Source: Thalassotalea sp. LPB0316 (GTDB lineage Bacteria > Pseudomonadota > Gammaproteobacteria > Enterobacterales > Alteromonadaceae). Taken from it: a DNA stretch of 64,000 nucleotides. The first letter of the stretch is position 1, and every line of letters begins with the position of its first letter. The stretch spans positions 1,426,001-1,490,000 of the forward strand of contig NZ_CP062946.1 of assembly GCF_014898095.1 (NCBI RefSeq), read 5' to 3'. The position numbers and the translations under genes were made by a program. The notes under the pieces are model-generated. The model saw only the letters and a list, made by a program, of their open reading frames with translations. It was not told the origin of the DNA and did no database searches. Positions 1 through 64,000 of this stretch are shown here, one piece after another.

Positions 1-640
1 TAAAACCGATGGTGATGCTCGTGGTGGTGCTGCGTTATCGATTCGCCACATTACCGGAAAGCCCATTAAATTTATGGGTGTCGGTGAAAAAATCGAAGCG
101 TTAGAGCCATTTCATCCAGATCGTATTGCCTCACGTATTTTGGGGATGGGCGATGTGTTATCGCTTATCGAAGAAGTTGAGCAGAAGGTTGATAAAGAAA
201 AAGCACAAAAGCTGGCTAAGAAAGTTAAGTCGGGTAAAGGTTTTGATTTAGAAGATTTTCGCGAACAACTTGTCCAAATGAAAAGTATGGGTGGCATGAT
301 GGGCCTGATGGATAAACTGCCGGGTATGGGCAATTTATCCGATCAAGTCAAAGGTCAAATGGATGATAAGGTAACCATTCGTATGGAAGCTATTATTAAT
401 TCGATGACACCAGCTGAGCGCGCTCGTCCAGAAATAATCAAAGGCTCGCGCAAACGCCGCATTGCTGCTGGTTCAGGTACGCAAATCCAAGACGTAAATA
501 AGCTGTTAAAGCAATTTACTCAAATGCAGAAAATGATGAAAAAAATGTCTGGTAAGGGCGGTCTACAGAAGATGATGCGCGGTATGAAAGGTATGATGCC
601 ACCAGGTATGGGTGGCGGTGGCGGCATGTTTGGCCGTTAA
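1..640 (+). CDS. ffh: Signal recognition particle protein Ffh (3' part)
   Basis: GTPase subunit of the bacterial signal recognition particle; with 4.5S RNA it directs nascent membrane proteins to FtsY at the inner membrane. The gene enters the window already open (reading frame from base 2), so the N-domain and most of the G-domain lie upstream. Visible are the end of the G-domain (TDGDARGGA, then GKPIKFMGVGEK) and the complete Met-rich M-domain with several MGGMM/KLPGMG/MMKKM clusters that form the signal-peptide groove. The SRKRRIAAGSG and QDVNKLLKQF segment is the RNA-binding helix-turn-helix region. The C-terminus ends in a Gly/Met tail, normal for the family. Identity is certain; only the start is missing. 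Confidence 0.97.
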   Translation, partial: KTDGDARGGAALSIRHITGKPIKFMGVGEKIEALEPFHPDRIASRILGMGDVLSLIEEVEQKVDKEKAQKLAKKVKSGKGFDLEDFREQLVQMKSMGGMMGLMDKLPGMGNLSDQVKGQMDDKVTIRMEAIINSMTPAERARPEIIKGSRKRRIAAGSGTQIQDVNKLLKQFTQMQKMMKKMSGKGGLQKMMRGMKGMMPPGMGGGGGMFGR

Positions 641-661
641 CCTAATTAAGCAACTTTAATG

Positions 662-689
662 AAAGCCAGTGTTTTACACTGGCTTTTTT
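662..689 (+). terminator. Rho-independent terminator of ffh
   Basis: A 10-bp stem (662-671 with 677-686, AAAGCCAGTG against CACTGGCTTT) is followed by a T run to 689. It lies 21 bases after the ffh stop codon. Confidence 0.85.
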
Positions 690-722
690 GTGTCTGCATT
701 TTAGCATTGTGCTAGAAGTAAT

Positions 723-755
723 AAAAAAGCCCCGTACCTATTAAGGTACAGGGCT
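723..755 (-). terminator. Rho-independent terminator of the subtilase gene
   Basis: On the minus strand a 12-bp stem with one mismatch (728-739 with 744-755) and a four-base loop is followed by a T run (complement of 723-728). It lies 29 bases beyond the subtilase stop codon, back to back with the ffh terminator. Confidence 0.85.
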
Positions 756-783
756 AATCAAAAAACGTTTAGCTTTAACTATG

Positions 784-3700
784 CTAGCGCTTTAAGTTGC
801 CAAAACGAGCTGTTCTTCGTGTGACAAGAGCTAACAACAAAAGTGTAAAGTAAGCTAAGCTACCGCCACCACTTGACGGTGGGGTTGGTGCTGGCGTTTC
901 TGGCTTAGGTGTTTCTGGTACCGGTGCTGCGCTAACATCTACCGTAAAGCTAACACTTGTATCGTTTGTGCCGTCGCTTGCCGTTACCGTCACGTTATAG
1001 TTACCAACTTGCGTTAACGTGCCAGAAATCACTTCATCAGTCACTGATAGGCCTTCAATGCCCGACACTGTGTAGGTCAAGTTATCGTTTTCTGGATCGC
1101 TGAATACCCCTGAGATATCAACACTCAATTGAGCTGAGCCGCTACTAGAGAGTTGAACGTCAACATCAGCAATGCTACCGATGACTTCTGGTGCTAAGTT
1201 GATTGCTTCATTCTCGTAACTGGTAAGTTCAATAAGTGTGCTTCCTATGTCAGTTGTTGAGCCAGCTGCTGAGCCAATTTCTAACAAGCCATAGTATTTC
1301 TCATTAGCTTCAAGTGCGTTAACGTTCTCTGCCTGTGTCACATAGCCATTTATCGTTAAGGTAAGATCAAATACTTGATTTGTCTCAATGTTTTCTGGCG
1401 TTTCAATATCGAATGATGACACTGATAAGTTATTGATTTTGGTTACCTCCAAAGTCACATCATCAGGTTCGCCAGCTACCGAGCCCTCAAAGTTGTGCGC
1501 GGCTATCCAATATTGTCCTGAAACAGGGTTTTCAATCATACACTCTTCATTTGAGTCAACATTACCAGAGACACAGACCAAAAAGTAATTAAACTCGAGC
1601 TTGTTCGGTATGCCGTCTCTATTCTCATCGATACCAATAAATAGGTCCATATCAGGTGCTGTCGTATCAGTGAGTTTGACAATCAAACGTTTAGTCCCTT
1701 GTTCAACTTCGGTATCGATAACAAATAGGTTGTCAAGATTAGCTAAAGGATCGCTTTGTTCACTGTCATTAATTGCACCTCGAGCGCTACCTGTATAGTT
1801 ATTCGCTTTGAATAAACCATAACCCGTGGTTTGAATTTCAGTGATCCCAGAGGTGAAGACATCCTCAATGACAACTTGATTGTTAACGTTATTTATTTCT
1901 TGAGTAACTTTATCCGCTATAAATCCAGCCTTGAAGTTAACTAGTGCTTGTAAATGACTATTGCTGATAGTGCTGTTGTCAGACGTTAAATTGATATAAC
2001 CGTGTCCCCATGTGCCGATAGAGTTGGTACTTGTTGCTTCAGCAGTAATCGTCAGGGTTTGGCTTTCACCCGCTTTTAAGGTAAATGTTTGTGGTGATAC
2101 CGATAAGCTAAAGCCGTCGTTTAATAGTTCAACACTTGACGTCCAAGTCGCATCTTTCGTTGCCGTTACTGTGCGCGTCCACGAACACGTTGCAACACAT
2201 TGGTCGTTAACCATAGATGTACTGTTTAACTCACTTGGCTCTCCACCTCTAAAGGGATCTGCTGCCATATAGTCGTCTTTGGTTATATCGAGTAATAAGC
2301 CTGCTTTAATTGCTTGGTGAATACGAATACTGCCTGCACCTTGATCGAAGAAATCTGAACGCTCTCTTACACCATCGAAATCGTCATCTTTCTCTGTATA
2401 TTGATGTGCCGTTGACATAATTGCCGATTGAACTTGTGCAGGCGTCCAATCTGGGTGAACTGAGTGGATTAGCGCTAAAGCACCGGCAACGTGAGGAGAT
2501 GACATTGAAGTACCGCTTAGCGTTGCATACGGAACAGACTCTTTGTTTAGGGTAAATGGAAAGTCTTCAGCCATAGCAGCGTATATCTCAACACCTGGTC
2601 CAGCAATATCTGGAGAGAAGATGTTGGCGAACGGGGTATTAGGGCCACGTGAAGTAAAAGATCCTGCAACATCGCCTAGACTCGAATCTTTTACAATCGT
2701 TGAGGCTGGAATTGTTGCCATGTGGTCACTACCTGAAGATAACCAGTCGACGAGCGTTTCGCCGTCCTCAGCGTTGATATGGATAGCAGGTAATAAGTGT
2801 GTGTCTGCATTTAATGTGCTGGAGCCATCGGCAAGGTTAATCAAGATCAAACCACCAGCGCCACCGGCTTGAACATTTAAACCTTTGCGAACGCGAGCAA
2901 TCGTGCCACGCTCACAAACGACAATTTCACCACTAAAGGTGTTTTCGGCAAACGGTGTCATACATTGGGCATCGCCATAGTCACTGGCAAGTACTACTTT
3001 TCCTGTATAGGCAGATGTTGCACCCTTGCCAGTAATGGGGGCCGGCGTTGTCTCTCCGCCACTAAAGCCATCCAATACTTTATCAGTAAAAGATTGATCA
3101 TGAGTATAGGCTGCTACTGTAGTTACCCAAGGAGCATTACCTGGAGAGCCAATTGTTGATGCTTCAGGCCCAGAGTTGCCCGCTGAAATGGCAACGTGAA
3201 TACCTGCAGCACGTGCGTTTAAGAAGGCTATCGCGTCAATAGACTCCCAAGGGTCAATGGGTGATCCGCCAACCGAGTAATTAATAACATTAACACCGTT
3301 TTCAATCGCGTGTTCTATGGCTTTTACGGTTAATTCAGGAAAACATCCATCATCATTACATACTTGGTAACTGACGATATTTGCATGAGGAGCAACACCA
3401 CTGATTGACTCAAGAACGAAATCGGTTTTGCCAGCGATTTCCCCTTCATCATCTTCAACTGACATATAATAGCTGACATCATTTAAAATGTTACCTGCGG
3501 CGGTGGAAGCAACATGCGTACCGTGACCATTAAAATCGTAGCCCACTTTCAATTTATCTTCGATATCGTCTATTCTGTTGTTGACTATATTAGGGTAGCT
3601 ATCCAATATTTCAGGGTAACTGACAATACCAATAAGCTTGTCGTTACAATATTTTGCATAGGTTTGACAATCGCCTAAATAAACACCATCACCCAGGGGG

Positions 3701-4368
3701 TTAGTGTGGTTGTAGCCATCGCCGCCAACATCAGCAAAAGAAGGGTGAGCTGCATTAATACCGGTATCGATAATACCCACGATAACACCTTCGCCTTTAG
3801 TACCTAAATACTCACCAACACCCGTCCAAACACTTTTAGCGCCAATAAATTCTGGCCCAGAAGCTGTGTGTAAGTTATGCATGCCGACTTTGCGCACAGC
3901 GCGAACTTCTTGTTGCTTCATCAGTAGCGCTGCTTCTGATTCTGTTAATTCAACAGCAACAGCGTTTAGTACCGTTTGATAGTCGTGTATCGGCGCGAAT
4001 TTTCGCCCGAGCACTTGCTGGGCTTTAACGGCAAACGCTTGTTGTTTACTTTTTAAATAAGATTTATAGCGAATACTCGAAGACGATTTTACGTTAAGAA
4101 TGCCTTTATCGGTCGCATTGGTTTTATTAACCGCTAAACTCGTTGCTGGGTAACCAGCTATGTCGCCTTGGTATTCAGCAACTGCACTGTCGTTGAACTG
4201 AACAAAATAAAGCGAGTCTCGGCGCTCTTTATGGCTGCGAACTTGCTTAATTTTTTCTTGTGTAGGGTTTATTTGATGTGTTGCTTGGGCATCATCTGAA
4301 GCAGAGCTTGCATCGAGAGATAGCGCACCAGCAGCTATTGCTGCAATATAAGAAAATTTAAAATTCAT
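784..4368 (-). CDS. Secreted S8 subtilase with PA insert and GlyGly-CTERM tail
   Basis: Large extracellular serine protease of about 1194 residues. The ATG at 4368 is preferred over one 18 codons upstream because it starts directly at a signal peptide (MNFKFSYIAAIAAGALSL) and follows GGCGAGA. Order of domains: signal peptide; I9-like propeptide (to about residue 165); S8 catalytic domain with Asp in GIIDTGI (near 198), His in GHGTHVAS (near 280) and Ser in SGTSMSSPHVAG (near 619); a PA-type insert between His and Ser; a beta-sandwich region; a late Ig/cadherin-like domain (SVSFTVDVSA end); and a Pro-rich linker. The C-terminus, SSGGGSLAYFTLLLLALVTRR, is a GlyGly-CTERM sorting signal: Gly/Ser motif, one hydrophobic helix, basic residues. 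Such proteins are known type II secretion substrates processed by rhombosortase. The role is probably extracellular nutrient degradation (inference). Confidence 0.93.
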   Translation of the reverse strand: MNFKFSYIAAIAAGALSLDASSASDDAQATHQINPTQEKIKQVRSHKERRDSLYFVQFNDSAVAEYQGDIAGYPATSLAVNKTNATDKGILNVKSSSSIRYKSYLKSKQQAFAVKAQQVLGRKFAPIHDYQTVLNAVAVELTESEAALLMKQQEVRAVRKVGMHNLHTASGPEFIGAKSVWTGVGEYLGTKGEGVIVGIIDTGINAAHPSFADVGGDGYNHTNPLGDGVYLGDCQTYAKYCNDKLIGIVSYPEILDSYPNIVNNRIDDIEDKLKVGYDFNGHGTHVASTAAGNILNDVSYYMSVEDDEGEIAGKTDFVLESISGVAPHANIVSYQVCNDDGCFPELTVKAIEHAIENGVNVINYSVGGSPIDPWESIDAIAFLNARAAGIHVAISAGNSGPEASTIGSPGNAPWVTTVAAYTHDQSFTDKVLDGFSGGETTPAPITGKGATSAYTGKVVLASDYGDAQCMTPFAENTFSGEIVVCERGTIARVRKGLNVQAGGAGGLILINLADGSSTLNADTHLLPAIHINAEDGETLVDWLSSGSDHMATIPASTIVKDSSLGDVAGSFTSRGPNTPFANIFSPDIAGPGVEIYAAMAEDFPFTLNKESVPYATLSGTSMSSPHVAGALALIHSVHPDWTPAQVQSAIMSTAHQYTEKDDDFDGVRERSDFFDQGAGSIRIHQAIKAGLLLDITKDDYMAADPFRGGEPSELNSTSMVNDQCVATCSWTRTVTATKDATWTSSVELLNDGFSLSVSPQTFTLKAGESQTLTITAEATSTNSIGTWGHGYINLTSDNSTISNSHLQALVNFKAGFIADKVTQEINNVNNQVVIEDVFTSGITEIQTTGYGLFKANNYTGSARGAINDSEQSDPLANLDNLFVIDTEVEQGTKRLIVKLTDTTAPDMDLFIGIDENRDGIPNKLEFNYFLVCVSGNVDSNEECMIENPVSGQYWIAAHNFEGSVAGEPDDVTLEVTKINNLSVSSFDIETPENIETNQVFDLTLTINGYVTQAENVNALEANEKYYGLLEIGSAAGSTTDIGSTLIELTSYENEAINLAPEVIGSIADVDVQLSSSGSAQLSVDISGVFSDPENDNLTYTVSGIEGLSVTDEVISGTLTQVGNYNVTVTASDGTNDTSVSFTVDVSAAPVPETPKPETPAPTPPSSGGGSLAYFTLLLLALVTRRTARFGNLKR

Positions 4369-5203
4369 TATAAAATCTCGCCTATTAATAAATCGAGCAT
4401 TCACATGCTCTGCTTGACACATTTATTATTATTTTTGACGACGGAAGTCACTCAGCTTGCAAGGCGAGGTCATTATCTGCACTTGCAAATGCTACTGTAA
4501 TCTTTACTTGCTAGCTATTAGCCAACGAAAAAACTCAGTAGACACCTTGTTAACATCACTGGTTTTGGTAACCGTTTTTACTCGTTACCACCTCAGCTAC
4601 CGTGCCTGAAACAGTTATATCGTTACTGCTGACATTGTTTCGGCCAGGAGTACTTACAATGTAAGTTTACGGGTGTCAGTCACTCTTAACTAATGCCTAA
4701 CTAAAGTCAATGACATGGCCTGAGTACGCGAAAAAAACAGTGTTTATTTTATCGATAAAAGGTGGTTTTTTTATCGCCAATAGCGTTTTGCGGTTTTTGC
4801 CCATTACACCGCTATATGTCAGATGAATTAAGGGGTGTAGAAAAGTGTAGGTTTGTTAGTTGTGAAAAATGTAAAGATTTCAGGAAAATCTTTACATATC
4901 ATTAACTTGGGATTTTGTCAACATTGTTTTACGGCACTTGATTTAGCGAGGTAAGTAGTAGATTTTGATGGAAACTTATTGATTTAGCAGGCTAAAATTT
5001 ATCGGTTTGACTGGTTTGAATATAGGCTTTCGCCGTGTTTTAGCTCTTTTGCTTGATATCTCTGGCTGTTTTCGACGTTAATTCGATAACAAATACGTTG
5101 TTTAGATAAACCAAACGACAATTGCATTATTCGATTATCGCCAAAACAGCCTTACCCTTGACGTATTAAAAGCCAATAGTAGCCGCAACAATCAAGCAAT
5201 TTC
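4369..5203. other. Gene-free stretch with clustered hairpins upstream of the subtilase
   Basis: No convincing ORF on either strand. The part nearest the subtilase (4560-4690) is rich in self-complementary segments: GGTAAC/GTTACC (4567-4572 with 4584-4589), CTGACA/TGTCAG (4629-4634 with 4674-4679), and nested within the latter ACTTAC/GTAAGT (4652-4657 with 4661-4666). If transcribed with the protease gene this would be a structured 5' leader of some 300 bases. I could not match it to a known riboswitch. The rest (4740-5203) is AT-rich with nothing I recognise. Confidence 0.35.
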
Positions 5204-5713
5204 CTACATCGATTCTTTCAGGTATTGAAATAATGCCTTGAATTGTTTGCCTGGCTTTTCCGCTTTGTGCTCTTTAGCGGCTTGTCGTACTAGTTGTCTA
5301 AGTTTTTGGCGTTCAAGGCTAGGGTGTTCGGCGAGTAGCGCTTCAATATCATCGTTGTTACCCATGATGAGTTGGTCGCGAGTTTGTTCTAGCTTTGAAA
5401 ACTCGAGATTCTCTTGTTGGTGTTTATTAGCAAAAAAATCTAATTTAGCGTTAATCGCATCAAGATCGGCTTCTCGTAACAACTTACCAAGGTATTGCAT
5501 ATGACGTTTAAACGCTTCGTGCTTATTTTGAATTTTGTCGGCCAATAGAAATGCTTCTTGAACATCTTCGTCAACAGGTAATTCACTGCGCTGTTTTTTC
5601 GGTAAAGCTGTTAAGCGTCGGCCTAGATCTTGTAAGGCAAGCTTCTCTTTCTTTATTTCAGTTTTGCTTTTGTAGTCTTCGTCGAAGAACTCTTCATCGT
5701 GCTGTGTGGTCAT
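5204..5713 (-). CDS. darP: Ribosome-associated protein DarP/YjgA
   Basis: DUF615 family protein (YjgA, renamed DarP in E. coli), which acts during late assembly of the 50S ribosomal subunit. The ATG at 5713 gives about 169 residues starting MTTQHDEEFFDEDYKSKTEIKKE, which matches the acidic N-terminus and the SKSEIKR segment of the E. coli protein. A longer open frame up to 5866 adds an unrelated hydrophobic stretch and would overlap pmbA, so it is rejected. Helical, charged protein with the family ending KQFKALFQYLKE. It is divergent from pmbA, the same arrangement as in many Gammaproteobacteria. Confidence 0.9.
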   Translation of the reverse strand: MTTQHDEEFFDEDYKSKTEIKKEKLALQDLGRRLTALPKKQRSELPVDEDVQEAFLLADKIQNKHEAFKRHMQYLGKLLREADLDAINAKLDFFANKHQQENLEFSKLEQTRDQLIMGNNDDIEALLAEHPSLERQKLRQLVRQAAKEHKAEKPGKQFKALFQYLKESM

Positions 5714-5855
5714 ATGCTTAAATCTAATGCCTAAGTTGAATGGGGCGATTATACAACAAAACACAAGCAACACCATCAGGCATAGCCCTTGCTGACTATT
5801 ATTCTGAGCTCGATTGGTATTATAATGCGCTATCGATGGTTTAATTTGAGTTATT

Positions 5856-7199
5856 ATGAGCGACAAGGTAGATATTGACCAACAAATAGATGAAGTAAAG
5901 CAGCGGGTAGCTAAAGTATTAGAGCTTGCAAAATCTTTAGGGACAGACGGTGCAGAAGTTGCATTGAGTCGCCAACAAGGATTGAGTGTTGGTACGCGTT
6001 TAGGTGAAGTTGAGAACGTTGAGTTTACGAACGACGGCGCGCTGGGGATTACCGTCTATAAAAATGGTTGCAAGGGCAGTGCATCAACCGCAGACTTATC
6101 CGATCAAGCCTTAAAGAAAACGGTTGAAGCGGCCGTTAATATTGCCAAATATACCTCTGAAGATAGCTGCTCAGGCTTAGCTGATGCCGATCGCTTAGCA
6201 TATCAGCCTAAATCACTCGATTTATATCATCCTAAAGCATTAACAACAGATGATGCTATTGAGCTTGCCTTGGCCTGTGAAAACTACGCACTGGCTTATG
6301 ACGATCGTTTAACCAATTCTGATGGCGCTACTTTTGCCAGTTTTGAAGGCTTTAAGGTTTACGGTAACAGCCATGGGCAACTCGTAGGATTTCCAAGTAC
6401 ACGCCATAGTTTGAGTTGTGTCATGATCGCAAGTGATGGCGAAGATATGCAACGCGATTACGCCTACACCGTTAATCGCAACTTTGATTTACTTGATAAG
6501 GCAAAATATGTTGGTGAAAAAGCGGCGACCGAAACTTTATCACGCCTGGGTAGTCAAAAACTGAGCACGTGTAAAACGCCAGTTATGTTTAGAGCGGATA
6601 TTGCCAATACCATTTGGGGGCACTTTATTGCCGCGATCAGTGGCGGTAATTTATATCGTAAATCTTCTTTTTTACTCGATGCCCTCGGCCAACAAATCTT
6701 CCCTGAATTCTTAACCATTGAAGAGCGTCCTCACATTCACGGTGCGCTAGCTAGCAACGCATTTGATAGTGAAGGGGTCGCTACCCAAGATCGCGATATT
6801 ATCAAAGCGGGCACTTTAGAGACTTTTTTATTAACGAGCTATTCTGCGCGTAAATTAGGTATGGAAACAACCGGTCATGCTGGTGGTATTCACAACTGGC
6901 TCGTATCAAGCCAAGGTGGCGATTTTGAAGCCATGTTAAACAAGCTTGGCACGGGGTTGTTAGTCACTGAATTGATGGGCCAAGGCGTAAACGTAGTCAA
7001 TGGTGATTACTCTCGAGGAGCTGCAGGTTTTTGGGTAGAAAACGGTAAAATTGTCTACCCAGTTGCCGAGATTACGATAGCTGGTAACCTTCAGCAGATG
7101 TTCAAAGGGATAGTCGCCGTAGGCTCTGATATTGACCTCAAGGGAAGTATTAGAACTGGCTCTATCATCATCGATGAAATGCAAGTGGCAGGCAACTAA
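5856..7199 (+). CDS. pmbA: Metalloprotease subunit PmbA/TldE
   Basis: PmbA (TldE) forms a heterodimeric zinc protease with TldD that trims peptides such as microcin B17 precursor and degrades the CcdA antitoxin in E. coli. The 447-residue product has normal length. Family segments are seen throughout: the N-terminal VALSRQQGLSVGTRLGEVE, the central FRADIANTIWGHFIAAISGGN, and the C-terminal GDYSRGAAGFWVENGKIVYP and IAGNLQQMF blocks. TldE subunits lack the metal-binding HExxxH motif of TldD, and none is seen here. tldD is not in this window. The start is the ATG 142 bases from the divergent darP start. Confidence 0.96.
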   Translation: MSDKVDIDQQIDEVKQRVAKVLELAKSLGTDGAEVALSRQQGLSVGTRLGEVENVEFTNDGALGITVYKNGCKGSASTADLSDQALKKTVEAAVNIAKYTSEDSCSGLADADRLAYQPKSLDLYHPKALTTDDAIELALACENYALAYDDRLTNSDGATFASFEGFKVYGNSHGQLVGFPSTRHSLSCVMIASDGEDMQRDYAYTVNRNFDLLDKAKYVGEKAATETLSRLGSQKLSTCKTPVMFRADIANTIWGHFIAAISGGNLYRKSSFLLDALGQQIFPEFLTIEERPHIHGALASNAFDSEGVATQDRDIIKAGTLETFLLTSYSARKLGMETTGHAGGIHNWLVSSQGGDFEAMLNKLGTGLLVTELMGQGVNVVNGDYSRGAAGFWVENGKIVYPVAEITIAGNLQQMFKGIVAVGSDIDLKGSIRTGSIIIDEMQVAGN

Positions 7200-7218
7200 T
7201 ACAAGCTAGTTAATCGAT

Positions 7219-7250
7219 ACAAGAGCAATCATCGTGATGATTGCTCTTGT
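7219..7250. terminator. Hairpin between convergent pmbA and mgtE
   Basis: A perfect 14-bp inverted repeat (7219-7232 with 7237-7250) lies between the two convergent stop codons. T runs on either side are poor, so it is probably a bidirectional transcription barrier. Confidence 0.65.
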
Positions 7251-7259
7251 GCTGTTATG

Positions 7260-8618
7260 TTAACTTAATAACCAAGTTGCCGTACCTAAGAAGGCAAAAA
7301 TACCAACGATATCTGTGATTGTAGTGACCAGTACCGTGCCGGCAAGCGCTGGGTCGACTTTTAGCTTATTCAATATAAACGGCACCATAACACCAGCGAT
7401 ATTGGCGGCTGTTAGATTGACCATCATGGCAAAAGCTATGATACCGCCTAAAGTGATATCTTGTTTCCATACCATAACAACACCCGCGATGGCTGCGGAC
7501 CAAATTAAACCATTTAAAAAACCTACAGCAAGTTCCTTTTTTAATAGGGAACGCCAGTTACTGTCACCCACGTGACCTAAAGCAATACCGCGAACAACCA
7601 GGGTTAGCGTTTGATTACCAGCCACACCACCCATGCTTGGTACCAGCGTATTAAGGATAGCGAGAATAGCGAGTTCACTTAATATCCCTTCAAACCTTGC
7701 ACTCACTGATACGGCCGTCAGAGCAGCAATCAGGTTGATGGCAAGCCACACTGAGCGTTGGCGAGTACTTCTTACCACGGGCGCAAAGGTATCGGCCTCA
7801 TCGTCTAAACCGGCCATACTCATCATAGAGTGTTCGGCATCTTCACGAATAATGTCAATAACATCATCAATGGTAATACGGCCAAGTAACCTGCCATCTT
7901 CATCGATCACAGGTGCTGAAAACCAGTCATACTTTTCAAACAGCTGAGCGACTTCTCGTTCAGGCATATCGGCTTTAACCGCGGTAATGTCGTCATCGAT
8001 AAGTGTCGAAATGATCATTTCCGGTCTAGCGGTTACTATCGTAGAAAGTGACACTGAGCCGATAAATTTATCATTGCGATCAACGACATAAAATGAGTCT
8101 GTTGACTCTGGTAAATCCCCTTTAAGACGAAGGTAGCGCAGCACGACGTCAACGGTTACATCAGGACGTACCGTAATCGTATCGGTATTCATAATACCGC
8201 CTGCGGTGTCTTCTTCATAAGATAGGGCTTGCTCAACTCGAGCTCTATCTTGTGAGTCCATCGAATTGATGACTTTCTGGTAAACACTGTCTGGTAAGGT
8301 ACGCAATACTTCCGCGATATCATCGGTGTCCATGCCTTCGGCGACAGCAGCGACTTTCTCAGGGGCCATATTTTTCAATATGGTTTTACGAACTTCTTCG
8401 CTCAGCTCTTCTAGTACCTCACCATGGAGATCAGGATCGATTAATTGCCATAAAACCAAACGAGACTTTGACGTTGATGACTCCAATATCAAGGCAAGAT
8501 CATAGGCAGACATGCTATGAAATAAGTTACGGACGTAGACAAACATACCGCTATCGATGGCGGCATTAACTTGTTGGAGAATTGATTGATTGTTTTCTTG
8601 TTCGAGAATTTCCGGCAT
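7260..8618 (-). CDS. mgtE: Magnesium transporter MgtE
   Basis: Inner-membrane Mg2+ channel of 452 residues, the usual length. Order: cytoplasmic MgtE N superhelical domain (to about residue 130), a CBS pair (about 130-255, beginning at the TAGGIMNTD connection) that senses Mg2+, then five transmembrane helices (about 280-452) containing the pore-forming PSMGGVAGNQTLT segment. AAAGGTG precedes the ATG. In many Gammaproteobacteria mgtE sits downstream of ptsO as here (172-base gap). The family is gated closed by internal Mg2+; no leader-type Mg2+ sensor is obvious in the gap. Confidence 0.96.
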   Translation of the reverse strand: MPEILEQENNQSILQQVNAAIDSGMFVYVRNLFHSMSAYDLALILESSTSKSRLVLWQLIDPDLHGEVLEELSEEVRKTILKNMAPEKVAAVAEGMDTDDIAEVLRTLPDSVYQKVINSMDSQDRARVEQALSYEEDTAGGIMNTDTITVRPDVTVDVVLRYLRLKGDLPESTDSFYVVDRNDKFIGSVSLSTIVTARPEMIISTLIDDDITAVKADMPEREVAQLFEKYDWFSAPVIDEDGRLLGRITIDDVIDIIREDAEHSMMSMAGLDDEADTFAPVVRSTRQRSVWLAINLIAALTAVSVSARFEGILSELAILAILNTLVPSMGGVAGNQTLTLVVRGIALGHVGDSNWRSLLKKELAVGFLNGLIWSAAIAGVVMVWKQDITLGGIIAFAMMVNLTAANIAGVMVPFILNKLKVDPALAGTVLVTTITDIVGIFAFLGTATWLLS

Positions 8619-8790
8619 TGTGACACCTTTTGCCGTATCGCCTAGGGCGATGAAATTGGTATTAGCTCGTCATTACTTTGTGACAAACGTATTTTATATT
8701 TTTGCTAAGTCTAGCTCATAACTATAGGTTATTCAGCATATTAATTGTAATTTTATGCAATTGGTATCACGGCGAACGCTAGCGGTTTCA

Positions 8791-9060
8791 CTACTCATCT
8801 TCGTCAAATTTGTCTTCGATAAGTTGGCAGATCGCCTCTAACGCAGCTTGAGCTTGTGCTCCTTCGCTTTCTACGATCACCTCTTTACCTTGGGCACCGG
8901 CGAGTAACATTAAGCCCATAATTGAACTTGCATCAACGCGTTTATCGTCAATACAGACAAAAACGTTAGCATCAAATTGACTCGATAGTTTGGCTAACTT
9001 GGTCGCAGGACGCGCGTGGATCCCGAGTTTATTTACGATGGTTAGCTTTTTTGATGGCAT
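8791..9060 (-). CDS. ptsO: Nitrogen-PTS phosphocarrier NPr
   Basis: HPr-like phosphocarrier of the nitrogen phosphotransferase system, passing phosphate from PtsP to PtsN. The 89-residue protein has the HPr fold signature with active His in GIHARPA (near residue 16) and the regulatory-Ser region VDASSIMGLMLLAGAQG. It lacks anything beyond the single HPr domain. It follows rapZ by 18 bases and belongs to the rpoN-hpf-ptsN-rapZ-ptsO operon, linking nitrogen/carbon status to sigma-54 and envelope precursor metabolism. ptsP is not in the window. Confidence 0.95.
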   Translation of the reverse strand: MPSKKLTIVNKLGIHARPATKLAKLSSQFDANVFVCIDDKRVDASSIMGLMLLAGAQGKEVIVESEGAQAQAALEAICQLIEDKFDEDE

Positions 9061-9078
9061 TGAATAAACCTGAACGAA

Positions 9079-9933
9079 TTAGGTACTTTTGATTAAAATA
9101 TCACGATGACGAGAACGTATATCGTCTCTATCTTTACGTAAATTAGCGGCGAGTTGTTCTGCGATATAAACACTGCGATGCTTACCACCAGTACAGCCGA
9201 TGGCAATCGTGACATAACTTCGATTATTGCGCTCTAAGTGTGGTAACCAAGTTTGAAAAAAACTATTAATTTGCCAGATAAACTTGGTGACAAGTGCTTC
9301 AGAGCCTAAGAAATCTATAACGGGTTGATCAAGGCCAGTTAAACCTTTGAGTGATTTATCCCAAAAAGGGTTAGGTAGGAATCGTGCGTCAAATACATAA
9401 TCGGCATCTTGAGGAACGCCGTGTTTAAAACCAAAAGACTCAAAAACGATGACCATTTTTCCCGACTTTTTACCTAGGATCCGCTCTCTAACCAGATCTG
9501 ATAACTGGTGCGGGGTTAATTGTGTGGTGTTGATATATAAATCAGCCCGCACAATCACTGGCTCAAGTAACTGCTTCTCAAGTTCAATCGCTTGATCAAG
9601 TGCCATGTTTTCTTTGATTAGGGGGTGAAGGCGTCGGGTTTCGCTAAATCGTCTGATCAGGTCTGAATCGTCGGCATCTAAATACAAGACGCTGAGTTCA
9701 ACAGCATTGGGCAAATAGTCGAGTACCTCGATAATATCGTTAGGATCTTTAGGTAAGTTCCTCACATCGAGTGACACTGCGACATTTTCATAGTCGTTGA
9801 TTACGGTATGGGTTAACGCGGGTAACAAGTTTAGCGGAATGTTGTCTACGCAATAGTAACCTAAATCTTCAAGTACTCTTAAAGCAACCGACTTCCCTGA
9901 CCCTGATCGGCCACTAACAATGAGTAATTTCAT
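9079..9933 (-). CDS. rapZ: RNase adapter protein RapZ
   Basis: RapZ binds small RNAs such as GlmZ and recruits RNase E to adjust glucosamine-6-phosphate synthase levels, setting amino-sugar supply for the cell wall. The 284-residue protein has an N-terminal P-loop SGRSGSGKS (residues 7-15), a Walker B-like segment, and the conserved C-terminal RNA-binding domain with IGCTGGKHRSVYIAEQLA. The gene lies 6 bases after ptsN on the minus strand and 18 bases before ptsO. The conserved pairing with PTS-Ntr genes supports the E. coli-like role, although GlmY/GlmZ RNAs are not visible here. Confidence 0.96.
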   Translation of the reverse strand: MKLLIVSGRSGSGKSVALRVLEDLGYYCVDNIPLNLLPALTHTVINDYENVAVSLDVRNLPKDPNDIIEVLDYLPNAVELSVLYLDADDSDLIRRFSETRRLHPLIKENMALDQAIELEKQLLEPVIVRADLYINTTQLTPHQLSDLVRERILGKKSGKMVIVFESFGFKHGVPQDADYVFDARFLPNPFWDKSLKGLTGLDQPVIDFLGSEALVTKFIWQINSFFQTWLPHLERNNRSYVTIAIGCTGGKHRSVYIAEQLAANLRKDRDDIRSRHRDILIKST

Positions 9934-9939
9934 ATTTTC

Positions 9940-10392
9940 CTATGAGGCTTCTTGAATAATTTCAAATAACTGGTGGTTATCTTGACACTTTCTAATATTT
10001 TTAACGACCTTCTTGTCGCTAAATAGTTGGGCAATGTTTTGTAAGGTTGCAAGGTGCTCTTGGCAGCTAGCTTCAGGCACGAAAAGGGCAATAAAAATGT
10101 CAACGGGTTGATTATCTATCGCATCGAAAGCGATTGGCTGTTCAGTGGTTATTAACACTGCCACCGCATGCTTGCCGTTGATTAAGCGGCCGTGCGGAAT
10201 GGCGATACCGTTGCCAATGCCTGTACTTCCCATTTGCTCGCGCTGGGTAAGACTTTGAAGTAAATCGTGTTGGCTTGTCTCAGGGAGTTTACGTGCAGCA
10301 GCATCGCAAATAGTATCAAAAAGGCGTTTTTTACTGCTTGCTGGCGCTGCACAAATTGTGCAGTCCAGCGTTAAAATGTCTTGCAACTTCAT
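9940..10392 (-). CDS. ptsN: PTS IIA-like nitrogen regulatory protein PtsN
   Basis: EIIA-Ntr, the terminal phosphoacceptor of the nitrogen PTS; in its unphosphorylated form it modulates potassium transport and other regulators. The 150-residue protein has the EIIA fructose/mannitol-type fold with phosphorylated His in GIAIPHGR (near residue 67), preceded by REQMGSTGIGNG. It starts 5 bases after hpf and ends 6 bases before rapZ, so it is translationally close-coupled within the rpoN operon. Confidence 0.95.
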   Translation of the reverse strand: MKLQDILTLDCTICAAPASSKKRLFDTICDAAARKLPETSQHDLLQSLTQREQMGSTGIGNGIAIPHGRLINGKHAVAVLITTEQPIAFDAIDNQPVDIFIALFVPEASCQEHLATLQNIAQLFSDKKVVKNIRKCQDNHQLFEIIQEAS

Positions 10393-10397
10393 TTTAG

Positions 10398-10685
10398 TTA
10401 ATGTTTTTTCAACTTTTCTTTGTGTTTAATGACTTGACGGTCAAGCTTATCGACGAGCGAGTCGATAGCAGCATACATATCTTTGTCGTCTGATGACGCA
10501 TGGATCTCACCGCCATTTAAGTGCAGCGTCGCTTCCGCGATTTGCTGTAATTTCTCTACATTTAGAACAACGTGCACATTGTTGATGTGATCGAAATGTC
10601 GTTCTAGCTTTGCAAACTTTGAGTTGACGTATTCGCGCATTGAGTCGGTAACTTCTACATGATGACCAGAAAGATTAATTTGCAT
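10398..10685 (-). CDS. hpf: Ribosome hibernation promoting factor, short form
   Basis: Binds the decoding region of the 30S subunit and promotes 100S ribosome dimers in stationary phase. At 95 residues it is the short HPF type, beginning MQINLSGHHVEVTDSMREYV with the later DMYAAIDSLVDKLDRQ segment and a basic Lys-rich end. It lies 23 bases after rpoN; AAAAAGGAAAAAG provides a strong ribosome-binding site before the ATG. It is the first gene after rpoN in the conserved sigma-54 operon. Confidence 0.95.
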   Translation of the reverse strand: MQINLSGHHVEVTDSMREYVNSKFAKLERHFDHINNVHVVLNVEKLQQIAEATLHLNGGEIHASSDDKDMYAAIDSLVDKLDRQVIKHKEKLKKH

Positions 10686-10708
10686 AAGCTTTTTCCTTTT
10701 TTCTAAGT

Positions 10709-12211
10709 TTACAATAAACTTTTTCTTTGATTTGACGGTGGAATAGATAAAGACTCTCGGTATTTAGCTATCGTCCGTCGTGCAACATTAATACCTTGCT
10801 CAGCTAACAAGTCGGCCATTTTGCTATCGCTTAATGGCTTAGATGGTAGCTCAGCAGATACTAATTTCTTAATTAATGCTCGGATTGCGGTCGATGAGCA
10901 TTCGCCCCCATTTTCGGTGCTTACATGACTTGAGAAGAAATATTTCAACTCAAAAATACCTCTTGGTGTATGCATATATTTTTGTGTTGTCACACGAGAT
11001 ATTGTTGACTCGTGCATATCAACAGCTTCCGCAATATCGTTTAGCACCATAGGTTTCATAGCCTCTGGGCCGTACTCAAAAAACGCTTGTTGGCGCTGGA
11101 CGATACAATTCGATACTTTTAATAAGGTATCGTTGCGACTTTCCAAGCTTTTAATAAACCATTTCGCTTCTTGCAAGTTTGAGCGAATAAATTGGCTATC
11201 TTCTGACGACTTCATTGACCGTGACATTGCAGCATATTGCTGGTTAATCGACAGTTTTGGCGCCGTGTCTGGATTGAGCTCTACGACCCAACGGCCGTTC
11301 TTTTTCTCTACTGATACGTCAGGAATAATGTACTGCTCTTCCGACTTTATCACGCTGTCGCCTGGGCGCGGATCAAGACTTTGGATTAACCTCATCACTT
11401 CGCGTAATTGATCTTCTTTCAATTTCGTTTTGCGCATTAATTGACGATAGTCTCTGTTACCTAACAAATCAATGTGGTCTGAGATAATTTGTTTGGTTTC
11501 TGCTAGCCAAGGTGTTTGTTTGTCAAATTGATTGAGTTGAATTAATAAACACTCGGCAATTGAGCGCGCACCAACGCCAACAGGATCAAACATATTGATG
11601 CGTTTGAGTACGGCTTCAACTTCGTCGAGCTCAACCTCGTCATCGCCTAAGCTTTCTAAAATATCTTCGGTAGATACAGTTAAATAGCCAGCATCGTCAA
11701 TAGCATCGATAATAGCGGTGGCAATGGCTTTATCTGTTTCGGTAAACGGTGTTAACTCCATTTGCCAGCGTAGGTGATCTTGAATAGATTCAGTCGTTTC
11801 ACCTTGATAGGTGTAGTCTTCTGACAGCGGGCCGGCGCTAGAGCCAGATAAACTCGCACTATAGTTATCGTCCCACGTAGTATCCATAGATAACTCTTCG
11901 GGAATATCGGTTTTTTCCAACCCATCACTGGCATTTACTTCATCGGAACTAGGCAGAGGATCTTCACTGCCTTCATTTGACGAGGCCGTTTGGTTTTCAC
12001 CCATAAACGCTTCTTCAAGCTTGTCTGGTTGGCTTTCTTCATTGGTTTGGGTTGCGTTTTCGTCAACTTCCAATAATGGGTTGCTTTCCAGTGCTTCTTG
12101 AATTTCTTGTTGTAAATCCAATGTCGACAGTTGTAGCAACCTGATTGCTTGCTGCAACTGTGGGGTCATTGTTAGCTGTTGTCCGATACGGAGTTGTAAT
12201 GATGGACGCAT
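10709..12211 (-). CDS. rpoN: RNA polymerase sigma-54 factor
   Basis: Alternative sigma factor recognising -24/-12 promoters and requiring AAA+ activators. The 500-residue product has all three regions. Region I (1-50) is Gln/Leu-rich, beginning [20 protein letters not shown]. Region II is acidic (about 50-140). Region III carries the core-binding part, the helix-turn-helix ([20 protein letters not shown]) and the diagnostic RpoN box [14 protein letters not shown] near the C-terminus. The gene is 61 bases after lptB and probably shares transcription with the lpt genes as well as having its own promoter. Confidence 0.97.
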
Positions 12212-12272
12212 GTAGCTTTTATTATTCCTATCTATTTACAAACGCGAAGTGATTGTCACTTCTTTATCTTAA

Positions 12273-13004
12273 CTATAGCGTGAATTGTTCACCTAGGTAC
12301 ACATCTCTGACTTGTTGATTAGCAAGAATTTGATCCGCGTCACCTTCGGCGATTAATTCACCATGGCTGACAATATAAGCTTTTTCACAGACATCAAGGG
12401 TTTCCCTAACGTTGTGGTCGGTAATTAAGATGCCAATACCGCGCTGTTTTAAGTGCAAAATGATCTTTTTAATATCGCCAACCGAAATTGGGTCAACGCC
12501 AGCAAAGGGTTCATCGAGTAAAATAAACTGAGGATCAGCAGCCAAAGCGCGAGCAATCTCGACACGTCGACGTTCACCACCAGATAAACTCATCCCTGTA
12601 TTATCTTTTATATGGCCTATATTGAATTCTTCAAGTAATAATTCAAGTTTTTCAATACGTTCGACCTCTGACAAGTCTTTACGTGTTTGTAAAATAGCCA
12701 TGATGTTGTCGTGCACGGACAACTTTCTAAAAATAGAGGCTTCTTGCGGCAAGTAGCCTAAACCTTTACGGGCGCGCTCGTGCATTGGTGCTAACGTTAA
12801 ATCTTCACCATTTAACTCGATTGTGCCTTTGTCGTTAACGACTAAGCCGACAATCATATAAAATGACGTTGTTTTACCTGCACCATTTGGGCCGAGTAGG
12901 CCAACGATTTGCCCTGTTTCAACACTGAGCCCAACATTTTTAACGACTTGACGTCCCTTGTAGGATTTCGCCAAGCCCTGTGCCTTCAATAAACCTGCTG
13001 ACAT
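12273..13004 (-). CDS. lptB: LPS export ABC transporter ATPase LptB
   Basis: Cytoplasmic ATPase that, with LptF and LptG, extracts LPS from the inner membrane and pushes it along the LptC-LptA-LptD bridge. The 243-residue protein has Walker [10 protein letters not shown] (near 39-47), Q-loop LPQEASIF, signature LSGGERRR, Walker [13 protein letters not shown] and the switch His in ITDHNVRE. Its start overlaps the lptA stop as TAATG, so the two are translationally coupled. LptF/LptG are not in the window, as usual. Confidence 0.96.
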
Positions 13005-13549
13005 TAGTTATCTTTCACTTCGTCTTTTGTTTTTGGTTTTAATATCGTGGTGATACGCTCTTTGGGTTTACTTTTCGCTTCTAGTTGTTCGGTTAAGGTG
13101 TTGTAGATGATTTTGTCACCATTGACTTCGCTGCCTTCTTGGCTCAACTTGGCGTTACCTGAAATCGTTATCGTATTAATTGATGGCTCATATGTAATTT
13201 CATTGGCTTCGAGTTTTATTGGCGTACCATCTTCGAGCAGTTGTTCAAAAATTGCTGGTGAGCCTTTTGCGATATAAGTTTCACTGTCACTGGCTTCATC
13301 TTCAATGACTTGCACTAATTCAGCGTGAATTTTTAATGAGCCTTGCGTGATGATGACATCGTCGATATAACTGGCGATCCGGTTTTTCAAATCACCTGCG
13401 GTTCTATCTGCGCTAATTAAGATCTCTTCTTGTAAGTCAGATTTTTTGGCAAACGCTGATGGCGCAGTGCACAAAAGCATAGCGAGTAATGCTATTGGCG
13501 CAACAGTAAGAGATTTATGGTGTGATTTTTCGATAAATTGTTTGTACAT
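13004..13549 (-). CDS. lptA: LPS transport periplasmic protein LptA
   Basis: Periplasmic beta-jellyroll protein whose head-to-tail oligomers form the LPS bridge. The 181-residue product has a signal peptide ([21 protein letters not shown], cleavage after AFA near residue 34) followed by the OstA/LptA domain with [30 protein letters not shown] and a Lys-rich C-terminal tail. The ATG at 13549 is needed to include the basic n-region; it makes a 35-base overlap with the end of lptC, longer than the few bases usual in this operon. Confidence 0.92.
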
Positions 13550-14081
13550 GTTCAGTTAATGTCATCTGTGTTGTATTTAAATCTACAATTAAGCCTGAGC
13601 CATACATAATAAAATCTTTGCCCTCGATTACTATCGTATGATCAGAACTTAAAACATTGGTGTTTAAGTCAAGTTCTAAGTACTTTCCATGTATCTGTTG
13701 CACCAAACTATCTTTATCTGTCGCGACTAGCTCAACGCGATTTTCAAGTCTCACCCGATTTTTGTGATTCAATGTGCCATGTTTAGCACTCACTTTCCAC
13801 GGTGAGCTTGTGTTTTTTGGGTATAAGGTATAATTCGGCTCAGTAAAATGCGTTGTATTCGTTGCGTTGTAGTGCTCCATTTTCTCGGCATTAATAATGT
13901 GTGACAGTTTGCCGTCGGCACTGTAAATGTTCGTACTTAACGATTCGGCAACATAATCAGGTAAAAGTTCAACGTTTTCATCTTCATTGCTTGGTACGAT
14001 ATCCTGTCGCCATTGAAAAACGCCGTAAACACTAACCGCAATGATAAAAATAATCAGCGCAAAGCCGGTGAGTTTGGTCAT
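13515..14081 (-). CDS. lptC: LPS export protein LptC
   Basis: Bitopic inner-membrane protein that receives LPS from LptB2FG and hands it to LptA. The 188-residue product has one N-terminal transmembrane helix (ALIIFIIAVSVYGVFQW) and a periplasmic jellyroll with YVAESLSTNIYSADGKLSH and the family YPKNTSSPWKVSAKHGTL segment. It overlaps kdsC by four bases (ATGA) and lptA by 35. Sequence conservation is low in this family, so the call rests on topology and on the invariant kdsC-lptC-lptA-lptB order. Confidence 0.93.
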   Translation of the reverse strand: MTKLTGFALIIFIIAVSVYGVFQWRQDIVPSNEDENVELLPDYVAESLSTNIYSADGKLSHIINAEKMEHYNATNTTHFTEPNYTLYPKNTSSPWKVSAKHGTLNHKNRVRLENRVELVATDKDSLVQQIHGKYLELDLNTNVLSSDHTIVIEGKDFIMYGSGLIVDLNTTQMTLTEHVQTIYRKITP

Positions 14082-14626
14082 ACACTCGCGCCTTTGGCTT
14101 GCGATAATGTATTTTGCTGCGCCATGATAAGGTCACATAGTTCACGCACTGCACCAAAACCACCAGGCGTAAAGGTAATAAAATCGGCTTTCACTTTTGC
14201 TTGTGGGTGCGCGTCATTGACGGCCACGCCGAGACCAACGTGCTCAATACAAGCGATATCAGCTACATCATCACCAATATAGGCAACTTGCTTTGGTTCA
14301 AGGGTAAGTAATTCAATAATGTCGTTGAGCGCAGGTAATTTGTCTTCTTGGCCTTGCACAATGTATTTTACATTGAGTGCTTTCATGCGATTGGCGACAA
14401 TATTCGAGCGTCGGCCTGTAATAATAGCGACTTCAACACCTGATTCAATGAGTGCTTTAACGCCAAAACCGTCTTTAGTGTGGAATGCTTTAAGCTCTTC
14501 ACCCTCGTTACCTAAATAGATTCGGCCGTCTGAAAACACACCATCAACATCACAAACCAATAGTTTAATTTGTTTAGCTTTATCCAGTACTTGTGGGTCG
14601 ACATTGCCATATAAGGTATTTGCCAT
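14078..14626 (-). CDS. kdsC: 3-deoxy-manno-octulosonate-8-phosphatase KdsC
   Basis: HAD-superfamily phosphatase that hydrolyses Kdo-8-phosphate to Kdo for LPS inner core. The 182-residue protein carries HAD motif I LVCDVDGVFSDG (nucleophile Asp near 26), the FHTKDGFGVKAL segment, motif II in AIITGRRS, and motif IV YIGDDVADIACI. It has no cap insert, as expected for tetrameric C0 KdsC. It begins 1 base after kdsD and overlaps lptC by four bases, so the two Kdo enzymes are coupled to LPS export. Confidence 0.96.
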   Translation of the reverse strand: MANTLYGNVDPQVLDKAKQIKLLVCDVDGVFSDGRIYLGNEGEELKAFHTKDGFGVKALIESGVEVAIITGRRSNIVANRMKALNVKYIVQGQEDKLPALNDIIELLTLEPKQVAYIGDDVADIACIEHVGLGVAVNDAHPQAKVKADFITFTPGGFGAVRELCDLIMAQQNTLSQAKGASV

Positions 14627-14627
14627 A

Positions 14628-15593
14628 TTAAATTACTCCCGCGCTGAGTAAGTCGTGCATATTCATCGCCCCGACCACTTGATTATCTTGATTGACAATA
14701 ATTAAACCATTAATTTTCTTATCTTGCATAATTTTTAATGCTTGAGCGGCGAGCATTTCACTATCGGCAACCACCGGGTTTTGGGTCATTACTGAAGTGA
14801 TGGTGTCTTGGTGGATATCGATTTTTGAGTCGAGTACACGTCGTAAATCGCCGTCTGTAAACAGCCCTGTTAAGCTTTGGTTACTATCGACAACGGCGGT
14901 CATCCCTAAGCCTTTTAAACTCATTTCTACCAAGGCATCTTTGATTTTTGCTGATTCATCAACCACAGGTAAGCGCTCACCGGTATGCATAATGTCGGCA
15001 AGTCGGAGCAATAAGCGTTTGCCTAAGCTTCCTCCTGGGTGCGATAAAGCAAAGTCGTCAGCAGTAAAGCCGCGGGCATTGAGTAACGCGACTGCAAGGG
15101 CATCGCCCATGACGAGAGTCGCGGTGGTACTTGAGGTCGGGGCAAGACCCAACGGGCAAGCTTCTTGGGCGACTTTAATGCAAATATGGGTATCTGATAA
15201 CTTGGCTAGCGTTGATAACTCGTTACTGCTCATCGCTATCAATTTTGCGCCGATGCGCTTGATCACTGGTGTAATTGACAAAACTTCTGCGGTTTCACCT
15301 GAATTCGAAATACATAAAACGACATCATCACTTGTGATCATACCTAGGTCGCCGTGGCTCGCTTCTCCGGGATGAACAAAGAATGCGGGTGTGCCAGTAC
15401 TTGCTAATGTTGCCGCGATTTTGCCGCCGACATGACCTGATTTACCCATACCCACAACAATGACACGCCCCTTACAGTGATACATGAGTTGGCAGGCTTG
15501 CTCGAAATTATCGTCGATATATTGGTGCAAACCAGCGACAGCTCGTTGTTCGATTTCGATAACATTCTTTGCTAACTGTTTAAAATCTTTCAT
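14628..15593 (-). CDS. kdsD: Arabinose-5-phosphate isomerase KdsD
   Basis: Converts ribulose-5-phosphate to arabinose-5-phosphate, the first committed step to Kdo. The 321-residue product has an N-terminal SIS domain (GRVIVVGMGKSGHVGGKIA, then HPGEASHGDLGMI and CISNSGET) and two CBS domains at the C-terminus (from about residue 205, LPVVDESAKIKDAL and MTQNPVVADSEM). Length agrees with E. coli KdsD (328). It is the first Kdo gene of the kdsD-kdsC-lptC-lptA-lptB run and lies 21 bases after yrbG. Confidence 0.96.
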   Translation of the reverse strand: MKDFKQLAKNVIEIEQRAVAGLHQYIDDNFEQACQLMYHCKGRVIVVGMGKSGHVGGKIAATLASTGTPAFFVHPGEASHGDLGMITSDDVVLCISNSGETAEVLSITPVIKRIGAKLIAMSSNELSTLAKLSDTHICIKVAQEACPLGLAPTSSTTATLVMGDALAVALLNARGFTADDFALSHPGGSLGKRLLLRLADIMHTGERLPVVDESAKIKDALVEMSLKGLGMTAVVDSNQSLTGLFTDGDLRRVLDSKIDIHQDTITSVMTQNPVVADSEMLAAQALKIMQDKKINGLIIVNQDNQVVGAMNMHDLLSAGVI

Positions 15594-15614
15594 TTATTTA
15601 ACCTAGTTTGACCA

Positions 15615-16595
15615 TTACATGAATAATAATGCTTGATAGCCAAAAAAGCACGCTAACAAGGCGGCACCTTTCAATCGAGTGATCCTAAACGCCCCTTTGA
15701 TTCGGCTAAAGCACAGCGCAAAAAGCAATAATGTGATGGCTAGCATGATGGGCGCATCGCGGGTGGCAGCTTGCGCATCAATATTACCCGGCGCAATCAC
15801 ACCAGCAAGTGATAACACTGCAAGGATATTAAAGATGTTGGAACCAATAATATTGCCAAGGGCCAAATCGTCTTCTTTTTTGATGATACTGGCAATGCTA
15901 GCGGCTAGCTCAGGCAGACTGGTACCAATGGCGATAATGGTTAAACCGATGACTAAATCACTCACGCCAAATGCTTTAGCAATATCTGTCGCTGATTCAA
16001 CTAAGTAACCCGCACTCAACGGCAACAAGACTAAGCCAACGGCGAGCCAAAAAAACGACATGGGTTTGCTTACGGCTTCTGGGACTTCAGCTTCTGCTTC
16101 AGCAATATAAGGATCTTCTTCCCCTGTACCAGCCGCTTGCTGTTTGCGCCTTATGGTGATAAACAGCAAACCAAATATATAAACAAAGAATAAAATCAGT
16201 AATAGTAAGCCTTCCGTAAAACTGAAGTATTGATCCCATAATACGTAGCAAGCTAGCAGGGTAATTGCTAAGGTTAGCGGTAGCTCTTTTTTGATGGTGT
16301 TTGAAGAAACCTTAAGTGGTGCGAGTAACGCAGTAACTCCTAGGACTAGGGCGATATTAGTGATGTTTGAGCCTATTGCATTGCCTATGGCGGTGTTGGG
16401 AGCGCCTTGAAATGATGCGGTGGCGGCAACCATCATTTCAGGTGCAGATGATCCCATTGCGACAATCGTTAAGCCAATCACCATAGGTGAAATGCCATAA
16501 TTTCGCGCGATTGATGAAGCACCAAAAACAAATTTGTCGGCACTCCATACTAAGAACACGAGCGAGACAACTAAGATTAAAAACTCTACAAACAT
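15615..16595 (-). CDS. yrbG: Calcium/sodium antiporter YrbG
   Basis: Inner-membrane cation exchanger of the CaCA family, 326 residues with about ten transmembrane helices. Both internally repeated alpha motifs are present: MGSSAPEMMVAATASFQGAPNTAIGNAIGSN-type near residues 45-80 (core GSSAPEMM and GNAIGSNITNIAL), and the second near 215-260 (GTSLPELAASIASI, GNIIGSNIFNILA). A cytoplasmic loop rich in Glu (EEDPYIAEAEAEVPEA) separates the halves. It heads the kdsD-lpt operon, exactly as in E. coli, and is divergent from mlaF. The physiological ion is not determined by sequence. Confidence 0.93.
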   Translation of the reverse strand: MFVEFLILVVSLVFLVWSADKFVFGASSIARNYGISPMVIGLTIVAMGSSAPEMMVAATASFQGAPNTAIGNAIGSNITNIALVLGVTALLAPLKVSSNTIKKELPLTLAITLLACYVLWDQYFSFTEGLLLLILFFVYIFGLLFITIRRKQQAAGTGEEDPYIAEAEAEVPEAVSKPMSFFWLAVGLVLLPLSAGYLVESATDIAKAFGVSDLVIGLTIIAIGTSLPELAASIASIIKKEDDLALGNIIGSNIFNILAVLSLAGVIAPGNIDAQAATRDAPIMLAITLLLFALCFSRIKGAFRITRLKGAALLACFFGYQALLFM

Positions 16596-16865
16596 GAAAA
16601 TCCCCTTTTGATAGGCGAATTGTCGCTTCTTGCGGATTAAAACGGAAGTCTATTTCTAAAATTCTTTCGAAAAAGGCTGATGTTCGAACTTTTGTTGACG
16701 AAAAATTATCCTTTAACACCGTTTTTACCTGAAATATTAGGGCAAAAATTTTCTTTCAAATGATTTCTACATATTTAATTACGATTTTGTTATGCAGCAG
16801 GTGTCGCGCTAAGGTAGAATTCGCTTGCTATGAAAAAATCAAACATTGATGTTAAGAAAAATTTT

Positions 16866-17669
16866 ATGACTGATATTTTAGTTGATATTAAAAATATGAC
16901 GTTCAAAAGGGAAGAGCGCACTATTTACCAGAATATCAATATCTCGATACCCAAGGGCAAAGTGACGGCGATCATGGGGCCTAGTGGGATCGGCAAAACA
17001 ACCTTATTACGACTTATCGGGGGGCAACTCAAGCCACAAGCTGGCGAGATCCTGTTCGATGGGCAAAATATCCCAGCGCTAAATCGCTCTAAACTTTACG
17101 ATGTCCGCAAGCGCATGAGCATGTTGTTTCAAAGTGGCGCTCTGTTTTCAGAAATGAACGTGTTTGACAATATAGCGTTTCCAATTAGAGAGCATACCCA
17201 GCTCAGTGAAGACATTATTGAAAAAATGGTGTTGCTCAAGCTAGAGGCGGTAGGTTTGCGCGGTGCTAAGTTGTTAAAGCCAAGTGAGTTATCTGGTGGT
17301 ATGGCAAGGCGAGCTGCGTTAGCAAGAGCGATTGCACTAGATCCTGAATTAATTATGTACGACGAGCCTTTTGCTGGTCAAGATCCCATTTCTATGGGCG
17401 TGATTGTTCGGTTGATCAAATCACTAAATGAAGCATTAGGTTTAACGTCAATCGTGGTGACTCACGATGTTGCGGAAGTGATGAGTATTGCCGACTATAT
17501 TTATATCATTGCTGAGCAAAAAGTGATTGGCCACGGCACAGCACAAGAGATTGCTGAGCAGTCTTCGCCATTAGTGAAGCAATTTGTCCAAGGCCAAGCT
17601 GATGGTCCTGTACCATTCCATTTTCCGGCGCAACCATTAAGAGATGAGCTGATAAAGGAATTGCAATAA
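16866..17669 (+). CDS. mlaF: Phospholipid ABC transporter ATPase MlaF
   Basis: Cytoplasmic ATPase of the MlaFEDB complex that moves phospholipids between inner membrane and the periplasmic carrier MlaC, maintaining outer-membrane asymmetry. Walker [11 protein letters not shown]-loop FQSGALF, signature LSGGMARR, Walker [13 protein letters not shown] and switch His in VTHDVAEV are all present. The start at 16866 ([13 protein letters not shown]) is chosen over an ATG at 16830, because it matches the E. coli N-terminus and 16830 has no Shine-Dalgarno. The stop overlaps the mlaE start as TAATG. Confidence 0.95.
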
Positions 17670-18445
17670 TGGAGATGATTTTAAGATTAGGACAATCAAC
17701 TATCTCACTGATTGCAGGGCTAGGGCGTGCTGTTATGATGCTGATGTCGGCGTTGTTACACGTACCTAATTTCAAACGCGGTTACCCGTTATTAGTCAAG
17801 CAATTGCACGCTGTCGGCAGTTTATCTTTGGTAATCATTGTTGTTTCAGGTGCCTTTATCGGTATGGTTTTGGCGTTACAGGGGTATACCATTTTGGTTG
17901 ACTATGGCGCTGAAGCAAGCCTTGGGCCTATGGTCGCGCTGTCGTTATTACGCGAGTTGGGGCCAGTTGTAGCCGCTTTATTATTTGCTGGCCGCGCAGG
18001 CTCATCGTTAACTGCTGAGATTGGCCTGATGAAAGCCACAGAGCAATTATCGAGTATGGAAATGATGGCAGTTGACCCGCTGCGCCGTGTTATAGCACCG
18101 CGTTTTTGGGCGGGATTTATTGCTATGCCATTACTAGCGGCGATTTTTTCAATGGTCGGGATTATCGGTGCTCACCTCGTGGGGGTCGATTGGCTAGGCG
18201 TTGATGCAGGTACGTTTTGGTCAGTGATGCAATCACAGGTCGATTTTAGTAAAGACATCGTCAATGGCATGATCAAAAGTATCGTTTTTGCGTTTGTTGT
18301 TACTTGGATTGCCGTCTATAAAGGGTACGATTGTGAACCCACTTCTGAAGGGATTAGCCGAGCGACTACTGCAACAGTTGTTCAGTCATCGTTATTGGTT
18401 TTAGGTTTAGATTTTGTGTTAACCGCATTAATGTTTGCGCGTTAG
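17669..18445 (+). CDS. mlaE: Phospholipid ABC transporter permease MlaE
   Basis: Permease dimer of the Mla system. The 258-residue protein has an amphipathic interfacial N-terminal helix and about five membrane helices, with the conserved [35 protein letters not shown] and [17 protein letters not shown] segments. The last forms the coupling helix to MlaF. The C-terminal [11 protein letters not shown] matches E. coli MlaE. It is coupled to mlaF by a one-base overlap and followed by mlaD 16 bases later. Confidence 0.96.
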
Positions 18446-18461
18446 AGAATTAGGTGAAGAC

Positions 18462-18932
18462 ATGGTGTCGAAAAAAGTAGAATTAACTGTTGGATTATTT
18501 GTTGCCTTAGGTTTGGCAGCTATTTTAGCGCTATCATTAAAAGTTGCCGATAGCGGTATTTCAGGTAATGGTGAGACGTATCAACTGTATGCCAAATTTG
18601 AAAATATTGGTGGATTGAAAGTGCGTTCACCGATAAAAGTAGGTGGCGTAGTGATCGGTCGAGTAAGTCATATACGTTTAGATGCACAAGACTTTACCCC
18701 AGTGGTAACGCTCGATATTTTTAAAGAATTTAACAATTTTTCTGAAGCAACGTCGGTCTCTATTTTAACGTCGGGTTTACTTGGTGAGCAATATTTAGGC
18801 TTACAGCCCGGTTTTATGGATGAGTCACTTGAAATTTTGAAGCCGGGTGACTACATCGAAGATACAAAGTCGGCGCTTGTTTTAGAAGAGTTGATTGGTC
18901 AGTTTTTATTTAGCCAAGGAAATGGTGATTAG
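18462..18932 (+). CDS. mlaD: MCE-domain phospholipid-binding protein MlaD
   Basis: Bitopic inner-membrane protein whose periplasmic MCE domains form a hexameric ring over MlaE. About 156 residues: one N-terminal transmembrane helix (LTVGLFVALGLAAILALSL), then a single MCE domain with YAKFENIGGLKVRSPIKVGG and SGLLGEQYLGLQPG. The ATG at 18462, preceded by AGGTGAAGAC, is preferred over a TTG at 18435 that would overlap mlaE. No long C-terminal helix extension, normal for MlaD. Confidence 0.95.
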   Translation: MVSKKVELTVGLFVALGLAAILALSLKVADSGISGNGETYQLYAKFENIGGLKVRSPIKVGGVVIGRVSHIRLDAQDFTPVVTLDIFKEFNNFSEATSVSILTSGLLGEQYLGLQPGFMDESLEILKPGDYIEDTKSALVLEELIGQFLFSQGNGD

Positions 18933-18940
18933 AGAGTATT

Positions 18941-19585
18941 ATGAATAAATTAATTGCATTATTTACCAGTGCACTATTGAGCTTGCAAGCTGTGGCAAGC
19001 GAAGTGAGTAAAGAAAACCCTTATAAAATGATTGAGGAAGTTGCTAATATCACTTTTACCCGTGTAGCAAATACACAAAGTGAAATTCGCGCTAACCCCA
19101 ACTTGCTTAAGAACGTCGTCCGTGAAGAATTAATTCCTTACGTTGATTATCGCTACGCTGCCCTCAAAGTATTAGGCACTAACTTACGCACGATAGATAA
19201 AGATGACTTAAACGCCTTTATTCCGGTATTTAAAGAATACCTAGTTACTTCTTATGGACAGGTATTTACTATGTACAATAATCAGGAAGTGCGGTTTGAG
19301 CCAGCGAGACCTTTGGGCGATGAAAAAATTATCGCCATACAGACCTTAGTAATCGAGCCAGGAAGAGAGCCAATTAGTATTGCTTTTAAAGTGAGAAAAA
19401 ACCGTAAAACGAATGAGTGGTTAGCCTTTGATATGATCGCCGAAGGTGTAAGTTTACTGGACTCAAAACAGGCGGAGCTGAGTTCACTAGTTCGTCAAAA
19501 AGGTTTGCCGTATGTTACGCAAATCTTGCAAGAGAAAAGTGAGCAAAATATTTCATTTGGCAAACAAGCTGAGTTAACGAATTAG
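18941..19585 (+). CDS. mlaC: Periplasmic phospholipid carrier MlaC
   Basis: Soluble periplasmic shuttle that carries phospholipid between the MlaA-porin complex and MlaD. The 214-residue protein has a signal peptide (MNKLIALFTSALLSLQAVAS) and the Tox_REase/MlaC fold with NLLKNVVREELIPYVDYRYAA, an FIPVFKEYLVTSYGQ segment and the late WLAFDMIAEGVSLLDS motif. It follows mlaD by 8 bases and precedes mlaB by one. mlaA is not in this window; in E. coli it is also unlinked. Confidence 0.95.
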   Translation: MNKLIALFTSALLSLQAVASEVSKENPYKMIEEVANITFTRVANTQSEIRANPNLLKNVVREELIPYVDYRYAALKVLGTNLRTIDKDDLNAFIPVFKEYLVTSYGQVFTMYNNQEVRFEPARPLGDEKIIAIQTLVIEPGREPISIAFKVRKNRKTNEWLAFDMIAEGVSLLDSKQAELSSLVRQKGLPYVTQILQEKSEQNISFGKQAELTN

Positions 19586-19586
19586 C

Positions 19587-19877
19587 ATGAATGTCTCTAT
19601 TGAGCAAAACGATAATAATGTTGCTTTAATCGGTGAGCTTAATCGACATACGGTGCCTAGCCTGACAGTGAAAGATATATTGCCTTTCTATCAACAGTCG
19701 TCATGTCAACTCGATTTAGCAAAGGTTACTGAGGTTGACACCGCAGGTTTGGCTTGGCTGTTATTGGTGATTGAAAAAGCACATGCAAAAAATTGTCAAA
19801 TAAATTTTACTAACTTGCCCCAAGATATGGTTAAATTAGCGCAATTAAGTGCGGTAGACACCCTGTTTACCGCCTAA
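19587..19877 (+). CDS. mlaB: STAS-domain protein MlaB
   Basis: Small cytoplasmic STAS protein that binds MlaF and stabilises the transporter. 96 residues with the STAS core LDLAKVTEVDTAGLAWLLLVIEKA, in which the DTAGLAWL loop corresponds to the conserved helix-capping Asp/Thr site that contacts MlaF. It begins one base after the mlaC stop codon, completing the mlaFEDCB order. Sequence outside the loop is weakly conserved, so position supports the call. Confidence 0.92.
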   Translation: MNVSIEQNDNNVALIGELNRHTVPSLTVKDILPFYQQSSCQLDLAKVTEVDTAGLAWLLLVIEKAHAKNCQINFTNLPQDMVKLAQLSAVDTLFTA

Positions 19878-19933
19878 CTAACCTGAGGCTTCAGGTTAAC
19901 TAATTTTCGCCCCGCAAATGAAGAGGAATTGTT

Positions 19934-20191
19934 GTGGACGCAGATCAAATTAAAGCGTTAATAAATAACGCCTTATCTCTAGATGAGTTACACGTCAGCT
20001 TTGATGGCTCGCAAGCTAAAGTAATTGCTGTCTCTGATATGTTTTCAGATATGTCTCGTGTGAAAAAGCAGCAAGCTGTGCTTGCGCCGCTTAGTGCAGC
20101 GATCAAAGATGGCTCGATTCACGCTGTCAGCGTAAAAACCTTTACGACTGAACAATGGCAACGTGATAAAATGTTTAATTTACCTATTTAA
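19934..20191 (+). CDS. ibaG: BolA-family acid stress protein IbaG
   Basis: BolA-like protein (YrbA/IbaG) that pairs with monothiol glutaredoxins to bind or move Fe-S clusters. The 85-residue product starts at a GTG behind a good ribosome-binding site (AAGAGGAATTGTT). The BolA signature is seen in [14 protein letters not shown], with the invariant His of the FeS-glutaredoxin interface, and a [10 protein letters not shown] helix. It sits between mlaB and murA, 18 bases before murA, the same position as in E. coli. Confidence 0.94.
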
Positions 20192-20208
20192 CTCAAAAGA
20201 AGAATATC

Positions 20209-21470
<1,262 letters not shown>

Positions 21471-21491
21471 TTAGCGCATAATGATATGACG

Positions 21492-21527
21492 AAAATCCCT
21501 AAATCGAGAGGTTTAGGGATTTTTTGT
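21492..21527 (+). terminator. Rho-independent terminator of murA
   Basis: Stem of 12 bp (21492-21503 with 21512-21523, AAAATCCCTAAA against TTTAGGGATTTT), then a T-rich tail TTTTTGTTTT. It ends the mla-ibaG-murA unit. Confidence 0.9.
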
Positions 21528-21617
21528 TTTTATAGCGCCAGATAACCGAGTTACTCACTTTACATCAGGCAGTTAACACGTTAATTTTTAACGGTTGTCT
21601 AATAAACTCAAGTATTT

Positions 21618-23195
21618 ATGTATACGCAATATTTCGGTTTCAAAGAAATCCCCTTTTCCATTGCGCCTAACCCTCATTTTTTATACATGAGCGAGCGCCA
21701 CAAAGAAGCACTTGCACACCTGAGTTATGGCCTGGGTGAAACAGGTGGCTTTGTCTTGCTTACAGGGGAAGTGGGAACGGGCAAAACTACCGTTAGTCGC
21801 TGTTTATTAGAACAGCTAGGCGAGGATACTCAGGTCGCGTTTATTTTAAATCCGGCGCTGTCGGCGTTTGAGTTGTTGGCGACTATTTGTGATGAATTGA
21901 AGATTCGTTATCGAAAAACGGGTGCAACGCTAAAAACACTGACGGATAAAATTAGCCAAAAATTACTGAAAAATCATGAGAACCAGATCAATACGATTTT
22001 GATCATCGATGAAGCTCAGCATTTACAAGCTGAAGTCTTAGAGCAATTGCGTCTATTGACCAATTTAGAAACCCATACCAAAAAGCTGATGCAGGTCATT
22101 TTAATTGGTCAACCTGAACTCCAGCAGTTACTGCAACGTCAAGATTTAAGGCAATTAGCACAGCGAATTACGGCTCGCTATCATTTATTACCACTCACTA
22201 AAGCAGAAGTTGGCCATTATATTGAACATCGCTTAGCGGTTGTTGGTTGTCAGCAAAAGCTCTTTACAGATTCTGCGATATCTTCGATTCACCGGCTGTC
22301 TAATGGCATTCCAAGGTTAATAAATTTGTTATGTGACAGAGCCTTGCTAGGCGCTTATGCACAAGGTAAGCAACTAGTTGATAAAAAAATGGTCAACATC
22401 GCGGCTAGAGAAGCTTTGGGGGCAGAGCGTCAAGTTAAACCGTGGTGGCAACATAATGCCTTTAGAATCATTATCTTTGTTATGGTACTCATAGCTATGG
22501 TAGTCATAGGGGCTCAGCTAGGGCAACAAGCCATAGAAAACCCAGTGGTGACTAATTCAACGCAACAAGGACAGGGCACAGCGCAGACAGTGACAGTTGA
22601 TAGCAACAGCAATCGTGACCTTTCAAAAGCCGCGATTAAGTTATTTGCAGCTTGGCGGGTGATATTAGATGAAAACATTACTGAGCCGTGTCAGGTTAGC
22701 CAAACCTATTTGCTGGCATGCCATTGGTTTAAAGGTAATGTTACTGCCTTAAAACGCATGGGATACCCAGCGGTGATGCAATTTGTTGATCAACAGGGGC
22801 GAGTCTTTTATGGCAATTTGATTGGTGTTCAAAGTGATCAACTGCTAATAGAATTTGCTAAGGGCAAGCAAGCGGTGACAAATAGTTGGCTTGCACAAAA
22901 CTGGCAAGGTGGCGCTTTGATCTTTTGGCAGGCTCCGAGCTTAAACGGCGAATTTGTTGAACAAATCGATGCAAGTAGTGATCTAATGCTGATTCAATGG
23001 CTTGAAGATAATTTAGCGATTAAACAGCAAAGACCGAAGCGCATGATTGAAAGCTTTGATCAGTTACTCGTTAATCAGTTACAGCAATTTCAACAATCGC
23101 AGGGCATCGTGGTATCATCATTTGCCAATGTTCAAACTGTCATGTATTTAGCAAATCAATCGGCGCTAGGCATGCCTGTGTTTATCAACCAGTAG
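21618..23195 (+). CDS. gspA: General secretion pathway AAA ATPase GspA/ExeA
   Basis: Inner-membrane ATPase that, with GspB, helps insert the type II secretion secretin through peptidoglycan in Aeromonas and Vibrio. The 525-residue protein begins MYTQYFGFKEIPFSIAPNP, the classic ExeA start. It has Walker A GEVGTGKTT (about residues 50-58), Walker B TILIIDEAQHL, sensor region LIGQPELQQLLQR and arginine-finger part RITARYHLLPL. A transmembrane helix follows near 280 (IIIFVMVLIAMVVIGAQL). The periplasmic half (about 300-525) is peptidoglycan-binding/peptidase-C39-like, ending in a PG_binding_1-type segment. It is followed by gspB 7 bases later. The core gsp operon is not in this window. Confidence 0.93.
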   Translation: MYTQYFGFKEIPFSIAPNPHFLYMSERHKEALAHLSYGLGETGGFVLLTGEVGTGKTTVSRCLLEQLGEDTQVAFILNPALSAFELLATICDELKIRYRKTGATLKTLTDKISQKLLKNHENQINTILIIDEAQHLQAEVLEQLRLLTNLETHTKKLMQVILIGQPELQQLLQRQDLRQLAQRITARYHLLPLTKAEVGHYIEHRLAVVGCQQKLFTDSAISSIHRLSNGIPRLINLLCDRALLGAYAQGKQLVDKKMVNIAAREALGAERQVKPWWQHNAFRIIIFVMVLIAMVVIGAQLGQQAIENPVVTNSTQQGQGTAQTVTVDSNSNRDLSKAAIKLFAAWRVILDENITEPCQVSQTYLLACHWFKGNVTALKRMGYPAVMQFVDQQGRVFYGNLIGVQSDQLLIEFAKGKQAVTNSWLAQNWQGGALIFWQAPSLNGEFVEQIDASSDLMLIQWLEDNLAIKQQRPKRMIESFDQLLVNQLQQFQQSQGIVVSSFANVQTVMYLANQSALGMPVFINQ

Positions 23196-23202
23196 ATCTG
23201 AA

Positions 23203-24012
23203 ATGTCATATATTCTCGATGCACTTAAAAAGCAACAAGGCGATAAACTAGAAAATCGAACTACACCACTCGACTTTCAGCACACGCCAGTGATTAATAA
23301 CGCTTCAAATATGCTGCTATGGGGCGTGTTATTGACCTGCGCTATTTTTTTAGCGCTATTGGCAGGGTTTTGGATGGGAAAACAAAGCCAACCGATGAAT
23401 CAATCAAACAGTACTGCCGCTCAAATAACGCCAACTGAGCTTGAACCTCAAACTAAAATTGCCCCTGTGATAGAAGCGCCAAGCGTTAGCGAGCCAACAT
23501 TAACCGAAAGCTATTTTCAAACACCACCAGCCCAGATAATGACATCAAAAGCGCAGCCAAAGCCGAGTGACAAAGCGGTAGAAAGCAAACCGCTCATTTT
23601 AGGCGCGAATACTGATCGAGTATCTGATACCGGTGAGATTATTAAACCGCAAAAACAAGCCCTGGAAAAACCAGATGGCGTTTCAGCAAGCTTACTAGCT
23701 AAGTTTGAAGCAGCAGTAAATGATACGCCATTAGATGGGCAAACAACGCAATCATTTGATACAGATGAACCAAGTGTCGAAGATATTTCTCAATTACCTG
23801 TTAGCGTACAAAATGCGATTGCGCCTTTTGCCTTTGATATGCATATTTATCAGAGTAATAATCAAGGCTGGGTTAAGGTTGCCGAGCAAGAGTATTATCA
23901 AGGCGAGCAATTACCGAATGGCGTTGTTATTACCAAAATAGAGCCACAACGGGTGATTTTAACCTTTGACGGCTATCGCTTTTCAATGGGCGCATTAACC
24001 ACTTGGCAATAA
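23203..24012 (+). CDS. gspB: General secretion pathway protein GspB
   Basis: Partner of GspA in placing the type II secretion outer-membrane secretin. The 269-residue protein starts MSYILDALKKQQGDK, the typical GspB beginning. It has one transmembrane helix (MLLWGVLLTCAIFLALLAGF, about 34-53), a long Pro/Thr/Gln-rich periplasmic linker, and a conserved C-terminal domain of about 70 residues (PFAFDMHIYQ, then WVKVAEQEYYQGEQL and VILTFDGYRFSMGALTTW). The 7-base spacing from gspA indicates a two-gene operon. Confidence 0.93.
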   Translation: MSYILDALKKQQGDKLENRTTPLDFQHTPVINNASNMLLWGVLLTCAIFLALLAGFWMGKQSQPMNQSNSTAAQITPTELEPQTKIAPVIEAPSVSEPTLTESYFQTPPAQIMTSKAQPKPSDKAVESKPLILGANTDRVSDTGEIIKPQKQALEKPDGVSASLLAKFEAAVNDTPLDGQTTQSFDTDEPSVEDISQLPVSVQNAIAPFAFDMHIYQSNNQGWVKVAEQEYYQGEQLPNGVVITKIEPQRVILTFDGYRFSMGALTTWQ

Positions 24013-24096
24013 TGCGTGTTTAACGTGCAGTAGTTCATATCTGAACTTCGATTTTGAGCGATTTAGAGACTTTACCAAACCCTACTACGGAGAACC

Positions 24097-24128
24097 GTCA
24101 TCCCCTGACGTTGTTACAGGGGATCTCC
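24097..24128. repeat. REP-like palindromic repeat, copy 1
   Basis: A 32-base element containing an 8-bp stem (ATCCCCTG/CAGGGGAT). The same element, with four differences, occurs in reverse orientation at 63294-63325. The GTCATCCCC...GGGGATCTCC type is a common dispersed extragenic repeat in Alteromonadales (recollection, not searched). Confidence 0.7.
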
Positions 24129-24162
24129 TGCCATTATTCTACTTACATCCAGAGAGGCGAGG

Positions 24163-24246
24163 TTAGAGTTCGCTAACTCTGACCCCGTTTAGTATGACTA
24201 TCAGATTTGATTGCCTTTGTAATTACATTAAGTAAATCAAATCTGA
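24163..24246. repeat. Inverted repeats after gspB
   Basis: Hairpin AGAGTT/AACTCT (24165-24170 with 24175-24180) followed by GACCCC. Then a 12-bp perfect inverted repeat TCAGATTTGATT/AATCAAATCTGA (24201-24212 with 24235-24246), with a further GTTTAG/CTAAAC pair outside it. It may end the convergent transcripts of gspB and the coiled-coil gene, or be part of a compound repeat element. Confidence 0.55.
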
Positions 24247-24262
24247 CTAAACAATTGTAAAC

Positions 24263-24727
24263 TTATTCTGCTGCAGTCTCAGTTGCAGATTCAGTTGCTG
24301 CTTGTGCAATCACTTCTTCGCGTGCTTCTTCTGCTTCAATTGTTGCAGAGATAGCTTCTAAAAGTGCGTACTCAGCTGCAACAACGTGAACAACCGCGCG
24401 CTCAACACAATGAGCAGCGTGCTTTTGAGCTTTCTCTGCTCTGCGATCAAGCTTGGCAATTTCGCGCTGCTTTTTCCATGATGAGATAGTTTCTTCTGTG
24501 TGCTCTTTTTTGTCAGTAGCCCAGTTTTCAATGTCTTGTTGTAACTGCTTTGCTTTCGCTTCTTGCTCTTTAATTGACACTTTTAACGCGGCAATTTTTT
24601 CATCGACATTCTCTTTTGACTTTTCTGCGTTGCTCTCAACATTTGCTTTAAATGCTTCAAAGCTGTTTTGTAGAGATTGCGCGTCTTTTTGGATTTTTTC
24701 AATGAACGCTTTTTTATCTAAACTCAT
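24263..24727 (-). CDS. Coiled-coil protein of unknown function
   Basis: Not recognised. About 154 residues, no signal peptide or membrane segment. From residue 5 to about 95 it is a heptad-like Lys/Glu/Gln-rich coiled coil (IQKDAQSLQNSFEAFKANVE, then VDEKIAALKVSIKEQEAKAK). It then has a Trp-containing turn (ISSWKKQREIAKLDRR) and an Ala-rich helix (VHVVAAEYALLEAISATIEA) ending in Ala/Glu/Thr repeats. The ATG at 24727, eight bases after AGG, is preferred over a GTG nine bases upstream. It stands alone between repeats. Phasin-like or apolipoprotein-like behaviour is conceivable from composition only. Confidence 0.7.
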   Translation of the reverse strand: MSLDKKAFIEKIQKDAQSLQNSFEAFKANVESNAEKSKENVDEKIAALKVSIKEQEAKAKQLQQDIENWATDKKEHTEETISSWKKQREIAKLDRRAEKAQKHAAHCVERAVVHVVAAEYALLEAISATIEAEEAREEVIAQAATESATETAAE

Positions 24728-25129
24728 AATATTCACCTGTAATTTGTTGATAAGTTGATTAGTTAATTTTGATAGGTGAAGTATCGATTAAACGATAAGT
24801 AAAAACTGTAAGAGAATTGTAAAAAGGTGAGATGTAAATGTTAATGAGTTGCCTTGTTGGGTTACTGTTTTTTTATGGAACAATAATACTCTATTTATCG
24901 GGCAACGAGATCGAAAGGTGTACTTTGAAAGTTCGTTGCATATATTGGTTTACGTTGCTGCTGCTGAACTGCCCCAATTGTGGTGAATTACCGCGTCTTT
25001 ACTATGAGTGAGTTATATAGCTTTAAATGGTATTTTGAAAGCATTTAAGCGTATTGGGTTTGCGAGCCAGCGAAGTTTCAAATGATATAAGGTTGAGATT
25101 TGCTTATCAAAAAATGTTTAAATCAATGG
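24728..25129. other. Gene-free stretch, nothing recognised
   Basis: About 400 AT-rich bases between two minus-strand genes. No credible ORF, RNA gene or terminator was seen. It should hold the promoter of the coiled-coil gene, but no box is convincing. Confidence 0.4.
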
Positions 25130-26362
25130 TTAATTCATAAAGGCTTGTCGGAAGAAATTGAGTAAATTTAAATTAAACTCTTCTGGTCTAACACAGCAAT
25201 CAATTTGATCATCATATTTCGGTTTCATTAAATCGATTTCTTCAATCGCGATATTTTGTTTGAGGCGAGTGTTATAAAACACTTTGACAATAGGTTGCAA
25301 TGGTTTGTTTTTGTTTAGCCCTGATATCAAGCCAACTTTACCGCTGGTGAGTTTGACTAACGTACCTACCGGGTAAAGCCCTAGTGATTGAATAAATTTT
25401 TCGACTAAGCCGTTGTCGTAACTGTGAATGGAGTCTTTGATCAGGTTTTTAAATGCCTGAATCGGGTGCATACCCGCTTTATAGACCCTATCGGCAGTCA
25501 TCGCATCGTAACTATCGACAATCGCGATCATTCGGTCAAATATACTAATATCTTCAGCATTTAAACCATAGGGGTAACCTTTGCCATCTAAGCGCTCGTG
25601 ATGTGTTGCAATGAGACTCAAAGCGATATCGGGCACGCCATCCATTGTTTTGACCACTTCGAGACCTTTAATTACATGCCCTTTCATCAGCTCGTATTCA
25701 TCACTGGTGAGTTTACCTGGCTTATTGAGAACTTCATCTGGGATCAAAACCTTGCCAATATCATGTAAAAACGCACCTAAAGCCAATTGCTCAATGGTCT
25801 GTTTATCATAAGACATATGTTTAGCAAAAATACTAATGAGTACTGCGACGTTAAGCGAGTGTTCTACAAGGTACTCATCTTTCATTCGAATTCGTGACAT
25901 ACACGAAAGGGCGTCTTGATTTCGAAAAATAGAATCAACGATAGCATCAGTGGTTTGACTAACCTCTGCAATATCGATCTCTTTGCTGTCGGTAATCGAG
26001 GTTAAAATCTTACCTTGGAGGTCCTTGGCGTTGTTATACAGTTTTACCGCTTTGTTCATTTCGGCATCGAGCGGTACTTTGCGCTTGTGATGATCTACAG
26101 TCTCTTTGGCAGGTTCTGGCTCAATAGAGTTTTCTGGCTCAGGCTGCTCAGCAGGCTTTGAGGCGTGTTTTGACTTTGCCATGTCGATAAAAATAAACTT
26201 TACGCCAGATTTTTTTAGCTTTTCTAGGGTTTTAGCTGAAGATACGAAGCCCTCAGATTTTACTGAGAGCTGTGTTCTAGGATTGACAACTGAAACGACA
26301 TACATGCCCATTTCAACGTCTCTAATTGCTATTTTTGATAAATCTTTTGTAGTCTCAGTCAT
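25130..26362 (-). CDS. HD-GYP cyclic-di-GMP phosphodiesterase-type protein with DUF3391
   Basis: Predicted c-di-GMP hydrolase of about 410 residues. N-terminal DUF3391 domain (IAIRDVEMGMYVVSVV, about 8-75), a charged linker, then the HD-GYP domain. Catalytic residues are visible: HD in AFLHDIGKV, the HHERLDGKGYP loop (GYP motif), and DSYDAMTADRVYK. The C-terminal part (LVKLTSGKVGLISGLNKNKP) is the usual tail of DUF3391 HD-GYP proteins. The ATG at 26362 is chosen because a TTG nine codons upstream lies inside a palindromic hairpin. It begins 46 bases after leuD and could receive read-through. It links this region to motility/biofilm signalling; targets are unknown. Confidence 0.9.
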   Translation of the reverse strand: MTETTKDLSKIAIRDVEMGMYVVSVVNPRTQLSVKSEGFVSSAKTLEKLKKSGVKFIFIDMAKSKHASKPAEQPEPENSIEPEPAKETVDHHKRKVPLDAEMNKAVKLYNNAKDLQGKILTSITDSKEIDIAEVSQTTDAIVDSIFRNQDALSCMSRIRMKDEYLVEHSLNVAVLISIFAKHMSYDKQTIEQLALGAFLHDIGKVLIPDEVLNKPGKLTSDEYELMKGHVIKGLEVVKTMDGVPDIALSLIATHHERLDGKGYPYGLNAEDISIFDRMIAIVDSYDAMTADRVYKAGMHPIQAFKNLIKDSIHSYDNGLVEKFIQSLGLYPVGTLVKLTSGKVGLISGLNKNKPLQPIVKVFYNTRLKQNIAIEEIDLMKPKYDDQIDCCVRPEEFNLNLLNFFRQAFMN

Positions 26363-26380
26363 CTTTTTATGCTGCGTTGA

Positions 26381-26398
26381 GAGCCTCAACTGAGGCTC
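26381..26398 (-). other. Perfect 18-base palindrome after leuD
   Basis: GAGCCTCA and TGAGGCTC separated by two bases, nine bases downstream of the leuD stop codon. There is no T run on the minus strand, so it may stabilise the leu mRNA end or partly limit read-through into the HD-GYP gene rather than terminate. Confidence 0.5.
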
Positions 26399-26407
26399 AC
26401 CTAATTG

Positions 26408-27004
26408 CTATTGCCAAGACGCTAAACTCTCCTCGTAAGTTTCGATTAAGTCGAGCTTTTGTAGCGTCCAGCCGACACTATCAATACCGTTTGCTAGGCA
26501 ATATTGATGAAATTCATCAAGTGTGAATGTGTAACTAGTATTGCCTGCTTGTACTGTATTATTCGCTAAATCTACCGTTAAGTGTAGTGAACCTTGCTTA
26601 GTTTGCGTAAAAAGTGTTTGAATATCACTTTCAGGTAGTTTTATCGGCAAAATCCCGATGTTAATGCAGTTTGCATAGAAAATATCGGCAAAACTAGGGG
26701 CAATTATAACCTCAAAACCATATTCTTGTAATGCCCAAGGCGCATGTTCACGAGATGAGCCGCAGCCAAAGTTCTCTCGTGCTAATAAAATACTAGCACC
26801 TTGATATTGGGGTTTATTCAAAATAAATTCAGGGTTGTTTTCCAAACCGTGATCGTCAAGATAACGCCAATCGTGAAATAAATGTGTACCGAAGCCAACG
26901 CGCTCAGTTTTTTGCAAAAACTGTTTTGGGATAATTTGATCGGTGTCGACGTTGGCAATATCAAGAGGCGCAACTAATCCGTGATGGGTAGTAAATTTTT
27001 TCAT
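26408..27004 (-). CDS. leuD: 3-isopropylmalate dehydratase small subunit
   Basis: Small (swivel-domain) subunit of isopropylmalate isomerase, acting with LeuC to convert 2- to 3-isopropylmalate in leucine synthesis. The 198-residue protein has the family N-terminus ([25 protein letters not shown]) and the substrate-binding [13 protein letters not shown] loop near residue 75. It starts 3 bases after leuC. It is the last enzyme gene of leuABCD. Confidence 0.97.
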
Positions 27005-27007
27005 TGG

Positions 27008-28411
27008 TTAATCCTTCACTTGAGCTAAATCGACAAAACGGCCGTGAATAGCTGCAGCTGCGGCCATTTCAGGGCTAACTAAGTGAGTGCGGCTGCCTCT
27101 ACCTTGTCGACCTTCAAAGTTTCGATTTGATGTCGATGCACAACGGTCACCGGCACTCAGTTTATCGTCGTTCATACCTAGACACATAGAGCAGCCCGGT
27201 AAGCGCCATTCAAAGCCCGCATCAATAAAAATCTGTGCTAAGCCCTCTGCTTCAGCTTGAGCGCGCACGCGATAAGACCCCGGAACTACGATGGCATCTA
27301 CGCTATCACTGACTTTCTTGCCTTTAGCAATATTGGCCGCTGCGCGTAAATCTTCAATTCGAGAGTTGGTGCATGAGCCGATGAATACCTTATTTACCGG
27401 AATATCGGTAATTTTAGTACCGGCAGTTAAGCCCATATACTTTAATGCATTAGCACATGACTCTTGTTCAACAGGGTCGCTAAAATCACTGGGTGCTGGA
27501 ACCATGCCATCAACTTCGATAACTTGCCCCGGTGTTGTTCCCCATGTTACTTGTGCTTTTATTTCACTGCCTTTTAGGACAAGGGTTTCATCAAATACGG
27601 CGTCATCATCTGTTTTCAAGGTTTGCCATTTGGCGATGGCTTGCTGCCATTCATCACCTTTTGGCGCGTATTCTTTGCCCTCTAAATAATCAAAGGTGGT
27701 TTGATCTGGTGCGATTAAACCGGCTTTTGCACCAAATTCAATACTCATATTACAGATGGTCATTCGCTGTTCCATGGTAAGATTCGTAATACCTTCACCA
27801 CAATATTCGACTACGAAACCGGTCGCACCTGCACTACCGGTTTTACCGATAATCGCCAAAATAATATCTTTCGCGCTGATCCCTGGGTTTACCGCGCCTT
27901 GAATTTCAATTTTCATGGTTTTAGCTTTGGTTTGGCGCAGTGTTTGCGTTGCCAGTACATGCTCAACTTCAGAGGTACCAATACCAAAGGCAAGTGCGCC
28001 AAAAGCGCCGTGTGTTGCCGTGTGTGAGTCACCACAAACAATCACTTGGCCTGGTTGGGTAATACCTAGTTCAGGCCCCATAACGTGGACAATACCTTGG
28101 TTTTTATGACCCATACCAAAAAGTTTAATGCCAAACTCTTTACAGTTTTTTTCTAGCGTGCGCAATTGATTAGCAGCCCCTTCACCAGCGGCATCGATTT
28201 CAACCGAGCGGGTTGAAATGTTGTGATCCATGGTGGCAATCGTTTTGTTCGGGCAACGCACAGGGCGATTGTGAAATTTCAAATTGGCAAACGCTTGTGG
28301 TGAGGTCACTTCGTGGATCAGGTGACGATCAACGTAAATTAACGGCGTTTCACCAGCTTTGTCTTCAACAAGGTGACCTTGCCACAATTTTTCATATAAA
28401 GTACTCGCCAT
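27008..28411 (-). CDS. leuC: 3-isopropylmalate dehydratase large subunit
   Basis: Aconitase-family catalytic subunit carrying a 4Fe-4S cluster. The 467-residue protein contains the [19 protein letters not shown] motif, the cluster Cys in [13 protein letters not shown] (first ligand) and the paired ligands in [10 protein letters not shown]. Also present is the start [15 protein letters not shown] and [13 protein letters not shown] near the C-terminus. It lies 3 bases after leuB and 3 before leuD, and needs LeuD for activity. Confidence 0.97.
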
Positions 28412-28414
28412 GGT

Positions 28415-31107
<2,693 letters not shown>

Positions 31108-31141
31108 CATTAAGTTCCAAGTTGGCAAATTAATGCGGGCA

Positions 31142-31172
31142 TAAAAAAACCCGCGATAACTAGCGCGGGTTT
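31142..31172 (-). terminator. leu operon transcription attenuator
   Basis: On the minus strand a nine-base-pair GC-rich stem (31164-31172 with 31147-31155, AAACCCGCG/CGCGGGTTT) and eight-base loop is followed by seven T. It lies between the leader peptide gene and leuA, the position of a leu attenuator. The stem shares CGCG segments with the leader mRNA around 31210-31230, which could form the competing antiterminator. Confidence 0.88.
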
Positions 31173-31191
31173 TAGGTAATTTACTTGTTAA

Positions 31192-31269
31192 CTAAGCAAC
31201 AACAGACCATCCGCGCGTGTTAATCGCGAGGAGGAGGTTAATTGAAATGTGCTTAGTTATATACGTCAT
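31192..31269 (-). CDS. leuL: leu operon leader peptide
   Basis: Short ORF found by reading the minus strand between promoter and attenuator: 25 codons with three consecutive CTC leucine codons near the middle (ISINLLLAINTRGW), plus four Ile and two Val. The stop TAG is 19 bases before the attenuator stem. This is the architecture of leucine attenuation: ribosome stalling at the CTC triplet when charged tRNA-Leu is scarce would favour the antiterminator. No strong Shine-Dalgarno is seen. Homology to E. coli LeuL is only in design, not in sequence. Confidence 0.85.
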   Translation of the reverse strand: MTYITKHISINLLLAINTRGWSVVA

Positions 31270-31307
31270 TTGAATAAATATTCTAAATTTTTCATTCGAG
31301 TGACATA

Positions 31308-31337
31308 TTAATAGCGCATTAAGGTGCTTGATGTCAA
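31308..31337 (-). promoter_or_regulatory. Predicted sigma-70 promoter of the leu operon
   Basis: Perfect -35 TTGACA (31337 down to 31332), 18-base spacer, -10 TATTAA (31313 down to 31308). The predicted start is near 31301, about 30 bases before leuL. Confidence 0.7.
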
Positions 31338-31515
31338 CGGGATAAATGAGTTTTTACTCGATTTTTATTTTGGGAAGTTAAAGTGGTTTAGCATGTTACT
31401 GCAAGTTAATAACATGCCAAAGCAGGTGAATATAAGTGGTGCGGTTATATTGGAGCTTGTCGAGCAATATTATATGATACGGGGCTGATGATAATTGCAA
31501 TTGATTGAGTACCTG

Positions 31516-32559
31516 ATGGCATTAGCAAAGCGTTACTTGTTTTTTATTTCTCAAAATTATTCTTTTGGTATTTTAAGGCCTTTACAACAAGCTATCTTGC
31601 AGTCAGGAGGCATGGTTGCTTGGTATTTGGAAGGAAAAGAAGTTAACCCCGATTATTTACAAAAAGGTGATGTAAGGTTGCTTTCAATGGATGATGTTAT
31701 CCGCTTTAACGCTGATGCTAATTTATTTCCTGGCAATATTGCGCCAACATTTTTACCTGGAATTAATGTCGCGGTTTTTCATGGCTTTGATGCAGGAAAG
31801 GTCGATAAATATGGTAATAACGATCACTTTAAAATTAGAAATTGTTTTGATTTGTACTGCACTCAAGGTCCTGACTCTACCGCTAAATTCAAAGCATTAA
31901 TGGAGCCGCCAAGGAGCTATATGGTCAGAGAGACTGGTTGGTGCGCATTAGATACACTGTTTGATGACACTGATGTCGTAAAATTAGAAAAGCCAACAGT
32001 ATTAATGTGTTCAACATTTTCTAGGCGTTTATCGTGTGCAGAAACACTTTTCCCTTTAATTACCAAGTTGAGTAAAACGGGTAAATGGCAATGGCTTATC
32101 CAATTTCATCCGAAAATGGCACCAGAAACTGTAGCGAAATATCGAAGCCTAGAATCTGAGCATCTGTGCTTTGTCGAAACCGATGATGTTAAGCCCCTGC
32201 TGAAGCAAGCTGATGTTATGTTATGTGACACTTCCTCAGTGCTACTAATGTTCCTTTTATTGAACAAGCCTGTTGTTACTTTTAATAATATTGAACCGAA
32301 AGACTTCCTATTGAACGTGGTAACTAAAGAAGAGGTTGAATCGGCACTTGAAATCGCGTTAACTCGCCCACCAAACCTTATGAAAAACATAGCGCAATAT
32401 AATGAACTCAACCATCCTTACCAAGATGGTAAGTCGTCATACCGCGTGTTGGCAGCTATTGATGAGTGTTTAGCTAACAAACATCAGTTGACTAAGAAAA
32501 AACCTGATATCTTCCGTCAATTAAAAATGCGAAAAAGACTGGGGTATTGGAAACTATAA
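31516..32559 (+). CDS. CDP-glycerol glycerophosphotransferase-like protein
   Basis: Resembles the Glyphos_transf family (teichoic acid glycerophosphotransferases) and related Gram-negative surface-polymer proteins with a GT-B fold. About 347 residues, starting MALAKRYLFFISQNYSFG at an ATG with GAG upstream; a TTG at 31495 is a less likely start. Family-like features are HGFDAGKVDKYGNNDHF (the HG...K segment), a central LMCSTFSRRLSCAETLFPLI, IQFHPKMAPET (the conserved HP), and DVMLCDTSSVLLMFLLLNKPVV (the D-S-S active-site helix). No signal peptide. Likely adds a glycerol- or ribitol-phosphate-like group, or simply a sugar, to LPS or capsule; the donor is not known. Confidence 0.75.
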   Translation: MALAKRYLFFISQNYSFGILRPLQQAILQSGGMVAWYLEGKEVNPDYLQKGDVRLLSMDDVIRFNADANLFPGNIAPTFLPGINVAVFHGFDAGKVDKYGNNDHFKIRNCFDLYCTQGPDSTAKFKALMEPPRSYMVRETGWCALDTLFDDTDVVKLEKPTVLMCSTFSRRLSCAETLFPLITKLSKTGKWQWLIQFHPKMAPETVAKYRSLESEHLCFVETDDVKPLLKQADVMLCDTSSVLLMFLLLNKPVVTFNNIEPKDFLLNVVTKEEVESALEIALTRPPNLMKNIAQYNELNHPYQDGKSSYRVLAAIDECLANKHQLTKKKPDIFRQLKMRKRLGYWKL

Positions 32560-32577
32560 GTTATAACTATGTAGAGG

Positions 32578-33666
32578 CTATTGAGCGATTAACTCGCTAA
32601 AATAAGCTTCCATGGCGTCTACCGTTCTTTCGTGAGACAGCTCAGCTTGAATCACCTTACTGGCATTATTTGTCAGTCTCTCGAGTTCAGCAGGGTTGTC
32701 ATACAAAAATCTGATCTTGTCGGCCATCTCAATTGCGTTGTTCAGTGGAACAATATAACCATTTTCGTTATCAGTAATGATTTCCATAGCGCCGGGATTG
32801 GCCGAGCTTAATACTGGCGTGTTATTGGCGAGTGATTCCATCACAACGCGTGGCAAGCCCTCTCTTATCGACGGCAAAACCAACAAGTCACATGCTCTAG
32901 CAATTTCTGGTACATCTTGTCTGAAGCCGGGTTGGCAGATTCTCTCAGCCATTTTAGTTGCTTGAATCTGCTGTTGGAAAGGTTCACCTTCAAATTTATC
33001 GCCAACTAATATCACTCTTAGGTTAGATAGGTCAGTTAAGTGTGAGAGGGCTTCAAGGAAAATGTGCATGCCTTTATAGGGTCGGTGGCTACCGACACAC
33101 ACGACATTAAACTTACTTTGATCCGTGTTAAATTGCTCAAGCTCTGCACCTGATGGGCTGTACCAGTTGACATCGTGGCCTTTGTAAATTGTTCTGACCT
33201 TGCTTTTGATACTCGCTCTAACTTTATCTTTAACATAATCAGTTACTGCGTTTGAAACACAAACAACACCGTTCACTCTCGGGCTCAATATCGTCAGATA
33301 ATTACTCAAATCTGATTTGTAAAGGCCGCCAGTAGTGCCGCGGTATGCCACCATTTTGGCTGATGTACCGATGCACGCCATCGCAGCATTAGGTATCGTA
33401 CGAGAGGTTGTTGCATAAACGAGGTCGATAGATTTTTGTTTAATTAATCGATTGATCGTTTTAATACTATGCCACGACAGTTTTTTACCATAATTGAGGA
33501 TATGAACATCGATATTCGCCTGTTTGTACTTTTCTAAATAGGCACTCGATTCGTCCGCACAAAGGGTAATGTCGTGACCGCGTTTGGCTAAACTAATATA
33601 GATTTCAGCTTCAGGCCGAGTTGAGGTATACGAACGACCTTTGTCAGGGACAATCAATAGTTTCAT
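32578..33666 (-). CDS. GT4 family glycosyltransferase
   Basis: Retaining GT-B glycosyltransferase of 362 residues. The N-terminal half has the KLLIVPDKGRSYTSTRPE start and a Rossmann-like acceptor domain. The C-terminal half has the donor site: VVCVGSHRPYKGMHIFLEAL, FRQDVPEIARACDLLVLPSIREGLPRV-type (EGLPRVVMESLA core, the E-x7-E motif) and TPVLSSANPGAMEII. No membrane segment, so cytoplasmic face. It is 8 bases upstream of a transcription join with the Wzi-like gene and faces the CDP-glycerol-type gene, so it probably builds LPS core or another surface glycan. Sugar specificity cannot be read. Confidence 0.9.
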   Translation of the reverse strand: MKLLIVPDKGRSYTSTRPEAEIYISLAKRGHDITLCADESSAYLEKYKQANIDVHILNYGKKLSWHSIKTINRLIKQKSIDLVYATTSRTIPNAAMACIGTSAKMVAYRGTTGGLYKSDLSNYLTILSPRVNGVVCVSNAVTDYVKDKVRASIKSKVRTIYKGHDVNWYSPSGAELEQFNTDQSKFNVVCVGSHRPYKGMHIFLEALSHLTDLSNLRVILVGDKFEGEPFQQQIQATKMAERICQPGFRQDVPEIARACDLLVLPSIREGLPRVVMESLANNTPVLSSANPGAMEIITDNENGYIVPLNNAIEMADKIRFLYDNPAELERLTNNASKVIQAELSHERTVDAMEAYFSELIAQ

Positions 33667-33674
33667 TTAACCTC

Positions 33675-35162
33675 CTAGTAATGCCAAATAACACTAGCGT
33701 GGAGCATGGCATCTAATTCTGATGCTTTCTCGAGAAAGCTTGAATGACTCACACTGCCGCCAACTTTATAGGTAAATCTTTGCCAGTTATCTTGAAAGTT
33801 GCCTGAAAGCATGACCAGATCTTCGGCAATATCGGTAACGGAATTACCGTCTGATGAACCCGGGAATCGATCAATATCATCCCTGTTTAATCTTGCATAT
33901 CTGAGCCTCACATCCCATTGCTGCCCTTTGCTGTTTTGGCCAATAAGGCCAGTCACCAGCGTGGATGCATCACTATCATATAAGTTACTAATTATCCGGC
34001 CTTTATAGCGCATCCCTGTTTTGTATATGTGATGCTCATAAAAGCAGTTACAGTCTTTGTAGGTGTCGGTATATTCAAGGTACGCGTTGACGGTGTAATT
34101 GGCTAACTTAAAGTGTGTATCTATGCCGGCGAGCACTGCCGGTTTGGTGATAAAGTTTAAGCCTTTTTTGGCATTGCCGTCTTCACCATAATACTGACCA
34201 TACAGAGTAAACGGTTGATCAAACATCTTCACAGCATAGCGAACATCATAACCTGCTTGCTGATTACCCGGCTCATTTGAACGGTCATCGTCACAATCAA
34301 ACCCTGAACTACCCGTAGCACCGCAGTTATCTTTTCCTAGTAGAACATTGACAAAGGTTTTGAAATCTCGTGGTCGACCTTCACCTCCCCATTGGGCTAG
34401 GCGGACAACGGCGAACTCTAGATTGTCAGTCAGCATAAAGTTCATCCGAAACCCCCACAACAAGGTGTTAGGCACGTATCTTTCTTCTTCCATTTGCCCC
34501 ATAAAAGTGGTGACGTTCCAAGGAATTTGATAATCGTCGGTAAAAGGTACGTGAAATGGAATCGATTCATTGCGTGAAATCGAAATGGCAGGCATCGGGC
34601 GGGCATTATTCGTCAAACTCACATTGCTGTCCCAGCCTGGCCCCCACCACCTATCTTGGGTGCCAACAGTCGCTATCCAATTCCCCCATTTTCCCGCGAC
34701 ATAACTATCGTTGAATTGGACTTTATCACCTTCAATGGGGTCGGTTGTGTAACTTGGCTGAAACTTGTAGGCGAAATTAGCATAAACATCACTTGTCGCA
34801 ACAATTACATTATTTTTATTGCGAAAATTATCACCAAAAGAGGTAAATCTATGATCATCAGTTGCTGCGTTTAATTCAACTGTGGTTTGTTGTTCTAACG
34901 CTTTTTGTAGGTGATATCGAACGTGGAAATAATCATTTTTTACGTCGTTGTCTAACGTGACTAGATCAATGTCTTTAAATACTCGGTTAATATCGGACCA
35001 CATTAGCGGATACGTGGTTAATGGAATGGGTAACTGACCAGCATCGGCTAAGTTTTGTAAGCTGGCACGAAGTGCTAAATTAGATGTGTTGACAAAAGGC
35101 TCTGCAACGGCAACTTTTGTCCATAAAAGTGCTACGACACTTAAGGCAAATTTTATTTTCAT
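33675..35162 (-). CDS. Wzi-like outer-membrane capsule assembly protein
   Basis: Member of the capsule assembly Wzi family (18-strand outer-membrane barrel). The 495-residue protein has a signal peptide (MKIKFALSVVALLWTKVAVA) and the N-terminal helical ASLQNLADAGQLPIPLTTYPLMW segment typical of the family. It also has the WGNWIATVGTQDRWWGPGWDSN motif and many alternating amphipathic strands, ending HASVIWHY with a terminal aromatic. In capsule producers Wzi tethers polysaccharide; many marine bacteria carry family members without a linked wza-wzb-wzc, as here. It precedes the glycosyltransferase by 8 bases, so the two are likely one unit. Confidence 0.88.
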   Translation of the reverse strand: MKIKFALSVVALLWTKVAVAEPFVNTSNLALRASLQNLADAGQLPIPLTTYPLMWSDINRVFKDIDLVTLDNDVKNDYFHVRYHLQKALEQQTTVELNAATDDHRFTSFGDNFRNKNNVIVATSDVYANFAYKFQPSYTTDPIEGDKVQFNDSYVAGKWGNWIATVGTQDRWWGPGWDSNVSLTNNARPMPAISISRNESIPFHVPFTDDYQIPWNVTTFMGQMEEERYVPNTLLWGFRMNFMLTDNLEFAVVRLAQWGGEGRPRDFKTFVNVLLGKDNCGATGSSGFDCDDDRSNEPGNQQAGYDVRYAVKMFDQPFTLYGQYYGEDGNAKKGLNFITKPAVLAGIDTHFKLANYTVNAYLEYTDTYKDCNCFYEHHIYKTGMRYKGRIISNLYDSDASTLVTGLIGQNSKGQQWDVRLRYARLNRDDIDRFPGSSDGNSVTDIAEDLVMLSGNFQDNWQRFTYKVGGSVSHSSFLEKASELDAMLHASVIWHY

Positions 35163-35176
35163 GAGCTACTTTCAGG

Positions 35177-35776
35177 TTAGTTCCAGCTTTGGGTCTTGCG
35201 TTTTTTAGCGGTTAAATGCGGTAAAATAATCCCCAAAATCAGGCCGATACCTAATACCATAGCGCCGTAGAAAAAATATTGTTTTTTCAATTCTAGATCT
35301 TGATTGTCTACTTGCAGTTGCAATGCTTGATGCTGCTTAGACAGCGCATCATAGTCACTTTGTAACGCCGCGTTTTGCTGTTCTAATTCATTGATCGTTG
35401 CTTGTTTATTGCTTATTTCTTCGTTCAAGCGTTGTTTACTATCGTTATTACTCGCTAGTTTACTGTTGAGCTCTGCAATAACCGCTCTAAGGCTTGGATT
35501 GGTACTGACAAACTTTGATTCAACCCATGCAGTGCGATCTTTTTCATCGATAATTTGTGTATAACCGTTGGCTTGCTCACCCGTTAAAGCAATTTCATCA
35601 CCGGCATTAATACTGCCGACAATACGATAATTTGAACCCGCACCAGCATGCATGTATACGAATAATTCATCGGATATATAGCCTTGTTCAAGCGAAGTTT
35701 CAGGGGCAGAGTCTTGGGCAAATGTGGCAGGAGCCAATAATGTTAAAGCTATAGCAAAATAAGTAACGGCTTTCAT
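35177..35776 (-). CDS. TIGR04211-type SH3 domain protein (YgiM-like)
   Basis: Inner-membrane-anchored periplasmic protein of 199 residues. Signal peptide or N-terminal anchor (MKAVTYFAIALTLLAPATFA), a bacterial SH3 domain (about 30-95: YISDELFVYMHAGAGSNYRIVG), a coiled coil of about 70 residues (LNEEISNKQATINELEQQNA), and a C-terminal transmembrane helix (YGAMVLGIGLILGIILPHL) followed by basic residues. This layout is that of E. coli YgiM, whose role is poorly known. It is divergent from ygiF, and ends 15 bases before the Wzi-like gene, with which it may be cotranscribed. Confidence 0.88.
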   Translation of the reverse strand: MKAVTYFAIALTLLAPATFAQDSAPETSLEQGYISDELFVYMHAGAGSNYRIVGSINAGDEIALTGEQANGYTQIIDEKDRTAWVESKFVSTNPSLRAVIAELNSKLASNNDSKQRLNEEISNKQATINELEQQNAALQSDYDALSKQHQALQLQVDNQDLELKKQYFFYGAMVLGIGLILGIILPHLTAKKRKTQSWN

Positions 35777-35951
35777 GGTTTAACCAATTGGGAAAATAAC
35801 GTGTGAAAATATTAGGGCTTTGACTGACTATTGGCAAGAGAAGATTGTTATTTCAGGGCTTTTTAGGCATTTCTGATTATTGCTAAGCACTAGAACTTTT
35901 AGTATGTTAGGTGGTACGCTAAATGATCGTAAATTCAATGTATAGGGCAAT

Positions 35952-37472
35952 ATGGCCGACGAAATAGAGTTGAAATTTTTAGTCGAAGACACTGACGTTG
36001 TCAGTAAAGTAAACAAGTATCTAACGACGTTAACGTTACCGGTTGATTATTCAGTTAAGAACCTGAAAAATAGCTATTTCGATACGCTGTCAATGACCCT
36101 TAGAACCTATGACTTTGGTTTGAGAACGCGAACCTATTCAGCACCCGACACACCAAATGTGACCGAGCAAACAATAAAAACCGCGGGTCAAGTCGTTGGC
36201 GGCTTGCACAAACGGCCAGAATATAATGTTCAAATTGACACTAACCAACCCGAGTTAGCGCTATTTCCCGCCGATATTTGGCCAACTCATGCCAATCTAC
36301 AGCAAATACAAGAGCAACTACTTTGTTTATTTTCAACTGATTTTGTTCGCCATACTTGGCAGATAACTATGCCATGCGGCAGTGAAGTTGAATTAGTTTA
36401 TGACGTTGGTGAAATTACATCGTCAGGCAAGTGCAGTGTCATTAACGAAATTGAATTAGAGCTTACAACAGGTGATATAACGTCGATATTCAGTCTGGCG
36501 CAAGGTTTGTTTAGCTGTTTGTCGTTAAGGCCAGGGCTCGAAAGCAAAGCTGCCAGAGGGTATAACTTATTTCATCACAGAGAAATGTCTTATCCTAGCC
36601 GGTTACCCGTTGTTCAAACTGAACGTAAAGCGGATTTGTCGACCGTTTTTTACACGGGCATGGCACAAGCCCTTGAGCATTTACAACTGTGTGTTGCAGG
36701 TTATTTAGCACAACCAAAATTAGACATATTGGGCGACTTTGTCGATAGCCTAATATTGATTCGTCACGGCTTTTGGTTATTTGAGCAACATATTGTAGAT
36801 GAGCAACAACGCGATACCGTGAGAAAAGATCTATCACATTTTATCAAATTGTTTTCATGGGTTGATAATGCTCAATTGTTTACGGAATTGATGAATAAGT
36901 CGGGGGCGTATCGCAAGAAAATTGACTATTCTGAGCAATTGGTTGAGCAGCTTAAACTTGAACATCGACGCTTTCCAGATGAAGAGCAAGTTAAAAAGCT
37001 AATGGTTAGCGAACGCTTTAACAACTTGCAGTTAACGTTGCTTGAGCTCATCATCAATAAGACGATAAAGGTTAGCCCAAGTGACCAAGATACCAGAGCG
37101 TTCGCCGCACAAAAGCTCGAACAGTCATTATCACAAGCACAATTAGGCGGTGAGCAAACGCATTATATCGATGTAGCTAAAAGACTACTAAGTCAACGCA
37201 AGCAGCTCATTAGAAGTCTACTCACCGGCAATTGGCTCGGCGCTTTTTTCGAGGATTCAATTCGTCAAAATTACCGCAATGCATGGCTAGATGTGCTAGA
37301 GGGGATGAATGAGTTACAGACCTTGTGGTTACTCGACGAGCAGCTTGATGCATTATCGCCTCGAAATGAAAAACTCTGTAGTTGGTTTGATATGAAAATA
37401 GAGCACTTAGTCGACACCATTTCACAGTCTCATCAGCACGCGCTATCTATTATTCCTTACTGGCGAGATTAA
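35952..37472 (+). CDS. ygiF: Inorganic triphosphatase YgiF (CYTH-CHAD)
   Basis: CYTH-domain triphosphatase that hydrolyses tripolyphosphate, fused to a CHAD domain thought to bind polyphosphate. The 506-residue protein starts MADEIELKFLVEDTD with the ExExK metal motif (EIELKF). It continues with NSYFDTLSMTLRTYDFGLRTR and ends the CYTH tunnel with INEIELELTTGD and LRPGLESKAARGY. The CHAD half (about 215-506) is helical with the conserved HxxRxx repeats less obvious than usual. In E. coli ygiF is directly followed by glnE; here about 7 kb is inserted between them. Confidence 0.93.
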   Translation: MADEIELKFLVEDTDVVSKVNKYLTTLTLPVDYSVKNLKNSYFDTLSMTLRTYDFGLRTRTYSAPDTPNVTEQTIKTAGQVVGGLHKRPEYNVQIDTNQPELALFPADIWPTHANLQQIQEQLLCLFSTDFVRHTWQITMPCGSEVELVYDVGEITSSGKCSVINEIELELTTGDITSIFSLAQGLFSCLSLRPGLESKAARGYNLFHHREMSYPSRLPVVQTERKADLSTVFYTGMAQALEHLQLCVAGYLAQPKLDILGDFVDSLILIRHGFWLFEQHIVDEQQRDTVRKDLSHFIKLFSWVDNAQLFTELMNKSGAYRKKIDYSEQLVEQLKLEHRRFPDEEQVKKLMVSERFNNLQLTLLELIINKTIKVSPSDQDTRAFAAQKLEQSLSQAQLGGEQTHYIDVAKRLLSQRKQLIRSLLTGNWLGAFFEDSIRQNYRNAWLDVLEGMNELQTLWLLDEQLDALSPRNEKLCSWFDMKIEHLVDTISQSHQHALSIIPYWRD

Positions 37473-37480
37473 CAAGTAAC

Positions 37481-38353
37481 ATGCGTTTTTTTATGACACT
37501 TTGGCTGGCAATTTGTAGCTATATGGTTGAGGCTAAACCGTATTTATTGCCGCAAGTTGAATCTCGGCTGATCGGCCAAGATTTTCATTATACCGTTCGC
37601 GAAGGCGATTATTTTCAAGCGATAGCTGAAAAGTTCAATGTCGGATTTTTAGCCTTGATTGATGCAAATCCTGAGCTTGATCCTTTCTTACCAGCCGTTG
37701 GCAGTAAGATGATAATTCCCAATAAAATGTTACTGCCATTCGTTCCCCATGAGGGCATTGTGATTAACTTACCCGAATTGCGGTTGTATTATTTCTCAGC
37801 TGAAAGCGCCATTGTTCACGTTTTTCCAGTAGGCATTGGCAAGCAAGGCTTGGCGACACCGAAAACTAAAAGTTATATCGGCGAAAAGCGCAAAGATCCT
37901 GTGTGGCGACCAACGAAAGAGATGCAAGCGCGTTATTTAGCTGAACACGGTAAGCCGCTAGCTAAAGAAGTACCAGCAGGGCCTGATAACCCGTTCGGTA
38001 AATATGCCCTTCGACTAGGCACCAGTGAGTATCTTATTCACGGCTCTAACCAACGAATAGGTATAGGTATGCGTTCGAGCTCGGGTTGTATACGTTTATT
38101 TGATGATGATATTGAGTGGCTCTATAACAATGTGCCCGAAGGTACTGTGGTGAGAATTATTGATCAACCGATTAAAATGTCTTATGAAACAACAGGCAAG
38201 CACATTGAAGTGCATCGCCCCTTAAGTGATGGTGAGCGCCTCACCGACAGTAAATATCAAAGAATTTTAGCTAACTTTCTCCAAAGTGAAAAAGAACAAC
38301 AAGCCGTCTCGCCTTTACTCGATAAGCCAACGGGTTTAGTGGTTGCTTTGTAA
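37481..38353 (+). CDS. L,D-transpeptidase with LysM domain (Lpp-linking type)
   Basis: YkuD-family enzyme of the ErfK/YbiS/YcfS type, which attaches the C-terminal Lys of Braun lipoprotein to peptidoglycan. The 290-residue protein has a signal peptide (FMTLWLAICSYMVEA), a LysM domain (HYTVREGDYFQAIAEKFNVG, about 36-80), and the YkuD domain with EGIVINLPELRLYYF, HGSNQRIGIGMRSSSGCIRL-type catalytic motif (HGS and SSGCIRL, Cys near residue 203). It follows ygiF by 8 bases. The Lpp gene lies tail to tail just beyond, strongly suggesting an enzyme-substrate pair. Confidence 0.92.
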   Translation: MRFFMTLWLAICSYMVEAKPYLLPQVESRLIGQDFHYTVREGDYFQAIAEKFNVGFLALIDANPELDPFLPAVGSKMIIPNKMLLPFVPHEGIVINLPELRLYYFSAESAIVHVFPVGIGKQGLATPKTKSYIGEKRKDPVWRPTKEMQARYLAEHGKPLAKEVPAGPDNPFGKYALRLGTSEYLIHGSNQRIGIGMRSSSGCIRLFDDDIEWLYNNVPEGTVVRIIDQPIKMSYETTGKHIEVHRPLSDGERLTDSKYQRILANFLQSEKEQQAVSPLLDKPTGLVVAL

Positions 38354-38393
38354 GCAAGGGAACACCGCTGATTTTTCCGCACAGGAGAATAAC

Positions 38394-38442
38394 ACCAAGT
38401 GAATTAAGCTCGCTGAGTGATAAAATATTTCATTCACTTGGT
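38394..38442. repeat. Inverted repeat ACCAAGTGAAT between ldt and lpp
   Basis: Eleven-base perfect inverted repeat (38394-38404 with 38432-38442) enclosing 27 bases. It may be a short palindromic repeat element; only one copy was noticed in the window. Confidence 0.5.
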
Positions 38443-38446
38443 ATAA

Positions 38447-38472
38447 AAAAGCCGATGTCATCATCGGCTTTT
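38447..38472. terminator. Bidirectional terminator between ldt and lpp
   Basis: Eleven-bp stem (38447-38457 with 38462-38472, AAAAGCCGATG/CATCGGCTTTT), loop TCAT, with A and T runs on the two sides. It serves the convergent genes. Confidence 0.85.
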
Positions 38473-38490
38473 CACTCAACAGTCTACCCG

Positions 38491-38751
38491 TTATTTTTTG
38501 TAAGTCGATACCATGTTGTCGACTTTGGCATTGGCTTCTTTTGCCGCCATTTGAGCATCTTTTGCCATCATTTTGGCATCGTTGATCGCACTTGCGTTAG
38601 CGTCAACTTTTTTCTCAAGCGCACTTACTTGGTTAGAAAGGTTGTCTACTTTGTTTGTTAGTTGATCCACTTTTGCCTCTAACGCACTAGTGTTTGAACA
38701 ACCCGCCATTAACACGACGATTCCCGCTACAGCAATGTTTCGTTTTAACAT
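38491..38751 (-). CDS. lpp: Braun-type major outer-membrane lipoprotein Lpp
   Basis: 86-residue lipoprotein. Signal peptide with lipobox LMAGCSN (acylated Cys near residue 18), then a heptad-repeat helix (LEAKVDQLTNKVDNLSNQVS and Ala-rich continuation MMAKDAQMAAKEANAKVDNM), and a C-terminal TYKK whose final Lys can be joined to diaminopimelate. That matches the E. coli Lpp design of trimeric coiled coil anchored in the outer membrane and tied to the wall. The L,D-transpeptidase gene next door is the expected attachment enzyme. Confidence 0.93.
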   Translation of the reverse strand: MLKRNIAVAGIVVLMAGCSNTSALEAKVDQLTNKVDNLSNQVSALEKKVDANASAINDAKMMAKDAQMAAKEANAKVDNMVSTYKK

Positions 38752-38837
38752 GATTTTTCCCTTACTTATTGTTTATTCTATAAGATAACGTTGTTATGCA
38801 TACTTTAACAATAGTTGAAAATTTGTCCAAAACAATT

Positions 38838-39164
38838 TTAAGCGTTATCAATCACGTGCTTAATTAATTCTTCCATCAGCTTTTTCTTGATTTCAAGTTG
38901 TTCACTCGGTGAAATATCGTATTTCTCACCGAGTACCTGATAATCATCTGCACTTAAGCTTACCGTCAGGCGAGGGCGCTTGGGGCGACGGTTAATCGGT
39001 AAACCGAGTATATGGCGGATTTGATCTGAAGGACTCAAGCCCTGAGTCAATGCCTCTTGACGGATGGCGAGTTGAATTTTCTCATCCATATCAAATGCAA
39101 CTTGGGTCGCTTTTGCGGCTTTTAATGATGACTGCCACTTCTCAGGTACTTTGCGGTTGCTCAT
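38838..39164 (-). CDS. Small basic protein at the end of the yjf cluster
   Basis: Not recognised by family name. 108 residues, no signal or membrane segment. N-terminal half: MSNRKVPEKWQSSLKAAKAT, then FDMDEKIQLAIRQEALTQGLSPSDQIRHILGL, which looks like a ribbon-helix-helix-like or CopG-type region. Basic middle (NRRPKRPRLTVSLSADDYQV) and an acidic/Lys-rich helix at the end. Its start is 2 bases after the yjfK stop, so it is cotranscribed with the PspA-like operon. A DNA-binding regulator of the cluster is a plausible but unproven reading: two RHH-like segments, each a beta strand followed by two helices, can be drawn. Confidence 0.75.
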   Translation of the reverse strand: MSNRKVPEKWQSSLKAAKATQVAFDMDEKIQLAIRQEALTQGLSPSDQIRHILGLPINRRPKRPRLTVSLSADDYQVLGEKYDISPSEQLEIKKKLMEELIKHVIDNA

Positions 39165-39166
39165 GA

Positions 39167-39802
39167 TTAACTTCCCGGGAACATGTCTTTGATATCGCTA
39201 ACAGGTCTAAACAAGGTAAGAAACACATCGGTGTCGCCATCTTGCCACACTTCTATATCTACCCCTTTACTTTCATCGTCGTTGTACAAAGAGTATTGTT
39301 CAAACTGTTCGCCGGCATCTTTTCCTTCATAAGATGAAAGCGCTTGGCTGCGATGATCTTTGCGATGAAAGTAGCCGATTTGAGCGAAAGCTTGACGATG
39401 GTAGTGTTCGTCTAACCACCGGCCAAGTGTTGGGTCTTTTTCTACGGTAGTTAATTCGCACGGTGCTTCGTCAAAAATCAAAGCAAATTGGTCTAAATCA
39501 AATACCCTAGCAACATCATCACGCTCTATTTCGTAGGAAAACTTGATGTACTTGCTGTCATCAACGTCGAGTGTTAAATAGATTTTCTCACCACTTGTAC
39601 CCATTAATACCCATTCGGTATTGGTGTGGTGTTCAAATTCATAACTGTTGATCTCAATGACTTCAAGTTGCTGTTTTCGCAGTTGCTCTGGTAGGGCAAA
39701 GCTATCGCTTAGTACGATAATGTCTTTGATTTGGAGTTGGTCAACTTGGGTAAGTTGGCGAGCAGGTTTATCGTCGCTAAATAATTTTTTAAAAAAACTC
39801 AT
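39167..39802 (-). CDS. yjfK: DUF2491 protein YjfK
   Basis: 211-residue cytoplasmic protein of the YjfK family (DUF2491), regularly encoded next to PspA-like yjfJ; molecular function unknown. It starts MSFFKKLFSDDKPARQL, resembling the amphipathic start of YjfJ, and has the family LTLDVDDSKYIKFSYEIERD and FEQYSLYNDDESKGVDIEVW segments. No catalytic motif is visible. It lies 53 bases after yjfJ, with a strong hairpin in between, and 2 bases before the small basic gene. Confidence 0.88.
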   Translation of the reverse strand: MSFFKKLFSDDKPARQLTQVDQLQIKDIIVLSDSFALPEQLRKQQLEVIEINSYEFEHHTNTEWVLMGTSGEKIYLTLDVDDSKYIKFSYEIERDDVARVFDLDQFALIFDEAPCELTTVEKDPTLGRWLDEHYHRQAFAQIGYFHRKDHRSQALSSYEGKDAGEQFEQYSLYNDDESKGVDIEVWQDGDTDVFLTLFRPVSDIKDMFPGS

Positions 39803-39818
39803 TGTGTACCTACTAAAA

Positions 39819-39840
39819 CGCCAGCGTATTCACGCTGGCG
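39819..39840 (-). other. Intercistronic hairpin between yjfJ and yjfK
   Basis: Nine-bp perfect GC-rich stem (39819-39827 with 39832-39840) with a four-base loop, followed on the minus strand by only TTTTAG. It may act as a partial terminator or mRNA processing/stability site giving more YjfJ than YjfK. Confidence 0.65.
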
Positions 39841-39855
39841 GTATCAGGTTTAGAT

Positions 39856-40545
39856 TTACTTTTGCTTGGCTTTTAAACGCTCTAATACAGAGTTTGCGTT
39901 GTTGTCTTGTGCGCCAATACCTGCTGCTTTTAGTTTAGCTTCTAGTGAGTTATCAGAGGTTTCTGACTCTAATACTTCTGCAGCTTTTAACTGATCATCA
40001 AACTTTTGTTGCTTAGCTTTGATACGCTCAAGTGAGTCTTTCGCGTTAAGTAGCTTCGAGTTTGACGAAGAAAAGTTATCGGTAATCGCTGACGTCGCCT
40101 TTTGTACACTTTCAGTTGTTTTAACCATAGATAACTGACGCTTGTACTCAGTGATTTGACGTTCAGACTTTTTCACTAACTCTTTTAAACGCACGGCGTT
40201 TGTTTCAAAGCTTTCAAGCGATTGCTGATTGGTGCTTAATTCGCTCTCTAAGCTGGCAATTTTTTCTGCCACTTCAAGGGCTAAGGCTTCATTGCCTTGT
40301 TCAAGCGCTTGCGTTGCGTAACCTTCGTGTTCTGCAATATCGCGTTTGATGCGATCAACTTCACGTGACGCTGACATTTGTTGTGCCATTACACCAGTTA
40401 AATCGCGCTTGGCCTTGGTTAAGTGGTTTTCGGCATCGCGAATTTCTTGTTCAAAAATACGGGTAGAATTAGCGTCAACAATGGCTTCGCCAACCTCAGT
40501 TGCTCCACCACGTACAGCGGTCATAATCTTTTTAAAAATGCTCAT
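39856..40545 (-). CDS. yjfJ: PspA/IM30 family protein YjfJ
   Basis: ESCRT-III-like membrane-repair protein. 229 residues, almost wholly helical. The N-terminal amphipathic helix MSIFKKIMTAVRGGATEVGE binds damaged membrane, followed by the long coiled-coil hairpin with FEQEIRDAENHLTKAKRDLT (the PspA signature region) and helices to about 185. There is an extra C-terminal segment (SLEAKLKAAGIGAQ...VLERLKAKQK) characteristic of the YjfJ branch. It lies between yjfI and yjfK in a close-packed operon. No pspBC or pspF is seen, so control probably differs from the E. coli psp system. Confidence 0.92.
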   Translation of the reverse strand: MSIFKKIMTAVRGGATEVGEAIVDANSTRIFEQEIRDAENHLTKAKRDLTGVMAQQMSASREVDRIKRDIAEHEGYATQALEQGNEALALEVAEKIASLESELSTNQQSLESFETNAVRLKELVKKSERQITEYKRQLSMVKTTESVQKATSAITDNFSSSNSKLLNAKDSLERIKAKQQKFDDQLKAAEVLESETSDNSLEAKLKAAGIGAQDNNANSVLERLKAKQK

Positions 40546-40565
40546 AATATACTCCTGATGGAAAC

Positions 40566-40979
40566 TTAAACGAGGTATTCACTCATATCATCGATAACTT
40601 CTAAGGCGTTGTTACTCAGTACTGCGAGTTCATGCTCAATGTCGTGGAATGATGAGCTCATCGACAACGCACCAAAAATAACGTATTTGTCACCAATCTT
40701 AGAAAATGAAGACAGCGGCATTGGGATATTCATTTCCAACATACTCGTGTGCATATCTGCTTGGCTGCCTGGTTTAACTTCATCTTCACCCCAAAGGTAA
40801 GTGATGCATAAAATTTGATCGTCGGTTACCGAAACAAAGATCGGTAGCTCTTCACGACCAATAACAGAGATTTGTAACACATCTACTTCGCCGGCAATTG
40901 GCTGGCAATCAAAAACTAATCCTGTATCTGAATTGTCAGCTAGCGTGTTTAGATGGTCTGCTATCTTATGAATATTCAT
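40566..40979 (-). CDS. yjfI: DUF2170 protein YjfI
   Basis: Cytoplasmic protein of about 137 residues of the YjfI family, always near PspA-like yjfJ; no biochemical role established. The ATG at 40979 is chosen because AGGAAAAAC stands directly before it; an ATG at 40991 has no ribosome-binding site. Family features: LVFDCQPIAGEVDVLQISVIGREELPIFVS, MLEMNIPMPLSSFSKIGDKYVIFGALS (core LPSSFSKI-like). First gene of the yjfIJK unit, starting about 65 bases downstream of the predicted promoter with its two palindromes. Confidence 0.88.
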   Translation of the reverse strand: MNIHKIADHLNTLADNSDTGLVFDCQPIAGEVDVLQISVIGREELPIFVSVTDDQILCITYLWGEDEVKPGSQADMHTSMLEMNIPMPLSSFSKIGDKYVIFGALSMSSSFHDIEHELAVLSNNALEVIDDMSEYLV

Positions 40980-41027
40980 GTTTTTCCTCATGTAATAAGA
41001 AGCTCATTGGTAACCCAATAGTGTTTA

Positions 41028-41084
41028 AGACATATTATGTCTCGGTGTCAAATGTAGCACTTAGACATATTATGTCAAGCGTTA
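41028..41084 (-). promoter_or_regulatory. yjfI promoter with two copies of a 13-bp palindrome
   Basis: Two exact copies of GACATATTATGTC (41029-41041, extended to 15 bp by flanking A/T, and 41064-41076), 35 bp centre to centre. On the minus strand the upper copy overlaps a perfect -35 TTGACA (41078 down to 41073). After a 16-base spacer comes TACATT as -10 (41056 down to 41051), and the lower copy lies at the expected start point. This is the layout of a repressor-controlled promoter. The regulator is unknown. Confidence 0.65.
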
Positions 41085-41093
41085 GTTTCAACT

Positions 41094-42800
41094 TTATTGT
41101 AAATGAGCGTTGTTTAATCCTTGTTGGCTTTGCCACGCTTGTTGGTGGAGCTGATAAATTACATGGCTCCCCAAATAGTTAACTGGAATATCGTCTTTAT
41201 CTTGGTAGAAGTTTTGCGGAAATTCAAAGGCCGATAACACTAAATTTTTTGTTAGCCATAAATGATTGTTGGGTAGTTGCGGCAATGCAGCTAGCCTCTG
41301 ATAAGGAGATGCGCCCGATTTTGCGGCAATCGTCCAACCCCACTCACCAAAGCTTGGTACATTGTCATGGTATTGCTCAACATGTAAAAAGCCAGCCGCT
41401 TCAACGGTATTGCCTATGGCTATAAAGGCATTTTTTGCGTGATATGGGCTAGTTGATTGAATGGCGAGTAGGCCATCACCTGATAACAACTGGTTGATCC
41501 GAGCGTAGAAATTGACACTGTAGAGTTTGTTTAAATCAGGGTGGCTAGGGTCGGGTAAGTCTATGATTATGGCGTCGTAATAACGCTGTTGTTTGAGCAG
41601 TTCGTCGATGGCCAAAAAGGCATCTGCTGCAATCACTTCAACGCGTTGGTCGGCAAAACTGTCTTGGGTTAGCGCCTGGATTTGGCCTGCTAGCTTTTTC
41701 GGTAAATGTTGTTCTGGCTGGCGAAAAAGCGACATTAGTTTTTCATCGAGATCAATCAAGGTGACTTGCTTTGGTTGCCAGCGCAAAACATCGCGAAGGG
41801 CCAAACCATCACCGCCACCGATGATCAAAATGTTATCTTGGCGGGCTGAGCCTGCTAGAGCGGGCTCAACTAAATAGCCGTGATAGATAAATTCATCAGA
41901 TGAAGAGAATTGCAAACGACCATTCAAGTAAAAATTAATCACGGTATCTTGATTATGGCCTAGTCTGCGCTCAGTAAAGGTGAGCTGTTGATAACGGGTT
42001 TTATCCGAATAAACGACTTTATCGAGGTAGAGTAAATTACTCATTTGGTTTAGCCATTGATTGCCGTAGTTAAAAACCACTAATACCAACAGTGACAACA
42101 AGATATGACCAGATAGCAGCAGTGTTTTGTGTTTTATCATTGCCCAATAGCGCGACATAAACATTAAGCCGGCAAGTAAGTTGATACTTGCAGTAATTGC
42201 AGCGGCTTCATTGATATCGATAGTCAGTAATACCGTTACCCAAATTGCAGCACCTATGCCCGCGCCAATGTAATCGGCACCATACATAGTGCCAAGGTTA
42301 TTAGCTAAGTGTTTTTGGTGGACAATTTCTCGAACGCGGGCAATTAACGGGATTTCCATACCAATGAAAAAACCGAGTAAAAAGCCAAAGAAATAGGGAG
42401 ATTTCATGGCTAACCAGTTCAGACTTTTTAACCAACCGCCTTTCGGCATCGCATCAGGTGGCAGGGCAAAGGTTTCAGCGATGATGTGAGGCAATAATTG
42501 GCTAATCGCAATCAGCCCTCCGATGGTGAGAATGGCCGTAGTGCCTAAAAAAGCAATAATCAGTTCGAGGTAGAGAAAGCCGTTAAAGGCGCATTTGACG
42601 AATCGCGCGGCGAAAGCGCCAACCCCCATGGCAACGATCATCAAGCCGATCATGGTGTAGATGGTACTTTCCATCACACCAAGCACGCGACCGGCATAAT
42701 GGGATAACAAATACTCATAAATTAGACCACAGCCGGCAAGCAGAGCCATGGTCAAAATGAGTAAGCTATCGTCCCAAAAAAACTTTTTGGTATCAGACAT
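41094..42800 (-). CDS. Membrane-anchored spermidine synthase-like protein
   Basis: 568 residues in two parts. The first about 230 residues hold seven to eight hydrophobic helices (ILTMALLAGCGLIYEYLLSH, IYTMIGLMIVAMGVGAFAAR and others). The C-terminal half is an aminopropyltransferase/spermidine synthase Rossmann domain: ILIIGGGDGLALRDVLRW for the nucleoside cofactor, VTLIDLDEKLMSLF, and the catalytic DLPDPSHPDLNKLYS. Such fusions are annotated polyamine aminopropyltransferases; substrate is unproven and could be a polyamine or a membrane-bound amine. It starts 21 bases after the DUF350 gene. The PspA/DUF350/polyamine-enzyme association recurs in bacterial genomes (established gene-neighbourhood knowledge). 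Confidence 0.9.
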   Translation of the reverse strand: MSDTKKFFWDDSLLILTMALLAGCGLIYEYLLSHYAGRVLGVMESTIYTMIGLMIVAMGVGAFAARFVKCAFNGFLYLELIIAFLGTTAILTIGGLIAISQLLPHIIAETFALPPDAMPKGGWLKSLNWLAMKSPYFFGFLLGFFIGMEIPLIARVREIVHQKHLANNLGTMYGADYIGAGIGAAIWVTVLLTIDINEAAAITASINLLAGLMFMSRYWAMIKHKTLLLSGHILLSLLVLVVFNYGNQWLNQMSNLLYLDKVVYSDKTRYQQLTFTERRLGHNQDTVINFYLNGRLQFSSSDEFIYHGYLVEPALAGSARQDNILIIGGGDGLALRDVLRWQPKQVTLIDLDEKLMSLFRQPEQHLPKKLAGQIQALTQDSFADQRVEVIAADAFLAIDELLKQQRYYDAIIIDLPDPSHPDLNKLYSVNFYARINQLLSGDGLLAIQSTSPYHAKNAFIAIGNTVEAAGFLHVEQYHDNVPSFGEWGWTIAAKSGASPYQRLAALPQLPNNHLWLTKNLVLSAFEFPQNFYQDKDDIPVNYLGSHVIYQLHQQAWQSQQGLNNAHLQ

Positions 42801-42821
42801 AACAAATTGGCAGGCGGCGAA

Positions 42822-43724
42822 CTAGGCCATAAGTGCTGTTAAAATTAGCGCAATTGAGATACTAATTGCCATTTCAACACAAGCAACACCAATATTGTGT
42901 TGTTGATCGACCTCTTCGATTAAGTTAATACCAAACAAGACCAGTTTTTTCGCTATGGTTGTCAGGATTGACACGGTAATGGTTAACGCGATGCCAAAAA
43001 TTAACCAACCTAATAGGTTCGGTAAAATTGCATATTCGTTGTAACTAAAGAAGTGGCTTGCCGCGGTTACCGCAAGTGCTGTACTAATGACTTGGCCAGC
43101 GTAACGAATGGCAATCGCTATTTGGCCATTGGCTAAAGCTTCTTGCATGCAGTCTGCTTGATTGTGCTTTGCGTAGTGACGTTCTTTTATTCGAGTAACA
43201 ATAACTAACATCGCTTGCGAAACAATAAAACCTGACAGTATGGCGATAAAGGTATAGACAGTTAAACCGTGTACCCATAGTAGGACTGCGCGAATGACAA
43301 TGGCGGTAGCCACTACGCCAGCGGCATCGACGATACCCACACTAATGTTTTTGTTGAGGATTTGTTGGGTTTTATCAATGTGCTGGAGGGCGAATTTATC
43401 ATGGATAACACGGCCAATTTTTATTAACACGATACCAAAAATACCGTAGCTCAACATACCAATTGCTTCCCATAAATAGCTATCAGCGGCTTCACCAGTG
43501 ATCGCGCCGGTAAGCACTAAGCCCAAGGCAAGAAAACTACCTGCGACGCTAATACCGAAAGCAAAATTATCCTGTTTAGATAATTCATCCGTGGTATTTA
43601 CATTGGCAGACAAGCCTGAGATAAATCGCATTGCACCGAGTAGAAGGATGGCAATCGACACATCAATTGCTAGGTATATTAAAAGCTCTTGGCTTACTGC
43701 ACTAAATTCGATAAAGCTGTTCAT
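42822..43724 (-). CDS. DUF350 membrane protein (YjfL-like, duplicated)
   Basis: 300-residue inner-membrane protein with about eight hydrophobic helices in two DUF350 repeats. Each repeat carries a helix-start motif with charged residues: DELSKQDNFAFGISVAGSFLA near residue 45 and EEVDQQHNIGVACVEMAISI near 265. E. coli YjfL is a single-unit homologue of about 130 residues, so this is a fused double version. Function is unknown; the family keeps company with PspA and polyamine or glutathionylspermidine enzymes. It follows the lipoprotein gene by 8 bases and precedes the aminopropyltransferase gene by 21. Confidence 0.88.
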   Translation of the reverse strand: MNSFIEFSAVSQELLIYLAIDVSIAILLLGAMRFISGLSANVNTTDELSKQDNFAFGISVAGSFLALGLVLTGAITGEAADSYLWEAIGMLSYGIFGIVLIKIGRVIHDKFALQHIDKTQQILNKNISVGIVDAAGVVATAIVIRAVLLWVHGLTVYTFIAILSGFIVSQAMLVIVTRIKERHYAKHNQADCMQEALANGQIAIAIRYAGQVISTALAVTAASHFFSYNEYAILPNLLGWLIFGIALTITVSILTTIAKKLVLFGINLIEEVDQQHNIGVACVEMAISISIALILTALMA

Positions 43725-43732
43725 TGTTCTTC

Positions 43733-44695
43733 CTATTTGCCTCGTCTCGTGCCACGAGAAGTATTTGTTCTGCTATTTCTAAAGCTTGCGTTTTTCTTGT
43801 TGCTGCTCGCGTATGCACTTTTGTTAGTGGTCGTTTTTTGAAAGCGATTCGCGTTAGTTTGTGCTGCTTTACTCTTTTGTGAAATACTCGAGGCACCGGT
43901 GCGATTTTTGGCATATGCGCTGGTGTATTTCTGCCCCTTACTTTCAAAAGATTTACGTGTTCTATTATCAAGGTTGACTTGTTTTCGCAAACTACTTGGC
44001 GAGCTATAACGCGTGCGACCGTAGTCGCTGTAATAGCTGTAATTTCGGTAGCGTCCCCAATCGCTATAGTAAACTCTTCTAGAGCCAAAAAGATTATCCA
44101 TCAGGGCGTACATACCGTACCATTCCCAAAACGATAAGCCATTACTACCTGTTTGCCATTGACCGTAATTCGGGTTACCAATCAGCTGTTCACCGACACC
44201 GAAATCTTGCGCGCCATTAGCTTGCATGCTCTGCGCTTTTGATAAAGCGTTGACGCGCGGTAACATGCCGTCAGACATGTCAGCTAAAACATTGAGTGGA
44301 TCGCTCAATGCATCGGAAAATAAAATGGGATCCGCAGCTTGATAAATATTGAGTAATTCTTGATAGCGCTCTTCCTTGGTGCTAAATAATTGGGGCATGT
44401 TTTGTGCTTGGTCAAACCTATCCATCAACCCTTTATACATGGGGCCGGTAGGCGTAGCATCACGGGCAATCACTTTAACGATATCGGCAAGCTCAGGCTT
44501 TGCCGCTGTTACTTTTTGCGCGTATTGATTGATCAATGCGGCGTTAGTGACCTGGCCTGAAGTCAACGCTTGACTAAGCGCCTCTATTCGGCTTTTGGTT
44601 ATCGGGATTTGCTGCTCTATTTGTTGCGCCACGGGGTCTGAGCAGGCGCTAAGCAAGAACACAAATAAAAAACTAAGAACCTTAATCGGTTGCAT
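43733..44695 (-). CDS. Lipoprotein with basic Ser/Asn/Thr-rich tail, unknown
   Basis: About 320 residues, not recognised. The ATG at 44695 starts a lipoprotein signal (MQPIKVLSFLFVFLLSACSD, lipid Cys near 19); a further-upstream ATG at 44734 is less likely. The first two-thirds are helical and acidic (KSRIEALSQALTSGQVTNAA and IVKVIARDATPTGPMYKGLMDRFD). Next is a Trp/Tyr-rich segment (YGQWQTGSNGLSFWEWYGMY and WGRYRNYSYYSDYGRTRY). The last about 85 residues are strongly basic and low-complexity, ending RTNTSRGTRRGK. Asp before position +2 suggests inner-membrane retention by the E. coli rule. First gene of its operon, divergent from glnE, under the same palindrome as yjfI. Confidence 0.8.
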   Translation of the reverse strand: MQPIKVLSFLFVFLLSACSDPVAQQIEQQIPITKSRIEALSQALTSGQVTNAALINQYAQKVTAAKPELADIVKVIARDATPTGPMYKGLMDRFDQAQNMPQLFSTKEERYQELLNIYQAADPILFSDALSDPLNVLADMSDGMLPRVNALSKAQSMQANGAQDFGVGEQLIGNPNYGQWQTGSNGLSFWEWYGMYALMDNLFGSRRVYYSDWGRYRNYSYYSDYGRTRYSSPSSLRKQVNLDNRTRKSFESKGQKYTSAYAKNRTGASSISQKSKAAQTNANRFQKTTTNKSAYASSNKKNASFRNSRTNTSRGTRRGK

Positions 44696-44736
44696 TTTTG
44701 TCTCGGCTCCTTCAAAAATGCCAATATAATTCATCT

Positions 44737-44770
44737 TTTTAGCACTTGTGACATAATATGTCTAACGTTA
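44737..44770 (-). promoter_or_regulatory. Lipoprotein-operon promoter with third copy of the palindrome
   Basis: GACATAATATGTC at 44750-44762, the reverse complement of the yjfI copies. The surrounding block (44740-44770) matches the yjfI block (41055-41084): both contain TAGCACTT, then the palindrome, then a CGTTA. On the minus strand TAGACA (44764 down to 44759), a 17-base spacer and TAAAAA could be -35/-10. It may also affect the divergent glnE. Confidence 0.6.
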
Positions 44771-44868
44771 ATTGGTAAATTTTTATTATTTTAACGTCAC
44801 TAAATGTCATCAATGATAAGCTAAGTAAGATAATACGCTCAAGTTTTAACATGATAAAGGACAGCCTC

Positions 44869-47736
44869 GTGCCAAATAACCCCATGACAGATTTAGCCCC
44901 CGCTATTGTCGAAAAATCCCAGCGGTATTGGCAATTGTTTTTAGAGCAGATGAATACTGCTGAAGCTGTTGAAATATCTCAAGATATTCAACCCATTATT
45001 CAAGCCGGCTTTGGCTTAAGCGATTTTATTTACCGAGTCGCAATGCAAATGCCTAGCGAGTTTGTCGCGTTAGTGTCAACGCCTGATTTTTATGTTTTGG
45101 CTAAGCAGAATTATCAAACGAATTTACAACAGCGTCTAAGCCAGTGCCAAAGTGAGCAGCAGCTTCATCAAGCCCTAAGGCAGTTTCGCCAACTGGCAAT
45201 GACGCGCATTGCTTTTGCTGATTTGGTATTTGAGCAGCCACTTAAACAGTGTTTACAGGCATTATCTGAGTTAGCAGATAATTTAATAAACCAAGCCTTG
45301 GAATGGCTACACAATGACTGCCAAGTGAAGTGGGGTCAGCCAGTTAACGCCCAAGGTAAACCGCAACAGTTACTCGTTTATGCGATGGGTAAACTCGGCG
45401 GCAAAGAGCTGAATTTTAGCTCAGATATCGATCTCATTTTTACTTATCCTGAAGCTGGCGAAACAATTGGCGCGCGCAAGTCAATTGACAATCATCAATA
45501 CTTTACTCGTTTGGGGCAAAAGTTAATTACTGCACTTAATCAACAAACCGCTGATGGTTTTGTCTACCGCGTAGATATGCGATTAAGGCCGTTTGGCGAA
45601 AGTGGTCCTTTAGTGATGAGCTTTAACGCCCTCGAAGATTACTACCAAGAGCAAGGGCGTGATTGGGAGCGTTATGCGATGTTAAAAGCCCGGTTAATTG
45701 GTCAAAGCGATTATCACGAGCAGCTACAAATCATGTTGCGCCCCTTTGTTTTCAGGCGATACATTGACTTTAGTGTGATTGAAAGCTTGCGTAAAATGAA
45801 GATGATGATCGCTCAAGAAGCGCGTCGCAAACGCTTGCACAATAATATAAAGCTCGGTGCTGGCGGCATTCGAGAAATTGAGTTTATCGTGCAAGTGTTC
45901 CAACTAATTCGCGGCGGCCGCAAAGTGGAATTACAAGAGCGCAATTTGTTAAGTGTGTTACCTAAGTTGGTTAAACACGGTGAGCTTTCAAAACAAAGTG
46001 CCGACACGCTTGAGCAAGCCTATTGCTTTTTACGGCGTGCGGAAAATATTATCCAAGCGTTAAATGATGAACAAACGCAAACCTTGCCTGATATTGACTT
46101 AAATCAACAGCGATTAATTTGTGTGATGGGCTTTGCAAGCTGGTCGGCTTTTCTTGAGCAATTAAAAATACACATGGACGCGGTACACAATGAATTTAAC
46201 CTGCTGATCGGTGAAGAAAGCCCAAAACACAGTGGTGATGATCATCATTGGCAAAACATTTGGCTGTCGCTTGAGCTTGAATCTGACTTAACTGGCTTGA
46301 TTCACGAGCATGCACCGAATATTGATGCCGAGCATATTGCCAAGGTATTAGTTGAGTTTCGACAAGAATTAAGCAAGCGCAGTATTGGCCCACGTGGCCG
46401 ACAAATGTTTGATAAATTAATGCCGCGAGTTTTACTGTTTATTAGCCAAGAGCAACAGGCAAGTTTGATACTGGCTAGGGTCATCACTATTTTTAACCGC
46501 ATTAGTACTCGTACGGCCTACTTAGAATTGTTATATGAAAACGAAGGCGCGTTAAAGCAGTTAATTAAACTGTGCTTAGCCAGTGAGTGGATCAGTGAGT
46601 ACATTGCCAAATTTCCGATTCTACTCGATGAGTTAATTGATCCTAAGTTACTGCATAACCCGCCTTCTTTGAGTAGTTATTTACCCGATTTACAACTGCA
46701 TTTACTGCGCATTCCTGAAGAAGATGTCGAAGCCCAAATGGATGGCTTGCGCCATTTCAAACAAGCGCAACAATTGAGAATTGCAGCAGCAGATGTAAGC
46801 GGTGTATTACCCTTGATGAAAGTAAGCGATCACTTAACTGCATTGGCGGCGGCTATTTTACATGAAGTGATCCATCAGGCATGGAGCCATACCAGCCGCC
46901 GGTTTGGCATTCCATCATCATTACAGGGGACTGACGATAAAGGCCTAGTGGTGATCGGTTACGGTAAAATGGGCGGCATCGAGCTCGGTTATAGCTCAGA
47001 TTTAGACTTAGTATTTCTTCATAATATTGATGCTAATGAGCTGACCAATGGAGAAAAACAAGTGCCAGCAACCCAGTTTTATATGAAATTGGCGCAGCGC
47101 ATCATGCATATTTTTAATACCCGAATGGCCAGCGGTATGCTCTACGAGCTAGATATGCGTTTACGCCCGTCGGGTAATTCTGGGATGTTGGTTGTGCATA
47201 TGGATAATTTCTTAACTTACCAGCAAGAAGAAGCGTGGACATGGGAGCACCAGGCACTTGTCAGGGCGAGAGGTATTTATGGTGAATCGACATTGGTTGA
47301 TAAATTTAATGATATTCGCCAGCAAATTTTAACGCAGCCTAGGCAAAGCGAAAGCCTGTTAAAAGATGTCGTCGAAATGCGTGAAAAAATGCGCCAGCAT
47401 TTAGATTTATCTTCAAGTGAGGCCGTGAGTTTAAAACACGGTAAAGGCGGACTCGTTGATATTGAGTTCTTAGCGCAGTACCTAGTGTTGAAACACGCTC
47501 ACCAATCACCCAAGGTGTGTATTTACAGTGACAATATCCGCATATTTGAAAGTTTAGTGGCGGAGCAGATTATCTCTGAAAATGATGCTGAGCTGCTTAT
47601 TCAAACTTATCAGTTACTGCGAAACCAAGGTCATATAGCCACACTACAAAATATTGATAGCGCGACAAGTGAGCCTAATATTTTGGCTATGATGGCGAAA
47701 ACTCACCAACTATGTAGCAAGTTGTTAACCTCTTAG
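44869..47736 (+). CDS. glnE: Bifunctional glutamine synthetase adenylyltransferase/adenylyl-removing enzyme
   Basis: Controls glutamine synthetase by adding and removing AMP in response to PII and glutamine. About 955 residues, with two nucleotidyltransferase domains: the N-terminal deadenylylase (MGKLGGKELNFSSDIDLIF, near residue 175) and the C-terminal adenylylase (GYGKMGGIELGYSSDLDLVF, near 700). These are joined by helical regulatory regions. The GTG at 44869 is preferred, as AAGGA lies seven bases before it; an ATG at 44851 lacks a ribosome-binding site. Other conserved parts: YRVDMRLRPFGESGPLV and YELDMRLRPSGNSGMLV. E. coli has ygiF immediately before glnE; here unrelated genes separate them. 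Confidence 0.96.
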   Translation: MPNNPMTDLAPAIVEKSQRYWQLFLEQMNTAEAVEISQDIQPIIQAGFGLSDFIYRVAMQMPSEFVALVSTPDFYVLAKQNYQTNLQQRLSQCQSEQQLHQALRQFRQLAMTRIAFADLVFEQPLKQCLQALSELADNLINQALEWLHNDCQVKWGQPVNAQGKPQQLLVYAMGKLGGKELNFSSDIDLIFTYPEAGETIGARKSIDNHQYFTRLGQKLITALNQQTADGFVYRVDMRLRPFGESGPLVMSFNALEDYYQEQGRDWERYAMLKARLIGQSDYHEQLQIMLRPFVFRRYIDFSVIESLRKMKMMIAQEARRKRLHNNIKLGAGGIREIEFIVQVFQLIRGGRKVELQERNLLSVLPKLVKHGELSKQSADTLEQAYCFLRRAENIIQALNDEQTQTLPDIDLNQQRLICVMGFASWSAFLEQLKIHMDAVHNEFNLLIGEESPKHSGDDHHWQNIWLSLELESDLTGLIHEHAPNIDAEHIAKVLVEFRQELSKRSIGPRGRQMFDKLMPRVLLFISQEQQASLILARVITIFNRISTRTAYLELLYENEGALKQLIKLCLASEWISEYIAKFPILLDELIDPKLLHNPPSLSSYLPDLQLHLLRIPEEDVEAQMDGLRHFKQAQQLRIAAADVSGVLPLMKVSDHLTALAAAILHEVIHQAWSHTSRRFGIPSSLQGTDDKGLVVIGYGKMGGIELGYSSDLDLVFLHNIDANELTNGEKQVPATQFYMKLAQRIMHIFNTRMASGMLYELDMRLRPSGNSGMLVVHMDNFLTYQQEEAWTWEHQALVRARGIYGESTLVDKFNDIRQQILTQPRQSESLLKDVVEMREKMRQHLDLSSSEAVSLKHGKGGLVDIEFLAQYLVLKHAHQSPKVCIYSDNIRIFESLVAEQIISENDAELLIQTYQLLRNQGHIATLQNIDSATSEPNILAMMAKTHQLCSKLLTS

Positions 47737-47744
47737 CCAAGTAG

Positions 47745-47769
47745 AAATGCTGGTATTAACCAGCATTTT
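47745..47769. terminator. Terminator between convergent glnE and the TcpQ-like gene
   Basis: Ten-bp stem (47745-47754 with 47759-47768, AAATGCTGGT/ACCAGCATTT) with loop ATTA, followed by T. It includes the stop codon of the minus-strand gene. Confidence 0.75.
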
Positions 47770-48454
47770 GCGCATCGAGTAGGGTACAGTTTTGGGCTAA
47801 ATAATTGTTTTCGCCGCTAATTAAGGTGATGTTGCGGTGCTGATGGCAAAAGTAAACATCGACACCATTTTCAAAGTGTCCTTCAATAGCCTTGCCAATT
47901 TGATATGAAGTTCTAACGATATTGCGATCAATGCGGAAAGGATCTTTAACAATAAAGTCTTTGTCTAACCACCATACGATCTCTAAGCCTTGTTGTTGGC
48001 CGTATTCATCAAGCTTTTGATATAAGGTTTCACCGGTCCTAAAAGGGCGATTTTCACGGTCACCTCGCCAATTTTTGCGATATGGGCGGGTGATCATTTT
48101 TCGAGCTTCTAAAATATCTTCCAAACTACCTTCTGGCTGATTCAAATAAACGATGTTTTTGCGAATGACAGGCCCTTTACCGTCTAAACCCGGTCGAATG
48201 CTGGCATAAAAGTTCGATAACCCTTCTGCGGCTCTATTACTCGATTTGCGCTCGTCTTGAGATTCAGGCGTTGGTTTAGCCGTAGGTGCAGCGTCTGTTT
48301 TAAAGGTTTCTTGCGTATCGTCTTCGCTTTTTTGCTCGGTCGATTGGGTAAAGCTGTTGGCAAAATCTGAGATCATGTCGAGGTTTGCCAATAAGACATA
48401 TGCTACGCCAGCTAATATTGCGCCAAAAATAAGATTTCTAATCCAGAACGTCAT
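47756..48454 (-). CDS. TcpQ-domain membrane protein
   Basis: 232 residues: one N-terminal transmembrane helix (LIFGAILAGVAYVLLANL), a hydrophilic Thr/Glu/Ser-rich linker to about residue 75, and a C-terminal domain resembling the TcpQ/PilL C-terminal family. That domain contains FRTGETLYQKLDEYGQQQGLEIVWWLDKDFIV and IEGHFENGVDVYFCHQHRNITLISG. TcpQ domains occur with secretins and type IVb pili, but no pilus genes are here. It is convergent with glnE and lies 43 bases after lpxL. A role in the envelope is likely; the precise function is unknown. Confidence 0.7.
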   Translation of the reverse strand: MTFWIRNLIFGAILAGVAYVLLANLDMISDFANSFTQSTEQKSEDDTQETFKTDAAPTAKPTPESQDERKSSNRAAEGLSNFYASIRPGLDGKGPVIRKNIVYLNQPEGSLEDILEARKMITRPYRKNWRGDRENRPFRTGETLYQKLDEYGQQQGLEIVWWLDKDFIVKDPFRIDRNIVRTSYQIGKAIEGHFENGVDVYFCHQHRNITLISGENNYLAQNCTLLDAQNAG

Positions 48455-48497
48455 AAAAGTATATACAGCTTGTTATTCAGACCTTTACTCTACTCAA

Positions 48498-49442
48498 TTA
48501 TGCTTTTTTATACAATGAAGGATCATCAGGGTTTGGTCTTGTTTTAAATCGGCGGTGCAACCACATATATTGCTCAGGTGCTCGTAAAATCGCTTTTTCA
48601 AGCTCCTGATTAATTCGGGTAACATCAGCGACATCATTATCGGTCGGAAAGCCTTCAAGTGGCGGTAAAACTTCAATGGTATAGCCCGAGTCGTCTTCAT
48701 TTCGAGTAGGGATCACCATCATAGTAACAACATCAGGTTGGCGAGCAAATATTAAGGTACCAGTGGTAGTGGCTGTTTCTTTAACGGCAAAAAATGGAAC
48801 AAACTCACTTTTGTTGCGACCGTAATCTTGATCCGGCAAATAAATACAACTCTCTTTCTCTCGCAAGGCTTTAATTAAGCCTTTGACATCACGCTTGCCC
48901 AACATGTATTTGTTAGAACGACCACGCCCCCGAAATTGAAAGTATTCCATTAATTCATTATTGTGTGGACGATAAAAAACCACCGTCGGGTGTTGCGTAC
49001 CCATCGCCCGGCAACTCAATTCTGCGCTTAAGTTGTGCAACGCCAGTAACAGTACGCCTTTGCCTTGTGCATTAGCTTGTTCAATATGCTCTAGGCCTTT
49101 TGCTGTTACTTTGCGTTCAACACGCCAGTTTGGCCACCACCAGCCCATGCCTGTTTCAAACAGCGCAATGCCGGTATTTTCAAAGTTTGCCTTGAGCATT
49201 CGCTCGCGCTCATCTTCAGGCATGTCAGGAAAGCACAGTTTTAGATTGGTTTTAGCAACGCGTTGGCGGCTAGAGCCAACCTTCATTAATAACCGGCCAA
49301 CAACGCGACCAAGTGCTAATTGCAATTTGTAAGGTAACCATGAAATGGTATAGAGGATCAAAACACCAATCCAAGTAAACCAATATTTGGGTAGAAAAAA
49401 CGATAGTTTAAAATTAGGTTGTAAGACTTTATTGCTACTCAA
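48498..49442 (-). CDS. lpxL: Lipid A acyltransferase of the LpxL/LpxM family
   Basis: Inner-membrane acyl-ACP-dependent acyltransferase that adds a secondary acyl chain to Kdo2-lipid IVA. The 314-residue protein has an N-terminal membrane helix (YWFTWIGVLILYTISWLPY) and the HX4E catalytic motif in LLALHNLSAELSCR (near residue 137). It also has the RPHNNELMEYFQFRGRGRSN and IYLPDQDYGRNKSEFVPFFA segments. Whether it is the LpxL or LpxM type cannot be settled from sequence reading; the symbol is given as the family name. Divergent from a glycosyltransferase gene that probably acts on the same LPS. Confidence 0.9.
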   Translation of the reverse strand: MSSNKVLQPNFKLSFFLPKYWFTWIGVLILYTISWLPYKLQLALGRVVGRLLMKVGSSRQRVAKTNLKLCFPDMPEDERERMLKANFENTGIALFETGMGWWWPNWRVERKVTAKGLEHIEQANAQGKGVLLLALHNLSAELSCRAMGTQHPTVVFYRPHNNELMEYFQFRGRGRSNKYMLGKRDVKGLIKALREKESCIYLPDQDYGRNKSEFVPFFAVKETATTTGTLIFARQPDVVTMMVIPTRNEDDSGYTIEVLPPLEGFPTDNDVADVTRINQELEKAILRAPEQYMWLHRRFKTRPNPDDPSLYKKA

Positions 49443-49601
49443 AATAAACCATTTCTGCTTGCGTGTTATGGCAGCGAATTATACGCCAATAGTGATGAAT
49501 AGCGAATAAAGATATTGATAGAAAATGTGATAAAGGACTGTGTTATAGCGTTTTCTTCACGTAAAATAAGGCACAAGACAAATCAGTGGGTGAAAAAGTA
49601 A

Positions 49602-50696
49602 ATGATTGAAACGCCGTCAACGCGTACCGAAAACAATGAAATTGAGTTAATTGTAGGTAATTCTAATTCAAATTTTTCTGGTGTTACCTCGACTATGTTG
49701 CAAGTCTTACCTCACCAGCGCAAACACATGAACCTCCGTGTGATGGGCAAACATCATTTACCTGATCCCAGCTTAGCCATGAGCTTTTGGCAAGTAGCCA
49801 AAATGTGTCGAAAACCTTTAAGTGACGGCAGGTATAGAGTTTTTCAAGCAAGACGAGTTGATGAAATGATTCAAGCGTTGTTGTTGAAGCATTTATTTCG
49901 AGCAAAAATTAAGATTGTTTTTAGTTCAGCTGCGCAACGCCGTCGCGCAGGGTTTACTAAGTGGCTGACAGATAAAATGGATGCTGTTATCGCGATGTGT
50001 AAAGCGTCAGCCAGTTATTTACACAAAGCGCCTGATGCCATCATCTATCACGGGATTGACGTTAATGCCTATCAGCCCCCAGCGGATAAACAGCAACAGT
50101 GGCAAGCGTTAAACATCTTACCTGACCATGCGATTAAAGCAAAACGCGGTATTGCAATTTTAGGGCGGGTAAGAAAACAAAAAGGTGTTCACCTTTTTGT
50201 CGAAGGCTGTATTCGAGTATTGGACAAGTATCCTGACTACACTGCTGTCGTCGTTGGTGCAATTTCAACGAGCAATCAAGAATTTGTTGATGAGCTCAAA
50301 GCTAAAATTGAACAAGCTGGGCTTGCTGATCGCATTGTTTTTGCCGGTGAACAAAACTTTGCTGATATTCCTAAAATATTTAGCTCGCTATCCTTGGTTG
50401 CAGCGCTGAGTGACAACGAAGGGTTTGGCTTAACGATTCTCGAGGCAATGAGCAGTGAAGCCGCTGTTTTAGCATCGCAAGCGGGGGCGTGGCCTGAAGT
50501 GGTAAGGCCGGGAGTCGATGGCTATATCGTGCCAATCAACGATCTCGATGCGGTAACAGAAAAACTCGATGTAATGCTAAGTGATCAAGAACAGCTCGAT
50601 GCGATGGGCAAAGCAGGTCGCCAGAGAATTATTGAACATTATACCGTTGAGCGTGAAGCCAAAGAATTATGCGACTTTTTTAAATCGTTGATGTGA
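49602..50696 (+). CDS. GT4 glycosyltransferase, probably LPS core
   Basis: 364-residue retaining GT-B enzyme. N-terminal acceptor domain with GNSNSNFSGVTSTMLQVLP and the AQRRRAGFTKWLTDKMDAVI segment. C-terminal donor domain with GRVRKQKGVHLFVEGCIRVL, FAGEQNFADIPKIFSSLSLV and the E-x7-E motif in DNEGFGLTILEAMSSEAAVLAS. The family resembles marine WbaZ/mannosyltransferase-like LPS core enzymes. It is divergent from lpxL (159-base gap), supporting an LPS role; donor sugar is unknown. A gene-free 299-base gap follows before rpsP. Confidence 0.88.
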   Translation: MIETPSTRTENNEIELIVGNSNSNFSGVTSTMLQVLPHQRKHMNLRVMGKHHLPDPSLAMSFWQVAKMCRKPLSDGRYRVFQARRVDEMIQALLLKHLFRAKIKIVFSSAAQRRRAGFTKWLTDKMDAVIAMCKASASYLHKAPDAIIYHGIDVNAYQPPADKQQQWQALNILPDHAIKAKRGIAILGRVRKQKGVHLFVEGCIRVLDKYPDYTAVVVGAISTSNQEFVDELKAKIEQAGLADRIVFAGEQNFADIPKIFSSLSLVAALSDNEGFGLTILEAMSSEAAVLASQAGAWPEVVRPGVDGYIVPINDLDAVTEKLDVMLSDQEQLDAMGKAGRQRIIEHYTVEREAKELCDFFKSLM

Positions 50697-50891
50697 TACT
50701 CGCAAACTAACCGTGCTATTTTTAGAGGGCAGTTGGTGAAGCGCTGCCATCTGTTTTTCTTGACTTATTTCTTGGCATCATAGTCACCTATAAAAAGCTA
50801 GCTACTCCACAGTCAATCCAAAAATATCTCAATCTTATTAATCACACGGTTTTAGCCAAGTAAATTAATTATCTAGAACAGGTTGTTTAAC

Positions 50892-50919
50892 TTGCTTTCT
50901 CGCTAAAAAAGCGTAGAAT
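50892..50919 (+). promoter_or_regulatory. Predicted promoter of the rpsP operon
   Basis: -35 TTGCTT (50892-50897), 16-base spacer, -10 TAGAAT (50914-50919), about 75 bases before rpsP. The rest of 50697-50891 holds nothing I recognise. Confidence 0.55.
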
Positions 50920-50995
50920 ACGCGAGCTTTTCTATCACCAACGTGATAGGAATGTCTGGATATTCGTTTTAACATTTAAATTAATAGAGGGCGAT

Positions 50996-51244
50996 ATGGT
51001 TACCATTCGTTTAGCTCGTGGTGGCGCTAAAAAGCGTCCATTCTATCAGGTAGTTGTTGCAGACAGCCGTAACTCTCGCGATGGTCGTTTCATCGAGAAA
51101 GTAGGTTTCTTCAACCCAACAGCACAAGGTCAAGCGGAAAAATTACGTTTAGACCTAGACCGCATCAACCACTGGGTTGGTCAAGGCGCTGGTTTATCTG
51201 ATCGAGTGGCTAAGTTAGTTAAAGACGCACAAGCTGCTGCTTAA
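50996..51244 (+). CDS. rpsP: 30S ribosomal protein S16
   Basis: Small-subunit protein needed for 30S assembly. 82 residues starting [20 protein letters not shown], with [19 protein letters not shown], the family signature, and [21 protein letters not shown] strong ribosome-binding site (AGAGGGCGAT) precedes the ATG. First gene of the rpsP-rimM-trmD-rplS operon, arranged exactly as in E. coli. Confidence 0.98.
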
Positions 51245-51277
51245 TAACTTGCACTATCAGATTAGGAGTTTTTAGTT

Positions 51278-51808
51278 GTGAATGATGTAAATAACTTAAT
51301 CACGTTAGGTAAAGTAGGCTCTGTTTACGGTATCAAAGGTTGGTTAAAAATTCATTCGTTTACCGAAAACGCCGAAGATATATTTGACTATTCACCTTGG
51401 TCATTAAAATTAGGTGGAAAAGTACAATCAGTTACGGTTACCGATTGGCGCAAGCACAATAATGGTTTGATCGCTAAATTTGACGGCGTAGATGACAGAG
51501 ACTTAGCTCAAAGCTTTGTTAGTTATGAAATTGCCGTTGACCAAAGCGTATTGCCAGAATTACCAGAAGGTGATTTTTATTGGCGTGACCTTATTGGCAT
51601 GACGGTCGTTACCGAGCAAGGCTATAACCTTGGCGAAGTAACAGATCTCATGGAAACTGGCGCTAACGATGTATTGGTTGTAAAAGCAAACCGCAATGAC
51701 GGCTTTGGTAAGAAAGAGCGATTAATTCCGTATCTTTTTGAACAAGTGGTTAAAACGGTTGATGCGACAAATAAACAAATTACAGTTGACTGGGACCCAG
51801 GTTTTTAA
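51278..51808 (+). CDS. rimM: 16S rRNA processing protein RimM
   Basis: Assists maturation of the 30S head by binding S19. 176 residues from a GTG start with AGGAG nine bases upstream. N-terminal RimM barrel ([20 protein letters not shown]) and C-terminal PRC barrel ([20 protein letters not shown], then [20 protein letters not shown] and WDPGF at the end). It lies 33 bases after rpsP and 3 before trmD. Confidence 0.97.
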
Positions 51809-51811
51809 ACT

Positions 51812-52576
51812 GTGAGTAGCGTAAAGCTTAGGATAGGGGTAATTAGCCTTTTTCCTGAAATGTTTGATGCGATCACACAGTATGGGGTGACAGGCCGAGC
51901 GATACGTAACGAAATTATTGAGTTTCACTCGTGGAACCCAAGAGATTTCACCCATGATAAGCATCGCACTGTTGACGACCGACCTTATGGCGGTGGTCCA
52001 GGCATGTTGATGATGGTGCAACCGTTACGCGACGCCATACTGGCAGCGAAAGCGCAGTTAGGCGACGATGCTAAGGTCATCTATTTGTCACCACAAGGGC
52101 GAAAGCTGAGTCAACATGGGGTTCGTGAATTATCCCAATCGAGCAAGCTAATTTTTATAGCGGGCCGATACGAAGGAGTAGACGAACGGATCATTCAATC
52201 ACTAGTTGATGAAGAGTGGTCGGTTGGTGATTATGTGTTAAGCGGCGGTGAATTACCGGCGATGACCTTAATCGATGCAATAGCGCGTTTTGTTCCTGGG
52301 GTATTAGGACATGAACAATCTGCCGAACAAGACTCGTTCTCGAGCGGCTTATTAGATTGTCCACACTATACAAGACCTGAAGTACTCGATGGTGAATCAG
52401 TACCGAAAGTATTGTTAAGCGGTAATCATGAACACATACGACGTTGGCGTTTAGAGCAATCGCTGCAAAGAACGTGGACCAGAAGACCAGAACTTTTAAC
52501 TGACCTAGCTCTGACGGCTGAGCAACAGGTGATACTTGATAAAATCAAGCAAGCCAAACCAGACCGTGAATCCTAG
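51812..52576 (+). CDS. trmD: tRNA (guanine-N1)-methyltransferase TrmD
   Basis: SPOUT-class enzyme forming m1G37 in tRNAs and so preventing +1 frameshifting. 254 residues from a GTG start. Family segments are [39 protein letters not shown], the trefoil-knot cofactor region [14 protein letters not shown] and [14 protein letters not shown], and the C-terminal [18 protein letters not shown]. The start overlaps nothing but lies three bases after the rimM stop; rplS follows 13 bases after its stop. Confidence 0.97.
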
Positions 52577-52589
52577 GAAGAAGGTAAAT

Positions 52590-52943
52590 ATGAGTAACAT
52601 TATTAAAGCTCTTGAAGCAGAGCAAATGAAAAAAGATGTACCAGCGTTCGCACCATCGGACACAGTAGTGGTACAAGTAAAAGTTAAAGAAGGTGAAAAA
52701 GAGCGTCTTCAAGCATTTGAAGGTGTTGTTATCGCTGTTAAAAACCGCGGCTTACATTCTGCATTCACTGTTCGTAAAGTATCGAACGGTGTTGGTGTTG
52801 AGCGTGTATTCCAGACACATAGCCCATTAGTTGACTCTATTACAGTTAAGCGTCGCGGTGACGTTCGTCAATCTAAACTTTACTACTTACGTGAGCGTTC
52901 AGGTAAATCTGCACGTATCAAAGAGAAGTTGGCGAAGAAGTAA
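52590..52943 (+). CDS. rplS: 50S ribosomal protein L19
   Basis: Large-subunit protein near the 30S interface. 117 residues beginning [20 protein letters not shown] at 52590, behind GGAAGAAGGT; an ATG at 52536 lies within trmD and is rejected. Family features are [20 protein letters not shown] and the basic [18 protein letters not shown] end. Last gene of the operon, followed by a strong terminator. Confidence 0.98.
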
Positions 52944-52970
52944 TAATAATTACTTGTTATACCCATGTAA

Positions 52971-53008
52971 AAAAGCGCTTGAATGGCAACATTCAAGCGC
53001 TTTTTCTT
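52971..53008 (+). terminator. Rho-independent terminator of the rpsP operon
   Basis: Fifteen-bp stem (52971-52985 with 52990-53004, including AAGCGCTTGAATG/CATTCAAGCGCTT), four-base loop, and T run. The remaining 53009-53236 before gabD shows no further feature. Confidence 0.9.
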
Positions 53009-53236
53009 TATAGACCATTTAACGTCAAACGACCGTAGCTGTGGATATTGTTATAAAAAGCTAGCTTGTCTAGTTAAACTGATATTTTTAGGAAAATGCC
53101 GCGTTTTAATTAAATTCTGGTAAGGTAAAGTATTCTAATCGTTAAATGCAAAGACGATGATTTATCTTACAAAATTAGTTCGGTGTTGCAGATGTTAAGT
53201 ACCCAAGATGGCACGATTACAGTGGAGTGCAAATAG

Positions 53237-54691
53237 ATGCGTAGTTTAATTAAAAATCAGGCGCTAATTCAGCAAGGATCGTTTATCAACGGTCAGTTTG
53301 TTTCCACCAATTATCACTTTGAGGTAACCAACCCCGCAAAAAATGTGACTTTGATACAGGTTGCTGAAGTTGACGCTAAGCAATTAAACCAAGCTGTTGA
53401 AAGTTCGTCGTTGGCACAAAAAAGCTGGCAAAATGTGCCGGCGCAAGAAAAGGCTAGAATACTCAGGCGCTGGTTGACCTTACTCGAAGAAAACCATGAT
53501 GACTTAGCGACAATAATGTCGTTAGAGCAGGGCAAAACACTTGCTGATGCTAAAGCTGAGATTGCTTATGGCAATAGCTTCGTGGAGTGGTTTAGCGAAG
53601 AAGCTAAACGCATTTATGGCGATACAGTTTCAGCGCCGGCAGCAGATAAGCGTATTACGGTAATCAAACAGCCTGTTGGTGTTGTTGGCGCAATTACACC
53701 GTGGAATTTCCCTAACGCGATGATCACCAGAAAAGCAGCAGCGGCTTTTGCAGCTGGCTGTAGTTTTATCGTTAAACCAGCGGCAGAAACCCCGTTATCA
53801 GCCCTAGCAATTGCTTATTTAGCGCAACAAGCGGGCTTACCTGATGGTTTGTTTAACGTGGTAGTTGGTGAGAACGCGCAAGTAATTGGTGAAGTGCTCA
53901 CCACACATCCACTGATCAACAAATTCACTTTCACTGGTTCAACCCGCGTTGGCAAATTATTAACCGCGCAATGTGCCAATACCGTTAAACGGGTGTCTAT
54001 GGAGCTAGGTGGCAACGCGCCATTTATTGTTTTTGACGATGCCGATTTAGAGGTTGCTATAAACGCTTTAATGGCGAATAAGTTTAGAAATTGCGGCCAA
54101 ACCTGTATTAGTGCCAATCGAATCTACGTGCATGAATCGGTTTACCAGCAATTTAGCCAAATGCTAGTTGAGCGTGTTAGCGAGTTAAAACAAGGTGATG
54201 GTTTAGAGCCAACAAATAACATTGGCTGTTTAATTCATCATCAGGCGGCGAAACACGTGCATCAATTGGTGGCGGGCGCTATCGAACAAGGTGCGAAAGT
54301 GCAAATAGGTGGTTTACCGACAGCGCCTGAAAATGCTTTTTATCCACCAACCGTACTAACCAATGTTAGTCACGGCGACGCAATTACTCAAGCTGAAATT
54401 TTTGGCCCAGTGTTAGCGTTAATAGCTTTTGATGATGACGATACGGTACTAGCACAAGCCAATGATACCGACTACGGTTTAGCGTGTTATTTCTTTACGC
54501 AACAGCTAAAAAGAGTGAATCGCTTTAGCGAACAACTCGACTACGGCATGGTGGGGATTAATGACGCGGTTATTTCAAACGCCGCCGCACCTTTTGGTGG
54601 TGTGAAGCAGTCAGGTTATGGTCGCGAAGGATCTAAATATGGTCTCGACGATTTCCTAGACGTTAAGTACCTTTGTCACGGCGCATTATAA
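53237..54691 (+). CDS. gabD: NAD(P)-dependent succinate-semialdehyde dehydrogenase-like
   Basis: Aldehyde dehydrogenase of 484 residues of the GabD type, oxidising succinate semialdehyde (or a related aldehyde) to the acid. Conserved: GAITPWNFPNAMITRKAAAA (cofactor domain), FTGSTRVGKLL, catalytic Glu in MELGGNAPFIVF, catalytic Cys in KFRNCGQTCISANRIYV (near residue 286), and EIFGPVLALIAFDD. A ThDP-dependent enzyme follows by 15 bases in the same unit. No gabT lies nearby, so this copy may be fed by a source other than GABA. Substrate assignment is by family only. Confidence 0.85.
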   Translation: MRSLIKNQALIQQGSFINGQFVSTNYHFEVTNPAKNVTLIQVAEVDAKQLNQAVESSSLAQKSWQNVPAQEKARILRRWLTLLEENHDDLATIMSLEQGKTLADAKAEIAYGNSFVEWFSEEAKRIYGDTVSAPAADKRITVIKQPVGVVGAITPWNFPNAMITRKAAAAFAAGCSFIVKPAAETPLSALAIAYLAQQAGLPDGLFNVVVGENAQVIGEVLTTHPLINKFTFTGSTRVGKLLTAQCANTVKRVSMELGGNAPFIVFDDADLEVAINALMANKFRNCGQTCISANRIYVHESVYQQFSQMLVERVSELKQGDGLEPTNNIGCLIHHQAAKHVHQLVAGAIEQGAKVQIGGLPTAPENAFYPPTVLTNVSHGDAITQAEIFGPVLALIAFDDDDTVLAQANDTDYGLACYFFTQQLKRVNRFSEQLDYGMVGINDAVISNAAAPFGGVKQSGYGREGSKYGLDDFLDVKYLCHGAL

Positions 54692-54706
54692 AAAGAGAGT
54701 ACAACA

Positions 54707-56437
54707 ATGAAAAAAACAGGCGCATGGTTAGCAAGATACGCATTAGAGCAACTGGGGATCAAGCATACTTTCGGTATTCCGGGTGTTCACAATACTGAGC
54801 TTTACGACGAGTTAAATAATTCTGAAATGATCACCCCACACCTAGTGACCCATGAAGTATCGGCGGCATTTATGGCAGATGCTGTGACCAGAACTACGTC
54901 GAGTTTGGGAACTTTGGTAATCGTTCCTGCGGCGGGGTTAACGCACGCCATGAGTGGTATTGGTGAAGCTTATCTCGACGGTATTGGTATGTTGGTAATA
55001 ACTGGCGGTATTAATCGCTCAACAGGCAAGCAATATCAATTACATCAAATTGATCAACTTGAGCTGACTAAGGGGATCACGAAAGCCGGTTTTAGAATTG
55101 AGAATCACAATGAAATCGTCGCGACCCTTTTTAGGGCGCATCGCATTGCTACCTCTGGCAAGCCCGGCCCTGTGTTAGTGGAATTACCTGTTGATATTCA
55201 ATTATTTAAAGGTGAAGTTAAACACCTACCTGAGTTTCAACCACTATCGACTAGCCAAGCGGTTAGCGAAAGCTTACTGAATCAAGCAGCTGACCTGTTA
55301 AAGACTGCGAAAAAGCCGGCGATGTTTGTTGGTTGGGGTGCGAAAAACGCTCGAAGTGAAGTACTTGCCTTAGCCGAGCGGTTTAATATGCCGATAGCGA
55401 CTACCTTGCAAGGCTTGTCGGTTGTGCCAAGTGATCACCCATTACATGTCGGTATGAGTTTTGGTCGCCACGCGGTGCCAGCCGCAGAGCAAGCTTTTGC
55501 TGATTGTGATTGCTTAGTTGCTATTGGCACGTGTTTTTCAGAAATTCCGACCGGTAGTTATGGCATAACCGTGCCCGAGCAGCTGATTCACATTGATATC
55601 GATGAAGCGGTATTTGATCAAAATTACCCAGCGAAAGTCGCCATCTGCGCTGATGCTAAACAAGCTGTGAGTCAGCTCAATCAGTTAGCTGAAAAACTAT
55701 CGATAGGCGCTCAACACAATCAGCAAATTCAAAATAATATCGAACAAGCCAAACAAGCTTATCAACAAGAATGGCGTGAATTAGCAACTGATAGAGTGAA
55801 CCCCGCGGCACTGTTTTCGCAACTCGACAGCGCATTATCACAGGATTGCCTGTTTGTGGTTGATGATGGTAATCATACCTTTTTAACGGCTGAATTAATG
55901 CCTTTTAGCCAACAGCGCTCGTTTATCTCGCCAACCGATTTTAACTGTATGGGCTACGCTGTGCCGGCAGCAATAGGTGCAAAAATTGCCAACCCTGACC
56001 GACAAGTTGTCTCTGTGGTAGGCGATGGTGCGTTTATGATGACCTGTATGGAATTAGTGACTGCAAACCAACACGAACTGGGTTTAGTGTACTTCGTGTT
56101 TAATGACGGTGAACTCAGCCAAATTTCACAAGGACAAGAAATCCCATATAACCGCAAAACCTGTACTCAGCTCGGCAAGGTTGACTTTTCTGGTATCGCC
56201 CAAGCAACGGGGAGTCACTATTTACGCATTAATAATAACGATGAAATTAATGATGTCGTCGAACAAGCGCTAAGTTTAATGAAAACTCATAAAACGGTGA
56301 TTGTTGATGTGGCGATTGAATACTCAAAGCGCACGCGCTTTACTCAAGGGGTAGTTAAAACCAATGTCGAGCGATTCCCATTACAAGATAAACTGCGCAT
56401 TGTTTCTCGGGCGTTAACGCGAAAAATTACCGGGTAA
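54707..56437 (+). CDS. ThDP-dependent enzyme, acetolactate synthase-like
   Basis: 576-residue three-domain thiamine diphosphate enzyme. Pyr domain begins GAWLARYALEQLGIKHTFGIPGVHN and has the catalytic Glu in LVTHEVSAAFMADA (near residue 50). Central Rossmann-like domain (PAMFVGWGAKNARSEVLALA). PP domain with ThDP/Mg motif GDGAFMMTCMELV ... FNDGE. Annotated by resemblance to IlvB-type acetolactate synthases, but no small subunit gene is next to it and ilv genes are absent. It pairs with the gabD-like dehydrogenase. One possible role is decarboxylation of 2-oxoglutarate to succinate semialdehyde; other 2-oxo acid decarboxylases or ligases are equally open. Confidence 0.8.
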   Translation: MKKTGAWLARYALEQLGIKHTFGIPGVHNTELYDELNNSEMITPHLVTHEVSAAFMADAVTRTTSSLGTLVIVPAAGLTHAMSGIGEAYLDGIGMLVITGGINRSTGKQYQLHQIDQLELTKGITKAGFRIENHNEIVATLFRAHRIATSGKPGPVLVELPVDIQLFKGEVKHLPEFQPLSTSQAVSESLLNQAADLLKTAKKPAMFVGWGAKNARSEVLALAERFNMPIATTLQGLSVVPSDHPLHVGMSFGRHAVPAAEQAFADCDCLVAIGTCFSEIPTGSYGITVPEQLIHIDIDEAVFDQNYPAKVAICADAKQAVSQLNQLAEKLSIGAQHNQQIQNNIEQAKQAYQQEWRELATDRVNPAALFSQLDSALSQDCLFVVDDGNHTFLTAELMPFSQQRSFISPTDFNCMGYAVPAAIGAKIANPDRQVVSVVGDGAFMMTCMELVTANQHELGLVYFVFNDGELSQISQGQEIPYNRKTCTQLGKVDFSGIAQATGSHYLRINNNDEINDVVEQALSLMKTHKTVIVDVAIEYSKRTRFTQGVVKTNVERFPLQDKLRIVSRALTRKITG

Positions 56438-56469
56438 TAAACTGTTCCAATGGGGAGTAGGCGAACCAA

Positions 56470-57063
56470 TTAGCTCTTGGTGCAAGTTATTTCATCAAGG
56501 GCTACTTGGTTATTGGGATCGTCATTGGCGAGTTCTGTTAGATTTAGATTCTCTAGAAACATGAAGTAGTCGTTTTGCTTTTCAAGTTGCAACAATATAT
56601 CGATTTCAGCCTGGGCTAAATATTGACGTTCAAAGCAGACGTTATCGAGTTTAATAGCTAACGAGCCTTTGCCTTTTTTACCGTTGTCTTTATAGGTTTT
56701 TGCTTGCGTTAGCGCTTGTTTCATCACCGTCGCATCTTCTGGCGATAAATTAAAAATCGTGATGGCTTCATTGCTTTTTAAACCACTAGCTAGTGCACCT
56801 GATATCGCCTTCGCCTGACTAACTTGCGCGAAAAGCTTTTCTTCAATAAACAAGGTTTCATCAATGGAGACAACCGATAATTCGACCACAACATTTCCTT
56901 GCTCAAGGTTAATCGCTTTGTCGGTTCTAACCGCAATATTTAATTGAGCGGGATCTAAAGCAAAAATATCTAAGGTCGCCATTTCGTACATACCTTTGAA
57001 AGTTATGTTAGCACAGGCGGTTAAAAGTAATGTCAGTGCGATGGCAAGATAGTGCTTTATCAT
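56470..57063 (-). CDS. Small lipoprotein of unknown function
   Basis: 197 residues with a lipoprotein signal peptide (MIKHYLAIALTLLLTACANI, lipid Cys at about 17). The mature part has LDIFALDPAQLNIAVRTDKA and later VVELSVVSIDETLFIEEKLF, a beta-rich pattern, then a helix AKAISGALASGLKSNEAI. No known family recognised. It is convergent with the ThDP enzyme gene and divergent from acs, so it stands alone. Not obviously odd in composition. Confidence 0.75.
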   Translation of the reverse strand: MIKHYLAIALTLLLTACANITFKGMYEMATLDIFALDPAQLNIAVRTDKAINLEQGNVVVELSVVSIDETLFIEEKLFAQVSQAKAISGALASGLKSNEAITIFNLSPEDATVMKQALTQAKTYKDNGKKGKGSLAIKLDNVCFERQYLAQAEIDILLQLEKQNDYFMFLENLNLTELANDDPNNQVALDEITCTKS

Positions 57064-57090
57064 TTGCGGTGCGTCCTTTGCGTGGTTATT

Positions 57091-57117
57091 TGTTTGTTAG
57101 GCTAATTGTTTGTTAGG
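57091..57117. repeat. Short direct repeat between the lipoprotein gene and acs
   Basis: TGTTTGTTAGG occurs at 57091-57101 and 57107-57117, 16-base period, in a T/G-rich run. It may be slippage-generated; no function is evident. Confidence 0.4.
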
Positions 57118-57318
57118 TTGTTGGGTTGTTAAGTATTTGTTACCAAAATCCTATGGTAAAGCCAAGTCATGGTAATAAGCTATAACAATTTATCGGTGCA
57201 TTATGTTTATTTTTCGATACACTAGGGTAAAAACTAGGCAATAAACATCAAGCTAAATCAATGGTTATGATTGAACTTATCTTGATAGCTCATAATAAAT
57301 AAGCCAGAGAGAAACAAC

Positions 57319-59262
57319 ATGAAGGATCTATTATCTCGTTACCCTGTCCATCAAAGTGCACTAGCGACAACGCATATTAGTGCGCAGCAGTACCAATCAC
57401 TTTATCAACAGTCAATTACCGAGCCCGATGTTTTTTGGGCTGAGCAGGCTAGTCAATTTATTGATTGGTTTGAGCCTTGGCAACAAGTGTCGCAAGTTGA
57501 CTTTACCAGTGCAGATATTAGCTGGTTTAAAGGCGCCAAATTAAACGCTAGTTATAACTGTATCGACCGTCACCTTAAAAACAAAGCTAATGATATTGCA
57601 ATCATTTTTGAAGGCGATGAACCCGATGAAGATTTATCGGTAACCTACCAGGAGCTTCACGATCACGTCTGCCGGTTTGCCAATTTGTTAAAAGCTCGGG
57701 GAGTCAAAAAAGGCGATAGGGTTTGTATCTATATGCCGATGATCCCGGAAGTTGGTTACGCTATGTTAGCCTGTGCTCGCATTGGCGCTGTCCACTCTAT
57801 CGTTTTTGGTGGTTTTTCAACGGAATCTATTCGCGCCCGTATTTTAGACGCTGACTGCCAAGTGGTGATCACAGCCGATGAAGGGGTGCGCGGTGGTAAA
57901 ACTATTCCTCTCAAAGCTAATGTTGACGAAGCGATTAAAGGCTGCCCAAATGTTCACAGTGTTATTATGGTTGAGCGCACCGGTCATGAAGTTGAATGGA
58001 ACGATAAAATTGACGTTGCCTACACCGACATTATTTTAAATTATCCGGCTGAGTGTGAGCCTGAAGTCATGGACGCTGAGGACCCGCTATTTATTCTTTA
58101 TACCTCAGGCTCAACTGGCAAACCTAAAGGGGTTTTGCATACCACAGGTGGTTATTTGTTGTATGCCGCGATGACACATAAATACGTCTTTGATTACCAA
58201 GATGGCGAAGTGTTTTGGTGTACTGCAGACGCCGGTTGGATCACCGGCCATTCTTATATTTTTTATGGACCATTAGCCAATGGCGCAACAACCTTAGTGT
58301 TTGAGGGCGTACCAACATACCCTGATGCCGGACGTTTTTGGCAAGTTTGCGAGAAACATGGCGTTAACGTTTTTTATACCGCACCAACGGCAATTCGCGC
58401 GCTGATGAGTTTAGGTGATGACTTAGTTGAGCGTCACGATCGCAGTGCAATTCGTCTGTTAGGCTCAGTAGGTGAGCCGATTAATCCTGAAGCTTGGCAC
58501 TGGTATTATGAGGTAGTTGGTGAAAGTCGCTGTCCGATTGTTGATACTTGGTGGCAAACAGAAACCGGTGGTATTTTGATCACGTCTTTACCCGGTAGTG
58601 CTGATATGAAGCCAGGCAGTGCAGGCTTGCCATTTTTTGGTGTGCAGCCAGTATTACTTAATCGAGATGGTGAAGAGCTTGAAGGCGTCGCTAAAGGTGC
58701 GCTAGCCCTAAAAGGTAGTTGGCCGGGGCAAATGCGCACGGTTTATGGTGATCACCAACGCTTTTTCGATACCTATTTCAGTCAATACTCTGGTTACTAC
58801 TTTACTGGTGATGGTGCCAAGCGCGATGAAGATGGCTACTACTGCATAACGGGAAGAATTGACGATGTTTTAAATGTCTCAGGCCACCGACTAGGTACCG
58901 CTGAAATAGAAAGTGCCTTAGTGCTTCATCCTGCGGTTGCTGAAGCCGCGGTGGTAGGGTATCCACATGAAATTAAGGGGCAGGGCATTTATTGTTTTAT
59001 TACCTTAATGAATAACGCGCATGAATCAGAAGCACTGCTTGATGAACTTAAGCAATTTGTTGCTAATGAGCTTGGAAAATTTGCTCGCCCTGATTATTTA
59101 CAATATGCACCGGGGTTACCGAAAACCCGCTCAGGTAAAATCATGCGCCGTATTTTGCGTAAAATCGCCGAGAACGAGCTTGATAATTTAGGCGATACCA
59201 GCACGCTCGCTGACCCAAGTGTGGTTGATAGCCTAATAGATAATCGTATTATTCACGAATAA
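57319..59262 (+). CDS. acs: Acetyl-CoA synthetase
   Basis: AMP-forming ligase activating acetate to acetyl-CoA. 647 residues with A3 motif [12 protein letters not shown] (near 265), A5 [10 protein letters not shown] (the Trp that limits the pocket to acetate), A7 [16 protein letters not shown] and A8 [20 protein letters not shown]. It also has the acetylatable Lys motif [11 protein letters not shown] near 605. A Pat/CobB control site is therefore present. TTGAAC (57271-57276) and TAATAA (57293-57298) are a weak promoter candidate. A clear terminator follows. Confidence 0.94.
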
Positions 59263-59287
59263 TGTGATAATCCTGAATACTGTTATT

Positions 59288-59311
59288 AAGGCACCTTCGG
59301 GTGCCTTTTTT
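59288..59311 (+). terminator. Rho-independent terminator of acs
   Basis: Eight-bp stem AAGGCACC/GGTGCCTT with UUCG tetraloop (59288-59307), then TTTT. Confidence 0.9.
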
Positions 59312-59660
59312 ATTATTATGCAACTTTATGTTTACAAATGGTGTTTGCTTGGTTTTACAAAGTTTGATTTTTTGGGTTCTTGTTTTTATGCTCTGCGTAT
59401 TGACAAATATTGTTTTATGAAAAATAAAGCTTGATCTTATCGAGTAAAAGCTTTAAAAAGTAGCTCTAAGGCGAATTTTTCTCGCTAGCCATAGCGCGAA
59501 TTTTACTTTTTAACGAGCAAATAGCATAAAACCACAGGCCAACTATTACATGCTTACCTTTTCTTATCGATATTATCGCCTCTACTCTTTTTTTAGTAAG
59601 TAACACACTTACTGCCCTCTTTTTCTATAATACAATTTAACTATTCACCGGAAGAACATT
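59312..59660 (+). promoter_or_regulatory. Leader region of aroF: -10 box and overlapping palindrome
   Basis: About 350 bases without a gene. A perfect TATAAT lies at 59626-59631. In the -35 position is a seven-base inverted repeat, AGTAAGT/ACTTACT (59595-59601 with 59607-59613), a possible operator. An AAAGCTT/AAGCTTT hairpin lies further upstream near 59426-59455. No TyrR-type box (TGTAAA-N6-TTTACA) was found. Confidence 0.45.
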
Positions 59661-60743
59661 ATGTCGACAGTTAAAAAAAGTCGTTTAAACGATATTCACG
59701 TTAATGCTGAAGAAGTGTTAATTACCCCTAAAGCGCTGCGTGAGCAATTACCACTCAACAAAAAGGGGCGGGAATTTGTCGAGCAGGCACGTGACACCAT
59801 CGCCAACATTATTCACAAGAAAGATCACCGTTTATTAGTTATTTCTGGGCCGTGTTCAATTCATGATGTTACTGCGGCAAAAGAGTATGCTCAAAAGCTT
59901 AAAGCGTTGCACGAGGCATATAAAGATAGCTTGTATATTGTCATGCGAGTTTACTTTGAAAAACCTAGAACAACGGTTGGCTGGAAGGGCTTAATTAACG
60001 ATCCTCACATGGATGGCTCATTCGATGTCAGTGCCGGATTATTTCAGGCGCGTCAATTATTGATTGATCTTACTGAAATGGGCATCCCTTTGGCTACAGA
60101 AGCGCTTGATCCTATTAGCCCACAATATTTAGCTGAATTATTTAGTTGGTCGGCAATTGGTGCTCGAACAACCGAGTCGCAAACGCATCGAGAAATGGCG
60201 AGTGGCTTATCAATGCCAATTGGTTTCAAAAATGGTACTAATGGCAGTTTAGATGTGGCGATTAATGCGCTTAAATCGGCAGCGTCATCACATCGCTTTA
60301 TGGGCATCAATCGCCAAGGCCAAGTCGCGTTAATTAAAACCTCGGGTAACCCTGACGGCCATGTTATTTTGCGTGGTGGCAAGCAGCCTAATTACGATTC
60401 GGTTAATGTTTCGCTATGTGAGCAAGAACTAGAAAAAAGCAATTTGTCGCCGAGTTTAGTGATCGATTGTAGCCACAGTAATTCAAACAAAGATTATCGC
60501 CGCCAGCCACTGGTTGCCGATAATGTGTTTAACCAAATAGTGGATGGTAATACCTCGATTATCGGTATTATGCTTGAGAGTCATTTAAACGCCGGTAACC
60601 AAAGTGCCGATTTGCCAAAGCATGCGCTTAGCTACGGGGTTTCTGTTACCGATGCTTGTATCGATTTTGAAACAACAGAGCAGTTAATTGCCAAGGCTCA
60701 CAATAAACTTAACCAGGTACTCAAACAGCGCCTTAGCCATTGA
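59661..60743 (+). CDS. aroF: 3-deoxy-7-phosphoheptulonate synthase, class I (AroF type)
   Basis: First enzyme of aromatic amino acid synthesis, condensing PEP and erythrose-4-phosphate. 360 residues with LLVISGPCSIHD (PEP/metal), MRVYFEKPRTTVGWKGLIND, FSWSAIGARTTESQTHRE, and VIDCSHSNSNKDYRRQP. Placement 10 bases before tyrA, as in the E. coli aroF-tyrA operon, argues for the tyrosine-sensitive isozyme; sequence alone does not prove which amino acid inhibits it. Confidence 0.94.
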   Translation: MSTVKKSRLNDIHVNAEEVLITPKALREQLPLNKKGREFVEQARDTIANIIHKKDHRLLVISGPCSIHDVTAAKEYAQKLKALHEAYKDSLYIVMRVYFEKPRTTVGWKGLINDPHMDGSFDVSAGLFQARQLLIDLTEMGIPLATEALDPISPQYLAELFSWSAIGARTTESQTHREMASGLSMPIGFKNGTNGSLDVAINALKSAASSHRFMGINRQGQVALIKTSGNPDGHVILRGGKQPNYDSVNVSLCEQELEKSNLSPSLVIDCSHSNSNKDYRRQPLVADNVFNQIVDGNTSIIGIMLESHLNAGNQSADLPKHALSYGVSVTDACIDFETTEQLIAKAHNKLNQVLKQRLSH

Positions 60744-60753
60744 GAGAGCTTAA

Positions 60754-61887
60754 ATGAAGGATTTTGAACCGCAATTAATTGCACTGCGAGATCAAATTGA
60801 TGAAATCGATCAAGCGCTTGTTGAACTGCTGGCAAAGCGCCGTTTAGTAACGCGGCAAGTTGGCAAGCTCAAAAGTGAAGTAGGCAAGCCCATTTTTGAC
60901 CCCGAGCGCGAAGCAGCGTTGATCGATAAACGTCGTCAGCAAGCTAGCGCTGCAGGTGTCAACGCGGATTTGATTGAAGATGTATTGCGCCGGATAATGC
61001 GTGACTCATATCAAAGCCAAGATGAAAGTGGTTATTTATCGGTTCATCAAACGCCAAAAAATGTTGTGGTTATTGGTGGTGCAGGGCAGCTTGGTTCGAT
61101 CTTTGTCGATTTGTTCAAACGCACAAAATATCGCGTTGATATTATTGAACAAGCTGATTGGCCAATGGCTGAACCTGTGCTGGCGAAAGCCGATTTAGTG
61201 ATAGTGTCGGTGCCAATTCGCATTACACCGTTTATTATTCAACAGCTCAATAACTTGCCTTCAGATTGTATTTTAGCGGATGTTACGTCGGTTAAAGAGT
61301 CGCCGCTTTATGAAATGATGAAAGTGCATCAAGGGCCAGTCGTTGGCTTACACCCGATGTTTGGTCCAGATGTTACCGGCTTGGTAAAGCAAACCATTAT
61401 TATGTGTGAAGGCAGAGAGCCAGAGCGCTATCAATGGTTACTCGATCAATTAAAAATCTGGGGAGCAAAAATCTACCCCGTTTCAGCGCATGAACATGAT
61501 CAGGCAATGTCGATGGTGCAGGTAATGCGGCATTTCTCGACCATTGCTTATGGCTATCATTTGATGACAGAAGGCGCGAACCTACAACAGCTGGTTGATA
61601 TGAGCTCGCCTATTTACCGCCTTGAAATTATCATGGTTGGTCGATTATTTGCCCAAGATCCAGTGCTTTACACCGATATTATTTTTGCTAACCCCGAAAA
61701 TATCAGTATGATGAAGCGATTCGCCTACCGCTTTTTAGAGTTACTTGAAGATGTTGAAATGGGCGATAAGGAAGACTTTATTACCATGTTCAATCAGGTA
61801 TCAGATTGGTTTGGTGACTATGCGGATATTTTCCTCTCTGAAAGTAAGTCTATGTTATTAAAAGCTAATGAATTGAAGAAAGACTAA
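60754..61887 (+). CDS. tyrA: Fused chorismate mutase/prephenate dehydrogenase
   Basis: T-protein making 4-hydroxyphenylpyruvate for tyrosine. 377 residues: AroQ chorismate mutase at the N-terminus (LIALRDQIDEIDQALVELLA, then KRRLVTRQVGKLKSEVGKPI, to about 90), linker, then an NAD-binding domain with VVIGGAGQLGSIF (GxGxxG-like). It ends with the dehydrogenase helices containing LHPMFGPDV (catalytic His region) and AMSMVQVMRHFSTIAYGYHL. The stop overlaps the next start by one base (TAATG), so the thioredoxin-fold gene is coupled. Confidence 0.96.
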   Translation: MKDFEPQLIALRDQIDEIDQALVELLAKRRLVTRQVGKLKSEVGKPIFDPEREAALIDKRRQQASAAGVNADLIEDVLRRIMRDSYQSQDESGYLSVHQTPKNVVVIGGAGQLGSIFVDLFKRTKYRVDIIEQADWPMAEPVLAKADLVIVSVPIRITPFIIQQLNNLPSDCILADVTSVKESPLYEMMKVHQGPVVGLHPMFGPDVTGLVKQTIIMCEGREPERYQWLLDQLKIWGAKIYPVSAHEHDQAMSMVQVMRHFSTIAYGYHLMTEGANLQQLVDMSSPIYRLEIIMVGRLFAQDPVLYTDIIFANPENISMMKRFAYRFLELLEDVEMGDKEDFITMFNQVSDWFGDYADIFLSESKSMLLKANELKKD

Positions 61888-62369
61888 TGCAAAAAGTAAG
61901 TTGGCTGATTATCGCCGCACTGATCATCACAGGGTTCTCTTTTGTTACCCACGCAGGTAGTAAGCCTGAACACGATTTTCCTGTAGGAGATATGACACAA
62001 GAGCAAGTACTTGAACACCAAGGGTTTAAGCAAAGCTTTGACAACTTTAGCTTAACCGAAGATGAACGGGATAAGGTGCAAATGTGGGGTAAAGATATTC
62101 GCATCGACGTATTCTTTGCCATTTGGTGCCACGATAGTGAGCGCGAAGTACCCCGCCTACTTAAGGCGCTAGAAACAAAGCCCGGTGCCCAAATCAAGCT
62201 TTATGCTTTAGATGTCAAAAAGTCTGATCCGAAAGGGCTTGCCAAATTAAATAAGGTTAAGTACACGCCAACCATGATTGTTTATGTTGACGATAAAGAA
62301 GTGGGTCGAGTCATTGAAAGGCCTGAAGTTAGTTTAGTCGAAGACATCCATCAGTTGTTAGTCAAATAG
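61887..62369 (+). CDS. Secreted thioredoxin-fold protein with WCHDS motif
   Basis: 160 residues with an N-terminal signal peptide (MQKVSWLIIAALIITGFSFV, cleavage after THA near 23) and a thioredoxin-like domain. FFAIWCHDSEREVPRLLKAL holds a single Cys in CHDS rather than CxxC, and a cis-Pro is likely in VKYTPTMIVYVDD. A CxxS site usually does not reduce disulfides by itself but can bind or isomerise. It overlaps the tyrA stop by one base, an odd partner for an aromatic biosynthesis operon. The role is unknown. Confidence 0.8.
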   Translation: MQKVSWLIIAALIITGFSFVTHAGSKPEHDFPVGDMTQEQVLEHQGFKQSFDNFSLTEDERDKVQMWGKDIRIDVFFAIWCHDSEREVPRLLKALETKPGAQIKLYALDVKKSDPKGLAKLNKVKYTPTMIVYVDDKEVGRVIERPEVSLVEDIHQLLVK

Positions 62370-62500
62370 CCTCAGGTAAACGGATTAATTAACCACGATT
62401 ATATATTCGCAGGCTACGAGTTATCTGACCGATATGAGCGAGTAGCGGAAGTTAACATCTTTCCGTCATCAATTTAAAATGTGGTCGGTTGCTATCGTAT

Positions 62501-62513
62501 ATGCTAGCATAAT
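62501..62513 (+). promoter_or_regulatory. Palindrome and -10-like element before the PIN gene
   Basis: Perfect 10-bp palindrome ATGCTAGCAT (62501-62510) overlapping CATAAT (62508-62513). The latter lies only five bases before the ATG at 62518, so transcription might begin at the start codon (leaderless). The palindrome is a plausible autoregulatory site. Confidence 0.4.
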
Positions 62514-62517
62514 TAGT

Positions 62518-62943
62518 ATGAAAGTAATTATTGATACGAACGTACTAATCAATGTTCTGCGTAGTTCTTCCACTCGAAGTGCAAGTTACAAGGTGTTGGA
62601 GCTTTGCTTAAAACAAGAGCTTAATCCTCAAATGGGAGCAGCTTTATTTGCAGAACATGAAGATGTTGCATACCGAGATCATATCATTAGAAAAAGTATT
62701 TATGACACGTATGAAATAGACCAAATATTAGATGGTTATTTTAGCGTATGTGACTGGGTCAAAATAAACTATTTGTGGCGTCCGAATTTGAAAGACGAAG
62801 GCGATAATCATATTGTGGACTTAGCTGTTGCAAGTAATGCTAAATATGTAATTACACAAAACGTTAAAGATTTACTTTCTGGTGATTTGAAATCTTCTTT
62901 TGAAGTATTAACGCCAGAAGACTTTTTGAAAAAGGTGATTTGA
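62518..62943 (+). CDS. PIN-domain toxin component
   Basis: Putative ribonuclease toxin of the COG1569-like PIN family. About 141 residues from ATG at 62518 (MKVIIDTNVLINVLRSSS), preferred over an ATG at 62479 that would add an unrelated extension. Metal-site acidic residues are plausible in IIDTNVLI (Asp5), AALFAEHEDV, KDEGDNHIVDLAVASNAKYV (two Asp) and ITQNVKDL, so the active site looks complete. The antitoxin gene starts 2 bases after its stop, giving a toxin-first order. AT-rich codon use and nearby repeats suggest acquisition. Confidence 0.85.
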   Translation: MKVIIDTNVLINVLRSSSTRSASYKVLELCLKQELNPQMGAALFAEHEDVAYRDHIIRKSIYDTYEIDQILDGYFSVCDWVKINYLWRPNLKDEGDNHIVDLAVASNAKYVITQNVKDLLSGDLKSSFEVLTPEDFLKKVI

Positions 62944-62944
62944 T

Positions 62945-63157
62945 ATGGCTACCATTACATACCGTACAACAGATGAAAAAAAAGAAAAGCTAACTGCACT
63001 GGCTTCTGAGCAACATCTCAGTGTTAATAAAGTGCTAGATGAACTTGTTACTATAGCCATCACTGAACGAGATGCCTTTGCCCGTTTTCAAGCAAGAGCT
63101 AATCGTGGTGATGCTGAAAATGCTTTAAACGTATTAAAGTCTAAAGCTTTGAATTAG
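62945..63157 (+). CDS. Small antitoxin, ribbon-helix-helix type
   Basis: 70 residues: TITYRTTDEKKEKLTALASE, then SVNKVLDELVTIAITE, the strand-helix-helix pattern of ribbon-helix-helix/HicB-type antitoxin DNA-binding parts, and a C-terminal FQARANRGDAENALNVLKSK tail likely to contact the PIN toxin. It lies directly after the toxin gene. It probably binds the operon promoter as a dimer with the toxin (family knowledge). Partner specificity not tested. Confidence 0.82.
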   Translation: MATITYRTTDEKKEKLTALASEQHLSVNKVLDELVTIAITERDAFARFQARANRGDAENALNVLKSKALN

Positions 63158-63220
63158 TCATAAGAGCGATTAGCAGACATTCTCGCTTTTCAAAGTAACA
63201 GAATTAGCTTCGCTAAAGTA

Positions 63221-63256
63221 GGGAGTCAGATACATTAATTAAAGTGTACTGACCCC
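63221..63256. repeat. Imperfect 36-base palindrome
   Basis: Starts GGGAGTCA and ends TGACCCC with TACATTAATTAAAGTGTA in the middle; the two halves are largely complementary. The same type of GACCCC-ended hairpin is seen after gspB (24165-24186). Probably an extragenic repeat element or a terminator for the toxin-antitoxin pair. Confidence 0.5.
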
Positions 63257-63293
63257 ATTTATTTTTTTGATGATTAGTTTACGTGAAATTTTT

Positions 63294-63325
63294 GGAGATC
63301 CCCTGTAAAAGCATCAGAGGATGAC
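63294..63325. repeat. REP-like palindromic repeat, copy 2
   Basis: Inverted copy of 24097-24128, 28 of 32 bases identical when reverse-complemented, with a damaged stem (ATCCCCTG against CAGAGGAT). Confidence 0.7.
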
Positions 63326-63341
63326 TGCTCTTCTTAGTATT

Positions 63342-63932
63342 TTAAAACTGGTAGGCTAGACCAATAGAAAACGAGGTATCGAACCATAAAGTATCTTGGA
63401 ACTGGGCACTACAAACCGCATTTTGGCAAAATATATCGGAATCTTCATCGACTAAGCTGATGTTGCTTCTGATCTCAGTGACAAATGCCAACTGTTGGGA
63501 AATATTATAACGCGTACCTACTGCGACACCGGCAGAAGCAAATACGTCATCACCGTATTCTGCATCAAATTGGGCAAAGCCAATGCCCAGTGAGACGGTC
63601 GTGATATAACTTTCTTGGTGAAACAGCGCCACACCACTAAAATGCCCGTAAGTAATGTCGAGATCCTGTGTTTGGTTGTCACCTATGTCATATTGGTGGC
63701 TGACACGGCTTAACATGACTTGACCTTGACCATTTGGGCTATCGTACCAAGCGACACTAAAGCCTAGGCTAGGGCCACTATCGACGGATAAGTCACTTGC
63801 TTGGCTATCATTTAAATCACTGCTCATGCTGTACCCAAACCATGGTGTGATTTCAAACCCCTTATTAGTCGCTGCCGCGTTGCAAACGCTACTAAATAAT
63901 GCGAGGACCAGCATACAACTTATTGACTTCAT
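63342..63932 (-). CDS. Small outer-membrane beta-barrel protein
   Basis: 196 residues with a signal peptide (MKSISCMLVLALFSSVCNAA) and eight or so alternating amphipathic strands (GFEITPWFGYSMSSDL, GPSLGFSVAWYDSPNGQGQV, TYGHFSGVALFHQESYITTV, FASAGVAVGTRYNISQQLAF). It ends FDTSFSIGLAYQF with terminal Phe, the signal for BAM insertion. OmpW/OprF-like size, but no specific family is clear. It stands alone at the window end; the 68 bases beyond its start (63933-64000) show no gene. Confidence 0.82.
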   Translation of the reverse strand: MKSISCMLVLALFSSVCNAAATNKGFEITPWFGYSMSSDLNDSQASDLSVDSGPSLGFSVAWYDSPNGQGQVMLSRVSHQYDIGDNQTQDLDITYGHFSGVALFHQESYITTVSLGIGFAQFDAEYGDDVFASAGVAVGTRYNISQQLAFVTEIRSNISLVDEDSDIFCQNAVCSAQFQDTLWFDTSFSIGLAYQF

Positions 63933-64000
63933 TTTAGTAATCCCTGTTTATTGTGCTTTTATTATTCGTCATCATAATACGGTTATAGGACAATTCAAAC

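Follow-up and report, generated by a model that had tools for sequence, protein, structure and literature searches.

A Tandem Ribbon-Helix-Helix Protein as Candidate Repressor at a 13-bp Palindrome of the YjfI–PspA Cluster in Thalassotalea sp. LPB0316

In Thalassotalea sp. LPB0316, both promoters of a YjfI–PspA gene cluster carry a 13-bp palindrome, GACATAWTATGTC, which also precedes genes elsewhere in the chromosome. This palindrome is probably the operator of a 108-residue protein encoded in the cluster itself (38838–39164, minus strand), which appears to have two ribbon-helix-helix (RHH) units in one chain and would repress a membrane-stress regulon; we infer the binding, the repression and the signal. 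Alignments, an AlphaFold model and the co-occurrence of gene and palindrome point to this protein. All positions refer to the window, i.e., the whole stretch of 64,000 nucleotides that was analysed.

Results and Discussion

Copies of the Palindrome

A search of the whole window returned exact copies of GACATAWTATGTC at 41029–41041, 41064–41076 and 44750–44762, the same three places that an earlier sequence-only reading of this DNA had given, and no other. When up to 2 mismatches were allowed, the sole extra match in the window was at 29537. A first-order Markov model derived from the window predicts 0.0019 perfect copies per 64 kb, vs the 3 observed, and the estimate scaled to 3.55 Mb is 0.10 copies, vs 8 in the genome; the palindrome is therefore far more frequent than expected by chance. 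All 8 genomic copies are intergenic. Searching the genome with one mismatch allowed yielded only these 8 places and no one-mismatch copy, and the reversed pattern, used as a control, was absent from the whole genome.

The Cluster and Its Two Promoters

All genes of the cluster lie on the minus strand. The yjfI promoter is followed by yjfI, pspA, the DUF4178 gene and, in fourth place, the RHH gene. YjfI (40566–40991) belongs to DUF2170 (PF09938, E 4.8e-38) and the PspA/IM30 family protein, of the YjfJ type (39856–40545), to PF04012 (E 4.1e-43); the DUF4178-type protein (39167–39802) had no match in a Pfam search and was named by its operon position after Ravi et al. 2024. The second operon starts with a lipoprotein gene (43733–44695) and continues with a DUF350 membrane protein (42822–43724, PF03994) and a spermine/spermidine synthase-like protein (41094–42800; PF01564, and above the cut-off for NF002956, polyamine aminopropyltransferase), whose N-terminal membrane part was recognized by reading the sequence and from Ravi et al. 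The lipoprotein start, a prediction from sequence, was set at 44695 and not at the listed 44734, because the latter coincides with the inferred transcription start and a lipobox follows 44695. The cluster thus holds together the group 2 set of Ravi et al., namely PF09938, PF04012, PF01564 and PF03994.

The yjfI promoter (41051–41078, minus strand) looks like a sigma-70 promoter, with TTGACA at 41078–41073, a 16-base spacer, and an extended −10 element made of TGC and then TACATT (41056–41051). It was the best of 19 promoter-like sites found by a consensus scan; shuffled sequence gave 14.0 on average (sd 4.2), over which 19 is no clear excess. Predicted operator 1 (GACATATTATGTC, 41064–41076) overlaps the −35 box, with which it has four bases in common, and predicted operator 2 (41029–41041), 35 bases from operator 1, begins 3 bases past the start point inferred at 41044. 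Much the same geometry had been described at yjfI in the earlier reading, with one copy on TTGACA and the other at the start point.

The third predicted operator (44750–44762; like the other two, assigned to neither strand) belongs to the lipoprotein-DUF350-aminopropyltransferase operon and overlaps a proposed −35 box, where a −35-like element had been suspected. The proposed promoter (44736–44764, minus strand) consists of TAGACA at 44764–44759, 17 bases, TGC and then TAAAAA at 44741–44736, and transcription from it would start at 44729. It was read by alignment with relatives; the consensus scan did not list this pair and listed another one nearby (GTCACA at 44752, with TATATT). The block said to be similar at the yjfI and lipoprotein sites could be delimited as the palindrome, 4–5 bases, and TGnTA.

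In the window, a terminator-like hairpin (39819–39840) stands ahead of the DUF4178 gene, between it and pspA. By a crude test, a hairpin with a T-rich tail occurs there in 47 of 78 loci, a proportion that led us to drop a conserved terminator as a general feature. The hairpin may lower RHH relative to PspA, or may separate the RHH gene from the yjfI promoter, and for this reason our confidence in the repressor reading is slightly reduced.

Conservation at Homologous Clusters

An alignment search with the 108-residue protein yielded 302 loci in named genomes, of which we used the best 80, mostly from Colwellia and Thalassotalea. A perfect pair of GACATAWTATGTC copies is found upstream of yjfI in 80 of these 80 loci, at a spacing of 35 (23 loci), 36 (52), 37 (4) or 39 bases (1). 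The pair lies within 200 bases of the predicted yjfI start in 78 loci and 200–350 bases away in L149 and L185. One perfect copy precedes the lipoprotein gene in 74 of the 80 loci, the exceptions being L141, L165, L185, L188, L191 and L192; there are three one-mismatch copies in the 1.56 Mb of the 80 loci, and they occur in L141, L185 and L188, all lacking the perfect lipoprotein-gene copy.

The promoters are conserved together with the palindromes, the spacers in relatives having been picked by best fit among 15–19. All 80 yjfI promoters show TTGACA over site 1, a spacer of 16 and TG before the −10 element, which reads TAAATT in 70 of them. Among the 74 relatives with a perfect lipoprotein site, the −35 box is TAGACA in 68 and TGGACA in 6, and 73 have TG at spacer 17.

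The palindrome is kept at both promoters and is not scattered in coding sequence, so that neither of the two outcomes which the sequence-only reading had named as contrary to its proposal occurred; control of the two operons by one regulator thus has good support. That reading had framed the control too narrowly: sites bearing the palindrome are spread over the genome, and there is now a candidate for the regulator that it had left without a name, namely the product of the RHH gene.

Co-occurrence of the RHH Gene and the Palindrome

In a set of 40 genomes that includes our own, the RHH gene is present in 18 and the palindrome in 17, and the two groups differ only at G033. In a second sample of 247 genomes of the order, overlapping the first, the gene was found in 77 and the palindrome in 74; the reversed pattern occurred once each in 3. 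Outside one family, f11, all 60 carriers of the gene have the palindrome (283 copies), and 13 of the 170 non-carriers have it (17 copies); as genomes of the same genus are not independent, Fisher values overstate this association. Within-family contrasts agree with the link, except for G131, a non-carrier with 4 copies, in which the contig holding yjfI ends at base 4394, about 0.9 kb past yjfI, at the place expected for the RHH gene.

DUF2170 is present in 106 of the 247 genomes, and the palindrome in 61 of the 77 of these that also have RHH. The other 29 genomes with yjfI have no RHH match, and 26 of them are devoid of the palindrome (exceptions G122, G131 and G223). As to the other cluster proteins, YjfI, PspA and DUF4178 were each weakened as candidate binders, since each can be undetected beside the RHH gene while the palindrome copies stay; a single tblastn query was used for each, by which divergent forms may be missed.

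The same data bear on the idea that the palindrome is no operator at all, arising as an RNA hairpin, a terminator, a recombination or methylation site, or by chance. The copy in G223, which lacks RHH, does lie within an inverted repeat that has runs of A and of T at its sides, as a terminator would. However, site 1 of yjfI overlaps the −35 box and is upstream of the transcript, and the copy number is bimodal and follows one gene; equal numbers of copies with and without the RHH gene, which would have favored this idea, were not observed. Chance is further opposed by location: leaving out G131, 7 of 13 copies in RHH-negative genomes are inside ORFs, as expected of chance matches, vs 6 of 318 sites inside a long ORF in carrier genomes (a crude test that counts spurious ORFs too, on a set that includes some genomes twice). 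We regard a non-operator origin as scarcely credible.

That a different regulator reads the palindrome is also quite improbable. One example is the product of the Lrp/AsnC gene divergent from nhaA; in our genome, as in L050, L058, L065 and L202, the spacer that separates these two genes contains a palindrome. However, when close orthologues (E up to 1e-30) were sought in 40 relatives, one was present in G014, which has no palindrome copies, and none in G020, G022, G024, G028, G034, G037, G038 and G039, which have 2–10 copies each. On this co-occurrence pattern among the 40 relatives, we rejected the Lrp/AsnC protein as the regulator.

A Variant Operator in One Family

The 17 genomes of family f11, three members of which were identified as Psychromonas, have the RHH gene and no GACATAWTATGTC, save for one copy in G130. 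All 17 instead contain GACATTWAATGTC, in one copy (15 genomes) or two (2 genomes); it was found in 1 of the 18 other genomes searched, and its reversed control in 7 of 35 genomes. In each of the 17 a copy stands just upstream of yjfI and is preceded by TTGACATATAATG.

The RHH proteins of f11 all contain QIAFD (17 of 17), with V or L at that residue in 104 of 104 non-f11 loci. We discarded this residue change as the cause of the f11 operator: P0326, a protein otherwise Colwellia-like, also has QIAFD, the residue probably belongs to the core, and common descent accounts for the pattern equally well.

Carriers in another family, f6, have 4–9 palindrome copies each. P0350, from Shewanella, shares 104 of 111 residues with the protein of G222 and 74–98 with nine other f6 proteins; to judge from these sequences f6 is probably Shewanella, a genus with tractable laboratory strains, which would thus be among the probable RHH carriers.

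The Candidate Regulator and a Mechanism

In an AlphaFold2 model of the 108-residue protein (mean pLDDT 73.1), the order strand-helix-helix occurs twice, with elements E20–23, H28–40 and H45–53 and then E67–70, H72–82 and H89–107. Neither Pfam (E up to 10) nor the sequences of the PDB set gave a match to the protein, and Foldseek gave no clear one; some of its relatives in UniRef are named Ribbon-helix-helix protein. On the strength of the model, we consider it a tandem RHH protein and a strong candidate for the regulator.

According to the mechanism that we propose, one RHH chain would fold as a pseudo-dimer and read a GACATA half-site, so that two chains would cover the palindrome. By occupying the −35 box at both promoters and, at yjfI, also the stretch just past the start, the protein would exclude RNA polymerase and repress its own cluster. 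It may also repress distant membrane-stress genes, i.e., the second pspA and those of NfeD-SPFH, the YqiJ type and NhaA, and, in relatives, HtpX, a YidC-like protein and others. Membrane stress would lift the repression, perhaps through YjfI, PspA, DUF4178 or another partner from the cluster; release through a partner is likely because the RHH protein has no visible sensor domain.

An activator that binds the same palindrome, or a protein that both activates and represses, is unlikely, albeit less so than the alternatives discussed above. Such dual action is documented for another RHH protein, AmrZ (PMC3325190, in the part available), and at several targets the site is 100–300 bases upstream of the start codon, leaving room for an activator. 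We nonetheless prefer repression: the yjfI promoter is near consensus and has its −35 box under site 1, site 2 falls past its inferred start, and the sites at nhaA and htpX are near the start codon. At these last loci, a script placed the end of the site 27–56 bases ahead of the start codon in 10 of 13 cases; in the remaining 3 it chose a start further inside the gene.

Targets Outside the Cluster

Apart from the pair upstream of yjfI and the copy upstream of the lipoprotein operon, the genomic copies of GACATAWTATGTC precede a second pspA (TIGR02977, over its cut-off), nfeD followed by an SPFH gene, a yqiJ-type gene, nhaA, and a gene for a small secreted protein. The nfeD site is 258 bases from nfeD and 169 from a divergent gene, and the nhaA site is 41 bases from nhaA, with the divergent Lrp gene on its other side; given these divergent neighbors, the assignment of both targets rests on relatives.

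In relatives, profile searches confirmed NfeD at the palindrome in L010, L054, L062, L072, L090 and L201, NhaA in L012, L058, L060 and L094, and HtpX in G028, G034, G037, G038, G047 and G121; SPFH proteins are found at it in L066 and L076. The YqiJ type matched its profile in L011 only, and not in L053. Another recurrent target is a small protein with a signal-like start, the site lying 133–157 bases upstream; for six such proteins Pfam gave no match. Targets seen once encode a YidC-like protein (60KD_IMP), an ion channel, a DUF805 protein, a carbonic anhydrase, an M16 peptidase and an HlyD protein, and G034 and G038 have some sites ahead of genes without a clear membrane role, e.g., for alpha/beta hydrolases.

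The predicted response would join PspA, SPFH-NfeD, HtpX and NhaA. More tentatively, inner-membrane stress in marine Gammaproteobacteria could have a single-chain tandem-RHH protein as its master switch, holding two PspA proteins, NfeD-SPFH, the YqiJ type, HtpX, NhaA and a YidC-like insertase under one 13-bp operator, in parallel to PspF, and being released by its own PspA/YjfI module.

Comparison with Known Systems

Known tandem or single-chain RHH proteins come from conjugation (F TraY), from an archaeal virus (AvtR) and from engineering (permuted single-chain Arc). Our candidate would differ from these in its role, and none of the PDB proteins matched it in sequence.

The cluster resembles the classical Psp system (PspF, sigma-54, pspABC) in having a PspA protein within a membrane-stress gene set, but differs from it in that pspF is not adjacent, the yjfI promoter resembles a sigma-70 promoter and an RHH protein is proposed as regulator. 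The genome has one PspF match over the cut-off (G000:C1:1711534-1712568), about 245 kb from the cluster and beside another pspA (TIGR02977) and PspB, and the palindrome is absent from this 4 kb PspF/pspA-pspB stretch. At least three PspA-family genes are present in the genome, two of them with the palindrome upstream. These observations fit the suggestion, made from the sequence, of a control route different from PspF. A GG-N10-GC scan of three upstream regions detected no site, but missed the classical pspF-pspA spacer used as positive control as well.

Ravi et al. 2024 (PMC11237479) described the CesT/Tir(YjfI)-PspA operon type, whose last gene is sometimes an RHH factor and which has in common with our cluster DUF2170, PspA, the spermine-synthase-like protein, DUF350, the lipoprotein and DUF4178. 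Their section on this type names no operator or regulon, whereas here we find two palindrome promoters and distant targets. In Pseudomonas aeruginosa, the bac operon likewise combines a DUF2170 protein and a PspA homologue, but the available part of its description proposes a sigma-54 site and reports that the operon and its surroundings lack a spermidine synthase homologue (PMC10948618); in the literature covered, this is the one site proposed for the control of YjfI-type PspA systems. Within the open-access literature, parts of a second Psp survey (PMC9239133) included, the operator and the regulon appear to be new, the RHH gene itself having been noted by Ravi et al. What is gained is a candidate regulator, a 13-bp operator, a promoter geometry and a list of targets.

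The sigma-W system also places PspA and an SPFH protein under one stress control, as described in the accessible part of PMC8581546, but it does so in a different phylum and through an alternative sigma factor instead of a DNA-binding protein. If the more tentative master-switch reading is correct, the RHH regulon would be to Gram-negative bacteria what the sigma-W stress response is in that phylum, with a repressor as its basis.

Co-occurrence of the RHH Gene and Its Proposed Operator

Among the 18 f7 genomes sampled, the gene for the tandem ribbon-helix-helix (RHH) protein, the candidate repressor, was present in a single one, G142 (locus L245), and the palindrome was likewise found in G142 only. 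Because the sole RHH carrier of this family sample is also its sole palindrome carrier, it looks as if the gene and its operators were transferred together. Genome G223, which has no RHH gene, contains one palindrome (L196:5828), located within an inverted repeat bordered by runs of A and T; these surroundings resemble a terminator.

In the Psychromonas-type (f11) genomes, the operator reads GACATTWAATGTC (for example at L193:5271-5283), with an inner base pair altered relative to the palindrome. This variant is single-copy in 15 of the 17 f11 genomes, where it is sited at yjfI.

Gene Order around the RHH Gene

On the minus strand of the window, a strong terminator-like hairpin (39819-39840; 9 pairs, 7 of them GC, with TTTT after the stem) separates pspA from the DUF4178 and RHH genes, and may hold RHH levels below those of PspA. 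Of 78 relatives screened by a crude test, 47 showed a hairpin with a T-rich tail between pspA and DUF4178. The gene following that for RHH encodes an Lpp-like lipoprotein (38491-38751, minus strand).

Other Genes Associated with the Palindrome

The palindrome also occurs between nhaA and a divergent Lrp/AsnC gene (L012:7948-8418), an arrangement found again in loci L050, L058, L065 and L202. Elsewhere it lies 135-157 bases upstream of genes for six small proteins, 89-111 residues long, whose N-termini are signal-like (L009:8761-9030, L055:8001-8294, L061:7788-8078, L063:8733-9014, L203:5954-6289 and L207:5525-5827), none of which gave a Pfam match.

At least three genes of the source genome belong to the PspA family. 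One, without the palindrome, adjoins PspF (G000:C1:1711534-1712568, taken with its flanks as locus L284) and PspB; another has the palindrome upstream (L009:7234-7896), and the third, of the YjfJ type, lies inside the window.
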